A DNA stretch of 39,003 nucleotides from a virus. The position numbers were made by a program, and so were the translations under genes. Where the stretch lies: IMG/VR virus record IMGVR_UViG_3300027852_000766, positions 1-39,003 of that record; one strand, 5' to 3'. This document shows positions 1 through 39,003 of this stretch, piece by piece; the first letter of the stretch is position 1, and each line of letters starts with the position of its first letter. The notes below the pieces were generated by a model, which had not been told where the DNA came from, made no database searches, and saw only the letters and a list, made by a program, of their open reading frames with translations.

Positions 1-119
1 TTCTCAACGAGCGTGACGCCAAGGCCCCACCGCCCCAAAGCGGCCAGCGCAAGGCCCATCACGGTTATCGCGCTCAGAATGAGGCCTGCTTCCAGTTTGA
101 TCCATTTGCGCATCATCAT
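1..119 (-). CDS. Partial membrane protein, N-terminus only
   Basis: This open frame runs off the left edge of the window and begins with three successive ATG codons. The first 39 residues are basic (RKWIK) and then hydrophobic and small (ILSAITVMGLALAALG), as in an N-terminal membrane anchor. No clear Shine-Dalgarno sequence precedes it. The product cannot be named. It may be a host gene flanking the prophage. Confidence 0.4.
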   Translation of the reverse strand, partial: MMMRKWIKLEAGLILSAITVMGLALAALGRWGLGVTLVE

Positions 120-652
120 CTCGATTCGTTTCTGTCGTCATAAGACTTCAACCGGGGATCAGGAACCTTGATCTTGAACAAGTGGCACCTCAACGTTAAT
201 GGCTCGATCGAGGGTATCCAGTGGCGAGATCTCGTGAATGATGCATAGGCGCGAAACGAAGCGGCACTGTATGCGGCGAGGCTAATCATTGCTCAACCTA
301 GGCTTGCTGCAACTATTGCTGTCAAACACTGCAAATATTGGTGGCGAGCTACAGTGGCGAGCTACAAACGCTGTAGCTCGCCACGGAGTTTTGCAGTGTT
401 TGACAAGGATATTTGCAGCAAGGGCGTTTAGGATAGCATGTGGCGTCTTGGAGTTGAGACAAAGGTGCATGCCGACCACGGACTTTTCCCGGTGGCCGCG
501 CTTGAAGCTCGGAATAGTGGCAAAAACACGCCACTCTGACTTCCTCCACCACGCTTGACGTTTGAGCCCGAATATTCCCCGCCCGTCGTGAACAGGCAGA
601 GAAATGTGTCATGGTATTGGTTGAAGCGATGAAATCGGCGGAAGAATGCTGA
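120..652. other. Gene-free stretch at the left edge
   Basis: I find no convincing gene in these roughly 530 bases. The open frames seen on both strands are short and have no recognisable motif or ribosome binding site. The stretch holds a nested inverted repeat (separate entry). It is also where the phage end opposite the repressor would be expected, because the last phage-coupled gene ends at 653. No end could be fixed. Confidence 0.5.
303..422. repeat. Nested inverted repeat with a 13-bp tandem copy inside
   Basis: Three pairs of arms nest around one centre. CTTGCTGCAA (303-312) pairs with 413-422. TGTCAAACACTGCAAA (320-335) pairs perfectly with 390-405. GTGGCGAGCTACA (354-366) pairs perfectly with 372-384 around a 5-nt loop. 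The inner left arm is duplicated in tandem (341-353 and 354-366). The structure could be a bidirectional terminator, a small non-autonomous element or a recombination scar. No gene lies inside it. Confidence 0.8.
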
Positions 653-1735
653 TCAGGTGTCTTCCCAGTCGTCGTCGAAGTCTCCAATTGCAGGGAGATC
701 TGTTCCGTAGAACGTCTGGCGGTGCAGGTGAAGGTTTACTCGAACCGCGACATTTTTCTGAGGTGAATCGATTCCTAGATTTTCGTTGACCGCCGTTTCA
801 GAAATCATCTGTTCCCCCCATTGACCAGTTGTTCCATCCCAAACGTCCTCGTGACCCACCAAGCGCTTCGCAGCGTCACTAAAGCTCCAGTTTTGTTCTG
901 GATTGCGGTAAATCCACCAGGCGTTGTCCACTGGGTAGTCGATCCTAGCTGGTATCTGTCGACCGCCTCCTCCTCGTGTCTCTCGAGGCCGGGTGCTAGC
1001 CCAATCTCCGTAAATGATCTTCCGATTGTTCGTCTGGGCCTGAATTTGACTTAGCAAAGTGCGATTTGTGAACCGCACCTCACAGCGGTCGACGTATGGG
1101 CTAAATGCCTTCGGTATTGTTGTGCAAGAGGCGACAACTGGCACTGACGCGTTGATTTCAGAGAGCGCATTGTCGATCAAGCCATGAAACCAAGCTGGCA
1201 ATTGGAGTGCGTCTCTCGCCCATCCACCTTCAAGGATAATTATGAAATCTGCTGCGCCTTCCGCCGTCAAAGCGCTGATTGCCTCATCAAGATTGATAGG
1301 GTCACGATCACGAAAAATTCGCAGAGCAAACGTACGGCCAACTTTCCGATATCTCTCGATTTGTGCTTTCACTTCGCCAAGCGATTGATCACGTAACTGT
1401 AAGCACGGCATCGCTCTTGGGTGTTCTGATATGAAATCGCACCAGTTTGCAAATGCGTGTGCTGGGTCCATTAATCGAAGCAGCTCTACTTGTGCAGGCG
1501 CTTCAATATTTGAAAACGTATAGTCCCGATCAATGTCCAAAAAATACTGACCGTGCGGGAATGCCGTTTCTATGCGCCTGATTGCGGCCTCAATCGAATG
1601 TGAAGATCCCCAAGGAGCTAACAAGAAGCAAGGGGACATCCTGCTTTGCGAAGCCTGAGGAAGATATTCCAGGCCGCGCATTTCACTGGCACGAATGGCA
1701 AGCGTCGGTACGTACTCTGTATTCTCAAGTGACAT
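653..1735 (-). CDS. Beta-family protein (T4 beta-protein-like)
   Basis: The 360-residue product resembles the Beta protein family: an N-terminal YVPTLAIRASEMRGLEYL segment and repeated short beta-alpha units with acidic ends (FLDIDRDY, FIIILEGG, VVASCTT, KIIYGDWAS), suggesting a barrel-like fold. The biochemical role of the family is unknown. Members are often found in phages and in mobile defence-like loci. The gene is the last of a run coupled to the methyltransferase, starting 9 nt after the metallopeptidase gene stops. It is poorer in GC than the tail genes, consistent with separate acquisition. A defence or immunity role is inference from context. Confidence 0.7.
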   Translation of the reverse strand: MSLENTEYVPTLAIRASEMRGLEYLPQASQSRMSPCFLLAPWGSSHSIEAAIRRIETAFPHGQYFLDIDRDYTFSNIEAPAQVELLRLMDPAHAFANWCDFISEHPRAMPCLQLRDQSLGEVKAQIERYRKVGRTFALRIFRDRDPINLDEAISALTAEGAADFIIILEGGWARDALQLPAWFHGLIDNALSEINASVPVVASCTTIPKAFSPYVDRCEVRFTNRTLLSQIQAQTNNRKIIYGDWASTRPRETRGGGGRQIPARIDYPVDNAWWIYRNPEQNWSFSDAAKRLVGHEDVWDGTTGQWGEQMISETAVNENLGIDSPQKNVAVRVNLHLHRQTFYGTDLPAIGDFDDDWEDT

Positions 1736-1744
1736 CTCAACTCC

Positions 1745-2254
1745 TTAGGCCGCAACGCTTTGCAGCCTAATTTCCATTGCGGCACGTGACACTTTGAAGT
1801 CTTTGGCCAATAAATCGATAACCATTTCTGTGACGCGCCCGCCAAGTTCTCGCAGCCTTCGCTCAACAGAAGAGCGAGGCATCAAAATATCTGCTGCCAG
1901 CCTATTTGCCTCAAACTCAATGCTTTCAGGAGCTCCGGAACGGTACAACACAGTGTCAACAATGCCATCTGGTGAGCTATCAATAATGTCCTTATGAAGA
2001 AGAAAGTGCGCAATTTCATGCGCTATCGTGAACCTTTGACGTTCCTTTGCCTCAAATCGATTTACACGGATCAAGTAGCCGTCACCGTCACGAGAAATTT
2101 GACCGGAGTTCCCCGGACCCAGATTTGATACCTTAATCCGAATTCCCAATGCAGTAGCAACAGCCCCAACTGGCACATTTCCGTTCAGCTGATGCGCTAG
2201 GATAGCGTCACGCTCATTGTCTGAAAGCCTTCCCCATTCGCGAGATAGTGCCAT
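1745..2254 (-). CDS. ImmA/IrrE-family metallopeptidase
   Basis: The 169-residue protein carries the zinc-protease signature HEIAH (residues 79-83, in TIAHEIAHFLLH) and the downstream EFEANRLAADILMP segment, which supplies the third metal ligand (Glu115 region) of the ImmA/IrrE family. Known relatives cleave HTH repressors such as ImmR or DdrO; others are toxin-like parts of mobile modules. No HTH domain is fused here. The ATG abuts the stop of the upstream membrane-protein gene (TGAATG), so the two are probably translated together. A natural target would be a repressor, but the phage repressor in this window is of the S24 self-cleaving type, so the partner is not obvious. Confidence 0.88.
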   Translation of the reverse strand: MALSREWGRLSDNERDAILAHQLNGNVPVGAVATALGIRIKVSNLGPGNSGQISRDGDGYLIRVNRFEAKERQRFTIAHEIAHFLLHKDIIDSSPDGIVDTVLYRSGAPESIEFEANRLAADILMPRSSVERRLRELGGRVTEMVIDLLAKDFKVSRAAMEIRLQSVAA

Positions 2255-2641
2255 TCATCGATCCTCCATGTCTTCTTCCAGATCGTCAGCAGAATTTAGA
2301 TTCCTGCCAACTCCGTAGGCAATCTGCCCAACTCTGTCTTCAATTCCAGCAAGGCGTGCGGTCACCGCTTCGTCTACCTTCGTCACCGCGTCTTCCTCCA
2401 GATTCCTGACTGTGTAAGCAGCAACAACACCGATACCTATACCGACAGCTGCCAAGACCACTGTCACGCAAGTAAGCATCACAGTCACGAAATCTGAGTA
2501 CGACATCTCAAGCACTGCGAGCGGTACGTCTGTGTTCGAATTTGGCAAACGAATGACGCCGTATGATCCAGCGATCCAAACGACGGCCCCTCCTAGAATG
2601 GAAGAAGCAACCAGCCTAATTGCGACCCAGAAGTGGTGCAT
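2255..2641 (-). CDS. Small membrane protein with two TM segments
   Basis: The product is about 128 residues long. It has a first hydrophobic segment near residues 4-24 (VAIRLVASSILGGAVVWIAG), a second near 45-75 (DFVTVMLTCVTVVLAAVGIGIG followed by VVAAYTV), and a charged C-terminal tail of alternating acidic and basic residues that looks helical. No family is recognised. I prefer the ATG at 2641; a GTG at 2647 overlaps the methyltransferase stop and is also possible. It sits between the methyltransferase and the ImmA-type peptidase, so a membrane anchor or effector role in that cassette is a reasonable guess only. Confidence 0.7.
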   Translation of the reverse strand: MHHFWVAIRLVASSILGGAVVWIAGSYGVIRLPNSNTDVPLAVLEMSYSDFVTVMLTCVTVVLAAVGIGIGVVAAYTVRNLEEDAVTKVDEAVTARLAGIEDRVGQIAYGVGRNLNSADDLEEDMEDR

Positions 2642-2643
2642 AT

Positions 2644-3681
2644 TCACGATATCCCGTCACATTTCTCTTTGTTTTTAGCGGGGAAATTTCCGGATTGATA
2701 CGTGATTTTTTGGCACTCGGCCACCGCGAGTGCCAGCTCGCATTTGGATTGTGGTTCCACCGACATCTCAGCCATCAACATCCTCCACGCCCTTGCCGCA
2801 GCCAATGGGACCACGCCGTTACCGGCTGCAGAGGATCGGTCCATCCCGAAGGCCAGCCCATGATCCAATCGGTGAAGGAGGGGTTCAACTGCAAGATGGC
2901 CTTTCCCTTCTCGTGCTTGTTCCCAGGCAACAAAGTCACCAGGCATCGGGGCGAAGAGGCCAATGGGCCCGGCGTCCATCCCGTCGCTGACAACAGATCC
3001 CACATCATCACCCAAGCAATCGCCGCCTGCCTCAACCCCGCTTGGCTGCCCTTTTGGTTTTGATCCACCACAAACCGAAACCGCCCGGGCCCCATGCGGA
3101 CCGACACCCGGTTGCCGCCCATCTTGAACGTCGGCGTGGGCCAGAATGAACATCCTTTCTCTGAGGTGAGACCCGCCGACTTCCGCCGCTGATACGACGC
3201 ACGCTGCAACCCGATAGCCCATGTCCTGAAGGTCTCGGGTGACGTCTTGGAAGCCAAGGGTGAGATGGCCGGGGACGTTTTCAAAGAAGCAGTATTCGGG
3301 CCGCACTTCGTCGATGATCCGGGCGACATCTGGCCACAAGTGCCGGGGGTCATCTTTGCCTTTGCGGCTGCCTGACAGTGTGAACGGCTGACAGGGATAA
3401 CCGGCAGAGATGATATGAACGCGTCCGCGCCACGGTCTGCCATCGAAGGATTTGAGATCGTCCCAAATAGGTGCCGAACCCAAGGACGCGTCTGCCATCC
3501 GTGCCACGAGAGTGGCCGCGGCGAAACTGTTTCGCTCGACATAACACACAGCTCGATATCCGGGTTCTGCGATATGTAATCCGAGATCCAATCCTCCGAC
3601 ACCGGAGCAAAGGCTGATTCCGCGAAAGTCGTCAGGCTGGTTTGGGGTACGAAGAGCCACACTGTGGGTCCTTTCCGTCAC
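2644..3681 (-). CDS. Phage C5-cytosine DNA methyltransferase
   Basis: The 345-residue protein has the ordered motifs of C5 methyltransferases: motif I SLCSGVGGLDLGL (residues 23-35), motif IV GYPCQPF with the catalytic Cys97, motif VI ENV (134-136), motif VIII RERMFI (174-179), and motif X AAGNGVVPLAAARAW (285-299). The region between VIII and X, where target recognition lies, is about 110 residues. The start is GTG (3681), inside the 3' end of the upstream Com-like gene; a second GTG at 3660 is an alternative. It would methylate phage or host DNA against restriction, the job Mom does in phage Mu. Specificity cannot be read from the sequence. A second reading frame overlaps it (separate entry). 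Confidence 0.93.
   Translation of the reverse strand: MTERTHSVALRTPNQPDDFRGISLCSGVGGLDLGLHIAEPGYRAVCYVERNSFAAATLVARMADASLGSAPIWDDLKSFDGRPWRGRVHIISAGYPCQPFTLSGSRKGKDDPRHLWPDVARIIDEVRPEYCFFENVPGHLTLGFQDVTRDLQDMGYRVAACVVSAAEVGGSHLRERMFILAHADVQDGRQPGVGPHGARAVSVCGGSKPKGQPSGVEAGGDCLGDDVGSVVSDGMDAGPIGLFAPMPGDFVAWEQAREGKGHLAVEPLLHRLDHGLAFGMDRSSAAGNGVVPLAAARAWRMLMAEMSVEPQSKCELALAVAECQKITYQSGNFPAKNKEKCDGIS
2775..3662 (-). CDS. Possible overlapping +1-frame ORF inside the methyltransferase gene
   Basis: An 888-nt open frame in the +1 register relative to the methyltransferase encodes 295 residues from a GTG; an internal ATG lies at 3542. Its sequence is not random-looking. It contains FWPTPTF about two-thirds along and QLNPSFTDWIMGWPSGWTDP near the C-terminus, motifs that I recall from small proteins encoded beside phage cytosine methyltransferases. 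The latter motif is antiphase to the methyltransferase motif just before AAGNGVVP. Long shadow frames are common in this GC-rich DNA (there are others of about 280-350 codons), so this is a candidate only. Codon-level conservation would decide. Confidence 0.35.
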   Translation of the reverse strand: MWLFVPQTSLTTFAESAFAPVSEDWISDYISQNPDIELCVMSSETVSPRPLSWHGWQTRPWVRHLFGTISNPSMADRGADAFISSLPVIPVSRSHCQAAAKAKMTPGTCGQMSPGSSTKCGPNTASLKTSPAISPLASKTSPETFRTWAIGLQRASYQRRKSAGLTSEKGCSFWPTPTFKMGGNRVSVRMGPGRFRFVVDQNQKGSQAGLRQAAIAWVMMWDLLSATGWTPGPLASSPRCLVTLLPGNKHEKGKAILQLNPSFTDWIMGWPSGWTDPLQPVTAWSHWLRQGRGGC

Positions 3682-3835
3682 GCTCTGGGCGCTTGGGTGA
3701 AGGGCTCTTGAGTGGCCTCAGAATATTCATGGCCCGACAACGCGGGCATTTGATTGTCAGGATGCCGGCTAGGGCATCTTGCTCGGAACAGAATAGCAGG
3801 CGGTTGCATGCACAGCAACGCGTTTGGACTTGCAT
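3632..3835 (-). CDS. com: Com-like zinc-finger translational regulator
   Basis: The 67-residue protein has two CxxC pairs: RCCACNRLLF (Cys7, Cys10) and IKCPRCRAMNI (Cys30, Cys33). This is the same layout and wording as phage Mu Com (CxxCNKLLF then CPRC). Mu Com is a zinc protein that binds the com-mom mRNA and opens the mom start site for translation. Here the gene overlaps the start of the methyltransferase gene by 50 nt, so it probably controls that gene in the same way. The ATG at 3835 is preferred over an upstream TTG; no strong Shine-Dalgarno sequence is seen. The basic tail after residue 40 fits RNA binding. Confidence 0.88.
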   Translation of the reverse strand: MQVQTRCCACNRLLFCSEQDALAGILTIKCPRCRAMNILRPLKSPSPKRPERDGKDPQCGSSYPKPA

Positions 3836-3865
3836 CGGCAAGGCGAATCACCACAGCTTGGCCGT

Positions 3866-3877
3866 CCCTGATCAGGG
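3866..3877. promoter_or_regulatory. 12-bp perfect palindrome upstream of com
   Basis: CCCTGATCAGGG is a perfect palindrome 31 nt upstream of the com start. A GANTC site (GAATC, 3845-3849), the CcrM target in alphaproteobacteria, lies between it and com. In phage Mu the mom promoter is controlled by methylated GATC sites; whether this palindrome is an operator here is inference. Confidence 0.4.
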
Positions 3878-3937
3878 TGGGCGCGGCCTTAAGCTTGTCT
3901 GGGTCGGCGGGGGCTCTGTCCAAAGTTTCCCCGTGTT

Positions 3938-3976
3938 GGGGGGTGTTGACGCACCCCCCGACCGCCTGAGTGGCGG
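3938..3976 (-). terminator. Tandem hairpins after the tail operon
   Basis: Two hairpins follow the stop of the helix-hairpin-helix gene. CCGCC/GGCGG (3962-3966 with 3972-3976) has a 5-nt loop. GGGGGGTG (3938-3945) pairs perfectly with CACCCCCC (3952-3959) around a 6-nt loop. No T tract follows, so they may terminate weakly or act as an attenuator separating the tail genes from com and the methyltransferase. Confidence 0.5.
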
Positions 3977-3977
3977 C

Positions 3978-4544
3978 CTAGATCGGGGTCAGGTTGTGAG
4001 CCCTCAAGGCTGCGGTGGAATGGATCCGTGCCGAGCCGGGGGACGTGCGCGGGCCTGTGATTGCCAAGCCTTCCCAGCCCGCGATGGTCGAGGGGCCAAT
4101 GCCTGAGACCTGATCCAGTTCGGCCAAATCGGCCCATGGGCGGCGGGCGATGATCGCCGAGGCCAAAGCTGGGCCGATGTCGGGCAAGGTTTGCAGGCGG
4201 GCGCTGTCGGCGGAATTGAGGTCGACGAATTGCACAGCATCGAGCGGCGATCCGGGCGCTGAGATTTTTAGACCATTCAAAACCAGCGCCACGTCAGTCT
4301 CAGTTAGCCCAAACTCGGACCACTCGACGGGCGGCAAGCTGCCCCCAAGCGCGGCCATAAGCGTCTCGAAAAAGCCCTCAGTCGCGTAGGTGTGCGCGCC
4401 GAAATGGGTCACGGTTTCACCGTTGGATGACAGCGGGACGGTGTAAGTCACATCCCCCGGCTTGGCGTGGTCGAGCGCAATTGAAAGTTTATCGGCCGTC
4501 TCGCGCAGCGCGGCATTAATGATCAGGACAGTTGAGTACCGCAT
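3978..4544 (-). CDS. Helix-hairpin-helix protein at the end of the tail operon
   Basis: The 188-residue product has an N-terminal part without recognised family (MRYSTVLIINAALRETADKL onward) and a C-terminal ComEA-type double helix-hairpin-helix: DLNSADSARLQTLPDIGPALASAI, then LDQVSGIGPSTIAGWEG. Such motifs bind DNA backbone without sequence preference. The ATG overlaps the stop of the large fibre gene (TGATG), so the two are co-translated. The position is one where Mu-like phages keep fibre-assembly genes. An HhH module there is unusual; it could touch DNA or simply mediate protein contacts. The function is unknown. Confidence 0.8.
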   Translation of the reverse strand: MRYSTVLIINAALRETADKLSIALDHAKPGDVTYTVPLSSNGETVTHFGAHTYATEGFFETLMAALGGSLPPVEWSEFGLTETDVALVLNGLKISAPGSPLDAVQFVDLNSADSARLQTLPDIGPALASAIIARRPWADLAELDQVSGIGPSTIAGWEGLAITGPRTSPGSARIHSTAALRAHNLTPI

Positions 4545-6595
4545 CAGAGTTCCTCTCTTGGGGTGAGACGTTTGGTGGATATTGAGGAAATATGCGCCTC
4601 TGCGGCGGCCCCTGTCCGGGACAGATGAAAATCCGCCCCCGGTGACCACCAAGGCTGGATCGTCGTCCAAACGCCTTCGGCTACTGTGATGTTGATTTCA
4701 CTCGTTGCACCAAAAGGCAGCAGCTTAAGTTGGCCGCTGCTCCCAGCCTCAAAGGTGATTTTGATTTCATAGTAACCGGGGCTGAAGGGTTCATCCGGCG
4801 CGCACCTAATAGCGGCACTATCAACGGTGGCTGCGAAGCTAAGGTGCGCAACCCCACCGCTCTCAGTGATTGAGTGAGGCCCGGCTGCGGTTACGGTCCA
4901 ACCCGTCAATCCAGACGCAAAATCTCCGGGACCAATCAGCTCAGGCCCCGGCACCAGCAACCCTTTTCCGCCATGAGCGATGTTAAAACGCTCAAGCCGC
5001 GCGACCTCCGCATCTGAGAACCCTGGCGAACGCGCCCCAATATTCAGAACCCGCCCGGTGTCTGCCGTCACAGCAGCAAGAAGCCACGGCGCGGCACCAG
5101 TCCAGTTGTGGCTTGCCCCCCCAATCGAGAACGTGCCGTCGACCGGGATGTCCACATCAGTGACGTAACACCCACCGTCGCCAGCGACGAACGCTTGACC
5201 TGTCAAGCCACCGGGGATGGCAGGGGATACCAGCTTGTCGTCAAGGAGGTCGAACTCGGCGTAGGTTACGTCTGGAACGCCGTTTTCGGTGACGTCAAGT
5301 AAGGAACCGTTGGGGAACTGATAAGCCGCCGCTGCCGGGGCGTTTTCAACCTGATAACCATAAGCATAGACACCTGACGACCCGTCACCTTGATAATTAT
5401 ACCCCACGCCGTTGCTCAAAGCCAAGTGGACCACTTGAGGGCCTGTCACCGTCCACGTCACGCTGCACCGATACCACCCGCCTCCGACACCCACCATGCT
5501 GGACGACGACTGTGTGCCTCCGAGGGGTTCAGACGTACCGTTAGACAGGTCAAACCGGTGGCCGTTAGTAGAAGATAGGCGCAATTCGATGTGGCTTCTG
5601 GTGTCTGCTTTTGCATACGTTGACACCGTAAGCTGATCGCCAACTCTAGCGCCAATTGCGCCAGTGTAGATGCGTTGCTGATTTGAGGTGTCACTTTCAG
5701 CAATGTGAACGGCATCAGTAATTCCGGTTAATGGGTTGGCTAGAGCGTTGTTGGTAATCGTGCGCTTGTTTACCCCGGTCGAGAACACCGCAGCGGCTTC
5801 ACCCCATGATGTAAAATCACTATAAACAAGAATGTTCCGAATGCCCGTCGCGGGGCGAGAGCCGAACTCAGGCCGCAGGCTGGCGCTCGATTGGGTCAAA
5901 TGAAGACCATTGCCGCTTTGATCCTCGACCCGGCCCACCGCGACGCCGGGGGACGCGACAACCGCCCCGTCTTGCGTGGTGAACACAGACGACGCCAACG
6001 TGCCGCGCCACAGGGCGTTGGGCACAAGGCTTTCATGCGTCCAGTTGCAAATAATTGCCCGCTCAGATTTGTCCGCGAGAAGTCGATCGAGGGTGTCCCA
6101 CCAGCCCGCCGGGATATCCAAGCCGATCGGGTGCAGGGCATCGATCGGGGATAAGGCCTGCGCCGCGTCCTCGGTCAAACCAAGCAGCACCTCTGTCGCC
6201 GCGCGCTTCGTTTCAGCGTCGGCCGCAGCACCCAGCGCGGTACCGGCTGAACCGTTTGCCGCCGTGACCGCGTCGGCCAATTCCTGTGCGCTGGCACCAT
6301 CGAGCAGTATCTGCCAGATATCGGTATTGGTGCCCGGCGTCGTGCCGGTGTCCGCAACAACCGCGACCCAGATTTTGTTGGCGTGGCGCACCGAGGCATT
6401 GGCGGCATAAGTGCGGTCAACTTCCCAATCGGGCTCCGATGGATCAAAGGCAAAGCCACGCAGATGCGCCAGCCATGCGCCGCGATCACCGGTGAAGCCC
6501 TGGGCCAGCGCTTCCTCATAGGCATCACGTCCGGGCAGCGCCTCGTTGAACACAAAGGTGCGGCCGGTTTGAAGGTCTGTCATTGTCGTGGTCAT
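4544..6595 (-). CDS. Large tail fibre / receptor-binding protein
   Basis: The product has 683 residues. The N-terminus (TDLQTGRTFVFNEALPGRDAYEEALAQG, then GDRGAWLAHLRGF) is of the type that links fibres to baseplates. A WEVDRTYAANASVRHANKIWVAV stretch resembles a small carbohydrate-binding repeat. A LamG-like segment (VGRVEDQSGNGLHLTQ) follows. Beta-rich modules of the spike-fibre type (NILVYSDFTSWG... GGWYRCSVTWTV, and again GPELIGPGDFASGLTGWTVT) make up the second half. It probably binds cell-surface glycan. The start overlaps the upstream gene by ATGA. Confidence 0.8.
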   Translation of the reverse strand: MTTTMTDLQTGRTFVFNEALPGRDAYEEALAQGFTGDRGAWLAHLRGFAFDPSEPDWEVDRTYAANASVRHANKIWVAVVADTGTTPGTNTDIWQILLDGASAQELADAVTAANGSAGTALGAAADAETKRAATEVLLGLTEDAAQALSPIDALHPIGLDIPAGWWDTLDRLLADKSERAIICNWTHESLVPNALWRGTLASSVFTTQDGAVVASPGVAVGRVEDQSGNGLHLTQSSASLRPEFGSRPATGIRNILVYSDFTSWGEAAAVFSTGVNKRTITNNALANPLTGITDAVHIAESDTSNQQRIYTGAIGARVGDQLTVSTYAKADTRSHIELRLSSTNGHRFDLSNGTSEPLGGTQSSSSMVGVGGGWYRCSVTWTVTGPQVVHLALSNGVGYNYQGDGSSGVYAYGYQVENAPAAAAYQFPNGSLLDVTENGVPDVTYAEFDLLDDKLVSPAIPGGLTGQAFVAGDGGCYVTDVDIPVDGTFSIGGASHNWTGAAPWLLAAVTADTGRVLNIGARSPGFSDAEVARLERFNIAHGGKGLLVPGPELIGPGDFASGLTGWTVTAAGPHSITESGGVAHLSFAATVDSAAIRCAPDEPFSPGYYEIKITFEAGSSGQLKLLPFGATSEINITVAEGVWTTIQPWWSPGADFHLSRTGAAAEAHISSISTKRLTPREEL

Positions 6596-6885
6596 GGCGT
6601 CATCGCCTCCAGCACTTGAACAAAGAAGGTCTCGGTGCGCGCCACCTGACCCTCGCGTGAATATTTGATGTCGCAGGCCGCGCGGCCCGTGGGCCAGTCG
6701 GCGGTGCTGCCTTCGAAACTCAGCTCAAAAATACCGTTTGCAGGGTCTTGAAGGGCCGTTTGAAGGGGGGTTTCAAACGCCGTAAACATCAGGGAGGCGG
6801 TGACGGTTGCGCCCTCAAGCCCGCCCTCTTTTTGGAAGCGCAGGCGGAACGTGTCGCCCCGCTTGCGTCGGATTGTGACACTCAT
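6592..6885 (-). CDS. BppU-N-like small tail protein
   Basis: The 97-residue protein starts SVTIRRKRGDTFRLRFQKEGG and has the beta-rich pattern of the N-terminal domain of baseplate upper proteins (immunoglobulin-like, with ...FELSFEGSTADWPTGRAACDIKYS...). It resembles the N-terminal half of the tail X-like protein encoded at 7853-8404, suggesting a shared domain. It lies between gpD and the large fibre, so it may be a fibre adaptor. Both ends overlap neighbours by 4 nt. Confidence 0.6.
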   Translation of the reverse strand: MSVTIRRKRGDTFRLRFQKEGGLEGATVTASLMFTAFETPLQTALQDPANGIFELSFEGSTADWPTGRAACDIKYSREGQVARTETFFVQVLEAMTP

Positions 6886-7856
6886 CGGGTGAATTCCTTT
6901 TTCGCGGTAAACTCTGTTGAAAGGCCCGAATTGCCGAGCGAGTGACGCACACGGGTCAGGGTCCAGTCGCCGCCGAACTCAGGGCGCAAACCGGGTACGC
7001 GTACGAGCCCGCCCGCAAACAGACCCGGCTGAAATGCGCCCGTGGCGTCCAGCTCAAGTGCCTCACGGCGGCTCGCCCGCAGGCGGGCATCGGCGGCGCG
7101 TGTGGCCTCGCCCTCGGACCCGAATGTTTGGCGAAGGCGTTGCACCGGGGCCTCGGATCCAGCGGTCACACGGAGCGTCTCGCCGCCTGCGGTGTCCGCC
7201 CATTCTGCCTCGACGCTGCCGTCAACTTCGCGCGATTTCAGTTTCCAGCGCCACGTGGCCAGCGCCGTGCGGGCGACGATAACCGGCTCGAGGGGTTCGC
7301 CGTCGGCTGTGGTGCCTTCGGCGCGGCGCACGACCACCAGTCGACCGTTTGCGGCCTTGGCCGTCGCGTCGATCTCGCGGGCAATGCGGGTCAGGAAATG
7401 CAAATCGCTTTCGGCGGTTTGCGCCAAATAGGCCCAGCGGTGGTCGCGGATCGACGCGCCGACCACCGGCGACAGGCCCGCGTCCCCGGCAATCTGGCCG
7501 ACGATTTCCTCAAGCGTCTGATCCTCAAAAGCGCGGGTTTGCGGTGCGCGGGCCGAGGCCTTGAGATCAACCGCGACCGCCGTGATCCGCATCGTTTGCG
7601 GCGGGCTTGAGCCATCCGCGCCCTCAACAGCGAAAGTACCCATGGGGGTCAGGACGCGACCCGCAAAGCCCAAAGCGACCTCGAGCTCGGCGTCGACCTC
7701 GGGAAGCTCAAGGGCGCTGTCGCGGTCATCGAGCGTGATGTCCAGCCGGTCAGCGGTTTCGCCGTCTTCGTCAGAGACGGTCAGCGACAATAGGCTATCG
7801 GCAATCAGAGCTGTCACATCTGCACCGTTTGCGATTAGTCGGAATTCCGGTTTCAT
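6882..7856 (-). CDS. Phage late control protein D (baseplate hub)
   Basis: The 324-residue protein matches the gpD family of P2-like tails, homologous to T4 gp27 and VgrG hub domains: MKPEFRLIANGADVTALIADSLLSL..., the acidic DRLDITLDD segment, then SDLHFLTRIAREIDATAKAANGRLV. It forms the ring between tube and spike. The ATG at 7856 overlaps the upstream stop (ATGA), so I prefer it to a start four codons upstream. In P2 this gene also closes the tail cluster. Confidence 0.9.
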   Translation of the reverse strand: MKPEFRLIANGADVTALIADSLLSLTVSDEDGETADRLDITLDDRDSALELPEVDAELEVALGFAGRVLTPMGTFAVEGADGSSPPQTMRITAVAVDLKASARAPQTRAFEDQTLEEIVGQIAGDAGLSPVVGASIRDHRWAYLAQTAESDLHFLTRIAREIDATAKAANGRLVVVRRAEGTTADGEPLEPVIVARTALATWRWKLKSREVDGSVEAEWADTAGGETLRVTAGSEAPVQRLRQTFGSEGEATRAADARLRASRREALELDATGAFQPGLFAGGLVRVPGLRPEFGGDWTLTRVRHSLGNSGLSTEFTAKKEFTR

Positions 7857-8404
7857 ATCCGCCCCCACAGCCGCACAGAAGCCTTGGTGGCGGGCGTATC
7901 AGCCAGCGCCTCGGGCAAGATCACGCCAAGACCAGACGGTAGGATCGGGCCAAAGGCGGCAAGGCCGGGGTTGATATCGAGTACGGCGGCAACGTGGCGC
8001 TCGGACCCAAGTTCACGCAAGCAAAGCGCATCGAGGATGTCGTGCTCGTCGGTCCAGACGCGACGCTGGCCAAGGGCCGGGGCAACGGCTGCAGCACGGC
8101 GTTGATCATTGGCGGCACCATCTGCGTCCAAAATCACGATGCCGAAGGTGTCGGAATAGACCACGCGGTCGTTGCGGATCAACCGAATGTCCATCCACAA
8201 GACGCCGCCCGGCCAGACCTGCGAGACAGCGCGGCCATCGATCTGAATTGTGCCGACGTCGGTATCGGTGATCGATGCGGTCATCGGCCAAACAGCACCG
8301 TCAGGCCCGCGTGCAACGGTTGTTACACTCACCCCATCCAGCCCCGCAAGCGTGGTCAGGGATAATTCGAAAGGGTCACCCAGATTGCGCTTGAACCAGA
8401 TCAT
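7853..8404 (-). CDS. Tail X-like protein fused to a BppU-N-like domain
   Basis: The 183-residue protein has two parts. Residues 1 to about 95 (FKRNLGDPFELSLTTLAGLDG... GGVLWMDIRLIRNDRVVYSDTFGI) resemble the BppU N-terminal domain and the separate protein at 6592-6885. Residues about 115-183 (DEHDILDALCLRELG, INPGLAAFGPILPSGLGVILPE) are a P2 gpX-like LysM-type unit. P2 gpX itself is only about 67 residues. The fusion may replace a separate adaptor. The gene is coupled by 4-nt overlaps to gpU and gpD. Confidence 0.82.
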   Translation of the reverse strand: MIWFKRNLGDPFELSLTTLAGLDGVSVTTVARGPDGAVWPMTASITDTDVGTIQIDGRAVSQVWPGGVLWMDIRLIRNDRVVYSDTFGIVILDADGAANDQRRAAAVAPALGQRRVWTDEHDILDALCLRELGSERHVAAVLDINPGLAAFGPILPSGLGVILPEALADTPATKASVRLWGRI

Positions 8405-8799
8405 GCTGCGTCCTCGCCGTAGCTGCGCAGAACAACCCGGAACTCGATCTTGCGCGGCGTGCCGTCGCTGAACAGAACGGATTTAGTCTCAGTCACCTCG
8501 ATGATAACCCAGCGTTGCCAGACCCAACCAAGACCGTCGACCATCATCAAGGGAGTGCCGGTGCGGGCGATCAACCGCATGACCTCAACCTGTCGTAGGC
8601 CGCCGCGATAGTGTGGGTAAATAACGCCGGACAGCGTGATCTCTTCGGCACCCGGCCCGACGAATTGTTGGGCCGGTTCGCGTCCAAGCCGGTCTTGGCC
8701 CTCCCAGCGGTAGCCTGCTTTGCGGGTGAGCTCTTGATAGCTGTCGCCCATCACGCCAAAGCGGAACGCACCCAGAGCCATCATGATTGTGCTAAGCAT
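8401..8799 (-). CDS. Tail protein U (P2 gpU-like)
   Basis: The 132-residue protein begins MLSTIMMALGAFRFG and continues with GYRWEGQDRLGREPAQQFVGPGAEEITLSG, the pattern of P2 gpU, which acts at the tail in tube or terminator assembly. The ATG at 8799 overlaps the tape-measure stop; a start four codons upstream is possible. It sits between tape measure and X as in P2. Confidence 0.9.
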   Translation of the reverse strand: MLSTIMMALGAFRFGVMGDSYQELTRKAGYRWEGQDRLGREPAQQFVGPGAEEITLSGVIYPHYRGGLRQVEVMRLIARTGTPLMMVDGLGWVWQRWVIIEVTETKSVLFSDGTPRKIEFRVVLRSYGEDAA

Positions 8800-11191
8800 A
8801 GAGGCCCCCATCGTTCAGGGCATAGCGAGCGTCGTTCAGCATTTCTTCGATCTGGCGGCGGACCTCGCGGGCGGTGGCCAACGGGTCGGAACCTGCCGCT
8901 GCATGGACATGGATATCGCCGATCTGGACACTGCCGCCACCCGCGCGGCCGATTGCCGAGGACAAACGCCGGGTTTCACCAGCCGGGATGATACGCCCGG
9001 CCATGGCCGGGCTGAACAGCTCTTCGCCTTGCTCATTGATCCGGTACCAGCCCAAGGGTCGGACCACGCCGCCCGTGGCGCGTGCACCTGACGATGGGGT
9101 CACCTCGCTGCCATAGCCCAGTGATTGACCACGCACAGCAGCAGCGGCGCGCTCATTGGGGTCAGAGGATGTACCGCTGGGGGCACCTCCGAAACCGACA
9201 ACAGACGAAAGATCGATGCTGCCAATTGCCCCGACAATACGGCCAGGAATACCCCGCACCCATTCAAGAAAGGCTTCGAACCGTGCGGCTGCGCCGTCCC
9301 ATAAGGATTGGATCATCGCCACGCCTGCATCCCGTACTGAGGCAAAGCCAGAACGAATGCCGCCGATCAAACGATCCGTAAAGTCATGCCCGGCCAGTTC
9401 AAAAGCGGCGCGTTGTCCCTCGGTCAATATCTCGCGCTCGAAAAATGACCCAAGCCAACCACCGAAGCTGCTGACAGCAGTCCGGGCCACATTCCATCCG
9501 CTAGAAAAGGCCAAGATTACAGGTGCAAAAGTATCCTGCATCCATGCCACTAAGGGGGTGAACGCCTCGAGGATCGGCGCAGCGGCAGAGGCGATCCATT
9601 CCAATGCGGGCTGCAGTTCTTCATGTATTCGACGCGCAACACCGGAAAACACCGCACTGACGCGATCCCAGTATTTCCACAAAGAAAACGCGACAGCCGA
9701 GACGGCGGCCACAGCAGCAGCGATCGCCGCCCAAACCGGTGCTGAAATCGCAATAAGCGCACCGCCAAGGGCAACAGCCGCAGCCTTCAAAGTCAAAAAG
9801 GCCAACCCAAGCCACGGCAAGACCGCGCGGCCCAAGATCGAGGCCCATGAGGTTATACTGCCCGCAACGATCAAGAACGCTCCCAGCGCGATCCGTGCCT
9901 TGCCAATCCAGCCGAACAGCAACCAAAAGCCTGCCTTCGCGGCCAGCATCGCGACGTTCATCCCCAATAGGCCAGCGGCAACCCACGCAATAGACGTCAC
10001 CAGCTCCTGATTGGCCTCTAGCCATTGCCCCGACGCAGCGATCACCGGGATCATCCGCTCTGCCAAGTCAGACAGAACCGGTAGCGTCCCGTTACCCAGC
10101 GCGATCTGGGCCTCCTCGGCGGCGCTGGCCAGCCGTCGAATGGCTCCCTGTGCTGTGTCGTTCATCTGTTCAGCCACACGGGCCGCGCTGCCTGTTTCGC
10201 GCAATTCGCCAGCGTAGTCCTGCAATGCGCCGGTGCCTGCTTCAGTCATCAGAACTTGTGCGGCCGTCGCGGTTTCCAGCCCAAAGATCGCAGTCAGAAG
10301 CTCTTGGCGCGTTGAGCTACCCATGCCCTGCATAGCGCGGTCCATCTCGGCTAGGACGGTCGGGATATCGCGTAGGTTCCCTTGATCATCAGACACCTGC
10401 ACATTCAACCGCGCCAATGCCTCGGCTGCCTCATTGGACGGTGCCGCCAAACGCGACAGCACTGACCGCAAGGCCGTGCCTGCTCGTTCTCCCTGAATGC
10501 CGTTGTTCCCCAAAAGGCCAGCCATTGCGGCAGTTTGCTCCAGACCAATGCTTGCAGCGGCTGCGGCGGGGCCGACGTAACTCATCGTCGCTCCCAGCAT
10601 TTCCAGCGTCGTGTTCGACGAAGTGAACGTGTTGGTCAGGACGTCACCCAACCGCCCCATCTGATCGGCTTCGAGGTTGAACCCCGACAAGACATTCGAC
10701 GCGATATCTGACGTGCGGCCGAGATCAGATCCTGCCGCGGATGCAAGGTTCAAAAGGCCGGGCATGGCTGTGAGCGTCTCATTTACGTCGAACCCGGCCA
10801 TCGCCAGAAACGACATACCCTCGGCGGCTTGGCGTGCAGAAAAATTCGTTGTCGCCCCCAGCTCCCGCGCCGCACGGGTCATGAGTTCTTGTTCTTCGGC
10901 GGAGGCGTTTGATACTGCGCCAACACGGGCCATAGCCTGTTCGAACTGCATGGCAGGGCGCAGCATCGCATAGGCCGCATACCCCACACCTGCCACGGCC
11001 AAGGCTTGGCCGCGCAATGCCGCGATCTGTGCACCCGACTGTTCGACCATCGCGCGGCCTTGTGCCACCTGCGTCCGACCAAACCGTTCAACCCGCTCTG
11101 CCGCGCCCTGAACATTGCGCAACGCCGCCCGAGCCGGGCCAGTGGCTTGGTCAATAAAGCGCAGGATCAGGGCGACATTCAGGTCTGACAT
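8792..11191 (-). CDS. Tail tape measure protein (TP901 family)
   Basis: The 799-residue protein starts SDLNVALILRFIDQATGPARAALRNV and carries the tape-measure core EQAMARVGAVSNASAEEQELMTRAARELGATTNFSARQAAEGMSFLA (broken over residues about 85-135) and QELLTAIFG, ETATAAQVL. Long hydrophobic stretches lie in the middle (about 400-530: VAAGLLGMNVAMLAAKAGFWLLFGW and later ones), then a helical segment and a Gly/Ser-rich C-terminus. It sets tail length and probably enters the inner membrane on DNA ejection. It starts 7 nt after the E' frame stops. Confidence 0.93.
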   Translation of the reverse strand: MSDLNVALILRFIDQATGPARAALRNVQGAAERVERFGRTQVAQGRAMVEQSGAQIAALRGQALAVAGVGYAAYAMLRPAMQFEQAMARVGAVSNASAEEQELMTRAARELGATTNFSARQAAEGMSFLAMAGFDVNETLTAMPGLLNLASAAGSDLGRTSDIASNVLSGFNLEADQMGRLGDVLTNTFTSSNTTLEMLGATMSYVGPAAAAASIGLEQTAAMAGLLGNNGIQGERAGTALRSVLSRLAAPSNEAAEALARLNVQVSDDQGNLRDIPTVLAEMDRAMQGMGSSTRQELLTAIFGLETATAAQVLMTEAGTGALQDYAGELRETGSAARVAEQMNDTAQGAIRRLASAAEEAQIALGNGTLPVLSDLAERMIPVIAASGQWLEANQELVTSIAWVAAGLLGMNVAMLAAKAGFWLLFGWIGKARIALGAFLIVAGSITSWASILGRAVLPWLGLAFLTLKAAAVALGGALIAISAPVWAAIAAAVAAVSAVAFSLWKYWDRVSAVFSGVARRIHEELQPALEWIASAAAPILEAFTPLVAWMQDTFAPVILAFSSGWNVARTAVSSFGGWLGSFFEREILTEGQRAAFELAGHDFTDRLIGGIRSGFASVRDAGVAMIQSLWDGAAARFEAFLEWVRGIPGRIVGAIGSIDLSSVVGFGGAPSGTSSDPNERAAAAVRGQSLGYGSEVTPSSGARATGGVVRPLGWYRINEQGEELFSPAMAGRIIPAGETRRLSSAIGRAGGGSVQIGDIHVHAAAGSDPLATAREVRRQIEEMLNDARYALNDGGLYA

Positions 11192-11198
11192 AGGACTT

Positions 11199-11387
11199 TC
11201 ATTCGTTGCTGTCTGAGGCGCGGGTACGGGCCTTTGCCCACCATCCCGCCAGTTCCCACGGGTCCATGCGGTCCATCTCGGACGGAGGCCAATGGAAGAC
11301 CAAGGCGATGTCCGCCATCGCCTCGGTCAGATCATCTGGTAAGCTCAGTTCATCGTTTGAACGGAGGCCAGCTGCGAAGGTGTCATA
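11199..11387 (-). CDS. Tail chaperone extension E' (reached by -1 frameshift)
   Basis: This 62-codon frame has no obvious start of its own and continues the E gene after a -1 slip at T8 (11387-11394). It encodes YDTFAAGLRSNDELSLP then DIALVFHWPPSEMDRMDPWE and LAGWWAKARTRAS, which match the GpE/E' extension of P2-like phages. The combined E-E' product would be about 150 residues (88 + 62). An internal ATG (in TEAMADIALVF) could allow separate translation. Confidence 0.85.
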   Translation of the reverse strand, partial: YDTFAAGLRSNDELSLPDDLTEAMADIALVFHWPPSEMDRMDPWELAGWWAKARTRASDSNE

Positions 11388-11650
11388 AAAAAAAGCGACA
11401 CGCGGTTGGCAAGAGCTGCGAAATCAACCGGATCCAACTCCTCGACCTGATCGGGCGAGAGCGCGGGCTTGGTCACGCGTGGCAACAGTTTCACCATGGC
11501 GTTGACGTCCTGCAGCTGGACCATCGCCAGCTGCAGGCCGCGCAGCGAACCCACGGTCGGGCGCAGAACCTCGACAGTGCTGAATTTGGCGTCGCCAGGA
11601 CCTTCAATCGGCTGGCACAAGGTCACGGTGTTTTGCTCTTTAGTATTCAC
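11345..11650 (-). CDS. Tail assembly chaperone E (P2 gpE-like)
   Basis: The 101-residue protein (NTKEQNTVTLCQPIEGPG, LRPTVGSLRGLQLAMVQLQD, MVKLLPRVTKPALSPDQVEELDPVDF) is of the P2 gpE / phage tail assembly chaperone family. Between tube and tape measure it is expected to bind the tape measure before tube polymerisation. Near its 3' end, codons CTT TTT TTT ATG make a slippery run leading into the E' frame, as in P2 E-E'. Confidence 0.9.
   Translation of the reverse strand: MNTKEQNTVTLCQPIEGPGDAKFSTVEVLRPTVGSLRGLQLAMVQLQDVNAMVKLLPRVTKPALSPDQVEELDPVDFAALANRVSLFFMTPSQLASVQTMN
11384..11395 (-). promoter_or_regulatory. Programmed -1 frameshift site (T8 run)
   Basis: On the minus strand the sequence CTTTTTTTTATG lets the ribosome slip from TTT-TTT-ATG to TTT-TTT-TAT-GAC. 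The E frame stops 39 nt later, while the -1 frame stays open to 11199. P2, lambda and many other tailed phages use such a slip to make a chaperone fusion. No downstream pseudoknot was examined. Confidence 0.8.
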
Positions 11651-11662
11651 TTAAAACCCCTT

Positions 11663-12157
11663 TCAAAGGCCCATTGCGGTGCGAATGCCCGCGTTTTGAT
11701 CGATGCCGCCGATCACCCGTTTGCCAGTCTCGAGGTCGATGTCCCAAACGATGGTGCCATCTTGTTCGAGGCGCGTCTGGCGCACATCCATCGACAGCTT
11801 CAGCAGGCTTTCGTCGCCCGCCTTCAAGCTGCCGAGTTCAGGTGCGGTGATCAGGCCGCTGCAGGTGAAGATATTGACCTGCTCGACGCCATCGTCGCCT
11901 TTGCCAGCAGGGCGGAATACGAAGCGCTGCAGCGTGCCCAGCATGGACAACACGGTGGTCGGCCATTCGGCAAAGGTCATTTCTGCCGTCATGCCCTCAA
12001 GGCCCATGTCGACCCCGATGGGGCCGTCCATGCCTGCACCACGGTGGGCGGCGGTCATTATTTTGACGTCGGGCAGTTTGCCCTCGCGCAGCAAGCCGAA
12101 GTAGCTAACGCCGTCGAGGAAGCCGTTAAAGTTACGAATAAAGCGGGGATAGGCCAT
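11663..12157 (-). CDS. Major tail tube protein (P2 FII-like)
   Basis: The 164-residue protein (RFIRNFNGFLDGVSYFGLLREGKLPDVKI, YRGAGMDGPIGVD-like segment, EGMTAEMTF, DQNAGIRTAMGL) is a P2 FII tube protein by sequence and position after the sheath. It forms the inner tube of the contractile tail. It lies 11 nt downstream of the sheath gene, with a good AGGAG sequence before the start. Confidence 0.92.
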   Translation of the reverse strand: MAYPRFIRNFNGFLDGVSYFGLLREGKLPDVKIMTAAHRGAGMDGPIGVDMGLEGMTAEMTFAEWPTTVLSMLGTLQRFVFRPAGKGDDGVEQVNIFTCSGLITAPELGSLKAGDESLLKLSMDVRQTRLEQDGTIVWDIDLETGKRVIGGIDQNAGIRTAMGL

Positions 12158-12168
12158 GTCAGGTCTCC

Positions 12169-13350
12169 TCAGGCGGTGGCGACAGCCGCAACCAACTCTT
12201 CGTAGTAAGAGCCGTTGCGGTGGGCACGGAAGGTCAGGCGCTCGAGCGGCGCGGGTGGCTCGATGTCAAAGTCGAGGTAGAGTTGGCCCGCCTTAAGCGT
12301 GGCCTCGGTGTTGAGTTCGGGGTCCAGCCAGACGCGACCGCCAAGGATCGCGCGGCGGGCTGTCAACGTGTCGAGATAGGCCTGCACGCTGTCGCGGATA
12401 TCGAGCAGCAGTTGCTGGCTGAACGGGCGGTCCATGGCCCACAGGTGCGCGGCCTCGATGCTCTCGTAGACCATGTCGGCCGTGCGGCGGACGTTGAGGA
12501 ATGCCCAGAGCGGATCTGCACTGGTGGTGCGGTTGCCCCACAGGCGGAACCCGTCCTGGCGGATGATCGTCGCAACCCGGCCTTCATTGAGGCGGTTGGC
12601 TTCGGTCTCGGCCTCGGACATGGCAAAGCCGATCGGGCGATGCGTCGCAGTGATGCCGCGCACGGGCTGGTTCGACGGCGACCACCAAAAGCCTTTTTCC
12701 TGATCGCGCTTCGAGAGCAATCCTGCTGCAAAGGCGGAGGCAGGTTGCGGCACAACGGCTGCGGCGGCGGTGTCAAAAACCCGGACACCGGGATCGACGA
12801 CAAACAGGCGATCCGAGGCGTGCAAACCCGCCCATGCCAGCGCATCGGCCTCACTGGTGTTGGGCCCGTCGGCGATTACGACTGCGCGGGTTTTTGTCGC
12901 GATGGTCAAAAGGCCATCGACCACAGCGTTGACGCCATCTGCGGGATCCGAGCCGGTGAAGCCCGGTGCCGCCAGAATGCGTGGCGTCTGGCCTGTAACA
13001 CTTGCGGAAACCTCGAGTGCATAAATGCCGGTGCCCTCCGTGGGATCCCCGATCATAGCGGCCAACGTGGCCGGCGCGTCGACGCCTTGTCCCACGCGCA
13101 CAATGATCATTACGGCAATGCCCTGCGCATAAGCCGCGAGATAGGCGGATTTCAGGGTGCCGGTGTTGCCAAGGTCTGCGGCCATGCGCGGCCCGGTAAC
13201 AAGCACCGGCGTGTCCACCGGGAACACCCCGGCATCGGCGTCTGGCGCGGTGCCGACGACGCCAATGATTGATGATTTGACAGTTTGAATGGGTCGCAAA
13301 CCGTCATCGATTTGAACGACTTCGACGCCGTGAAGGAAGGTGTCTGGCAT
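12169..13350 (-). CDS. Tail sheath protein (P2 FI-like)
   Basis: The 393-residue protein begins MPDTFLHGVEVVQIDDGLRP, the standard opening of P2 FI sheaths. It ends with the C-terminal domain LERLTFRAHRNGSYYEELVA that bonds sheath subunits. The open frame extends upstream, but the ATG at 13350 has a clear AAGGAG nine nt before it, and the upstream residues lack sheath character. It shows that the tail is contractile. Confidence 0.95.
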   Translation of the reverse strand: MPDTFLHGVEVVQIDDGLRPIQTVKSSIIGVVGTAPDADAGVFPVDTPVLVTGPRMAADLGNTGTLKSAYLAAYAQGIAVMIIVRVGQGVDAPATLAAMIGDPTEGTGIYALEVSASVTGQTPRILAAPGFTGSDPADGVNAVVDGLLTIATKTRAVVIADGPNTSEADALAWAGLHASDRLFVVDPGVRVFDTAAAAVVPQPASAFAAGLLSKRDQEKGFWWSPSNQPVRGITATHRPIGFAMSEAETEANRLNEGRVATIIRQDGFRLWGNRTTSADPLWAFLNVRRTADMVYESIEAAHLWAMDRPFSQQLLLDIRDSVQAYLDTLTARRAILGGRVWLDPELNTEATLKAGQLYLDFDIEPPAPLERLTFRAHRNGSYYEELVAAVATA

Positions 13351-13369
13351 GTCGGTATTCTCCTTGAGG

Positions 13370-14155
13370 TCAGCGCAATTCGGACCAGAAACCAATGGTT
13401 CCGAGGGTGTCGTCAACGCGGTAGTGATGGGTTGCGGGCACGATAAATGAGACGCCTTCGGCGAATTCATTGTAGCTAATAGAGCCGACGGTGACCCACG
13501 TTGAGCCGTCGACAGAGATCTGGATATTGCGCCCCGCGCCACCGGGGTGGTTGGCGCTGATTGCCACCATGATCGGCTTGCCGGTGTCATTGGTGTATGC
13601 GACGCCGCCAGATCGGGCGGCTTTGACATCAAGCCAGCTCTGACCAATCCCCAAGGCACCGATCCCTGCCAGCCGTGTGTCAAGCACGGCCTTGGTGCTT
13701 TTCGGCGTCATTGCGACATCCTCGCGGGTGCCCCCGTTTGCGTCTGCCGAACTCGCGGCGGTGACCGTCAAGGTGCGGTCCGCGTTCAGCACGCCGCCGC
13801 CTGAAACCATTCCGCCACCGGTGACCAATCGGGTTGTGGGCACGCGGCTGTTGGCGTTGTCCTGGGCGACCTTGACCGCGTTGGCGGTGGCGGCGCGGTT
13901 TGTCGCCGTCGAGGTCACGCTGTCGGACAATTGCACGATGCCCGCGACCGCAGTCGAGGCCGCTTGCCCAACCCCCAGCAGCAAGGCGTCAACCTTGTCC
14001 TTGAGCCAGCGCGTGCGCCGCGCCAATTGCAGATGGGGAATGTTGTCCATGCCTGCGCCCGTGCCCTCATTCGGCACGCCGCCCAAGACCGGGTCCGTTT
14101 CTTCGAGCTGCCGAATGTCGGGGAAATCGGCGGCGGTATCGTCGAGATTTGCCAT
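13370..14155 (-). CDS. Tail fibre protein
   Basis: The 261-residue protein has the conserved fibre N-terminus (FPDIRQLEETDPVLGGVPNEGTGAGMDN then IPHLQLARRTRWLKDKVDAL), Ala/Thr-rich collagen-like helical linkers (QLSDSVTSTATNRAATANAV), and a beta-rich tip (DTGKPIMVAISANHPGG, GSTWVTVGSISYNEFAEGVSF). It follows gpI as in P2 and would be the short fibre bound to the baseplate. It overlaps the gpI stop by 1 nt. Confidence 0.85.
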   Translation of the reverse strand: MANLDDTAADFPDIRQLEETDPVLGGVPNEGTGAGMDNIPHLQLARRTRWLKDKVDALLLGVGQAASTAVAGIVQLSDSVTSTATNRAATANAVKVAQDNANSRVPTTRLVTGGGMVSGGGVLNADRTLTVTAASSADANGGTREDVAMTPKSTKAVLDTRLAGIGALGIGQSWLDVKAARSGGVAYTNDTGKPIMVAISANHPGGAGRNIQISVDGSTWVTVGSISYNEFAEGVSFIVPATHHYRVDDTLGTIGFWSELR

Positions 14156-14715
14156 TAGGCCAGTCCTCGTGCGTATGTGCCATCGCGTGGAACGACGGCG
14201 TTGTGAAGATGTGGCGCTTCGCGGTAGTCGAGCGCTTTCAGATGACTGCGTGCGGGCCCCGCGCGCCCGATCACCGCGCGGGCCTGTGCGGCTTGTGCGA
14301 TGGTCACGGGTCGATCGAGGATCACGCGAAATTCTGCCCAGTGATCGGCAGCGACGCGTGTTGATGTGCCATCACGGACAACAGTCGTGTCGTAGACCTT
14401 CTCACCAAAGCGCTCGATGATCGTTGCGGTGCCAAAACCCGCCGCCCCAAGGGCACGGCGCACCCCGGCCAATGTGCCTCGCTGGCGGTGAATTGTGACG
14501 GCCGACGCGATAACTTCGCGCTGGGTGTCGTCGGGCGCGTTGGTATCAAAATCCTCGGCATCCAACGCCCACGCCAGATGTGGTAACAGATCAACCGGAC
14601 ACCGCGCCGCGTCCCATATCTCGGGAATTGGAACCGGCAACGGAAACACCGAAAGGGCCTCAACAAAAGCGACCTCGGCGGGGCCATGCCAAGGAGACAA
14701 CAGGTCTTGCGTCAT
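14155..14715 (-). CDS. Tail protein I (baseplate, P2 gpI-like)
   Basis: The 186-residue protein has the gpI pattern: PIPEIWDAARCPVDLLPHLAWALDAEDF, then SAVTIHRQRGTLAGVRRALGAAGF. It connects the wedge proteins with the fibre. It overlaps gpJ by 4 nt. The C-terminal region WAEFRVILDRPVTIAQAAQARAVIGRAGPARSHL is also typical. Confidence 0.92.
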   Translation of the reverse strand: MTQDLLSPWHGPAEVAFVEALSVFPLPVPIPEIWDAARCPVDLLPHLAWALDAEDFDTNAPDDTQREVIASAVTIHRQRGTLAGVRRALGAAGFGTATIIERFGEKVYDTTVVRDGTSTRVAADHWAEFRVILDRPVTIAQAAQARAVIGRAGPARSHLKALDYREAPHLHNAVVPRDGTYARGLA

Positions 14716-15563
14716 GCCTGCACCGCCACGGTAATGGCCGTCGCGGTCACACGCGCGAAAGCATCCACGTCCGGTTCCACGTCGGCGACTGGCGCGGTCA
14801 AATCAACGGCCTCGACACCCTCGACATGCAGTGCCGCGATGAGCCCCGACCGCGTGACCCGAAGGCCGAGTTGAAGACGGCGCTCGAGATACGTGGCAAG
14901 CGCCGCCTCGGCCATCGCCACGGCAATGCCGGACGCAATGCCCTGCACCGAAAGCTCTGCGGTGATCACAAAGTCCTCGGCGCTTGCGGCAGTGACGGTG
15001 ATCTGATCGGTCAACACCCGGACGTCTTCGGCGTTCACGGCGGCGTCCACCGCATCCAGCATGGCAGCATCAGCCACGCCAGCATTGTCAGATGACATCA
15101 CGACGATACGCACGTCACCCGGTGTCGGGCTATCAACCAGCACATCCCGAATGCGTGGATCAGCGCTGACGGCATGAAACCGGTAGGCCCCTGCAGGACC
15201 GGCGCTTGAATAGGCTTGCAACGCCAGGCGCACACGGTCGCGCAAAACCGTATCGGTCTCGCCTTCGGCCCGCGTGACACCGAACAGGGCTGAAAGCACC
15301 TCAAGATTGGCACCGGTTGCGTAGGGCAACATAACGGCTCGTGCGCCGTCATTCACGCGCGCCCGATCGTGCAGCTTGGCATAGGCCCAAATCTGCAGGA
15401 TTTTGACAGCGGGTTCACTCTCCAACGCCAGCGCATCGGCCAGTTCCGGGGTCGCGGCAATCACCGCGTCGCGCAGTGCATCGAACACACTCTCGAAATC
15501 CAGCGGCTCGATCACCTCTGGTTTGGCCAATAAAGACAGATCAATTGGGGCGAACCGGGTCAT
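14712..15563 (-). CDS. Baseplate assembly protein J
   Basis: The 283-residue protein carries the gpJ signature: EVLSALFGVTRAEGETDTVLRDRVRLALQAYSSAGPAGAYRFHAVSADPRIRDV, followed by SPTPGDVRIVVMS. It is a wedge component related to T4 gp6 and Mu gp47. It starts within the gpW stop (4-nt overlap). Confidence 0.94.
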   Translation of the reverse strand: MTRFAPIDLSLLAKPEVIEPLDFESVFDALRDAVIAATPELADALALESEPAVKILQIWAYAKLHDRARVNDGARAVMLPYATGANLEVLSALFGVTRAEGETDTVLRDRVRLALQAYSSAGPAGAYRFHAVSADPRIRDVLVDSPTPGDVRIVVMSSDNAGVADAAMLDAVDAAVNAEDVRVLTDQITVTAASAEDFVITAELSVQGIASGIAVAMAEAALATYLERRLQLGLRVTRSGLIAALHVEGVEAVDLTAPVADVEPDVDAFARVTATAITVAVQA

Positions 15564-15901
15564 AGGCCACCTCCGGCAACCGTCGCGGTTCCGGCCCCTG
15601 ACCCGTCAGTGCGATCATAGCTAAGGGCGAACCCCAATTTACCCGCCTCGGCATCGGCAACCTCAACCCGGCGCAACGTGATGCGCGGCTCCCATTGATC
15701 CAGCGCATCGGCGACAGCCGCGAACAGATCAACGACGGTCTCACCATTGACCGGCGCGTCGATCAGCGCTGGAATGTCCGAGCCATAGCTGCGCCGCATC
15801 ACGCGGCTGCCCTTGGGCGTAAACAGGATATCAGTGATCGATTGCGCCAGATGGGCGTCGCCGCCGAGAGGGCTTGCCGTGGTGCGGTTCAGGCCGATCA
15901 T
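15560..15901 (-). CDS. Baseplate wedge protein W (GPW/gp25)
   Basis: The 113-residue protein has the GPW/gp25 pattern: HLAQSITDILFTPKGSRVMRRSYGSDIPALID, later RITLRRVEVADAEAGKLGF. It is the T4 gp25 / P2 gpW homologue in the baseplate wedge that triggers sheath contraction. It overlaps V and J by 4 nt each. Confidence 0.94.
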   Translation of the reverse strand: MIGLNRTTASPLGGDAHLAQSITDILFTPKGSRVMRRSYGSDIPALIDAPVNGETVVDLFAAVADALDQWEPRITLRRVEVADAEAGKLGFALSYDRTDGSGAGTATVAGGGL

Positions 15902-16350
15902 TTTGGCACCTCGGTATCGGCGGGGCCCGGCGTGATGCCGCCATGCTTGTGGTTGACCAGGCTAATCCCGCTGGCGACCACATCACCGGTCACGCTCACC
16001 GAGCCATCGATGGCCAGATCACCGACTATTGACAGCGTACCACCGCCGAGGTCGATGGTTGGCGTGCCCGCATCCGGGGCTACAGCTCCATTCGATTGCG
16101 GTACGGACCCTTGAACAAACGCCCTCGCCATATCGCCGCCGGGCGCAAAGACCACGACTTGTTCACCGGGACTGGGCATCCAGTGCATGCGAATTGCGCC
16201 CGACATGAGCTGGGCCACGGGGATCGGTTGGCTTGGCAGGTCGCCGATCTGCACGCGAATGTGCATCGTCGCAGTGTCGATCGACACGACACGGCCGAGC
16301 TGGACGGTGTTGGCGATGCGGCGGTCAAGGTCTGCGGTTTGGAAACTCAT
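15898..16350 (-). CDS. Baseplate spike protein V
   Basis: The 150-residue protein starts with the gpV OB-fold region (DLDRRIANTVQLGRVVSIDTATMHIRVQIG and SPGEQVVVFAPGGDMARAFVQGSV) and ends with a beta-helix of short repeats (IVGDLAIDGSVSVTGDVVAS) and the HKHGG tip (about residues 133-137). In P2 and phi92 spikes the HxH at the tip binds iron. It is the membrane-piercing needle. Confidence 0.94.
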   Translation of the reverse strand: MSFQTADLDRRIANTVQLGRVVSIDTATMHIRVQIGDLPSQPIPVAQLMSGAIRMHWMPSPGEQVVVFAPGGDMARAFVQGSVPQSNGAVAPDAGTPTIDLGGGTLSIVGDLAIDGSVSVTGDVVASGISLVNHKHGGITPGPADTEVPK

Positions 16351-16853
16351 AGCGGCTGCCCCCCGACATACATCTCAATCGGCATCGGTGTGCTGGTGTC
16401 CAAAGCCGCAAACGTCACCGGCTGCACCCAGTTAACGGCACTCAAGTGGAAGGCGATCTCGCGGGCCGCGCGGCCAACAATCACGCGGGCCTCAACACCC
16501 TCGGCAGGGCCAACGCCCGGCTCACTCCAGTTTGCGTCAGGGATCAGACCCAGCAGGGTCTGGGTGATGGTCAGCGCGGCGCTGTCGCGCTTGAGGCCCA
16601 TTGTGTCCTTGGTCATGATGAATGCGGCCATATTGACAGACCAACGGCGGTGCGGCCCTGCTTCGGCACCCTTCGGGCGGATGCCCAGAATGGTGACGCG
16701 GATGGCCGGTGCCGCGATGCCCGCTCGTTTGAGCTCGTCGAGATCGAACCCGCCAACCATGCCCTCACATTCGCGCAAGGCAGGCAATTCGGCATGAATG
16801 CGCTGTGCGACAAAATCAGGAAGCGATGCCAACAGATCGGGGCGCAGGCTCAT
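16347..16853 (-). CDS. Mu gp37-like protein (neck/tail)
   Basis: The 168-residue protein (PDFVAQRIHAELPALRECEGMVGGFDLDELKR, AIRVTILGIRPKG, WSVNMAAFIMTKD) matches phage Mu gp37-like proteins by type and position after gpG. Its likely role is a tail terminator or connector. The start overlaps the gpG stop by 4 nt. Confidence 0.75.
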   Translation of the reverse strand: MSLRPDLLASLPDFVAQRIHAELPALRECEGMVGGFDLDELKRAGIAAPAIRVTILGIRPKGAEAGPHRRWSVNMAAFIMTKDTMGLKRDSAALTITQTLLGLIPDANWSEPGVGPAEGVEARVIVGRAAREIAFHLSAVNWVQPVTFAALDTSTPMPIEMYVGGQPL

Positions 16854-17305
16854 TGCAAGACCCCGCTAAGAGTGTCGGCGACCAACGCCTCAACAGCAGT
16901 CCGGTCCGCGTCGGATAGGCCCAGATACGGCCGTGCGGGTATCGTTACTTTGCGGCCACGGCCCGCTTTGCCACCCTCTTGGTGGATCGCGGCATAGACC
17001 AGGTTCGATCCGATCCGCACAGTCCATCCCTCGGTGTAATTCTGGACGCTGGTCAGCAAGTAATTGCCCTGCACCAACAGGGACTGACCGCCATGTCGGG
17101 ATGCGGCTGTGGCATCAGACCACGCCGCCCAGGGCGTGCCATCAGGTGCGGCTTTCTCGGACGCGATGCGCTCTTGCGTGCTGCTCTCCAACAAAGCCCC
17201 GACGTTGTAGGCCAGATCATCCAGATCAGCCGATGCCAGACGGCCAATCGCGGCCTCGGAGGCTTCGATCCCCTGCAGGGTCATTTCAATCTGCACACCT
17301 GACAT
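16850..17305 (-). CDS. Virion morphogenesis protein (Mu gpG / P2 gpS)
   Basis: The 151-residue protein is of the phage virion morphogenesis family: LLESSTQERIASEKAAPDGTPWAAWSDATAA, then LLVQGNYLLTSVQ and AAIHQEGGKAGRGRKVTIPARPYLGLSDADR. The segment PARPYLG is the family hallmark. It acts in tail completion or head-tail joining. It overlaps gp36 by 1 nt and gp37 by 4 nt. Confidence 0.92.
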   Translation of the reverse strand: MSGVQIEMTLQGIEASEAAIGRLASADLDDLAYNVGALLESSTQERIASEKAAPDGTPWAAWSDATAASRHGGQSLLVQGNYLLTSVQNYTEGWTVRIGSNLVYAAIHQEGGKAGRGRKVTIPARPYLGLSDADRTAVEALVADTLSGVLQ

Positions 17306-17748
17306 TAGATATCCCTCAACGTGTCGCGGGTGAACAAGCGTGGCGGGCCACCTACGACGATGGGCCGGGGGCTGGTGTCTTCGGGCGTCTCTTCAGGGGT
17401 TGCATCGGGGTTCGCAGGGAAAACCAATGCGGCCTTGCCCTCGGCCACGCGGCGCAGCGAGGACAATGCGTCCTCATAACGACGGCGGTGTTCCTCGGAC
17501 AAAACGTCTGCTGACAGCGCCAGCCGGTAGAGCGCAATATCGACGCACCATGCGGTCAGCATCTCTGGAATCGCTGGCAGCGGCAGCGAATACCGCGCCG
17601 CGATATGGGTGTCGATCTCTGCCGAGGCATGGCTCAGGGAGCGGGCGACAGCGGCGCTATCAGCCAGCCCGTCGCCATCGCGATCCGCCACAACCAGTGC
17701 GTCGTCGCCGTAGAGCGTCACGATGTCAGCTTGGGTGGCGTAGGGCAT
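17305..17748 (-). CDS. Mu gp36-like (DUF1320) head completion protein
   Basis: The 147-residue protein opens MPYATQADIVTLYGDDALVV and continues SHASAEIDTHIAARYSLPLPAIPEMLTAWCVDIALYRLA, the DUF1320/gp36 pattern, a helical head-tail connector. The C-terminus is acidic and Pro-rich (PDATPEETPEDTSPRP). It follows a 142-nt hairpin-rich gap after gp35. Confidence 0.92.
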   Translation of the reverse strand: MPYATQADIVTLYGDDALVVADRDGDGLADSAAVARSLSHASAEIDTHIAARYSLPLPAIPEMLTAWCVDIALYRLALSADVLSEEHRRRYEDALSSLRRVAEGKAALVFPANPDATPEETPEDTSPRPIVVGGPPRLFTRDTLRDI

Positions 17749-17782
17749 TTGAACCTCGGTTAAAGGGGGGCTTTACCGCTCG

Positions 17783-17904
17783 CGCACAGCCGCCCCCCGG
17801 CCTCTGTGCGTTGCCCGTCAACCTTCCGGTTGAGGGTTTGGGTGCGCGGCGGGGCTGCCACACCGCCGCGCCGAACCCGCCTTGGGGGGTTTAGTTGGCG
17901 GGTT
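17783..17904. terminator. Four tandem hairpins between head and neck genes
   Basis: Perfect arms: CGCACAG/CTGTGCG (17783-17789, 17804-17810); TCAACC/GGTTGA with a TTCC loop (17818-17823, 17828-17833); a 9-bp GC stem (17844-17852, 17863-17871); AACCCGCC/GGCGGGTT (17874-17881, 17897-17904). The last spans the gp35 stop and has a T run on the plus-strand side. It could attenuate late transcription after the abundant head proteins or stabilise upstream mRNA. Confidence 0.6.
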
Positions 17905-18265
17905 TTTCGCTTGGGACAACGGTGCCCCAAATCTCGGCCACCAGCGCGGCGGTGACGCCACGGGTGCCTTTGGGCAGGGCCTTTTTCACCGCATCGGTCT
18001 TGGGCGTGCCATCCTCAGTGAAGTCAGGGGCCTCCAAAGCCGCGAAGGCTTCTTTGATCTGATCGCGCAGCAAATCGGCTTGCGCAGCCTCGGCCTCGTC
18101 CTCGCTGGCCGGACTGATGTGCAACTGCGGCTCCGCTTTCAGGCGCTCCAGCACATCCTCCTCCAGCAAAGAGACATCGATCACCCGGCCTTCATGCGGC
18201 CAGAACAGACCACAGCGGTGGAACCCGGCAACGGCGACGGCGGCGATTTTCAAAAGACCTGCCAT
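17891..18265 (-). CDS. Mu gp35-like (HI1506-related) protein
   Basis: The 124-residue protein has GFHRCGLFWPHEGRVIDVSLLEEDVLERLKAEPQL near its start, the HI1506/gp35 pattern, then an acidic helical stretch. The C-terminus (LPKGTRGVTAALVAEIWG) looks like a SAP or HeH-type fold. The ATG overlaps the major head stop (TAATG). Its role in the head is not defined. Confidence 0.75.
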   Translation of the reverse strand: MAGLLKIAAVAVAGFHRCGLFWPHEGRVIDVSLLEEDVLERLKAEPQLHISPASEDEAEAAQADLLRDQIKEAFAALEAPDFTEDGTPKTDAVKKALPKGTRGVTAALVAEIWGTVVPSEKPAN

Positions 18266-19179
18266 TATGCTGCCCACGCATTGACAACGACTTTCGCCGT
18301 GTTGAAGTTCGGGTTCGACCCACCGCCTGCGAGAAACTGCGTCTCGACAATGGCACGTGCGGCGCTCTCAAGGCTGGGCGGGACAAGCAGGATATTGGGC
18401 ACAATGCCCAGCGGCCGACCGCCGTCACCTTTGACTTGACGCATAGCCGTGCGGCCAGCCTCGAAGTTGGCGGCATTGAGAGCAGCTTTGGATGCGCGCG
18501 CCATTTGCCAAAAGCCAAAGCCCACGTTGCACCGATACCGGATGCCCCACTGGAAAAGGTCCTTGGTAAACACAGCGTCCGACGTCGAGGGATCGAACTT
18601 CATCTCCATCTCGGGCTTGGTGCGTTCTTGGAAGATGAACGGACGCAGCGCCTTGCGGGTGTCCAACAAATACCAAGGCGCAAGCGCCCCATCGACAAAG
18701 TTGGATGTCGACGCGGCCACGCCTGTGCCATCCGGGTTCGGATAGACTGGGTGGTCTGTGTCAAAGAAATACTGCCCGTCGTAGCAGGTCGAGGCAAAGC
18801 CAGCGGCGATCAGATCTGAGATTAGCACGTCTGGATGCTGCGCGGCTTCCTGCCCCATGTTGGTGGCGATCGGGGTGTAGTGACCGAATTGATCGTCCTC
18901 GATCTGGGTGCGCTGAACCCCCAAAGTCGCTTCATAAAGCTTGTTGGTGATCTCGTAGCCCTGTTCTTTCATGTCTTTGATCACGCGGTCGCCGACCCAT
19001 TCGCGCAGGCGCGGGAAATCCTGCAGCCAGCCATAGGTGTTTGACGAGGTGGTCGAGGGCACGGTGGTCGCGACCTCGTTAAAGAACGCGGTTTCGCGCA
19101 TGGCATTATGCGCGTCTTGGAAATTCTTGCGCAGGGCTGTGTTGAGCGCCTGCAGCAGTGCAGCGGTAATGAGGGCCAT
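18265..19179 (-). CDS. Major head protein (Mu gpT-like)
   Basis: The 304-residue protein has the Mu gpT pattern: ALLQALNTALRKNFQDA, TTSSNTYGWLQDFPRLREWVGDR, GYEITNKLYEATLGVQRTQIEDDQFG, then the DGQYFFDTDHPVYPNPDG loop. It forms the HK97-like icosahedral shell. It has a strong AGGAG nine nt before its ATG and follows the scaffold at a gap of 6 nt. Confidence 0.95.
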   Translation of the reverse strand: MALITAALLQALNTALRKNFQDAHNAMRETAFFNEVATTVPSTTSSNTYGWLQDFPRLREWVGDRVIKDMKEQGYEITNKLYEATLGVQRTQIEDDQFGHYTPIATNMGQEAAQHPDVLISDLIAAGFASTCYDGQYFFDTDHPVYPNPDGTGVAASTSNFVDGALAPWYLLDTRKALRPFIFQERTKPEMEMKFDPSTSDAVFTKDLFQWGIRYRCNVGFGFWQMARASKAALNAANFEAGRTAMRQVKGDGGRPLGIVPNILLVPPSLESAARAIVETQFLAGGGSNPNFNTAKVVVNAWAA

Positions 19180-19185
19180 TTGGTC

Positions 19186-19680
19186 TTACTCCTGTTCGGT
19201 GGCGCGGGCGGCCGCGAAATCTGCGGGCGACATGCCCATCTGACGGCAAACCGCCAGCTCGTCGGCGCTCAGCACGGACTTGCCGCCTGTGGCTTTCACT
19301 TTGGTGGTGTCAGTGGAGGCGGGTGCGATCACCGGGCTTGCGGCAATCATCGTGCGGAACCGCTCAAGGCCACCTTCGGCGCGGCAAGCGGCGAGGTGGA
19401 ATTCCTTAGAAGCAGGGGCAACCTTGCCAACCTCAACGGCGGCATCGACGGCATCGACAATCTCGGCGTCCTGGCGTGCGGTCTGTTCTGCCTCGAGCGT
19501 CGAGACGCGGTTGGTCGCCAGTTCATAATCGGCACGCGGCACGAATTGTTCCGGGTCCGGGCTGGTGGCGCGGTTGAGCGCGGTCTGCTCGGAGGTTTTG
19601 AGGGCGTTGATCGCCACGACCGCAGCGGTGGTGCTGGCGTCAGGGCCAAGCCCTAGAGCTTCGAGGACTTCAGGGTCCAT
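19186..19680 (-). CDS. Nested scaffold protein (internal start)
   Basis: An in-frame ATG at 19680 is preceded by AAAAGGA with 7 nt spacing, a much better site than chance. It would make a 164-residue protein starting MDPEVLEALGLGPDAS and covering the helical scaffold (LEAEQTARQDAEIVDAVDAAVEVGK). In Mu, scaffold Z is made from such an internal start within gene I. The ratio of protease to scaffold would be set by this site. Confidence 0.75.
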   Translation of the reverse strand: MDPEVLEALGLGPDASTTAAVVAINALKTSEQTALNRATSPDPEQFVPRADYELATNRVSTLEAEQTARQDAEIVDAVDAAVEVGKVAPASKEFHLAACRAEGGLERFRTMIAASPVIAPASTDTTKVKATGGKSVLSADELAVCRQMGMSPADFAAARATEQE

Positions 19681-20163
19681 CACGGTATCCTTTTCAGAAT
19701 TGAGAGCTGGAATTGAGAAATTGGGAACGTTGGTCAGGCCAACCGAAACGATCCGGTTAACGGCCAGCGTTCCGGGCGCAAACGAGAACCCCGGCGACAC
19801 AAAGCGGTAGGCACGCGAGGCAACAGCATCACGCCCGACATCGCGCCATTCGACGCGGCCCCATAGCGCACCGTCACGCTCTTCGAGATCGCGCACCCAA
19901 CCGATGGCGTCGGCGCGTTCGCCTTTGCCACCTTTGACGTGTGTGGAGTGTTCAAAATCGACAGGGATCTCGATTGATCCACCGCGACTGGCGCGGCAAG
20001 CAGCGATCAGAGACGTCGTGTCACCCAAGACCCAATGACGTCCGTCGATGCCGGGCAGACGTGGGCCGCGCGGCGTCAACTGTAGCCACTCCGGTGCATC
20101 CGGCGTGGACCCTTCAGTGTTGAGGGCAAGCGGTAAGGCTGAAAGGAATGCGGGGTTGTTCAT
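19186..20163 (-). CDS. Head protease-scaffold (Mu gpI-like)
   Basis: The 325-residue protein is a Mu gpI/gp32-like prohead protease joined to scaffold. The protease part (residues about 1-155) has VDFEHSTHVKGGKGERADAIGWVRDLEERDGALWGRVEW and SRAYRFVSPGF. The C-terminal part is a coiled acidic scaffold. The ATG at 20163 gives MNNPAFLSALPLAL. It lies behind a 178-nt gap carrying a candidate late promoter element, which corresponds to the PI position of Mu. Confidence 0.92.
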   Translation of the reverse strand: MNNPAFLSALPLALNTEGSTPDAPEWLQLTPRGPRLPGIDGRHWVLGDTTSLIAACRASRGGSIEIPVDFEHSTHVKGGKGERADAIGWVRDLEERDGALWGRVEWRDVGRDAVASRAYRFVSPGFSFAPGTLAVNRIVSVGLTNVPNFSIPALNSEKDTVMDPEVLEALGLGPDASTTAAVVAINALKTSEQTALNRATSPDPEQFVPRADYELATNRVSTLEAEQTARQDAEIVDAVDAAVEVGKVAPASKEFHLAACRAEGGLERFRTMIAASPVIAPASTDTTKVKATGGKSVLSADELAVCRQMGMSPADFAAARATEQE

Positions 20164-20197
20164 GCGCCGACAATCGCGCATGCGGTCTGCGCTCAAA

Positions 20198-20212
20198 AGG
20201 CACAACGGCTTG
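20198..20212 (-). promoter_or_regulatory. Candidate late-activator element before the protease gene
   Basis: AGGCACAACGGCTTG (plus strand) differs at only one of 15 positions from the element at 27878-27892 before the lysozyme gene. On the minus strand it reads CAAGCCGTTGTGCCT and includes the dyad CACAA-GCCG-TTGTG. It lies 34 nt before the protease start, in the gap matching the Mu PI promoter. A shorter 10-nt match occurs inside the sheath gene near 12749, so short matches arise by chance. Confidence 0.5.
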
Positions 20213-20341
20213 TGTCATCAGAAACGCGCCACGGGGCGGATTGAACCCTGTGACGGTAAACGGGCCGTGAAAATCCGACAAGGCCCTTAAAAGACCCTTT
20301 AACGGCGCTCTGTGCGCCAATCCCGGCGATATGGCGGGGTG
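20213..20341. other. Non-coding gap between gp30-like and protease genes
   Basis: No gene is seen here. A small hairpin GGCGC/GCGCC (20304-20308, 20314-20318) lies just after the gp30-like stop, followed on the minus strand by GTTAAAGGG and then TCTTTTAA. This may be a weak terminator upstream of the candidate late promoter. Confidence 0.5.
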
Positions 20342-21244
20342 TTACAGCCCTTCAGGAGTGAAGATCGCCCGCAGCGCCTGCAGAAACGACAGATCGGTGC
20401 GCCAGTCAGGGTGGCGGCGCGCACGCTCAGCCATCCAGCCGTCTTGCAGATCACGCTCAGCCACGCGGCGAACTGGCGCGGGGGCGCTGGCCAGCCGGTC
20501 GGCCAAGAGATCAATCGACGCCCGCACCCGCAAAGCGCCGGGGTTGCGGTCCCAACCCGGATCAATGCCGATCGGCACGCGGCGGACCTCGCCAGTGCGA
20601 CGGTTCTCAAAATCAGCCAACGGCACCTCTGGGCTTGGGCTTATGCCGCGCACCTCGGCTTGTTGCCGCGTGAGCTGGCGCACCCAGCATTTGCAGCCCC
20701 ATCCATTGGGCGGGTACCACGCTGCCCAGAACGGATCGTCCACCGCCAGCACCAGCCCTGCTTTGGCCTCGTGATGAGGGCGGTGATTCTCAGAGGGGCC
20801 GAGGCGGTATTCAAGGTAAGGCAGGGCGCGGCGCGTGCGCTGGATGCGCTCCCACTGACCGGCGGCGCGGGCGCTGCGCAGATTGGCATCATAGATCACC
20901 CGCAACCGGCGAGGCGATCCAAGCTGCACATCGTGGCGCTCGCCGGTACCGGGATCGGTGACCACGTCGCGGCCCCACCACCCGCGCGCCTGTAGGCGGG
21001 GGCGCAAGCGTTGTTGAAATTCGGCAAAAGGCAAACCCTCGTCCAGCGCCGATTGCAGTTCCTCGCGAATGTCGCGCAACACGTCGATCTGAGTGGCCTT
21101 GGCAACTGTGAAAGCCACCGCGTGTTCTTCCGGCTCCACATCTTCCCAGCTGAATGCAGGCTGCCAGTCCTTGTTGGCGAGATACTGGCTGGCCTCAGGC
21201 GGCGGGCCGGGCTGATAGGAATAGACGGGGCGGTCATCAGGCAT
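20342..21244 (-). CDS. Head morphogenesis protein (Mu gp30/F-like)
   Basis: The 300-residue protein has the Mu F-like domain: RRLRVIYDANLRSARAAGQWERIQ, LEYRLGPSENHRPHHEAKAGLVLAVDDPFWAAWYPPNGWGCKC. The histidine/cysteine set (R..H..., GWGCKC) is conserved in the family. It is a minor head protein near the portal. It overlaps the FtsK-gamma-like gene by 8 nt. Confidence 0.92.
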   Translation of the reverse strand: MPDDRPVYSYQPGPPPEASQYLANKDWQPAFSWEDVEPEEHAVAFTVAKATQIDVLRDIREELQSALDEGLPFAEFQQRLRPRLQARGWWGRDVVTDPGTGERHDVQLGSPRRLRVIYDANLRSARAAGQWERIQRTRRALPYLEYRLGPSENHRPHHEAKAGLVLAVDDPFWAAWYPPNGWGCKCWVRQLTRQQAEVRGISPSPEVPLADFENRRTGEVRRVPIGIDPGWDRNPGALRVRASIDLLADRLASAPAPVRRVAERDLQDGWMAERARRHPDWRTDLSFLQALRAIFTPEGL

Positions 21245-21443
21245 CGTTAAGATCTCCCGAATTCATCACATCACGTTTGCCAACTGAATTCGGGTGCGAA
21301 ACAACACCTTCATCTTGGGCGCGTGCCATCAAAACAACGGCTTCTGAATAGCGGATTTGTAGCTGCCGCGACAAAAATGACGTTGAGGCTCGGCCGGACT
21401 TTCGCAAGAGTTCCACGGCTTTTCGGTATTGCGGCTCAGACAT
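21237..21443 (-). CDS. Stand-alone FtsK gamma-like winged-helix protein
   Basis: The 68-residue protein (QYRKAVELLRKSGRASTSFL, SRQLQIRYSEAVVLMARAQDEGVVSHPNSVGKRDVM) reads like the gamma domain at the C-terminus of FtsK, which binds the KOPS DNA sequence and activates XerD. No FtsK motor is attached. It is squeezed between portal and gp30-like genes and overlaps both by 8 nt. It probably binds DNA; whether it recognises KOPS-like sites, helps packaging or interferes with host FtsK is open. Confidence 0.8.
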   Translation of the reverse strand: MSEPQYRKAVELLRKSGRASTSFLSRQLQIRYSEAVVLMARAQDEGVVSHPNSVGKRDVMNSGDLNDA

Positions 21444-22977
21444 CGCGCTGATCTCCGAATGCGCGGGCCTTGAACATGCCCTTGACCAGTGCGTCGATCA
21501 GCTTGGCGCTGTCCAACCCTTCCAAGGCACCAAGTCGCTCCAGCGCGTCCTCGTAGCTTGTGGCGCCGGCTATCGCTGCCAGTACCGGATCCAGCGTCTC
21601 GCTCATGACCGGTTGCCAGTCTGCCAGCATTTCATCGGCGATCTCTGACAGGGGATCGCCATCGAGCGCATCGCCCGTCGCACGGTTAGTGGCGATAGCG
21701 TTCGGTGTGGGTGGTGGTGCAACAGTCGCGGGTGCGCCGCCTACGACTTCGTCGTCGTCGTCCGGATCGGTGTAACCCATTGCACCACGCAGTTCGCTTG
21801 ACTTGACGCGCAGCCCGGCCGTGATCAAGCCCGTCGACGCGGTGATCTTTGCCTCGACATCTTCCGGCTCGGCAATCGGAATAATGATGCGCGGGTAATT
21901 GTCTTGCACGCCATAATTCAGATCGACGAAGGCTTTGACCAAATCGCGGTTGACCGTGCCCGACACCTGCCGCGCGTCAGCTGCAGCGATGTCATGGCGC
22001 ACGCCGTCATGAACCTTTGCCTGTGCCATCGACGCGCCATCGTCCGAAGTCATGGTCTGGCCAAGAACCGCCTTCGAGGTCTGCTCGTCCAGAAACCGTG
22101 CGAGGTTCTCGAACAGCTTGTCGCCTGTGGCGCTGCCTGACGCATTTTCGAATTCGATCTCCATAGACTTCGGCAAGACGGCTGCGGCATCGGTCCCGAT
22201 ATTGGCCACCGCCTGAAACAGCTTTTCGACATCGCCCTTCGTGGCCTCCGGACCGTAGCGGCCCAACCGCAGAGGCAGGCCGTAGGTCTCGGCAAAGGCC
22301 ACCCAGTCCTTGAGCGCAAAGGCCTTGCACATCCAGCCAAACGCCACCAGCCGCGCCAATCCACCGCGTAGCGGCACACCTGATTTTAGGCGCGGTGTGT
22401 GGAACAAGAACTTGAACGGCGCGAGGGGCTCGCCGTCCACCGGATGATCGTCGGTCAAAAGGTGCGGGATGCGCAGAGTGTCGCGGTCAAACCGGATAAA
22501 GCGCGGCTCGACATGCGTGAACCGTTCGGGCCACCACGCATTTGCAGAACGGCCCCAATTGACCTCGACCGCTGAATACCCTTTGCCCAATCCATCCAAG
22601 AGTTCCTCCACCAGATCGGGAAACCCTTCATGTTCGACGATGTGTTCGCGCACCGCTTCGGCGATCTTGGTTGCTTGCCCATCCTCGCCCGCTGCTTTGA
22701 CAGTCGGCTCGACGCCGGACACCGCACGTTTGCGCGTACCCAGCACGGACGCGAAATGCGCGTCGCGCTCTTCCATTTCCTCGGCAAGGATAAGGTATTC
22801 CGTGGCATCCCCCTGATCGCAGGACGCCAAGACACCCGCCAATTTGCGAGGCGTCAGACCCGCAGCAGCACTGCCCGCCCATACCTGTCGCACGCTGGCC
22901 ATGCCGGGCCGTGCCAGTTCGGTTGCGACCAATGCTTTGGTTTTGACGGGTCGCCCGTATGCATCCAATAGCGCCAT
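21436..22977 (-). CDS. Portal protein (Mu gp29, DUF935)
   Basis: The 513-residue protein has the DUF935 portal pattern: LTPRKLAGVLASCDQGDATEYLILAEEMEERDAHFASVLGTRKRAVSG, then WPERFTHVEPRFIRFDRDTLRI and GLARLVAFGWMCKAFALKDWVAFAETYGLPLRLGRY. It forms the dodecameric DNA channel. The C-terminus is longer and acidic, with a DDDDEVVGG linker. Its ATG overlaps the terminase stop (TAATG). Confidence 0.95.
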   Translation of the reverse strand: MALLDAYGRPVKTKALVATELARPGMASVRQVWAGSAAAGLTPRKLAGVLASCDQGDATEYLILAEEMEERDAHFASVLGTRKRAVSGVEPTVKAAGEDGQATKIAEAVREHIVEHEGFPDLVEELLDGLGKGYSAVEVNWGRSANAWWPERFTHVEPRFIRFDRDTLRIPHLLTDDHPVDGEPLAPFKFLFHTPRLKSGVPLRGGLARLVAFGWMCKAFALKDWVAFAETYGLPLRLGRYGPEATKGDVEKLFQAVANIGTDAAAVLPKSMEIEFENASGSATGDKLFENLARFLDEQTSKAVLGQTMTSDDGASMAQAKVHDGVRHDIAAADARQVSGTVNRDLVKAFVDLNYGVQDNYPRIIIPIAEPEDVEAKITASTGLITAGLRVKSSELRGAMGYTDPDDDDEVVGGAPATVAPPPTPNAIATNRATGDALDGDPLSEIADEMLADWQPVMSETLDPVLAAIAGATSYEDALERLGALEGLDSAKLIDALVKGMFKARAFGDQRDV

Positions 22978-24386
22978 TAAACCACTCCTCGCATCGCCCT
23001 CATGCCGCGTGTTGCGCGAACAGGGCGGTCAAATTCTCGCCCGCCATCTTGTGGCACGGCTCTGTAGGCATAGGGCTGATATGTCGTCCGCGCGGCACCA
23101 GCCGCCAGTGCTGCTGCCCAGAACCGGTCAGCGTGGCCATCGGTGTCATCGTCGGCCACGAGGCGGCGTGCGCCGGTCAAGCCGACTTGCGACTTGATCG
23201 CATGCAGATCGGACCGCAGGGTTACATCACCCGCAGGGATGCGCATTGTGCGGTCTTCGAACTTCTCTTTGAGTGAGGTCGCGATATCGAGCCGGTTGGC
23301 AGGGGTGAACAAAACACCCTCGACGCGGCTGTCGCCGTAGCGGCGCTTTGCGTCCTCGACAGGTTTCTCGCCCATGCCGGTCTGGTCCATCGCCACACGG
23401 ACAACACGGTAGCGGGTCATAACCTCATCGAGCAGACGGTCTTGTTCTGCAAAGGTCACGCGGCGACGGGCGATCACTTCGCGGGTCCACAGAACGTCGC
23501 CGATTTGTTCCATCACCCAGATCACGAAGAGGTCACGGCGGGCGGCGATATCGACCCCCACGAAACACGTTCCGCCCTGGTACAGGCCGGGCATTCCGGC
23601 AGCAGGGTGTTCGACACCTGCAATCAGGTCATAGGGTAGCCATGCGCTGGCTTCGTCCAGCCACTTGAGTTCGAATTCTTGAGCCCACAAATCAGCATCG
23701 GCCATGCCTGCGCGCAGCATATCGATGTCACGGTCCAGACCTTGGCGCACCGCTTCATAGATATCGACCGTATGCCGAGACCAGACGGTGTCATCGGCCG
23801 TCATCAACTCATAGAACTTGTTGCCCTTACCCTTCGGCGTTGAAATCACGCGCAGCTTTTGACGCCCCTTTGAAATGACTGGAAACAATGCGCCCCAAAT
23901 TTCACGGCTCTTTTGATGGATCGAAAACTCGTCAAGGATCACGTTGGCCGAAAAACCGCGGGCCGTGTCGGGGTTGGCGGGCAGGCCAGTGATCCGACTG
24001 CCATTGGGGAACTTGACCTCGAGCGACTTGTAGACGGCGTCGGGGCCTTTCTCCTGCGGCGCGCGAAACTCGCCCTCTTCAAAGCGGGGTTCACCACCCT
24101 TTAAAAGCGTATTGTAGACCTCGTAAAACGCCTTGGTGAAGGGCTTGATCACCTCGGTCATCATCTCTGCCGCTTGGCGTTCACCGCGCGACAGGATAAC
24201 CCAGCGCGAACGGCGGTCCTCGGCCCAGGCACCAAAACAATCATCAACGCTTTCACCGCCGGTGCAGAACGACTTGCCAATCTGACGTGACATCATGCCA
24301 ATTTTGAACCGGCTGTCATCGGCGATCCATGCCTGTTGATACGGCAAGAACTTGATGACTTGTGAAAGCGGATTGACGGCACTCAT
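22977..24386 (-). CDS. Large terminase subunit (Mu gp28-like)
   Basis: The 469-residue protein has an N-terminal ATPase: LPYQQAWIADDSRFKIGMMSRQIGKSF (Walker A at 33-39) and ANVILDEFSIH (Asp152, Glu153). A C-terminal RNase H-like nuclease follows (CFVGVDIAARRDLFVIWVME, Asp279). It cuts and pumps phage DNA into the head by headful. The ATG at 24386 overlaps the small membrane-protein gene by 4 nt, so it is preferred to a start four codons upstream. Confidence 0.95.
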   Translation of the reverse strand: MSAVNPLSQVIKFLPYQQAWIADDSRFKIGMMSRQIGKSFCTGGESVDDCFGAWAEDRRSRWVILSRGERQAAEMMTEVIKPFTKAFYEVYNTLLKGGEPRFEEGEFRAPQEKGPDAVYKSLEVKFPNGSRITGLPANPDTARGFSANVILDEFSIHQKSREIWGALFPVISKGRQKLRVISTPKGKGNKFYELMTADDTVWSRHTVDIYEAVRQGLDRDIDMLRAGMADADLWAQEFELKWLDEASAWLPYDLIAGVEHPAAGMPGLYQGGTCFVGVDIAARRDLFVIWVMEQIGDVLWTREVIARRRVTFAEQDRLLDEVMTRYRVVRVAMDQTGMGEKPVEDAKRRYGDSRVEGVLFTPANRLDIATSLKEKFEDRTMRIPAGDVTLRSDLHAIKSQVGLTGARRLVADDDTDGHADRFWAAALAAGAARTTYQPYAYRAVPQDGGREFDRPVRATRGMRAMRGVV

Positions 24387-24538
24387 GAGAGCGCCCAATC
24401 GAGCCCACCAGCAATCATGATCACGGCACCAATTAGGCAGACCCAGAACCCGAACTGCGCACGGTCGGAGAACGCCGCGTTTTCGATGATCGCTGCGCCC
24501 AGGACCATGATGAGTATTCCGACGAAGAAGCCGATCAT
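24383..24538 (-). CDS. Small two-TM membrane protein
   Basis: A 51-residue frame, MIGFFVGILIMVLGAAIIEN, then AQFGFWVCLIGAVIMIAGG, with two hydrophobic segments. It has 4-nt overlaps with both neighbours (ATGA at each end), which strongly supports it as a gene. It may belong to lysis or membrane function, but the family is not recognised. Small membrane genes near the terminase are common in Mu-like phages. Confidence 0.75.
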   Translation of the reverse strand: MIGFFVGILIMVLGAAIIENAAFSDRAQFGFWVCLIGAVIMIAGGLDWALS

Positions 24539-24813
24539 GCCGATGCCTCCATGCGTAAGTCGCTGATTGTTTGAGCCGCGCGGGCTAGGCTCGCTTTCAA
24601 GTCGGGGTTGCTAAGAACCGGGTATGTGTCAACGAGCCGGTAGAGGCGGGTAAGAACGCCAGCCGTCGTCCTCCCATCTGGTGGCACCTCATCAAGGTAG
24701 CAGCGGATCACACGCGCGCCGGTGCGGCATGTGCCTTCGATACCGCCATCGCGCCCGCGCCAGAATTTCGCGCGGATATCCAGATCATTCGCCACCTGTG
24801 CCGGGCTGGCCAT
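24535..24813 (-). CDS. Hypothetical protein (92 aa)
   Basis: The protein starts MASPAQVANDLDIRAKFWRGRDGG and continues RTGARVIRCYLDEVPPDGRTTAGVLTRLYRLVDTYP. It has no recognised family. It is soluble and charged. The ATG at 24813 overlaps the upstream stop as TGATG. It is likely part of the gp27-terminase region. Confidence 0.7.
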   Translation of the reverse strand: MASPAQVANDLDIRAKFWRGRDGGIEGTCRTGARVIRCYLDEVPPDGRTTAGVLTRLYRLVDTYPVLSNPDLKASLARAAQTISDLRMEASA

Positions 24814-25016
24814 CACACCACCTCGCGGAAGGTCAGCAGATAGGGTGTGTCACGCCAGAACGCGATCCGGCCCTCGCGGCCCAGGTGGCGCACGATCCGG
24901 TGTTTGCCGAACACCCATGCGGCGGCCAGCGTCCACCAGCGGGCCTCTTTGAAATGTGCGTTCCCAACCAGCAGCAAAGCCCCTTTTGCTGCGTCGTTTT
25001 TTCCTTCGTCGTTCAT
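24813..25016 (-). CDS. Hypothetical protein (67 aa)
   Basis: The protein begins MNDEGKNDAAKGALLLVGNAHFKEARWW and is basic later (HRIVRHLGREGRIAFWRDTPYLL). No family is recognised. The ATG at 25016 overlaps the upstream stop by 4 nt. The frame extends further upstream, but there is no reason to use that part. Confidence 0.6.
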   Translation of the reverse strand: MNDEGKNDAAKGALLLVGNAHFKEARWWTLAAAWVFGKHRIVRHLGREGRIAFWRDTPYLLTFREVV

Positions 25017-25228
25017 GCCGGAACGCCCGGCAGCAGATCGACACAAGAGGCGTCAAAGGTAACGGGCAAGCCCAGACGCGCGGCCAACAGCTCGACAAGA
25101 CTGTGGTACCGAGGAGTTTCTGCACGAAGCACGGCTTCGCAGATATCCATCGAGCGAAATACTTCCCGGCTCCGCAGTTCGCCCAGTGGGCCTGAAGTAG
25201 TGATGAGCATGACGATGACAATGATCAT
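25013..25228 (-). CDS. Hypothetical protein with N-terminal hydrophobic segment (71 aa)
   Basis: The product starts MIIVIVMLITTSG, a short hydrophobic stretch that may be a membrane anchor or signal, and goes on PRYHSLVELLAARLGLPVTFDASCVDLLPG. No family is recognised. It overlaps the gp27-like stop by 4 nt and the next gene by 4 nt. A spanin role cannot be shown. Confidence 0.55.
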   Translation of the reverse strand: MIIVIVMLITTSGPLGELRSREVFRSMDICEAVLRAETPRYHSLVELLAARLGLPVTFDASCVDLLPGVPA

Positions 25229-25764
25229 CCGAACCCCATGATTTTGCGGGCCTTGGCCGCAGCCTCGGCATCGATGTCGCCAGACGCTACGGCGGCGTCC
25301 ATGCGATCTGATTGTGATTTGCGCTCGGCGGCGATCAGGCTTTCGCGGATGCCCGCCGACTGCATGACGTCCTTGAGCATGCGACCCAGAAAGTGCAGTT
25401 CTTTCGCATCGATCTCGTCGCCATCGCGCGTCATCTGCGCCTGCATCACTTTGAACGCGAGGGCAGTGATCATCTGGAACAGCACGTTGTGGCGCTTGGC
25501 TTCATCGGCCAAACCTTGCTCGGCCAACCAACTGGACGCCCAAGCACCTGCCTCTTCTTGCAGCTTGACGAAGTGCTCGTACTCTTGACCGAAAGCATGC
25601 AGTGCGGACTTCTGGATGCGTAGTTCGGACCCGGCACCCTCGAGCCGGAAGTTCAAGGCCTCGGCGATGTCCTCATAGCCGCCAAAACCGCGCGAGCGCA
25701 GTTCCTCCTGTAGCCATGTTTTCAGTTCTGCGGGTAGCAAATCGACCTTGCGAGGTGGTGGCAC
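25225..25764 (-). CDS. Small terminase-like protein (Mu gp27, DUF3486)
   Basis: With a GTG start at 25764 the 179-residue protein opens MPPPRKVDLLPAELKTWLQEEL, the DUF3486/gp27 hallmark, followed by RSRGFGGYEDIAEALNFRLEGAGSELRIQKSALHAFGQEYE. A GGGGG run precedes the GTG at a suitable distance. It is the likely DNA-recognition subunit of the terminase. The stop of the gp26-like gene is 1 nt before the start. Confidence 0.9.
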   Translation of the reverse strand: MPPPRKVDLLPAELKTWLQEELRSRGFGGYEDIAEALNFRLEGAGSELRIQKSALHAFGQEYEHFVKLQEEAGAWASSWLAEQGLADEAKRHNVLFQMITALAFKVMQAQMTRDGDEIDAKELHFLGRMLKDVMQSAGIRESLIAAERKSQSDRMDAAVASGDIDAEAAAKARKIMGFG

Positions 25765-25765
25765 G

Positions 25766-26074
25766 TCAGACCCCCATACCGCGTGGCCGAGGCCGCTGGA
25801 TGTCGGGGTGGGTCGCGAGACCTTGTGCGATCTCGACGCCACGGTCCGTGGCGGAGCTAATCACGAAGTCACCTCGGTCATCATTCCCGACGAAGCCGGT
25901 TTCCGCGAGCCACGCCAATTCGGTTACAACCTGCGACCGGGTAGACGGCAGGCCGACACCGCGAAGAACATCCACCAGAATTGAGGCGTTCGAGGTATAT
26001 TCGGCGCATGCGGCGAGGTGACGCAAGATCGCAAGGCGGCGGTGTTTGCGCAAGGTGTCGGCGTATTGGGTCAT
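25766..26074 (-). CDS. Mu gp26-like winged-helix protein
   Basis: The 102-residue protein (TQYADTLRKHRRLAILRHLAACAEYTSNASILVDVL, STRSQVVTELAWLAETGFV) looks like the VpaChn25_0724/gp26 family, an ArsR-like winged helix. It lies between gp25- and gp27-like genes as in Mu. The start overlaps the upstream stop by 4 nt. Confidence 0.82.
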   Translation of the reverse strand: MTQYADTLRKHRRLAILRHLAACAEYTSNASILVDVLRGVGLPSTRSQVVTELAWLAETGFVGNDDRGDFVISSATDRGVEIAQGLATHPDIQRPRPRGMGV

Positions 26075-26412
26075 CGCTTGTTTCCATCCAGCAAGTGGTC
26101 TTCATGGCGCGAGATGATGGTTTCCATGCGCCCCATGATTGCCCGCATTTCGCGCAAATCGCCGCGCACTTCCGAGACGGCCAGCGACAGACCGTGCAGA
26201 TCATCCTTGGCAGGCATCACGCGCAAGGTTTGTTCTGCGGCGGCAAGACGGAGACCTTGCGTGTTTAAGACCTTCTCGTGGCTATCGAGGCGCAGCTTGT
26301 TGGCACGCGCTCCAGAGACAAGCACGCTGTAGATGGACAATGCGAAGTTGAAGATCAGTGATAGTCCACCAATCCATGCAATCAGAGGGGAAAGCGTCAG
26401 GGCATCGTTCAC
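26071..26412 (-). CDS. Mu gp25-like (DUF2730) membrane protein
   Basis: The 113-residue protein has an N-terminal TM helix (LSPLIAWIGGLSLIFNFALSIYSVLVSG, residues 7-34) followed by a long coiled coil (LRLAAAEQTLRVMPAKDDLHGLSLAVSEVRGDLREMRAIMGRMETI). This is the DUF2730 pattern. It may serve in lysis as a spanin-like partner, but that is inference. It overlaps both neighbours by 4 nt. Confidence 0.85.
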   Translation of the reverse strand: MNDALTLSPLIAWIGGLSLIFNFALSIYSVLVSGARANKLRLDSHEKVLNTQGLRLAAAEQTLRVMPAKDDLHGLSLAVSEVRGDLREMRAIMGRMETIISRHEDHLLDGNKR

Positions 26413-26924
26413 GCGACGCCCCCCGCGCGATGACGCGCCCAGTCTTTGATCGTGTGGCCACCCATATAGAGCGCCATATAGACGCCGGTCAGAGAGAACA
26501 GGATGGCGAGGTCAGGTTGCGGTAGCGCAATGCGCCAGATGGCATTGACGACATGCAAGATCACCACAGACCACAGCCACAGGAACGCCAGCAGCCACAT
26601 TGTCATCGGACGCCATGCCCATCCCCACCAAGGACCACGCTGCTCGGCTTGCAAGAGTGCGAATTGCCCTTCGAGCGCCGTCGCGTGCAGCGCAATCATT
26701 TCTGGCATCACCTGCTCGGTTTGCCGGATTGCGTCAATTACTCGCGGTGGGTTCTCGTCGGCCAAGGCTTCGGCTTCGGCAACTGTCACCCCCAGTCGGT
26801 TTGCGATTGCACCGACGACATCGGTCACAAGTTGTGTATTGTTCGCGCCGATCCGGCGGGTGAGAACCTGCCCGACCAGCGGCACGCCGATCTGCAAGGC
26901 TAAGGCAGTCAGTGCGCTGCTCAT
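26409..26924 (-). CDS. 3TM-type holin
   Basis: The 171-residue protein starts MSSALTALALQIGVPLVGQV and ends with the holin core GPWWGWAWRPMTMWLLAFLWLWS, VVILHVVNAIWRIALPQPDLAIL, LTGVYMALYMGGHTIKDWARH. This matches the 3TM holin family first known from the Rhodobacter gene transfer agent. It makes the membrane lesion that lets the lysozyme out. The ATG at 26924 overlaps the lysozyme stop by 4 nt; an upstream extension in the same frame is not used. Confidence 0.88.
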   Translation of the reverse strand: MSSALTALALQIGVPLVGQVLTRRIGANNTQLVTDVVGAIANRLGVTVAEAEALADENPPRVIDAIRQTEQVMPEMIALHATALEGQFALLQAEQRGPWWGWAWRPMTMWLLAFLWLWSVVILHVVNAIWRIALPQPDLAILFSLTGVYMALYMGGHTIKDWARHRAGGVA

Positions 26925-27823
26925 TTGATGCTCCGAAGGTAGGCCGCAAAGCGCGGCGATATGGATTGCAGGCGGGTCGCGAGAATGTCGCGGTAGGTCC
27001 ACCCGAGATAGAGAAGGAAGATCGCGCCAGCGGCCAAGGCAAGCGGGCCAGCCCAAGAGAGCGGCAGGTCGGCGGGGAGTGCATTCGTCGCCGTTTCCGC
27101 GCCGCCACCAGCGGCGACAGTGCCGCCAACCAACGATTGCGACCGGGCATCCAGTGACCGCTGCAGGGTCGACAGAGTGGCGCGGCCCAGAATGCCATCA
27201 GCGGTTAAATCGTGATCACGCTGGAATTTCATCACAGCGTGAAGCGCGACGCCGCGCTGGTCGTCACCAACGGCATATCCGCGAGCGGTCAGCGCACGAC
27301 GTGCCGCCACGACCTCTTCGGCGGATAGATCAAGTGTCACACGCGCCAAGCCTCGCGGCGTTTGCACAGGAACCGGGACGCCGTAATCGCCATAGTGGAT
27401 CAATTTGGCTTCGGCCTCGCGACGGCGGATCAGGCCTGGCAGAACTTTGCCACCGCCCTTGCTCCACCGCATCAGGCGCTCGCGCATTCCGGCCATGTTG
27501 CCAGAGGCCCATGCGGGCACCCAACTGGCGCGGCTGATTGCGCCGGTGTTCCACTGAAACGAAGACCCGCCGTCGAATTCGTGTTGCTTTGCGCCGGGCA
27601 TAGCGCGGGCAACGACTGGTTCATAATTGCGCCGCAGCGCCAAAGCCATCAGGCGATCAGCCTCCTCGACGGTGACGACCATGCCCGGACCGGGATCGAT
27701 CACGCCGGATTTGGCAGTCAACCCTGCGCCAATGGTCCAGACGCCAACGGCATCGCGATAGGCGCGCAGAACGACGCCTTCAAACCGCTTGTTGAATTGA
27801 ATGCCGCGTTCGCTGGTTTGCAT
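26921..27823 (-). CDS. Phage lysozyme with peptidoglycan-binding and C-terminal TM
   Basis: The 300-residue protein has a GH24 muramidase N-terminus: NKRFEGVVLRAYRDAVGVWTIGAG with Glu15, Asp24 and Thr30 in the T4-lysozyme spacing. A peptidoglycan-binding unit follows (residues about 190-235: HAVMKFQRDHDLTADGILGRATL). A hydrophobic C-terminal segment (SWAGPLALAAGAIFLLYLGW, about 255-275) suggests membrane attachment. The ATG at 27823 has a GGGGCGAG before it; an upstream TTG start is less likely. It is the first late gene, behind a candidate activator site. Confidence 0.93.
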   Translation of the reverse strand: MQTSERGIQFNKRFEGVVLRAYRDAVGVWTIGAGLTAKSGVIDPGPGMVVTVEEADRLMALALRRNYEPVVARAMPGAKQHEFDGGSSFQWNTGAISRASWVPAWASGNMAGMRERLMRWSKGGGKVLPGLIRRREAEAKLIHYGDYGVPVPVQTPRGLARVTLDLSAEEVVAARRALTARGYAVGDDQRGVALHAVMKFQRDHDLTADGILGRATLSTLQRSLDARSQSLVGGTVAAGGGAETATNALPADLPLSWAGPLALAAGAIFLLYLGWTYRDILATRLQSISPRFAAYLRSIK

Positions 27824-27877
27824 ATCTCGCCCCGGTTGATCTGGGGACAAAGATCACGCGGAAGGCGTTTGGCTTAT

Positions 27878-27892
27878 AGGCACAACGGTTTG
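27878..27892 (-). promoter_or_regulatory. Candidate late-activator element before the lysozyme gene
   Basis: AGGCACAACGGTTTG (plus strand) matches the element before the protease gene at 14 of 15 positions. On the minus strand it is followed at once by TATAAG, a possible -10 box, 54 nt before the lysozyme start. It is directly behind the Mor-like gene, as Plys lies behind C in Mu. Binding by the Mor-like protein is inference. Confidence 0.5.
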
Positions 27893-27899
27893 GGGGTAT

Positions 27900-28262
27900 T
27901 CAGATCAGGGGGAACTGGCGTGGATCGGGCCGCTCGGGGGCTTTGAGCCACTTGCGGACACTGACGTCGCTGGCGTGCAATGTGCGGGCAATTTGGGTGG
28001 CTGACAAGCCCTGCGTGTGCAGCACCCGCGCGATCCAAGGCTTGCCGGTCGGCACCCGCTTGGGCAGGCGGTCGGCGGCAACGCCCAGAGCCTGTGCGCT
28101 TTCCATCCCCAGCAAGGTGACCAACGGGGATCCAATAACCGGATTGCGCGGGATGTAGAGTTCACCGCCGCCGTAATTCAGTAAAAACGTGATTGCACCT
28201 TCGTTGCCGAGGATGCGCACATAGGCCTCTAGATGGGCTGGGGGGCGGGGCAGATTGGTCAT
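27900..28262 (-). CDS. Mor-like transcription activator
   Basis: The 120-residue protein resembles the Mor/C family: HLEAYVRILGNEGAITFLLNYGGGELYIPRNP (dimer and strand region with YIP) and a C-terminal helix-turn-helix GLSATQIARTLHASDVSVRKWLKAP. Mor activates the middle promoter and C the late promoters in Mu. Here only one such gene is seen, at the junction of early and late blocks, so it probably switches on late transcription directly. It overlaps the previous gene by 4 nt. Confidence 0.85.
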   Translation of the reverse strand: MTNLPRPPAHLEAYVRILGNEGAITFLLNYGGGELYIPRNPVIGSPLVTLLGMESAQALGVAADRLPKRVPTGKPWIARVLHTQGLSATQIARTLHASDVSVRKWLKAPERPDPRQFPLI

Positions 28263-28531
28263 AGACTACCGCCACCACGCCGCCGAGGTTTGCGGCCGCG
28301 CCGCAATTCGAGCGACTTGGCTGGCCGCACGGTCACAACCACCGGGCCGTTGTCGCCCGGTTTGATCCGATAGGACATGCCATTCACGACCACGCCGCTA
28401 GCCCCCTGCGCCGCCGCTGGGCCTACCAATTCACAGATCTCACGGCGGTAGGCATCGATGTCGACATGCAACACGCGCTCAAGATAGCGCATCACAGCGT
28501 GATCGGTGACATGGGCGCGGGTGTGTTTCAT
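28259..28531 (-). CDS. Hypothetical protein (90 aa, basic tail)
   Basis: The product begins MKHTRAHVTDHAVMRYLERVLHVDIDAYR and ends in a basic stretch (LELRRGRKPRRRGGGSL) fit for nucleic acid binding. The HAVMRYLERV segment is shared with some small phage proteins, but no function is known. ATGA overlaps at both ends support the start at 28531. Confidence 0.72.
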   Translation of the reverse strand: MKHTRAHVTDHAVMRYLERVLHVDIDAYRREICELVGPAAAQGASGVVVNGMSYRIKPGDNGPVVVTVRPAKSLELRRGRKPRRRGGGSL

Positions 28532-28962
28532 TTCTTTTCTACCTCGACGCCTGCGCGTATGCACATCGCCTTGAGCGCATCGATCACATCGCGGATCTGT
28601 GCCCACTCTGTCAGCATGTCGATGTCGGCGGGCACACTGCCCCATGACGCCCCGAACCGCGCTCGCACAAAGGCATTTAAGCCCTTACGGCCCGGCTCGC
28701 GCAACGCTCCGGCTTCACCCAACATCGACCAAAGCTTGTGCGCATAGCGCAGATCGGCACGCGGCGCGGCGGGTCGCTTGCCTTTGCTGGCCTTGAAGCC
28801 CTTGTTCGACAAGACCTTCAGGACTGCTTTCAGGTCTTCCTCAGTCATGTCAGACAAGCTCTGCTTGCCAGTCGCGGCGATCTGCATCAGGTGCCGGGTC
28901 TCGGTATCGATACCCAGCTGCCGAGCGCCGACATGCACTTTTCGGATCAACGCGGCCCGCAT
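28528..28962 (-). CDS. gemA: GemA / Gp16 family regulatory protein
   Basis: The 144-residue protein starts MRAALIRKVHVGARQLGIDTETRHLMQIAATG and ends WAQIRDVIDALKAMCI, the Gp16/GemA (DUF1018) pattern. Mu GemA affects host gene expression and DNA supercoiling. It sits 1 nt after the preceding gene in the early-middle operon. Confidence 0.9.
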   Translation of the reverse strand: MRAALIRKVHVGARQLGIDTETRHLMQIAATGKQSLSDMTEEDLKAVLKVLSNKGFKASKGKRPAAPRADLRYAHKLWSMLGEAGALREPGRKGLNAFVRARFGASWGSVPADIDMLTEWAQIRDVIDALKAMCIRAGVEVEKK

Positions 28963-28963
28963 G

Positions 28964-29302
28964 TCAGTGGCCCCGCATGTTTGGGTGAAGCGTCACAAAG
29001 CCATCGTCTTCGATGTCAGTCGCTGGCGCGGGCACTTCGCGGCTTGCAATGATCCGCGCCTGCAGCTCGCCTTTCAGATGCGCCTCGACAGACAGCGCGG
29101 CGGTTGCTGCCAGATCCATCACCGAGACGGCAAAGCGCCGCTTGCCTATCGAAAGATCAAGCGTGTCGCCAGCGGCGCTGACATGCACCCGGCACCGGGT
29201 CCCTAGCAGCTCGAACTTGCACAGCTCGTGCAAGACACGCGGGCCGGGCTCGCCAGTGGTTTCATAGATCGGGCATTCGATTAAGGCGATTTGTTCAGGC
29301 AT
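28964..29302 (-). CDS. Hypothetical protein (112 aa)
   Basis: The protein reads EQIALIECPIYETTGEPGPRVLHELCKFELLGTRCRV, then LSIGKRRFAVSVMDLAATAALSVEAHLKGEL. No family is recognised; it is probably soluble. An AAGGA sequence precedes the ATG. It lies 9 nt after the DUF3164 gene. Confidence 0.7.
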   Translation of the reverse strand: MPEQIALIECPIYETTGEPGPRVLHELCKFELLGTRCRVHVSAAGDTLDLSIGKRRFAVSVMDLAATAALSVEAHLKGELQARIIASREVPAPATDIEDDGFVTLHPNMRGH

Positions 29303-29311
29303 GGTTTTTCC

Positions 29312-29962
29312 TTACGCTTTCGACAGATCAATGGTGACAGCTTCCCATGGCGCATCATGGGTCGCGCGGTGGTAGAGACGCACGTAGGTCTTGGACCCCA
29401 CGATCCGCATGGCATCACGGATGGCCCGCATGGCCTCCAGCCAGCGCGGATCCTCGATCTCGAGGCGCAACAGCATGAACACCTCGGAGCGGTTGATCTG
29501 ACCGGCCTTGTCGGTGTTGAACGCCCGCGTGATCAGGCCGCGGATTTCCGGGCGGCTGTCGGCGGACCATTCATTCAAACACTCGTCGACCAATTCTTTG
29601 GCGACCTGCAATTGCGGCCCGAAGTCGATGTGATCAGCGACCTGCACCTGGACTTTCCACAGACCATCAAACGACATGAAGGTCTTGTTACCCTTGGCGC
29701 CGCCTTTCTTGGCGTCATATTCCTGCGCCAACAAAGCCTCGAAGGCCCCGAGGTCCTCGAAAGTATGGGCCTTGAACCGCGCAACCTGCTCGGACAGGGC
29801 GAGACCGTAGCCCGCGACCTTGCGCACGACTTCGTCCTCGAGGGCGGATTGTGCTGGGATCAACTCGACGGGTACCAAGTTTCCCTTGGCATCGGGCATG
29901 TAGGATTTTCCAGAGACCTCGATACGGCCATCAGGAATGGGGAGGGATTGATGCTCAGACAT
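29312..29962 (-). CDS. DUF3164 family protein
   Basis: The 216-residue protein (GKSYMPDAKGNLVPVELIPAQ, AKGNKTFMSFDGLWKVQVQVADHIDFGPQLQVAKELVDECLNEW, NTDKAGQINRSEVFMLLRLEIEDPRW) matches DUF3164, common in the early region of Mu-like phages. The biochemical role is unknown; the family tends to occur near MuB. It overlaps the upstream gene by 8 nt. Confidence 0.9.
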   Translation of the reverse strand: MSEHQSLPIPDGRIEVSGKSYMPDAKGNLVPVELIPAQSALEDEVVRKVAGYGLALSEQVARFKAHTFEDLGAFEALLAQEYDAKKGGAKGNKTFMSFDGLWKVQVQVADHIDFGPQLQVAKELVDECLNEWSADSRPEIRGLITRAFNTDKAGQINRSEVFMLLRLEIEDPRWLEAMRAIRDAMRIVGSKTYVRLYHRATHDAPWEAVTIDLSKA

Positions 29963-30188
29963 CAGCGGGTCCTTTCAAGTGTGGTTTTGGGGCGGCGATC
30001 TCGGCGTATTCGGTGGGTGTTGGATGGATGGCCTGCAGGCCAAGCAGGGCCAACGCGCCCGCCATTGCCTCCACTTCGTCTTGGCTGACCAAGGTCGCGC
30101 CGCGCGGGCCATAAAGATCGATCCGACCCATTCCACGAGCGGCGAGGTCCATCATTTCTGGCTGGGTCCAACGGTTGGGTGACGTCAT
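29955..30188 (-). CDS. Hypothetical protein (77 aa)
   Basis: The protein reads SPNRWTQPEMMDLAARGMGRIDLYGPRG then VEAMAGALALLGLQAIHPTPTEYAEI. No family is recognised. ATGA overlap with the upstream gene supports the start. It belongs to the early operon. Confidence 0.7.
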   Translation of the reverse strand: MTSPNRWTQPEMMDLAARGMGRIDLYGPRGATLVSQDEVEAMAGALALLGLQAIHPTPTEYAEIAAPKPHLKGPADV

Positions 30189-30598
30189 TCGCCGATCCCC
30201 GTGGCAGGGTGGCGGTTCGGCACCTCAACGATCTTGAGAAACCGTGGGCACCGGTGGCAGGCACGGTACATCTGCACGCGCAGCGCATTGGTGTTCTCGA
30301 ATTTGCGGGCCTTGCCCATCCAAGCCCTGCATTCGTGCAGCGGCAAGACACCAAGCGAGGGGCAAGCAACGGTTTCGGACAGCAAATGCCCGCGCACCAA
30401 TTCCTCAACCGCGCCCATGTCGCCCGCGTATTTGCGGCGCAACACAGAGCTGACCAAGGCACCCGACCGGCCCAACCGCGCGGCAACCTTGCTCTGGCTC
30501 GAGGCCATGCAGGCAACGGCCAACGCCTCGATCCAGTCAGGCAGGTCTGCGCCCCAGTAGTCACGGGCGATGGCGGTAAAATCCGGTGGATTGCTCAT
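30185..30598 (-). CDS. HTH-containing early protein
   Basis: The 137-residue protein starts MSNPPDFTAIARDYWGADLPDWIEALA and contains a likely helix-turn-helix at residues about 35-55 (SSQSKVAARLGRSGALVSSVL). It has a Cys/His-containing C-terminal part (LHECRAWM, CHRCPRFLKIV). The ATG at 30598 overlaps the upstream stop by 4 nt. It is likely a DNA-binding regulator; the target is unknown. Confidence 0.78.
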   Translation of the reverse strand: MSNPPDFTAIARDYWGADLPDWIEALAVACMASSQSKVAARLGRSGALVSSVLRRKYAGDMGAVEELVRGHLLSETVACPSLGVLPLHECRAWMGKARKFENTNALRVQMYRACHRCPRFLKIVEVPNRHPATGIGE

Positions 30599-31146
30599 AC
30601 GGTGGCCTCCGGTAGATGGGTGAATTCTGCAAGGTTGGGGTCCCAAATCGCGCGGACGCGGCGCTCACGTGGGGGCTTCGGGCCGGTGTTCTTGATCAGC
30701 CGGTAGATCGCCTCGCGCTTGTCCGGCACCGCTTTGCGCTGGACGCGCAGGTAGCCCGCCCGCACCAACATCTGGCAAAAGGACTGTGCATCAGCCCGTG
30801 ACACACCGACGGCATCGGTGGACGCGTGGGTCGCTATGTCAGTCGGTGTGAACGCGCCGCCAAGCTTGCGCATGGCCAGCCACATGTTCGCATCGGGCGA
30901 CTGGCGGCTGGGCGTGACCGTCGCTGGCAGCGCCTCGGCGACAACCCGGAACATCAGCTTGTTGCTGCCAACCTTGCCCATCTCTTCGACGGCACCCAAC
31001 CGGACCCAACCGCGTGTCAGCCGTGTTGCGCGTACAATTGGGATCGCGGCCTCTGCGGCAAGCGCCGCATAACTGAATTTGCCGAGCCGCAACGCCGCGT
31101 TCCATGCGGCCTCGTCGGACGCCAGACGGTCTTCGTGCGCACCCAT
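30595..31146 (-). CDS. Winged-helix-like early protein
   Basis: The 183-residue protein (ALRLGKFSYAALAAEAAIPIVRATRLTRGWVRLG, then MWLAMRKLGGAFTPTDIATHAST, AQSFCQMLVRAGYLRVQRKA) appears to have two winged-helix-like units. The function is unknown. The ATG at 31146 overlaps the MuB stop (TGATG). Confidence 0.75.
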   Translation of the reverse strand: MGAHEDRLASDEAAWNAALRLGKFSYAALAAEAAIPIVRATRLTRGWVRLGAVEEMGKVGSNKLMFRVVAEALPATVTPSRQSPDANMWLAMRKLGGAFTPTDIATHASTDAVGVSRADAQSFCQMLVRAGYLRVQRKAVPDKREAIYRLIKNTGPKPPRERRVRAIWDPNLAEFTHLPEATV

Positions 31147-31901
31147 CACACGGTCCCCACGATTTCAGAGCGACGTGGCTTTGGTGCGGTGCCTGTAAAG
31201 AACCCGCGTGGGTCAAAGTCGTCGCCGGACATGACATCGACACCCAGCACCTGAGCCTTCTCGGCCAGCTGCGCGAGGTTGACGCAAACACGCCGCGTCG
31301 ATCCATGCGACATCCGCAACAATTCGGTCTTGAGATCGGCCACAATCTGGATGCCGGGGGCATAGATCGGCGCGAGGTGGTTCAAGTCGCCAAGATCAGC
31401 GGGTTCAGCGGCGACCCAATCCAACATGCGACCGTGAACGCGCTCCCACTCTTTCAGTTTTTGCGGCAAGAGTTCCTCGCCGATCAGGATGACCGGCGCT
31501 TGCGACCCCTCGTAGATGTCGCGCACGATCTCGATCATCCGACGCGCAATCAGGTGGTCGGCTTCGTCAATGATCAAGGGCACGCCCAGCACCGCCAGCT
31601 GTGCAGAAATCTGATCGACCAGATCGGCGGTGTTGCCTTTGGCGGGCAGACCCAGTTCGGCCAAGACGGCCTTGCACAGGTTCTTCTTGGTCCAGCTGGA
31701 TTTGCACTGCACAAGAACCGCTTGGAACTTATTGGCCGCATAGATCGCCGCCGTCGATTTTCCGAACCCCGACCAGCCATAAAAACAAGCCATTCCGGGC
31801 AAGCCCAGCGGGCGGTTTTGCACACGGTCAATCAAGGCGGTCAGTGCCGCTACGTTCCGCAAGGGTGCCACGCTATTGTAAAGCCGCGCCTCGTCTGTCA
31901 T
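31146..31901 (-). CDS. MuB-like ATPase (transposition target protein)
   Basis: The 251-residue AAA+ protein has Walker A GWSGFGKST (42-50) and Walker B VPLIIDEADH (Asp112, Glu113). It is similar in kind to MuB, which binds target DNA and activates MuA. A good AAGGAG lies 8 nt before the ATG. It follows the transposase gene after a 59-nt gap. It is shorter than Mu MuB (312 aa), lacking part of the N-terminal region. Confidence 0.92.
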   Translation of the reverse strand: MTDEARLYNSVAPLRNVAALTALIDRVQNRPLGLPGMACFYGWSGFGKSTAAIYAANKFQAVLVQCKSSWTKKNLCKAVLAELGLPAKGNTADLVDQISAQLAVLGVPLIIDEADHLIARRMIEIVRDIYEGSQAPVILIGEELLPQKLKEWERVHGRMLDWVAAEPADLGDLNHLAPIYAPGIQIVADLKTELLRMSHGSTRRVCVNLAQLAEKAQVLGVDVMSGDDFDPRGFFTGTAPKPRRSEIVGTV

Positions 31902-31960
31902 TTTGAAGTCTCCTTACTGGTCGTTACGCCGGGGGCGTTGCACCGCCCTCGGCGATCTCT

Positions 31961-34063
31961 TCATCCGAAATACGCATCCCCGAAGTCCGACCAGAGCGTG
32001 CGCTCTGCGCGGTATTCGGCGGTGGATTGATAGCCGGTCAGCCATTTTGTCTGCTCGGCCGTGATGCTCTCTCCGGCCTCCAACATCTGCTCCAGATCAA
32101 GCGCCCGCTTGAACCGCTCGCGCGGGGTCTCTGTCGGTTTGGGCGCTGTGCGGCGGGCCGACAGATCGGTCACCAACGCTGCCTGTGCCGCGTCCAGTGC
32201 CGTGTTTGGAGCCACGTTTGGTGCGGTGGCTCTTGGCTTGACCGAAGGCACCAACTTGACCACTTTGGATTGCGGCTTTGACGCAGGCTCCAATCCGGCA
32301 ACCACGTCCAGATCAACGCCCAACTCGCGGGCGGTCAGGTTGCGGTGCGCCTTGAGGGCCTTGCGCTCTGCCTTGAGCCAATCGCCACGCGCTTTGGCGT
32401 GCGACCGCGCATCCACGACCGACATGAAGCCCGCCGCGACTTTGCACGCAGCCTCGCCCAAATAGCGGTTGTCGGCGCTGTAAACAAAGATCCCGGCCTG
32501 CAGGTCTGCGGGATCAAACCGCGCAATCACACGCTCGCCCGCGATGTCGTGCATCCAGTCTGACCAGTACTCATTGCCAGCGAATTTAAGCAGACCCGAG
32601 GAGGAATGCGCGCGCAGAAGTTCACTGCCCATCAGCCACAGGCGGCGCTGCGCCTCGGTGGCCTTGCGGATCGGCGCTCGCTCATAGCTCTCTGCAAAGA
32701 CCTCGGCAAAGGATCGGCCATAGGCCACCTCGGAACGCCGACCTTGGCGCATATTGTGCTCTTCGATGCCCTCGCCAACGACCCGCAGGAAGGTGTCAAA
32801 AGGAATGGCGCGGCTGCCGTAGTCTTCGGGCTTGGCGTCGGGCCGGTTGCCGGTCCATGCGCCATCAAAGCGCGGGTCCTTAGCGATGGCATCGCACATA
32901 TCGCGAAACGCCCGCTCAATCGGCTTTGACTGACCGGCGTAAGGCGTGGCCCAATGGATCTCGCAGCCCAGTGAGACGAACAGACCCGGAAGATCGTCTT
33001 CGCGTACCTTGAACCGGAACCGCGTCTTCGCGCCGCCGGTGATCATCTTGGCCGCGAACTCGCGTCCGTTGTCCAAAAGCACGTGTTCGGGAATGCCCCA
33101 GTCTTCGACCATATCGCCCGCCGCCAGCTTCACGCTGTGCGAATTGGCGGTCAGGTCCAGACGCCATGACAACACGCGACCCGAATAGACGTCTTGGAAC
33201 GCCACCATCTGCGGGCGCACCGGCGTGTCGATCCCCGGCCATTTCACGAACACGTCGAACCGGTGATAGTCGCCGTTTACCACTTCCAGCGCATGCAGCG
33301 CGGTCTTGTCACGGGTCTGCGGCGGATAAAGGCGCTTGAGCGCGTCGATACCCTTGCGGGCCAGCACTTGCACAGGCTGGCTCACACGTTCGTCCAGACG
33401 CCGCCTCAGAGTGCGCTCTGGCGCGACTTCCCATCGCTTGTCGCGGGCGACCATCACCGCGCGGCGATAACAGCTCGAGAACGATGGTCCGGCCTTGCGC
33501 AGATAATCCGACCTGATCCAGTCATAGAAAGCCTCGTCAAATTCGCGCTTGGTGGCCTTGCGGGCAGCCGCGCGGTGGCGCGGTGCCAAGGCTGGAAGCC
33601 GGTCGTCGGCGCGAACGCCCTCAACCATGCCAAGCCAGTTCCACAAGGTCCGTGGTGAGACGCCTTCGGCGGCTGCAACTTCGCGCACGGCCAAGTCACG
33701 CGACAGATGCACCTCCAATGCCTCGACCGACTGCACACACCGCAGGCGCACTCGCGTGCGGCACTGCACCGCGATGGGCAGACCTTCAAACCATTCCCAC
33801 ATCTCGCCCCGATCCGGCGCAGGTGCGGGCGCACTCGCCACGGCCAGCATGGCTTTGCGTGCGGCCAGCGGTAGCGCCGTCCAATGATATTCCCAGCCGC
33901 CCCCACGGCCCGAGCGACGACGCGCAAGCGCCGGGTTTGCCCGCAGATTGATGCGCTTCACCCAGCGATCAATGCTCTGCTGTGTGCCAGGCATATCCGG
34001 CAATCCGGCATTGGCCAGCTCGTTGGCCGTCCACCAGAGTTGTGTGGGGGCGAGGTCTGTCAT
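31961..34063 (-). CDS. MuA-like DDE transposase
   Basis: The 700-residue protein has an N-terminal Mu DNA-binding domain (LWWTANELANAGLPDMPGTQQSIDRWVKRINL), HTH repeats, and a catalytic core with Asp265 (VVNGDYHRFDVFVKW), Asp331 (VLLDNGREFAAK) and Glu383 (YAGQSKPIERAFRDM), matching the DDE of MuA. The domain GRRSEVAYGRSFAEVFAESYERAPIRKATEAQRR follows, then a C-terminal region for MuB contact. It carries out strand transfer for integration and replication. The start overlaps the ParB-like stop by 4 nt. Confidence 0.97.
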   Translation of the reverse strand: MTDLAPTQLWWTANELANAGLPDMPGTQQSIDRWVKRINLRANPALARRRSGRGGGWEYHWTALPLAARKAMLAVASAPAPAPDRGEMWEWFEGLPIAVQCRTRVRLRCVQSVEALEVHLSRDLAVREVAAAEGVSPRTLWNWLGMVEGVRADDRLPALAPRHRAAARKATKREFDEAFYDWIRSDYLRKAGPSFSSCYRRAVMVARDKRWEVAPERTLRRRLDERVSQPVQVLARKGIDALKRLYPPQTRDKTALHALEVVNGDYHRFDVFVKWPGIDTPVRPQMVAFQDVYSGRVLSWRLDLTANSHSVKLAAGDMVEDWGIPEHVLLDNGREFAAKMITGGAKTRFRFKVREDDLPGLFVSLGCEIHWATPYAGQSKPIERAFRDMCDAIAKDPRFDGAWTGNRPDAKPEDYGSRAIPFDTFLRVVGEGIEEHNMRQGRRSEVAYGRSFAEVFAESYERAPIRKATEAQRRLWLMGSELLRAHSSSGLLKFAGNEYWSDWMHDIAGERVIARFDPADLQAGIFVYSADNRYLGEAACKVAAGFMSVVDARSHAKARGDWLKAERKALKAHRNLTARELGVDLDVVAGLEPASKPQSKVVKLVPSVKPRATAPNVAPNTALDAAQAALVTDLSARRTAPKPTETPRERFKRALDLEQMLEAGESITAEQTKWLTGYQSTAEYRAERTLWSDFGDAYFG

Positions 34064-34914
34064 CCCAGCGATCCCTCGTACATCAGCGCCTCAAGAACGG
34101 CACCGTGATCGCGCACGAACCGGCGACGCGCCTCCTTCGGGGCACGAGACCAAGCGGCTTTAAGTGCCTTCAAAGCGGTTTCAACGGGGTCTTGAACCGG
34201 TGCCGCGATGCCTTGCGATACCTTGTAGCCGCGCCGCGCTTCGGATGCGGTTTTGGCGCGGCCTTCGGACAGAGCGCCGACGACCTCATAGCGTTCAACC
34301 GTCTCGCCGATCTTGGCGATCTCGCCCAAGTCCTTGAGCGAGACTTGGCGCGGGGCCTTGCGCAGCATCTGAATATCGCGCGGATCAAGGGTCGATCCAG
34401 CTGCAATCAGGCGCCGCACATGCCGGTCGGTCATACCGAATTTTTCGGCAGTCGCGGCGGCAAACGATCCAACGGACATCGTGTCCGTTTGATTTTGAAA
34501 GCCCACGCTCTTTCGGTCTCCGCCTTGCTTGGTCTCAGGATGCAACCGCTCATAGACCCGCTTGCGCTCCGCCAAGAAAAGTGCCGTGTCGAGCGGGTTC
34601 AGCTCGGCTCCGGCGATATTGTCGTCGATCTCCATCAGCCGCGACCAATCGTCGGTCACATCGGCCCAGACCTTCGCTTCGATCTCGTCCCAGCCCAATC
34701 GCTTAGCGGCTTCCAGTCGGTGACCGCCCGCGATCAGCACCAATGCACCGCCCTTTTTCTGGCGCACGTGGATCGCATCTTTCATGATGCCGGTCTCGGC
34801 AATGGACGCCAGCAGGCTTTCCACGCCAGCCTCAGAGACAGGGCGCAAACGGCCAGCCGCCTCGATCTCGGCGACCTTTACGCGGTCGATCTTTGTCAGC
34901 CTTGGGTCAGCCAT
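34060..34914 (-). CDS. ParB/Srx-fold nuclease-like protein
   Basis: The 284-residue protein has a ParB-N domain: VESLLASIAETGIMKDAIHV, LIAGGHRLEAAKRLGWDEIEAKVW with GGHR (63-66) in place of GERR, and then an HTH region (SVGSFAAATAEKFGMTDRHVRRLIAAG). Such proteins bind NTP and DNA. Its place directly before MuA suggests a role in phage DNA handling or regulation. A TTG two codons upstream is possible, but the ATG at 34914 is preferred. Confidence 0.88.
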   Translation of the reverse strand: MADPRLTKIDRVKVAEIEAAGRLRPVSEAGVESLLASIAETGIMKDAIHVRQKKGGALVLIAGGHRLEAAKRLGWDEIEAKVWADVTDDWSRLMEIDDNIAGAELNPLDTALFLAERKRVYERLHPETKQGGDRKSVGFQNQTDTMSVGSFAAATAEKFGMTDRHVRRLIAAGSTLDPRDIQMLRKAPRQVSLKDLGEIAKIGETVERYEVVGALSEGRAKTASEARRGYKVSQGIAAPVQDPVETALKALKAAWSRAPKEARRRFVRDHGAVLEALMYEGSLG

Positions 34915-34916
34915 GC

Positions 34917-35243
34917 TCAAACCCCCGCCGCACGGCGCGGTTTGCGGCCGTCTTGGCTTCCGGCAAATCCGGTGCCTGCCATAGGATCAGCAGACCCGCG
35001 ACAACGGGCACACAGCCGATTGTGAAAACCTTCGGAATGAAACTCGGTGCGGCAGCACATGCAGGCACGGGTCCGGCCATTTCCATCGGCGGCTGCTTGC
35101 AGAGCATCACACTTTTTCTCGGCGAGGCTCTTGTAGCCTGGACCAAAGACGCAATGGCCGTCTGGGTCGATGACAACATACGCCCCGTCTTGTTGCATCA
35201 CGCGGTGGCGGTTGCTTGGTTTTGGCAGGTTGCAATCTTTCAT
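34917..35243 (-). CDS. Small zinc-ribbon protein
   Basis: The 108-residue protein begins MKDCNLPKPSNRHRVMQQDGAYVVIDPDG and contains CMCC...CARC (about residues 61-83), a likely zinc ribbon. No family is recognised. The ATG at 35243 overlaps the upstream small gene by 4 nt. The same frame extends further upstream, but that part covers the small gene. Confidence 0.72.
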   Translation of the reverse strand: MKDCNLPKPSNRHRVMQQDGAYVVIDPDGHCVFGPGYKSLAEKKCDALQAAADGNGRTRACMCCRTEFHSEGFHNRLCARCRGSADPMAGTGFAGSQDGRKPRRAAGV

Positions 35244-35362
35244 TGCAGCACCGCCCCGGCGACCAAGCTGCCCCATAGCATCGCCAAAAGGCACAGCGCA
35301 CCGATCAGGTCGCCCAGCCAGTGGGTTTCAAGCGCCCGTAGCGCCCGCATGATCCGTGTCAT
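35240..35362 (-). CDS. 40-aa membrane peptide
   Basis: The frame encodes MTRIMRALRALETHWLGDLI and then GALCLLAMLWGSLVAGAVLQ, a single TM helix with a basic N-terminus. ATGA overlaps at both ends support it as a true gene. It is in the early operon right after the Cro/Ner-like gene. The role is unknown; superinfection exclusion or membrane signalling is possible. Confidence 0.68.
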   Translation of the reverse strand: MTRIMRALRALETHWLGDLIGALCLLAMLWGSLVAGAVLQ

Positions 35363-35673
35363 ACGTCACCTCCATCGTCTAAAATTGCGTCAATCATGTC
35401 GTCGCGCACCGCGACCTCGATCAGCCGGTTCGCCAAGTTTGCGGCCGTGCTGATCGGGCGCGGAATATTGCGCGGCCATTCAAGGTCGTCAGGCCAGCGG
35501 GCGGAAAACCCCCGCAGCGCCTCATTGTAAGTGTCTACGCGACAGCCCTTGCCCTCGCTCAGACGCTTGAACAGTCGCGTGTGGACGCCGCACCATCTGG
35601 CGATGGTCATTTCGGACCGCCCAACATGAGCGGCAAAGGCAGCGGCAAGCTGTGTGAGGTGGTTCGTTTCCAT
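35359..35673 (-). CDS. Cro/Ner-like early regulator
   Basis: The 104-residue protein is the first of the early operon. It has a helix-turn-helix at residues 8-35 (LAAAFAAHVGRSEMTIARWCGVHTRLFKRL). The position opposite the repressor fits Ner/Cro. The ATG at 35673 falls where transcription from the promoter at 35680-35707 would start, so the mRNA is probably leaderless. Confidence 0.8.
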   Translation of the reverse strand: METNHLTQLAAAFAAHVGRSEMTIARWCGVHTRLFKRLSEGKGCRVDTYNEALRGFSARWPDDLEWPRNIPRPISTAANLANRLIEVAVRDDMIDAILDDGGDV

Positions 35674-35679
35674 ACCGGC

Positions 35680-35707
35680 ATTATGGAAATATTACACTAC
35701 ATGTCAA
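35680..35707 (-). promoter_or_regulatory. Early lytic promoter
   Basis: On the minus strand TTGACA (35702-35707) and CATAAT (35680-35685) are separated by 16 bp, close to a full sigma70 consensus. The start point predicted 6-8 nt on is at or next to the ATG of the Cro/Ner-like gene (35673). Operator-like repeats cover the spacer and the upstream side. Confidence 0.8.
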
Positions 35708-35787
35708 TGGGAATATTGCACCAATCGGAAACGAACTATTTCCACCTTGCCCAACTTGTGCAAAATGCAAAGGCGGTGTAATTTTCC
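35685..35787. promoter_or_regulatory. Operator region with three GGAAA-type elements
   Basis: GGAAATATTACAC (35685-35697), GGGAATATTGCAC (35709-35721) and the inverted GGTGTAATTTTCC (35775-35787) share the pattern GGRAA-ATTRCAC. The first lies within the early promoter, the second just upstream of it, and the third across the putative repressor -10 box. This suits repression of the lytic promoter and autoregulation by the S24 repressor. Confidence 0.75.
35756..35782 (+). promoter_or_regulatory. Putative repressor promoter
   Basis: TTGTGC (35756-35761) and TGTAAT (35777-35782) are separated by 15 bp. The -10 box is 8 nt before the repressor ATG, so this mRNA may also be leaderless; no Shine-Dalgarno sequence lies at the right distance. 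The match is weaker than the early promoter. Confidence 0.45.
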
Positions 35788-35790
35788 ACC

Positions 35791-36462
35791 ATGTTGAACG
35801 CTTCCGAGATATATGAGCTGATTGAAACGAGGCGGCGTGAGCTAGGTCTCAGCCAAGCTGCGATTGGGCTGATTGCGTTTGGCAAAGAGGACAACACCGC
35901 AATCCAGAGCATCAAGAAAGGCTCGGCACCCTCGGTCGAGCGCATGGCGGCAATCGCAAAAGCTTTGGACTTAGACTTCTATTTGGGGCCACGACGAGAT
36001 CCGCATGCGCCACCTCCAGCCCCCATCGAGATTGACGCGCAAGAATTTGCCACTGTGCTGCGCGTCGATGCCGAGGCCAGCGCCGGTCCAGGTAGGCTGA
36101 ACGGCGACGCCCAGGTCATTGGCTCTCTTGCGTTTCGGCGCGATTGGCTGCGGGATCATGGCGTGAAGCCAGACAACGCTCTGCTCGTCACCGTGACGGG
36201 CGATAGTATGGAGCCGCGTATCACCGCCGGGGATCTGGTGCTCGTGGACCTGTCGCCGACGGCCATCGAGAACGGCCATCTCTACCTCTTCAACGATGCC
36301 GACGGCGAAACCCGGATCAAACGCCTCCACCGCCTTGGCGCACGCACCGTGGCATTGGTTTCCGACAACCCAGACCATCCACCCGAACTGCGCAGCGGCG
36401 TCGACGCCGAGCGCATCAAAGTCCTTGGCCAAGTGATTTGGTCCGGACACAACTGGGCGTAG
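35791..36462 (+). CDS. Phage repressor, S24 (LexA-like) type
   Basis: The 223-residue protein has an N-terminal HTH (IETRRRELGLSQAAIGLIAFG, residues 11-31) and a C-terminal S24 peptidase: LLVTVTGDSMEPRITAGDLVLVDL with Ser139 and Lys177 (DGETRIKRLH) as dyad. It keeps the prophage silent and probably cleaves itself when RecA is activated, giving SOS induction. Mu itself uses a different repressor, so this phage links its transposition to DNA damage. Confidence 0.93.
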   Translation: MLNASEIYELIETRRRELGLSQAAIGLIAFGKEDNTAIQSIKKGSAPSVERMAAIAKALDLDFYLGPRRDPHAPPPAPIEIDAQEFATVLRVDAEASAGPGRLNGDAQVIGSLAFRRDWLRDHGVKPDNALLVTVTGDSMEPRITAGDLVLVDLSPTAIENGHLYLFNDADGETRIKRLHRLGARTVALVSDNPDHPPELRSGVDAERIKVLGQVIWSGHNWA

Positions 36463-36770
36463 AATTGCTGCTTTCGGCTCATAGCAGACATTGACCAAGA
36501 GTTGAGCAGGCTACAGTGCGCTCTCTACCATAGCTGCCGTTTATGACAGGGCGACAATCTGATGGCTTGAACGACCGTAGCGCTTGGCAAGCTGTTGACC
36601 CCGCTGAACTTGCTAGAAAAAACACATTTCCAATCGAGCCGAGCTTGGTTAGGGTTTCAATCAACTTAGAATTGATTGGCAAGAAGTTTCACTATGAGGC
36701 TACGAAACCTGCCAAACCAGACGCGTGATATTTTGACGCATTGCATTGCCTGCTGACCACCGGAGCACCC
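36463..36770. other. Intergenic stretch between repressor and OLD gene
   Basis: No convincing gene is seen. One 61-codon frame (36543-36728) lacks a ribosome binding site and recognisable motifs. Short inverted words (GCTGCT...AGCAG, near 36465-36486) could terminate the repressor mRNA. The phage end on the repressor side could lie here if the OLD gene is host DNA. Confidence 0.5.
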
Positions 36771-38516
36771 ATGCCAACTCACCTCAAAGCCCTTTCGTTG
36801 CAGTTCTACCGGGGGATTGGTCCAGACAAGCAAGTTATCGGGCCGTTTTCAGAAATGAACCTGTTCATCGGTGCCAACAACTCCGGAAAATCAACTGTTT
36901 TGAACTTCATTCGAGATAGGCTTCCGTTTGTCAAAGACGCAAAACAAACTCAGCGGCTCGGCCCCGCAGAAGACTTCAGAGGTGAAGTGACGGGTGCTCT
37001 GACTGCCGCAGTTGGAGTTCCGGTGGCTGAATTCATTTCTCGCGTTGAGCATCGTTGGGGAGGCTTTCATCAGCGATCCGATTTGCTGGGGATGATTGAA
37101 ACTATTGTAGAAAGCCTGTCCATTTATGGTTTTGTTTGGGTTGCTGCGGACATCGGAGAAGACAGTCGTTTCGAACCGGATTTTGATGTTTCCCAGCTCA
37201 CCGGGCTTTTCGATGACAAAGCCTGGAACGTCTTGTGGCAGAGGCTAACCGATCGGCGCGGGGGCGGGGTGGATAGCTGGGTAAGGGAAACTTTGGCGTA
37301 CATTCTCAGGGCACAAGTCGTTGCATTCCCTCATGTCGCCCATATTCCTGCTGAGCGAGATTTGGGGGAAGGAGCCACTGGCTTTCAAATACGCAACGAA
37401 AAGACACTCATTGACGAGTTGGCAGAACTACAAAGCCCGGATCATGATCGACGTGAAGACAGATTGTTGTTCGACAATCTTACAAAATTCGTTCGGGTTG
37501 TGACGGGCAAGGACGACGTGACGATAGAGGTTCCTCACGACAGAAAGCACGTTCTGGTCCACATAGACAATAAGGTGCTTCCATTGTTTCGGCTTGGAAC
37601 CGGTATTCAAGAAGTCATTCTAATCGCGGCATTCTGCACCATCCATGACAACGTAATCGTTTGCATAGAAGAACCGGAAATCCACCTGCACCCAGTACTG
37701 CAGCGCAAGCTTATCCGTTACCTTAGAGAATTCACCAACAACCAGTATTTCATCGCGACGCACTCTGCCGCGTTTATCGACACGCCCGATGCCTCAGTAT
37801 TCCGGGTTGAGAATGACGGAGTACAATCGCGAATAACATCGGCCATTCATCGAGGCGATCTGAAGCAAATATGTGATGATCTAGGGTACCGTGCCTCGGA
37901 TATTCTACAGTCAAATGCGGTGGTTTGGGTCGAGGGACCTTCCGACCGCATTTACGTGCGCCATTGGCTAAAAGATCTTGCGCCTGAACTAACTGAAGGT
38001 ATTCACTATACCATCATGTTCTATGGCGGCGCTTTGGTTCGCCACTTGGGGGCGAATGAAGTAGTTGATGAGGAAAGCCTGAAAGAGTTCATAGACTTGC
38101 GAGCGCTGAACCAAAACATGGCGATAATCCTCGACAGCGACAAAGATCGTCCGAGGGCCAGGCTGAAACCTGCCGTGAACCGCCTAAAGGAAGAACTCTC
38201 TGCCGGGCGCGGGTTAGTTTGGATCACGAAGGGGCGCGAAGTCGAAAACTATGTAGACCCTAACCTCTTGCACGAGGCGCTAAAGGATATTCATTCATCC
38301 TCTTACAAGGGTGCCGATAAAACCGGCCCGTATGACCACGCCTTCTATTTCGAACGGAAAAAACCGGACCGCAATGGCAACACGATTTACAAGGCGGCAG
38401 ACAAGGTGAGAGTTGCTGGGTATGTGTCTAAGAAATCGGCCAACCTAGACATTCTCGATTTGAAAGCACGAACTCGCGAGTTGGTCGAAATGATCCAAAA
38501 AGCAAATGGTCCGTAA
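36771..38516 (+). CDS. OLD-family ATPase/TOPRIM nuclease (defence-type)
   Basis: The 581-residue protein has an ABC-type ATPase: GANNSGKST (34-42), CIEEPEIHLHP (about 298-308) and ATHSA (about 329-333). It is followed by a TOPRIM domain: VVWVEGPSDRIYV (Glu388) and AIILDSDKDR (Asp455, Asp457). This is the OLD nuclease layout, used against phages by P2 OLD and Gabija GajA. No UvrD-like GajB follows, so it is probably a single-gene OLD. The ATG at 36771 has GGAG 7 nt before it. GC is low (27 of 60 bases at 36841-36900), pointing to separate acquisition. Confidence 0.92.
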   Translation: MPTHLKALSLQFYRGIGPDKQVIGPFSEMNLFIGANNSGKSTVLNFIRDRLPFVKDAKQTQRLGPAEDFRGEVTGALTAAVGVPVAEFISRVEHRWGGFHQRSDLLGMIETIVESLSIYGFVWVAADIGEDSRFEPDFDVSQLTGLFDDKAWNVLWQRLTDRRGGGVDSWVRETLAYILRAQVVAFPHVAHIPAERDLGEGATGFQIRNEKTLIDELAELQSPDHDRREDRLLFDNLTKFVRVVTGKDDVTIEVPHDRKHVLVHIDNKVLPLFRLGTGIQEVILIAAFCTIHDNVIVCIEEPEIHLHPVLQRKLIRYLREFTNNQYFIATHSAAFIDTPDASVFRVENDGVQSRITSAIHRGDLKQICDDLGYRASDILQSNAVVWVEGPSDRIYVRHWLKDLAPELTEGIHYTIMFYGGALVRHLGANEVVDEESLKEFIDLRALNQNMAIILDSDKDRPRARLKPAVNRLKEELSAGRGLVWITKGREVENYVDPNLLHEALKDIHSSSYKGADKTGPYDHAFYFERKKPDRNGNTIYKAADKVRVAGYVSKKSANLDILDLKARTRELVEMIQKANGP

Positions 38517-39003
38517 TGCAATAGCTGATTGAATGTCTACTCTTTCAATTGATGGGCTTGAATGCTGCATCCGCCGCGAACGACCGCTTCCCGCCCTTCG
38601 GAGCACTCGGGTTGAGGTATCTCGAGTGAATTTGCGTGTATGTTGGGAGCCTTGAATTTCTATGCCGGCCTTCGGATTGATTTCGTTATTTCAATGGCTT
38701 GCGTCAAACCTACACGCAAACAAGCGAACATACGCGTCCGCGTGTAGGTTCCGACGCTCTGCCTTTTGCCACAAACCTCCAAAACCCCTTTAAAATCAGG
38801 CTTAAAGCGGCTTTTCGCAGGATCGCTACAAATGCCACCTTGCCACTTGTCGGTCCATTTGGGAGGGTCTCTGCAAGTATCCCGTGCAGCCACCAAGCTA
38901 GTCTGCCACGCGCTGAAACCCCTTATTTCATTGGAATATCCAAGGTCTTCCGACATAGCCCTTGGTCTTCCGGGTTTACTGCAAGAATCTCTGTCAACGC
39001 ACA
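38517..39003. other. Gene-poor right edge
   Basis: No convincing gene is seen. A 98-codon minus frame (38660-38956) spans the hairpin listed separately and has no known motif. GGTCTTCCG occurs twice (38943-38951 and 38962-38970). The prophage end or host flank is probably here, but it could not be fixed. Confidence 0.5.
38701..38757. repeat. Inverted repeat with long arms
   Basis: AACCTACACGC (38707-38717) pairs perfectly with GCGTGTAGGTT (38740-38750) around a 22-nt loop. The outer words GCGTC (38701-38705) and GACGC (38753-38757) extend the stem. A related word, TTTGCGTGTATG, lies upstream near 38631-38642. It may be a recombination site, a terminator or a structured RNA. Confidence 0.7.

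Follow-up and report, generated by a model that had tools for sequence, protein, structure and literature searches.

A Com-linked cytosine methyltransferase gene of Mu-like phages with a second, overprinted reading frame

What does a Com regulator adjoin, and what might it control, when its partner gene is not mom? The question is raised by a Mu-like prophage in which com lies next to a gene for a C5-cytosine methyltransferase. The window analyzed is the entire virus record of 39,003 bases. It encodes a MuA transposase (31961-34063; PF02914, E 2.9e-46) and an S24 repressor (35791-36462; Peptidase_S24) in a Mu-type gene order, which identifies a Mu-like transposable phage; com and the methyltransferase gene, on the minus strand, come after the tail genes. 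A gene for a ParB-like protein (34060-34920) adjoins that for the MuA transposase. The flanks (653-2254 and 36741-38516) encode a Beta-protein (PF14350), an IrrE-like peptidase (PF06114) and an AAA ATPase with weak similarity to PtuA; these genes are likely host DNA surrounding the prophage, and are possibly defence genes.

Com and its exchanged partners

A sequence-only reading of this DNA had placed a Com-like zinc finger upstream of a C5 methyltransferase, and profile searches bear this out. The com gene (minus strand, 3632..3835; ATG at 3835, stop at 3632) encodes a 67-aa protein with a two-CxxC zinc ribbon (CCACNRLLF...CPRC) that scores 28.2 bits against PF10122, for which the curated cut-off is 22.9, and matches PHROG 6417, ‘translational regulator’, with an E value of 3.7e-12. 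The methyltransferase (minus strand, 2644..3660; 338 aa from its conserved GTG) matches PF00145 (E 3.7e-30), M.HhaI by profile (E 1.4e-20) and M.HaeIII/M.HhaI by fold, and C5 motifs I, IV (PCQ), VI (ENV), VIII and X are present in its frame.

The two genes do overlap, as had been stated, but the figure of 50 nt came from the longest ORF (GTG 3681); the sole start present in all 49 relatives is a GTG located 29 nt before the com stop (window position 3660), and the overlap counted from this conserved start is 29 nt. The GTG is preceded by a Shine-Dalgarno-like GGAAAGGA (3669..3676, minus strand), the position of which is conserved in many alpha-proteobacterial loci. Across the Com-C5 loci the methyltransferase start is located anywhere from 53 nt before to 22 nt after the com stop, and thus the two genes are not usually separate in homologues; an earlier com stop in several sphingomonad loci leaves the methyltransferase start up to 22 nt past it. 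What had been described as com overlapping one methyltransferase gene is, instead, com overlapping the twin starts of two overprinted genes. At its far end (2644-2740) the methyltransferase ORF of the window is ~35 codons longer than in relatives, and this extension is possibly read-through of the phage right end.

Com-C5 loci were gathered by querying viral contigs and species genomes with the methyltransferase and also with Com, giving about 50 non-redundant phage or prophage loci in Rhodobacteraceae, sphingomonads and others. Across phages, the partners of Com comprise Mom, D12 Dam, N6 and N4/N6 methyltransferases, ABC-GNAT proteins and C5 enzymes; genes of the N4/N6, D12 and Mom types are found downstream of Com in annotated phages. 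Within the Loktanella family Com is present in 12 of 397 genomes, with neighbours read as C5 (5), D12 (4) and ABC-GNAT (2), while partner-class set sizes outside this family cannot be read as frequencies, C5 having been one of the queries. The proposal that the regulatory cassette was kept while the modification gene was exchanged holds up, in that Com and an RNA element at the junction are common to loci with differing partners. On these comparisons, the modification gene has indeed been exchanged under Com, and cassettes with a C5 enzyme are widespread.

The pairing of Com with exchanged methyltransferases is already known in principle, since Pseudomonas phage B3 and Burkholderia phages KS5 and AP3 are annotated in this way; Mu-like FluMu/hia5 is another such case. 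In these Com-Dam and Com-N4/N6 cassettes (B3, KS5, AP3) Com also overlaps the exchanged methyltransferase, and the same AGG/GAGCCC/hairpin element occurs in most of them, but the enzymes are of the adenine or N4 type and are without an overprinted frame (control +1 frames contain 3-14 stops). No description of the C5 version was found in a literature search that covered few subscription papers. In L007, L004, L081, L083 and L085, Com lies ~120-190 nt upstream of a ~370-aa protein with an ABC-type ATPase part and a weak GNAT part (for L007, PF00005 with E 4.2e-9 and PHROG 11143, function unknown), which is a possible further Com-linked modification enzyme.

A second frame inside the methyltransferase gene

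The second of the overprinted genes, designated ALT, occupies the +1 frame of the methyltransferase gene (minus strand, 2775..3662) and would encode a protein of 295 aa with a match to PHROG 1008 (E 3.5e-17); stop depletion and synonymous constraint also mark it out. It begins 2 nt before the methyltransferase GTG, the two initiation codons forming a twin start, GTGTG (3658..3662, minus strand; ALT at 3662, methyltransferase at 3660). This twin start is present in 49 of 50 Com-C5 loci, and TGTGG at this position is invariant across the 44 that were aligned. Both frames extend for ~300 codons and end close together in most complete copies; at one locus (L120) both are disrupted.

Long open frames are frequent in GC-rich genes, and ALT could be a shadow frame of this kind, without a product, at a locus that is merely com plus a methyltransferase. 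Synonymous permutation, in which each gene retains its encoded protein and its codon usage, gives a 294-codon open +1 run in 1.6% of permutations of the window alone (P about 0.02), so that the window by itself is weak evidence for ALT and the case rests on comparison. Across 49 Com-C5 loci, which are related (counts are not independent events) and diverge to ~48% protein identity, there are 3 stops in the ALT frame where 139.6 are expected; the first three 60-codon blocks contain 0 stops, with 31.5, 39.4 and 31.5 expected. The three stops are single in-frame stops in L084, L102 and L024. Those of L024 and L102 are at the same Trp position, and in all three loci the remainder of ALT is conserved downstream of the stop.

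Rates by codon position also argue against a shadow frame. At 83% protein identity the methyltransferase diverges by 14.9, 7.1 and 15.4% at first, second and third positions, respectively, while third-position divergence is 0.511 in com-linked D12 control genes at 81% identity and 0.758 in the methyltransferase past the end of ALT; the third-position constraint therefore ends with ALT and is absent from control genes. In methyltransferase residues 181-220 the first positions are the most variable and the third positions the least, and thus ALT is the better conserved frame in this segment. The N-terminus of ALT, in turn, is conserved with variation at third codon positions.

A scan with the ALT alignment recovered many phages lacking Com in which ALT overlaps a methyltransferase in the same +1 relation. 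In 51 of these Com-less loci the twin start has the form NTG-N-ATG, with the methyltransferase first, and the ALT frame contains 8 stops (85.6 expected); third-position divergence is 0.138, as constrained as that of first positions. The double gene does not require Com, as it also occurs in these phages that lack the regulator. The two twin-start designs are independent, which is a further point against a shadow frame. That reading, which we consider very improbable, was rejected based on stop depletion, codon-position rates and the control genes; selection acting on both frames is evident from the sequence comparisons.

A candidate Com operator at the junction

The com/partner junction contains an element, TTGAGG(G)CC-GAGCCC-hairpin, that is common to several partner classes. 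Its order at the com 3' end is AGG, then GAGCCC, then a 4-bp hairpin with a loop of the form C..GA. On the minus strand of the window these correspond to TGAGGCC (3714..3720), in which AGG is the Arg codon after the Com ribbon, GAGCCC (3702..3707) and, still within com, the hairpin GCGC-CCAGA-GCGU (3680..3692). The Arg codon after the ribbon is AGG in 47/47 scored C5 com genes and in nearly all D12, ABC-GNAT, N6 and N4/N6 com genes, with the Mom class as the exception; among the remaining Arg codons of C5 com genes AGG is rare (33/359).

Conservation of the junction could reflect mere coding for Com or ALT, with no RNA operator, and structure is indeed absent when the junction is folded globally: RNAalifold over the full junction predicted no pairs, and the hairpin emerged only after anchoring on GAGCCC. 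However, the elements sit in different com reading frames (that of GAGCCC differs between com genes) and in com genes with different partners. Covariation was evaluated on 45 distinct homologous segments picked by loop anchors rather than pairing; 95.6% of cells are paired, 4/4 pairs have changes on both sides, and the covariation score is 0.462, compared with 0.111 when shuffled (0/500) and ≤0.105 when slid. We regard coding alone as a quite unlikely explanation. Of 104 loci tested, 81 have a hairpin of this kind. For these phages, the hairpin element is the leading candidate for a Com target.

The Mu com-mom system is similar in that the Com zinc ribbon overlaps the start of a late modification gene and a hairpin is located at the junction. 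It differs in the partner, which is Mom in Mu and a C5 methyltransferase plus ALT here, and in the hairpin, which in Mu is TCCCAC...GTGGGA at the mom start, over a GTG. We take this GTG to be the mom start, while the Mu record annotates a start further upstream.

Folding of the com-methyltransferase mRNA, a check suggested along with the sequence-only reading, gave a window junction no better than shuffles (z about 0); a strong start-sequestering fold in the window was rejected on this basis. Upstream of com, the two terminator-like hairpins (about 3938..3978, minus strand; fold z -2.4), the palindrome CCCTGATCAGGG (3866..3877) and the GAATC site (3845-3849) exist as described. The upstream regions of relatives do not support GANTC or GATC as a conserved control, with 39 GANTC sites observed vs. 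36.5 expected and only a mild enrichment of GATC (65 vs. 34). Control through GANTC (CcrM) was rejected because GANTC is not enriched in these regions.

A two-chain methyltransferase as the proposed product

Reading the motifs by eye places I-VIII and X in the main frame and a segment resembling motif IX in ALT. The C-terminal end of ALT, NPxFxDWxMGWPxGWTD, matches both AEFYEWLMGLPRGWVTD, which occupies the motif IX position in Graduation_47, a phage enzyme with a single frame, and FSEWMMGWDEGWV in gp91, which forms the second half of the split Blue7 enzyme. No motif IX was seen in the main frame, the structure model of which is good over most of motifs I-VIII and X, with most of residues 179-281 modelled below pLDDT 50; its fold matches cover ~170-210 columns. 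We infer that ALT is the motif IX chain, a subunit of the methyltransferase, and probably the missing recognition half of the enzyme.

ALT could also be a real protein unrelated to methylation (e.g., anti-restriction or regulatory). It has no match in Pfam, PDB sequences or PDB folds, and none by tblastn in the phages collection; its structure model is of low confidence (pLDDT 54), and the ALT and methyltransferase alignments are unrelated by profile comparison. The absence of Pfam, fold and PDB matches would fit an unrelated function, which nevertheless appears rather unlikely given that 40/40 ALT proteins match PHROG 1008, ‘DNA methyltransferase’, that a methyltransferase match occurs in the offset frame at the ALT loci of the scan, and that the C-terminus resembles motif IX. 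Alternatively, a single methyltransferase chain might be produced if ribosomes underwent programmed frameshifting, entering ALT to translate the recognition part and returning to the main frame for motif X. Such a chain would explain why constraint over residues 181-220 is mainly that of ALT, why the motif IX-like segment is in ALT, and why the main frame is predicted to be disordered at the ALT-dominated region; yet two shifts would be required, and the N-terminal half of ALT is equally stop-protected and has its own conserved start, making frameshifting an unlikely route.

For a subunit of the methyltransferase there are precedents. Lee, Kam and Shaw are said to have described, in 1995, a beta gene of M.EcoHK31I nested in the alpha gene in another frame. 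Likened by reported motifs rather than by sequence, M.EcoHK31I shows the same division of motifs over two chains; in contrast to it, ALT begins at a twin start, takes up almost the full length of the gene and is linked to phages and to Com. In M.EcoHK31I the large chain has motifs I-VIII and X and the second has motif IX (PMC3404938); less favourably for ALT as the recognition half, the same paper places the predicted recognition domain on the large chain. M.AquI and Blue7 gp92/gp91 are also C5 enzymes split over two chains, the second of which has the recognition part together with motif IX, but in Blue7 (L178:1189-2188) the two frames overlap only partly and the second chain bears motif X as well. 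Double coding over the full length of the gene, from twin starts, is a variation on the M.EcoHK31I kind. A literature search that covered few subscription papers found no such overlap in phage methyltransferases, and passages on M.BatI, a prophage C5 enzyme, mention nothing of a second chain.

We consider it fairly probable that the locus is a Com-controlled late DNA-modification cassette in which a twin-start double gene specifies a two-chain methyltransferase. Com would serve as a translational activator, as in Mu, probably binding the conserved hairpin element at the com 3' end and opening, or recruiting ribosomes to, the twin start codon just downstream. ALT would then be translated in the cell along with the main frame, and from the pair of chains a single cytosine methyltransferase would form, the marks of which would protect phage DNA from host restriction. 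To the fuller statement, that a heterodimeric methyltransferase is encoded twice over, both chains from a twin start under one Com-bound hairpin, and that the double coding recurs with and without Com, often with one frame annotated, we give an even chance.

If true, a same-strand overlap of ~300 codons at ~100 phage loci, both frames being under selection, would constitute a well-supported long overlapping gene in phages. Annotation and expression of phage C5 methyltransferases would have to change, and a clone made with recoded codons would lose the second chain. Separately from this, a covarying hairpin common to Com cassettes with unrelated enzymes would offer a direct handle on Com recognition and on re-use of the regulator when the modification gene is swapped.

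Annotated records often give one frame. The annotated ‘hypothetical protein’ of Sphingomonas paeninsulae (L264:1375-2466) is ALT, and the C5 methyltransferase frame is absent from the PLSDB gene table, although that table has gaps of its own. The annotations of Paenibacillus phage DevRi and coliphage K1ind1 include a shorter nested gene, the open run of which permutations match in only 0.02% and 0.08% of cases, respectively.
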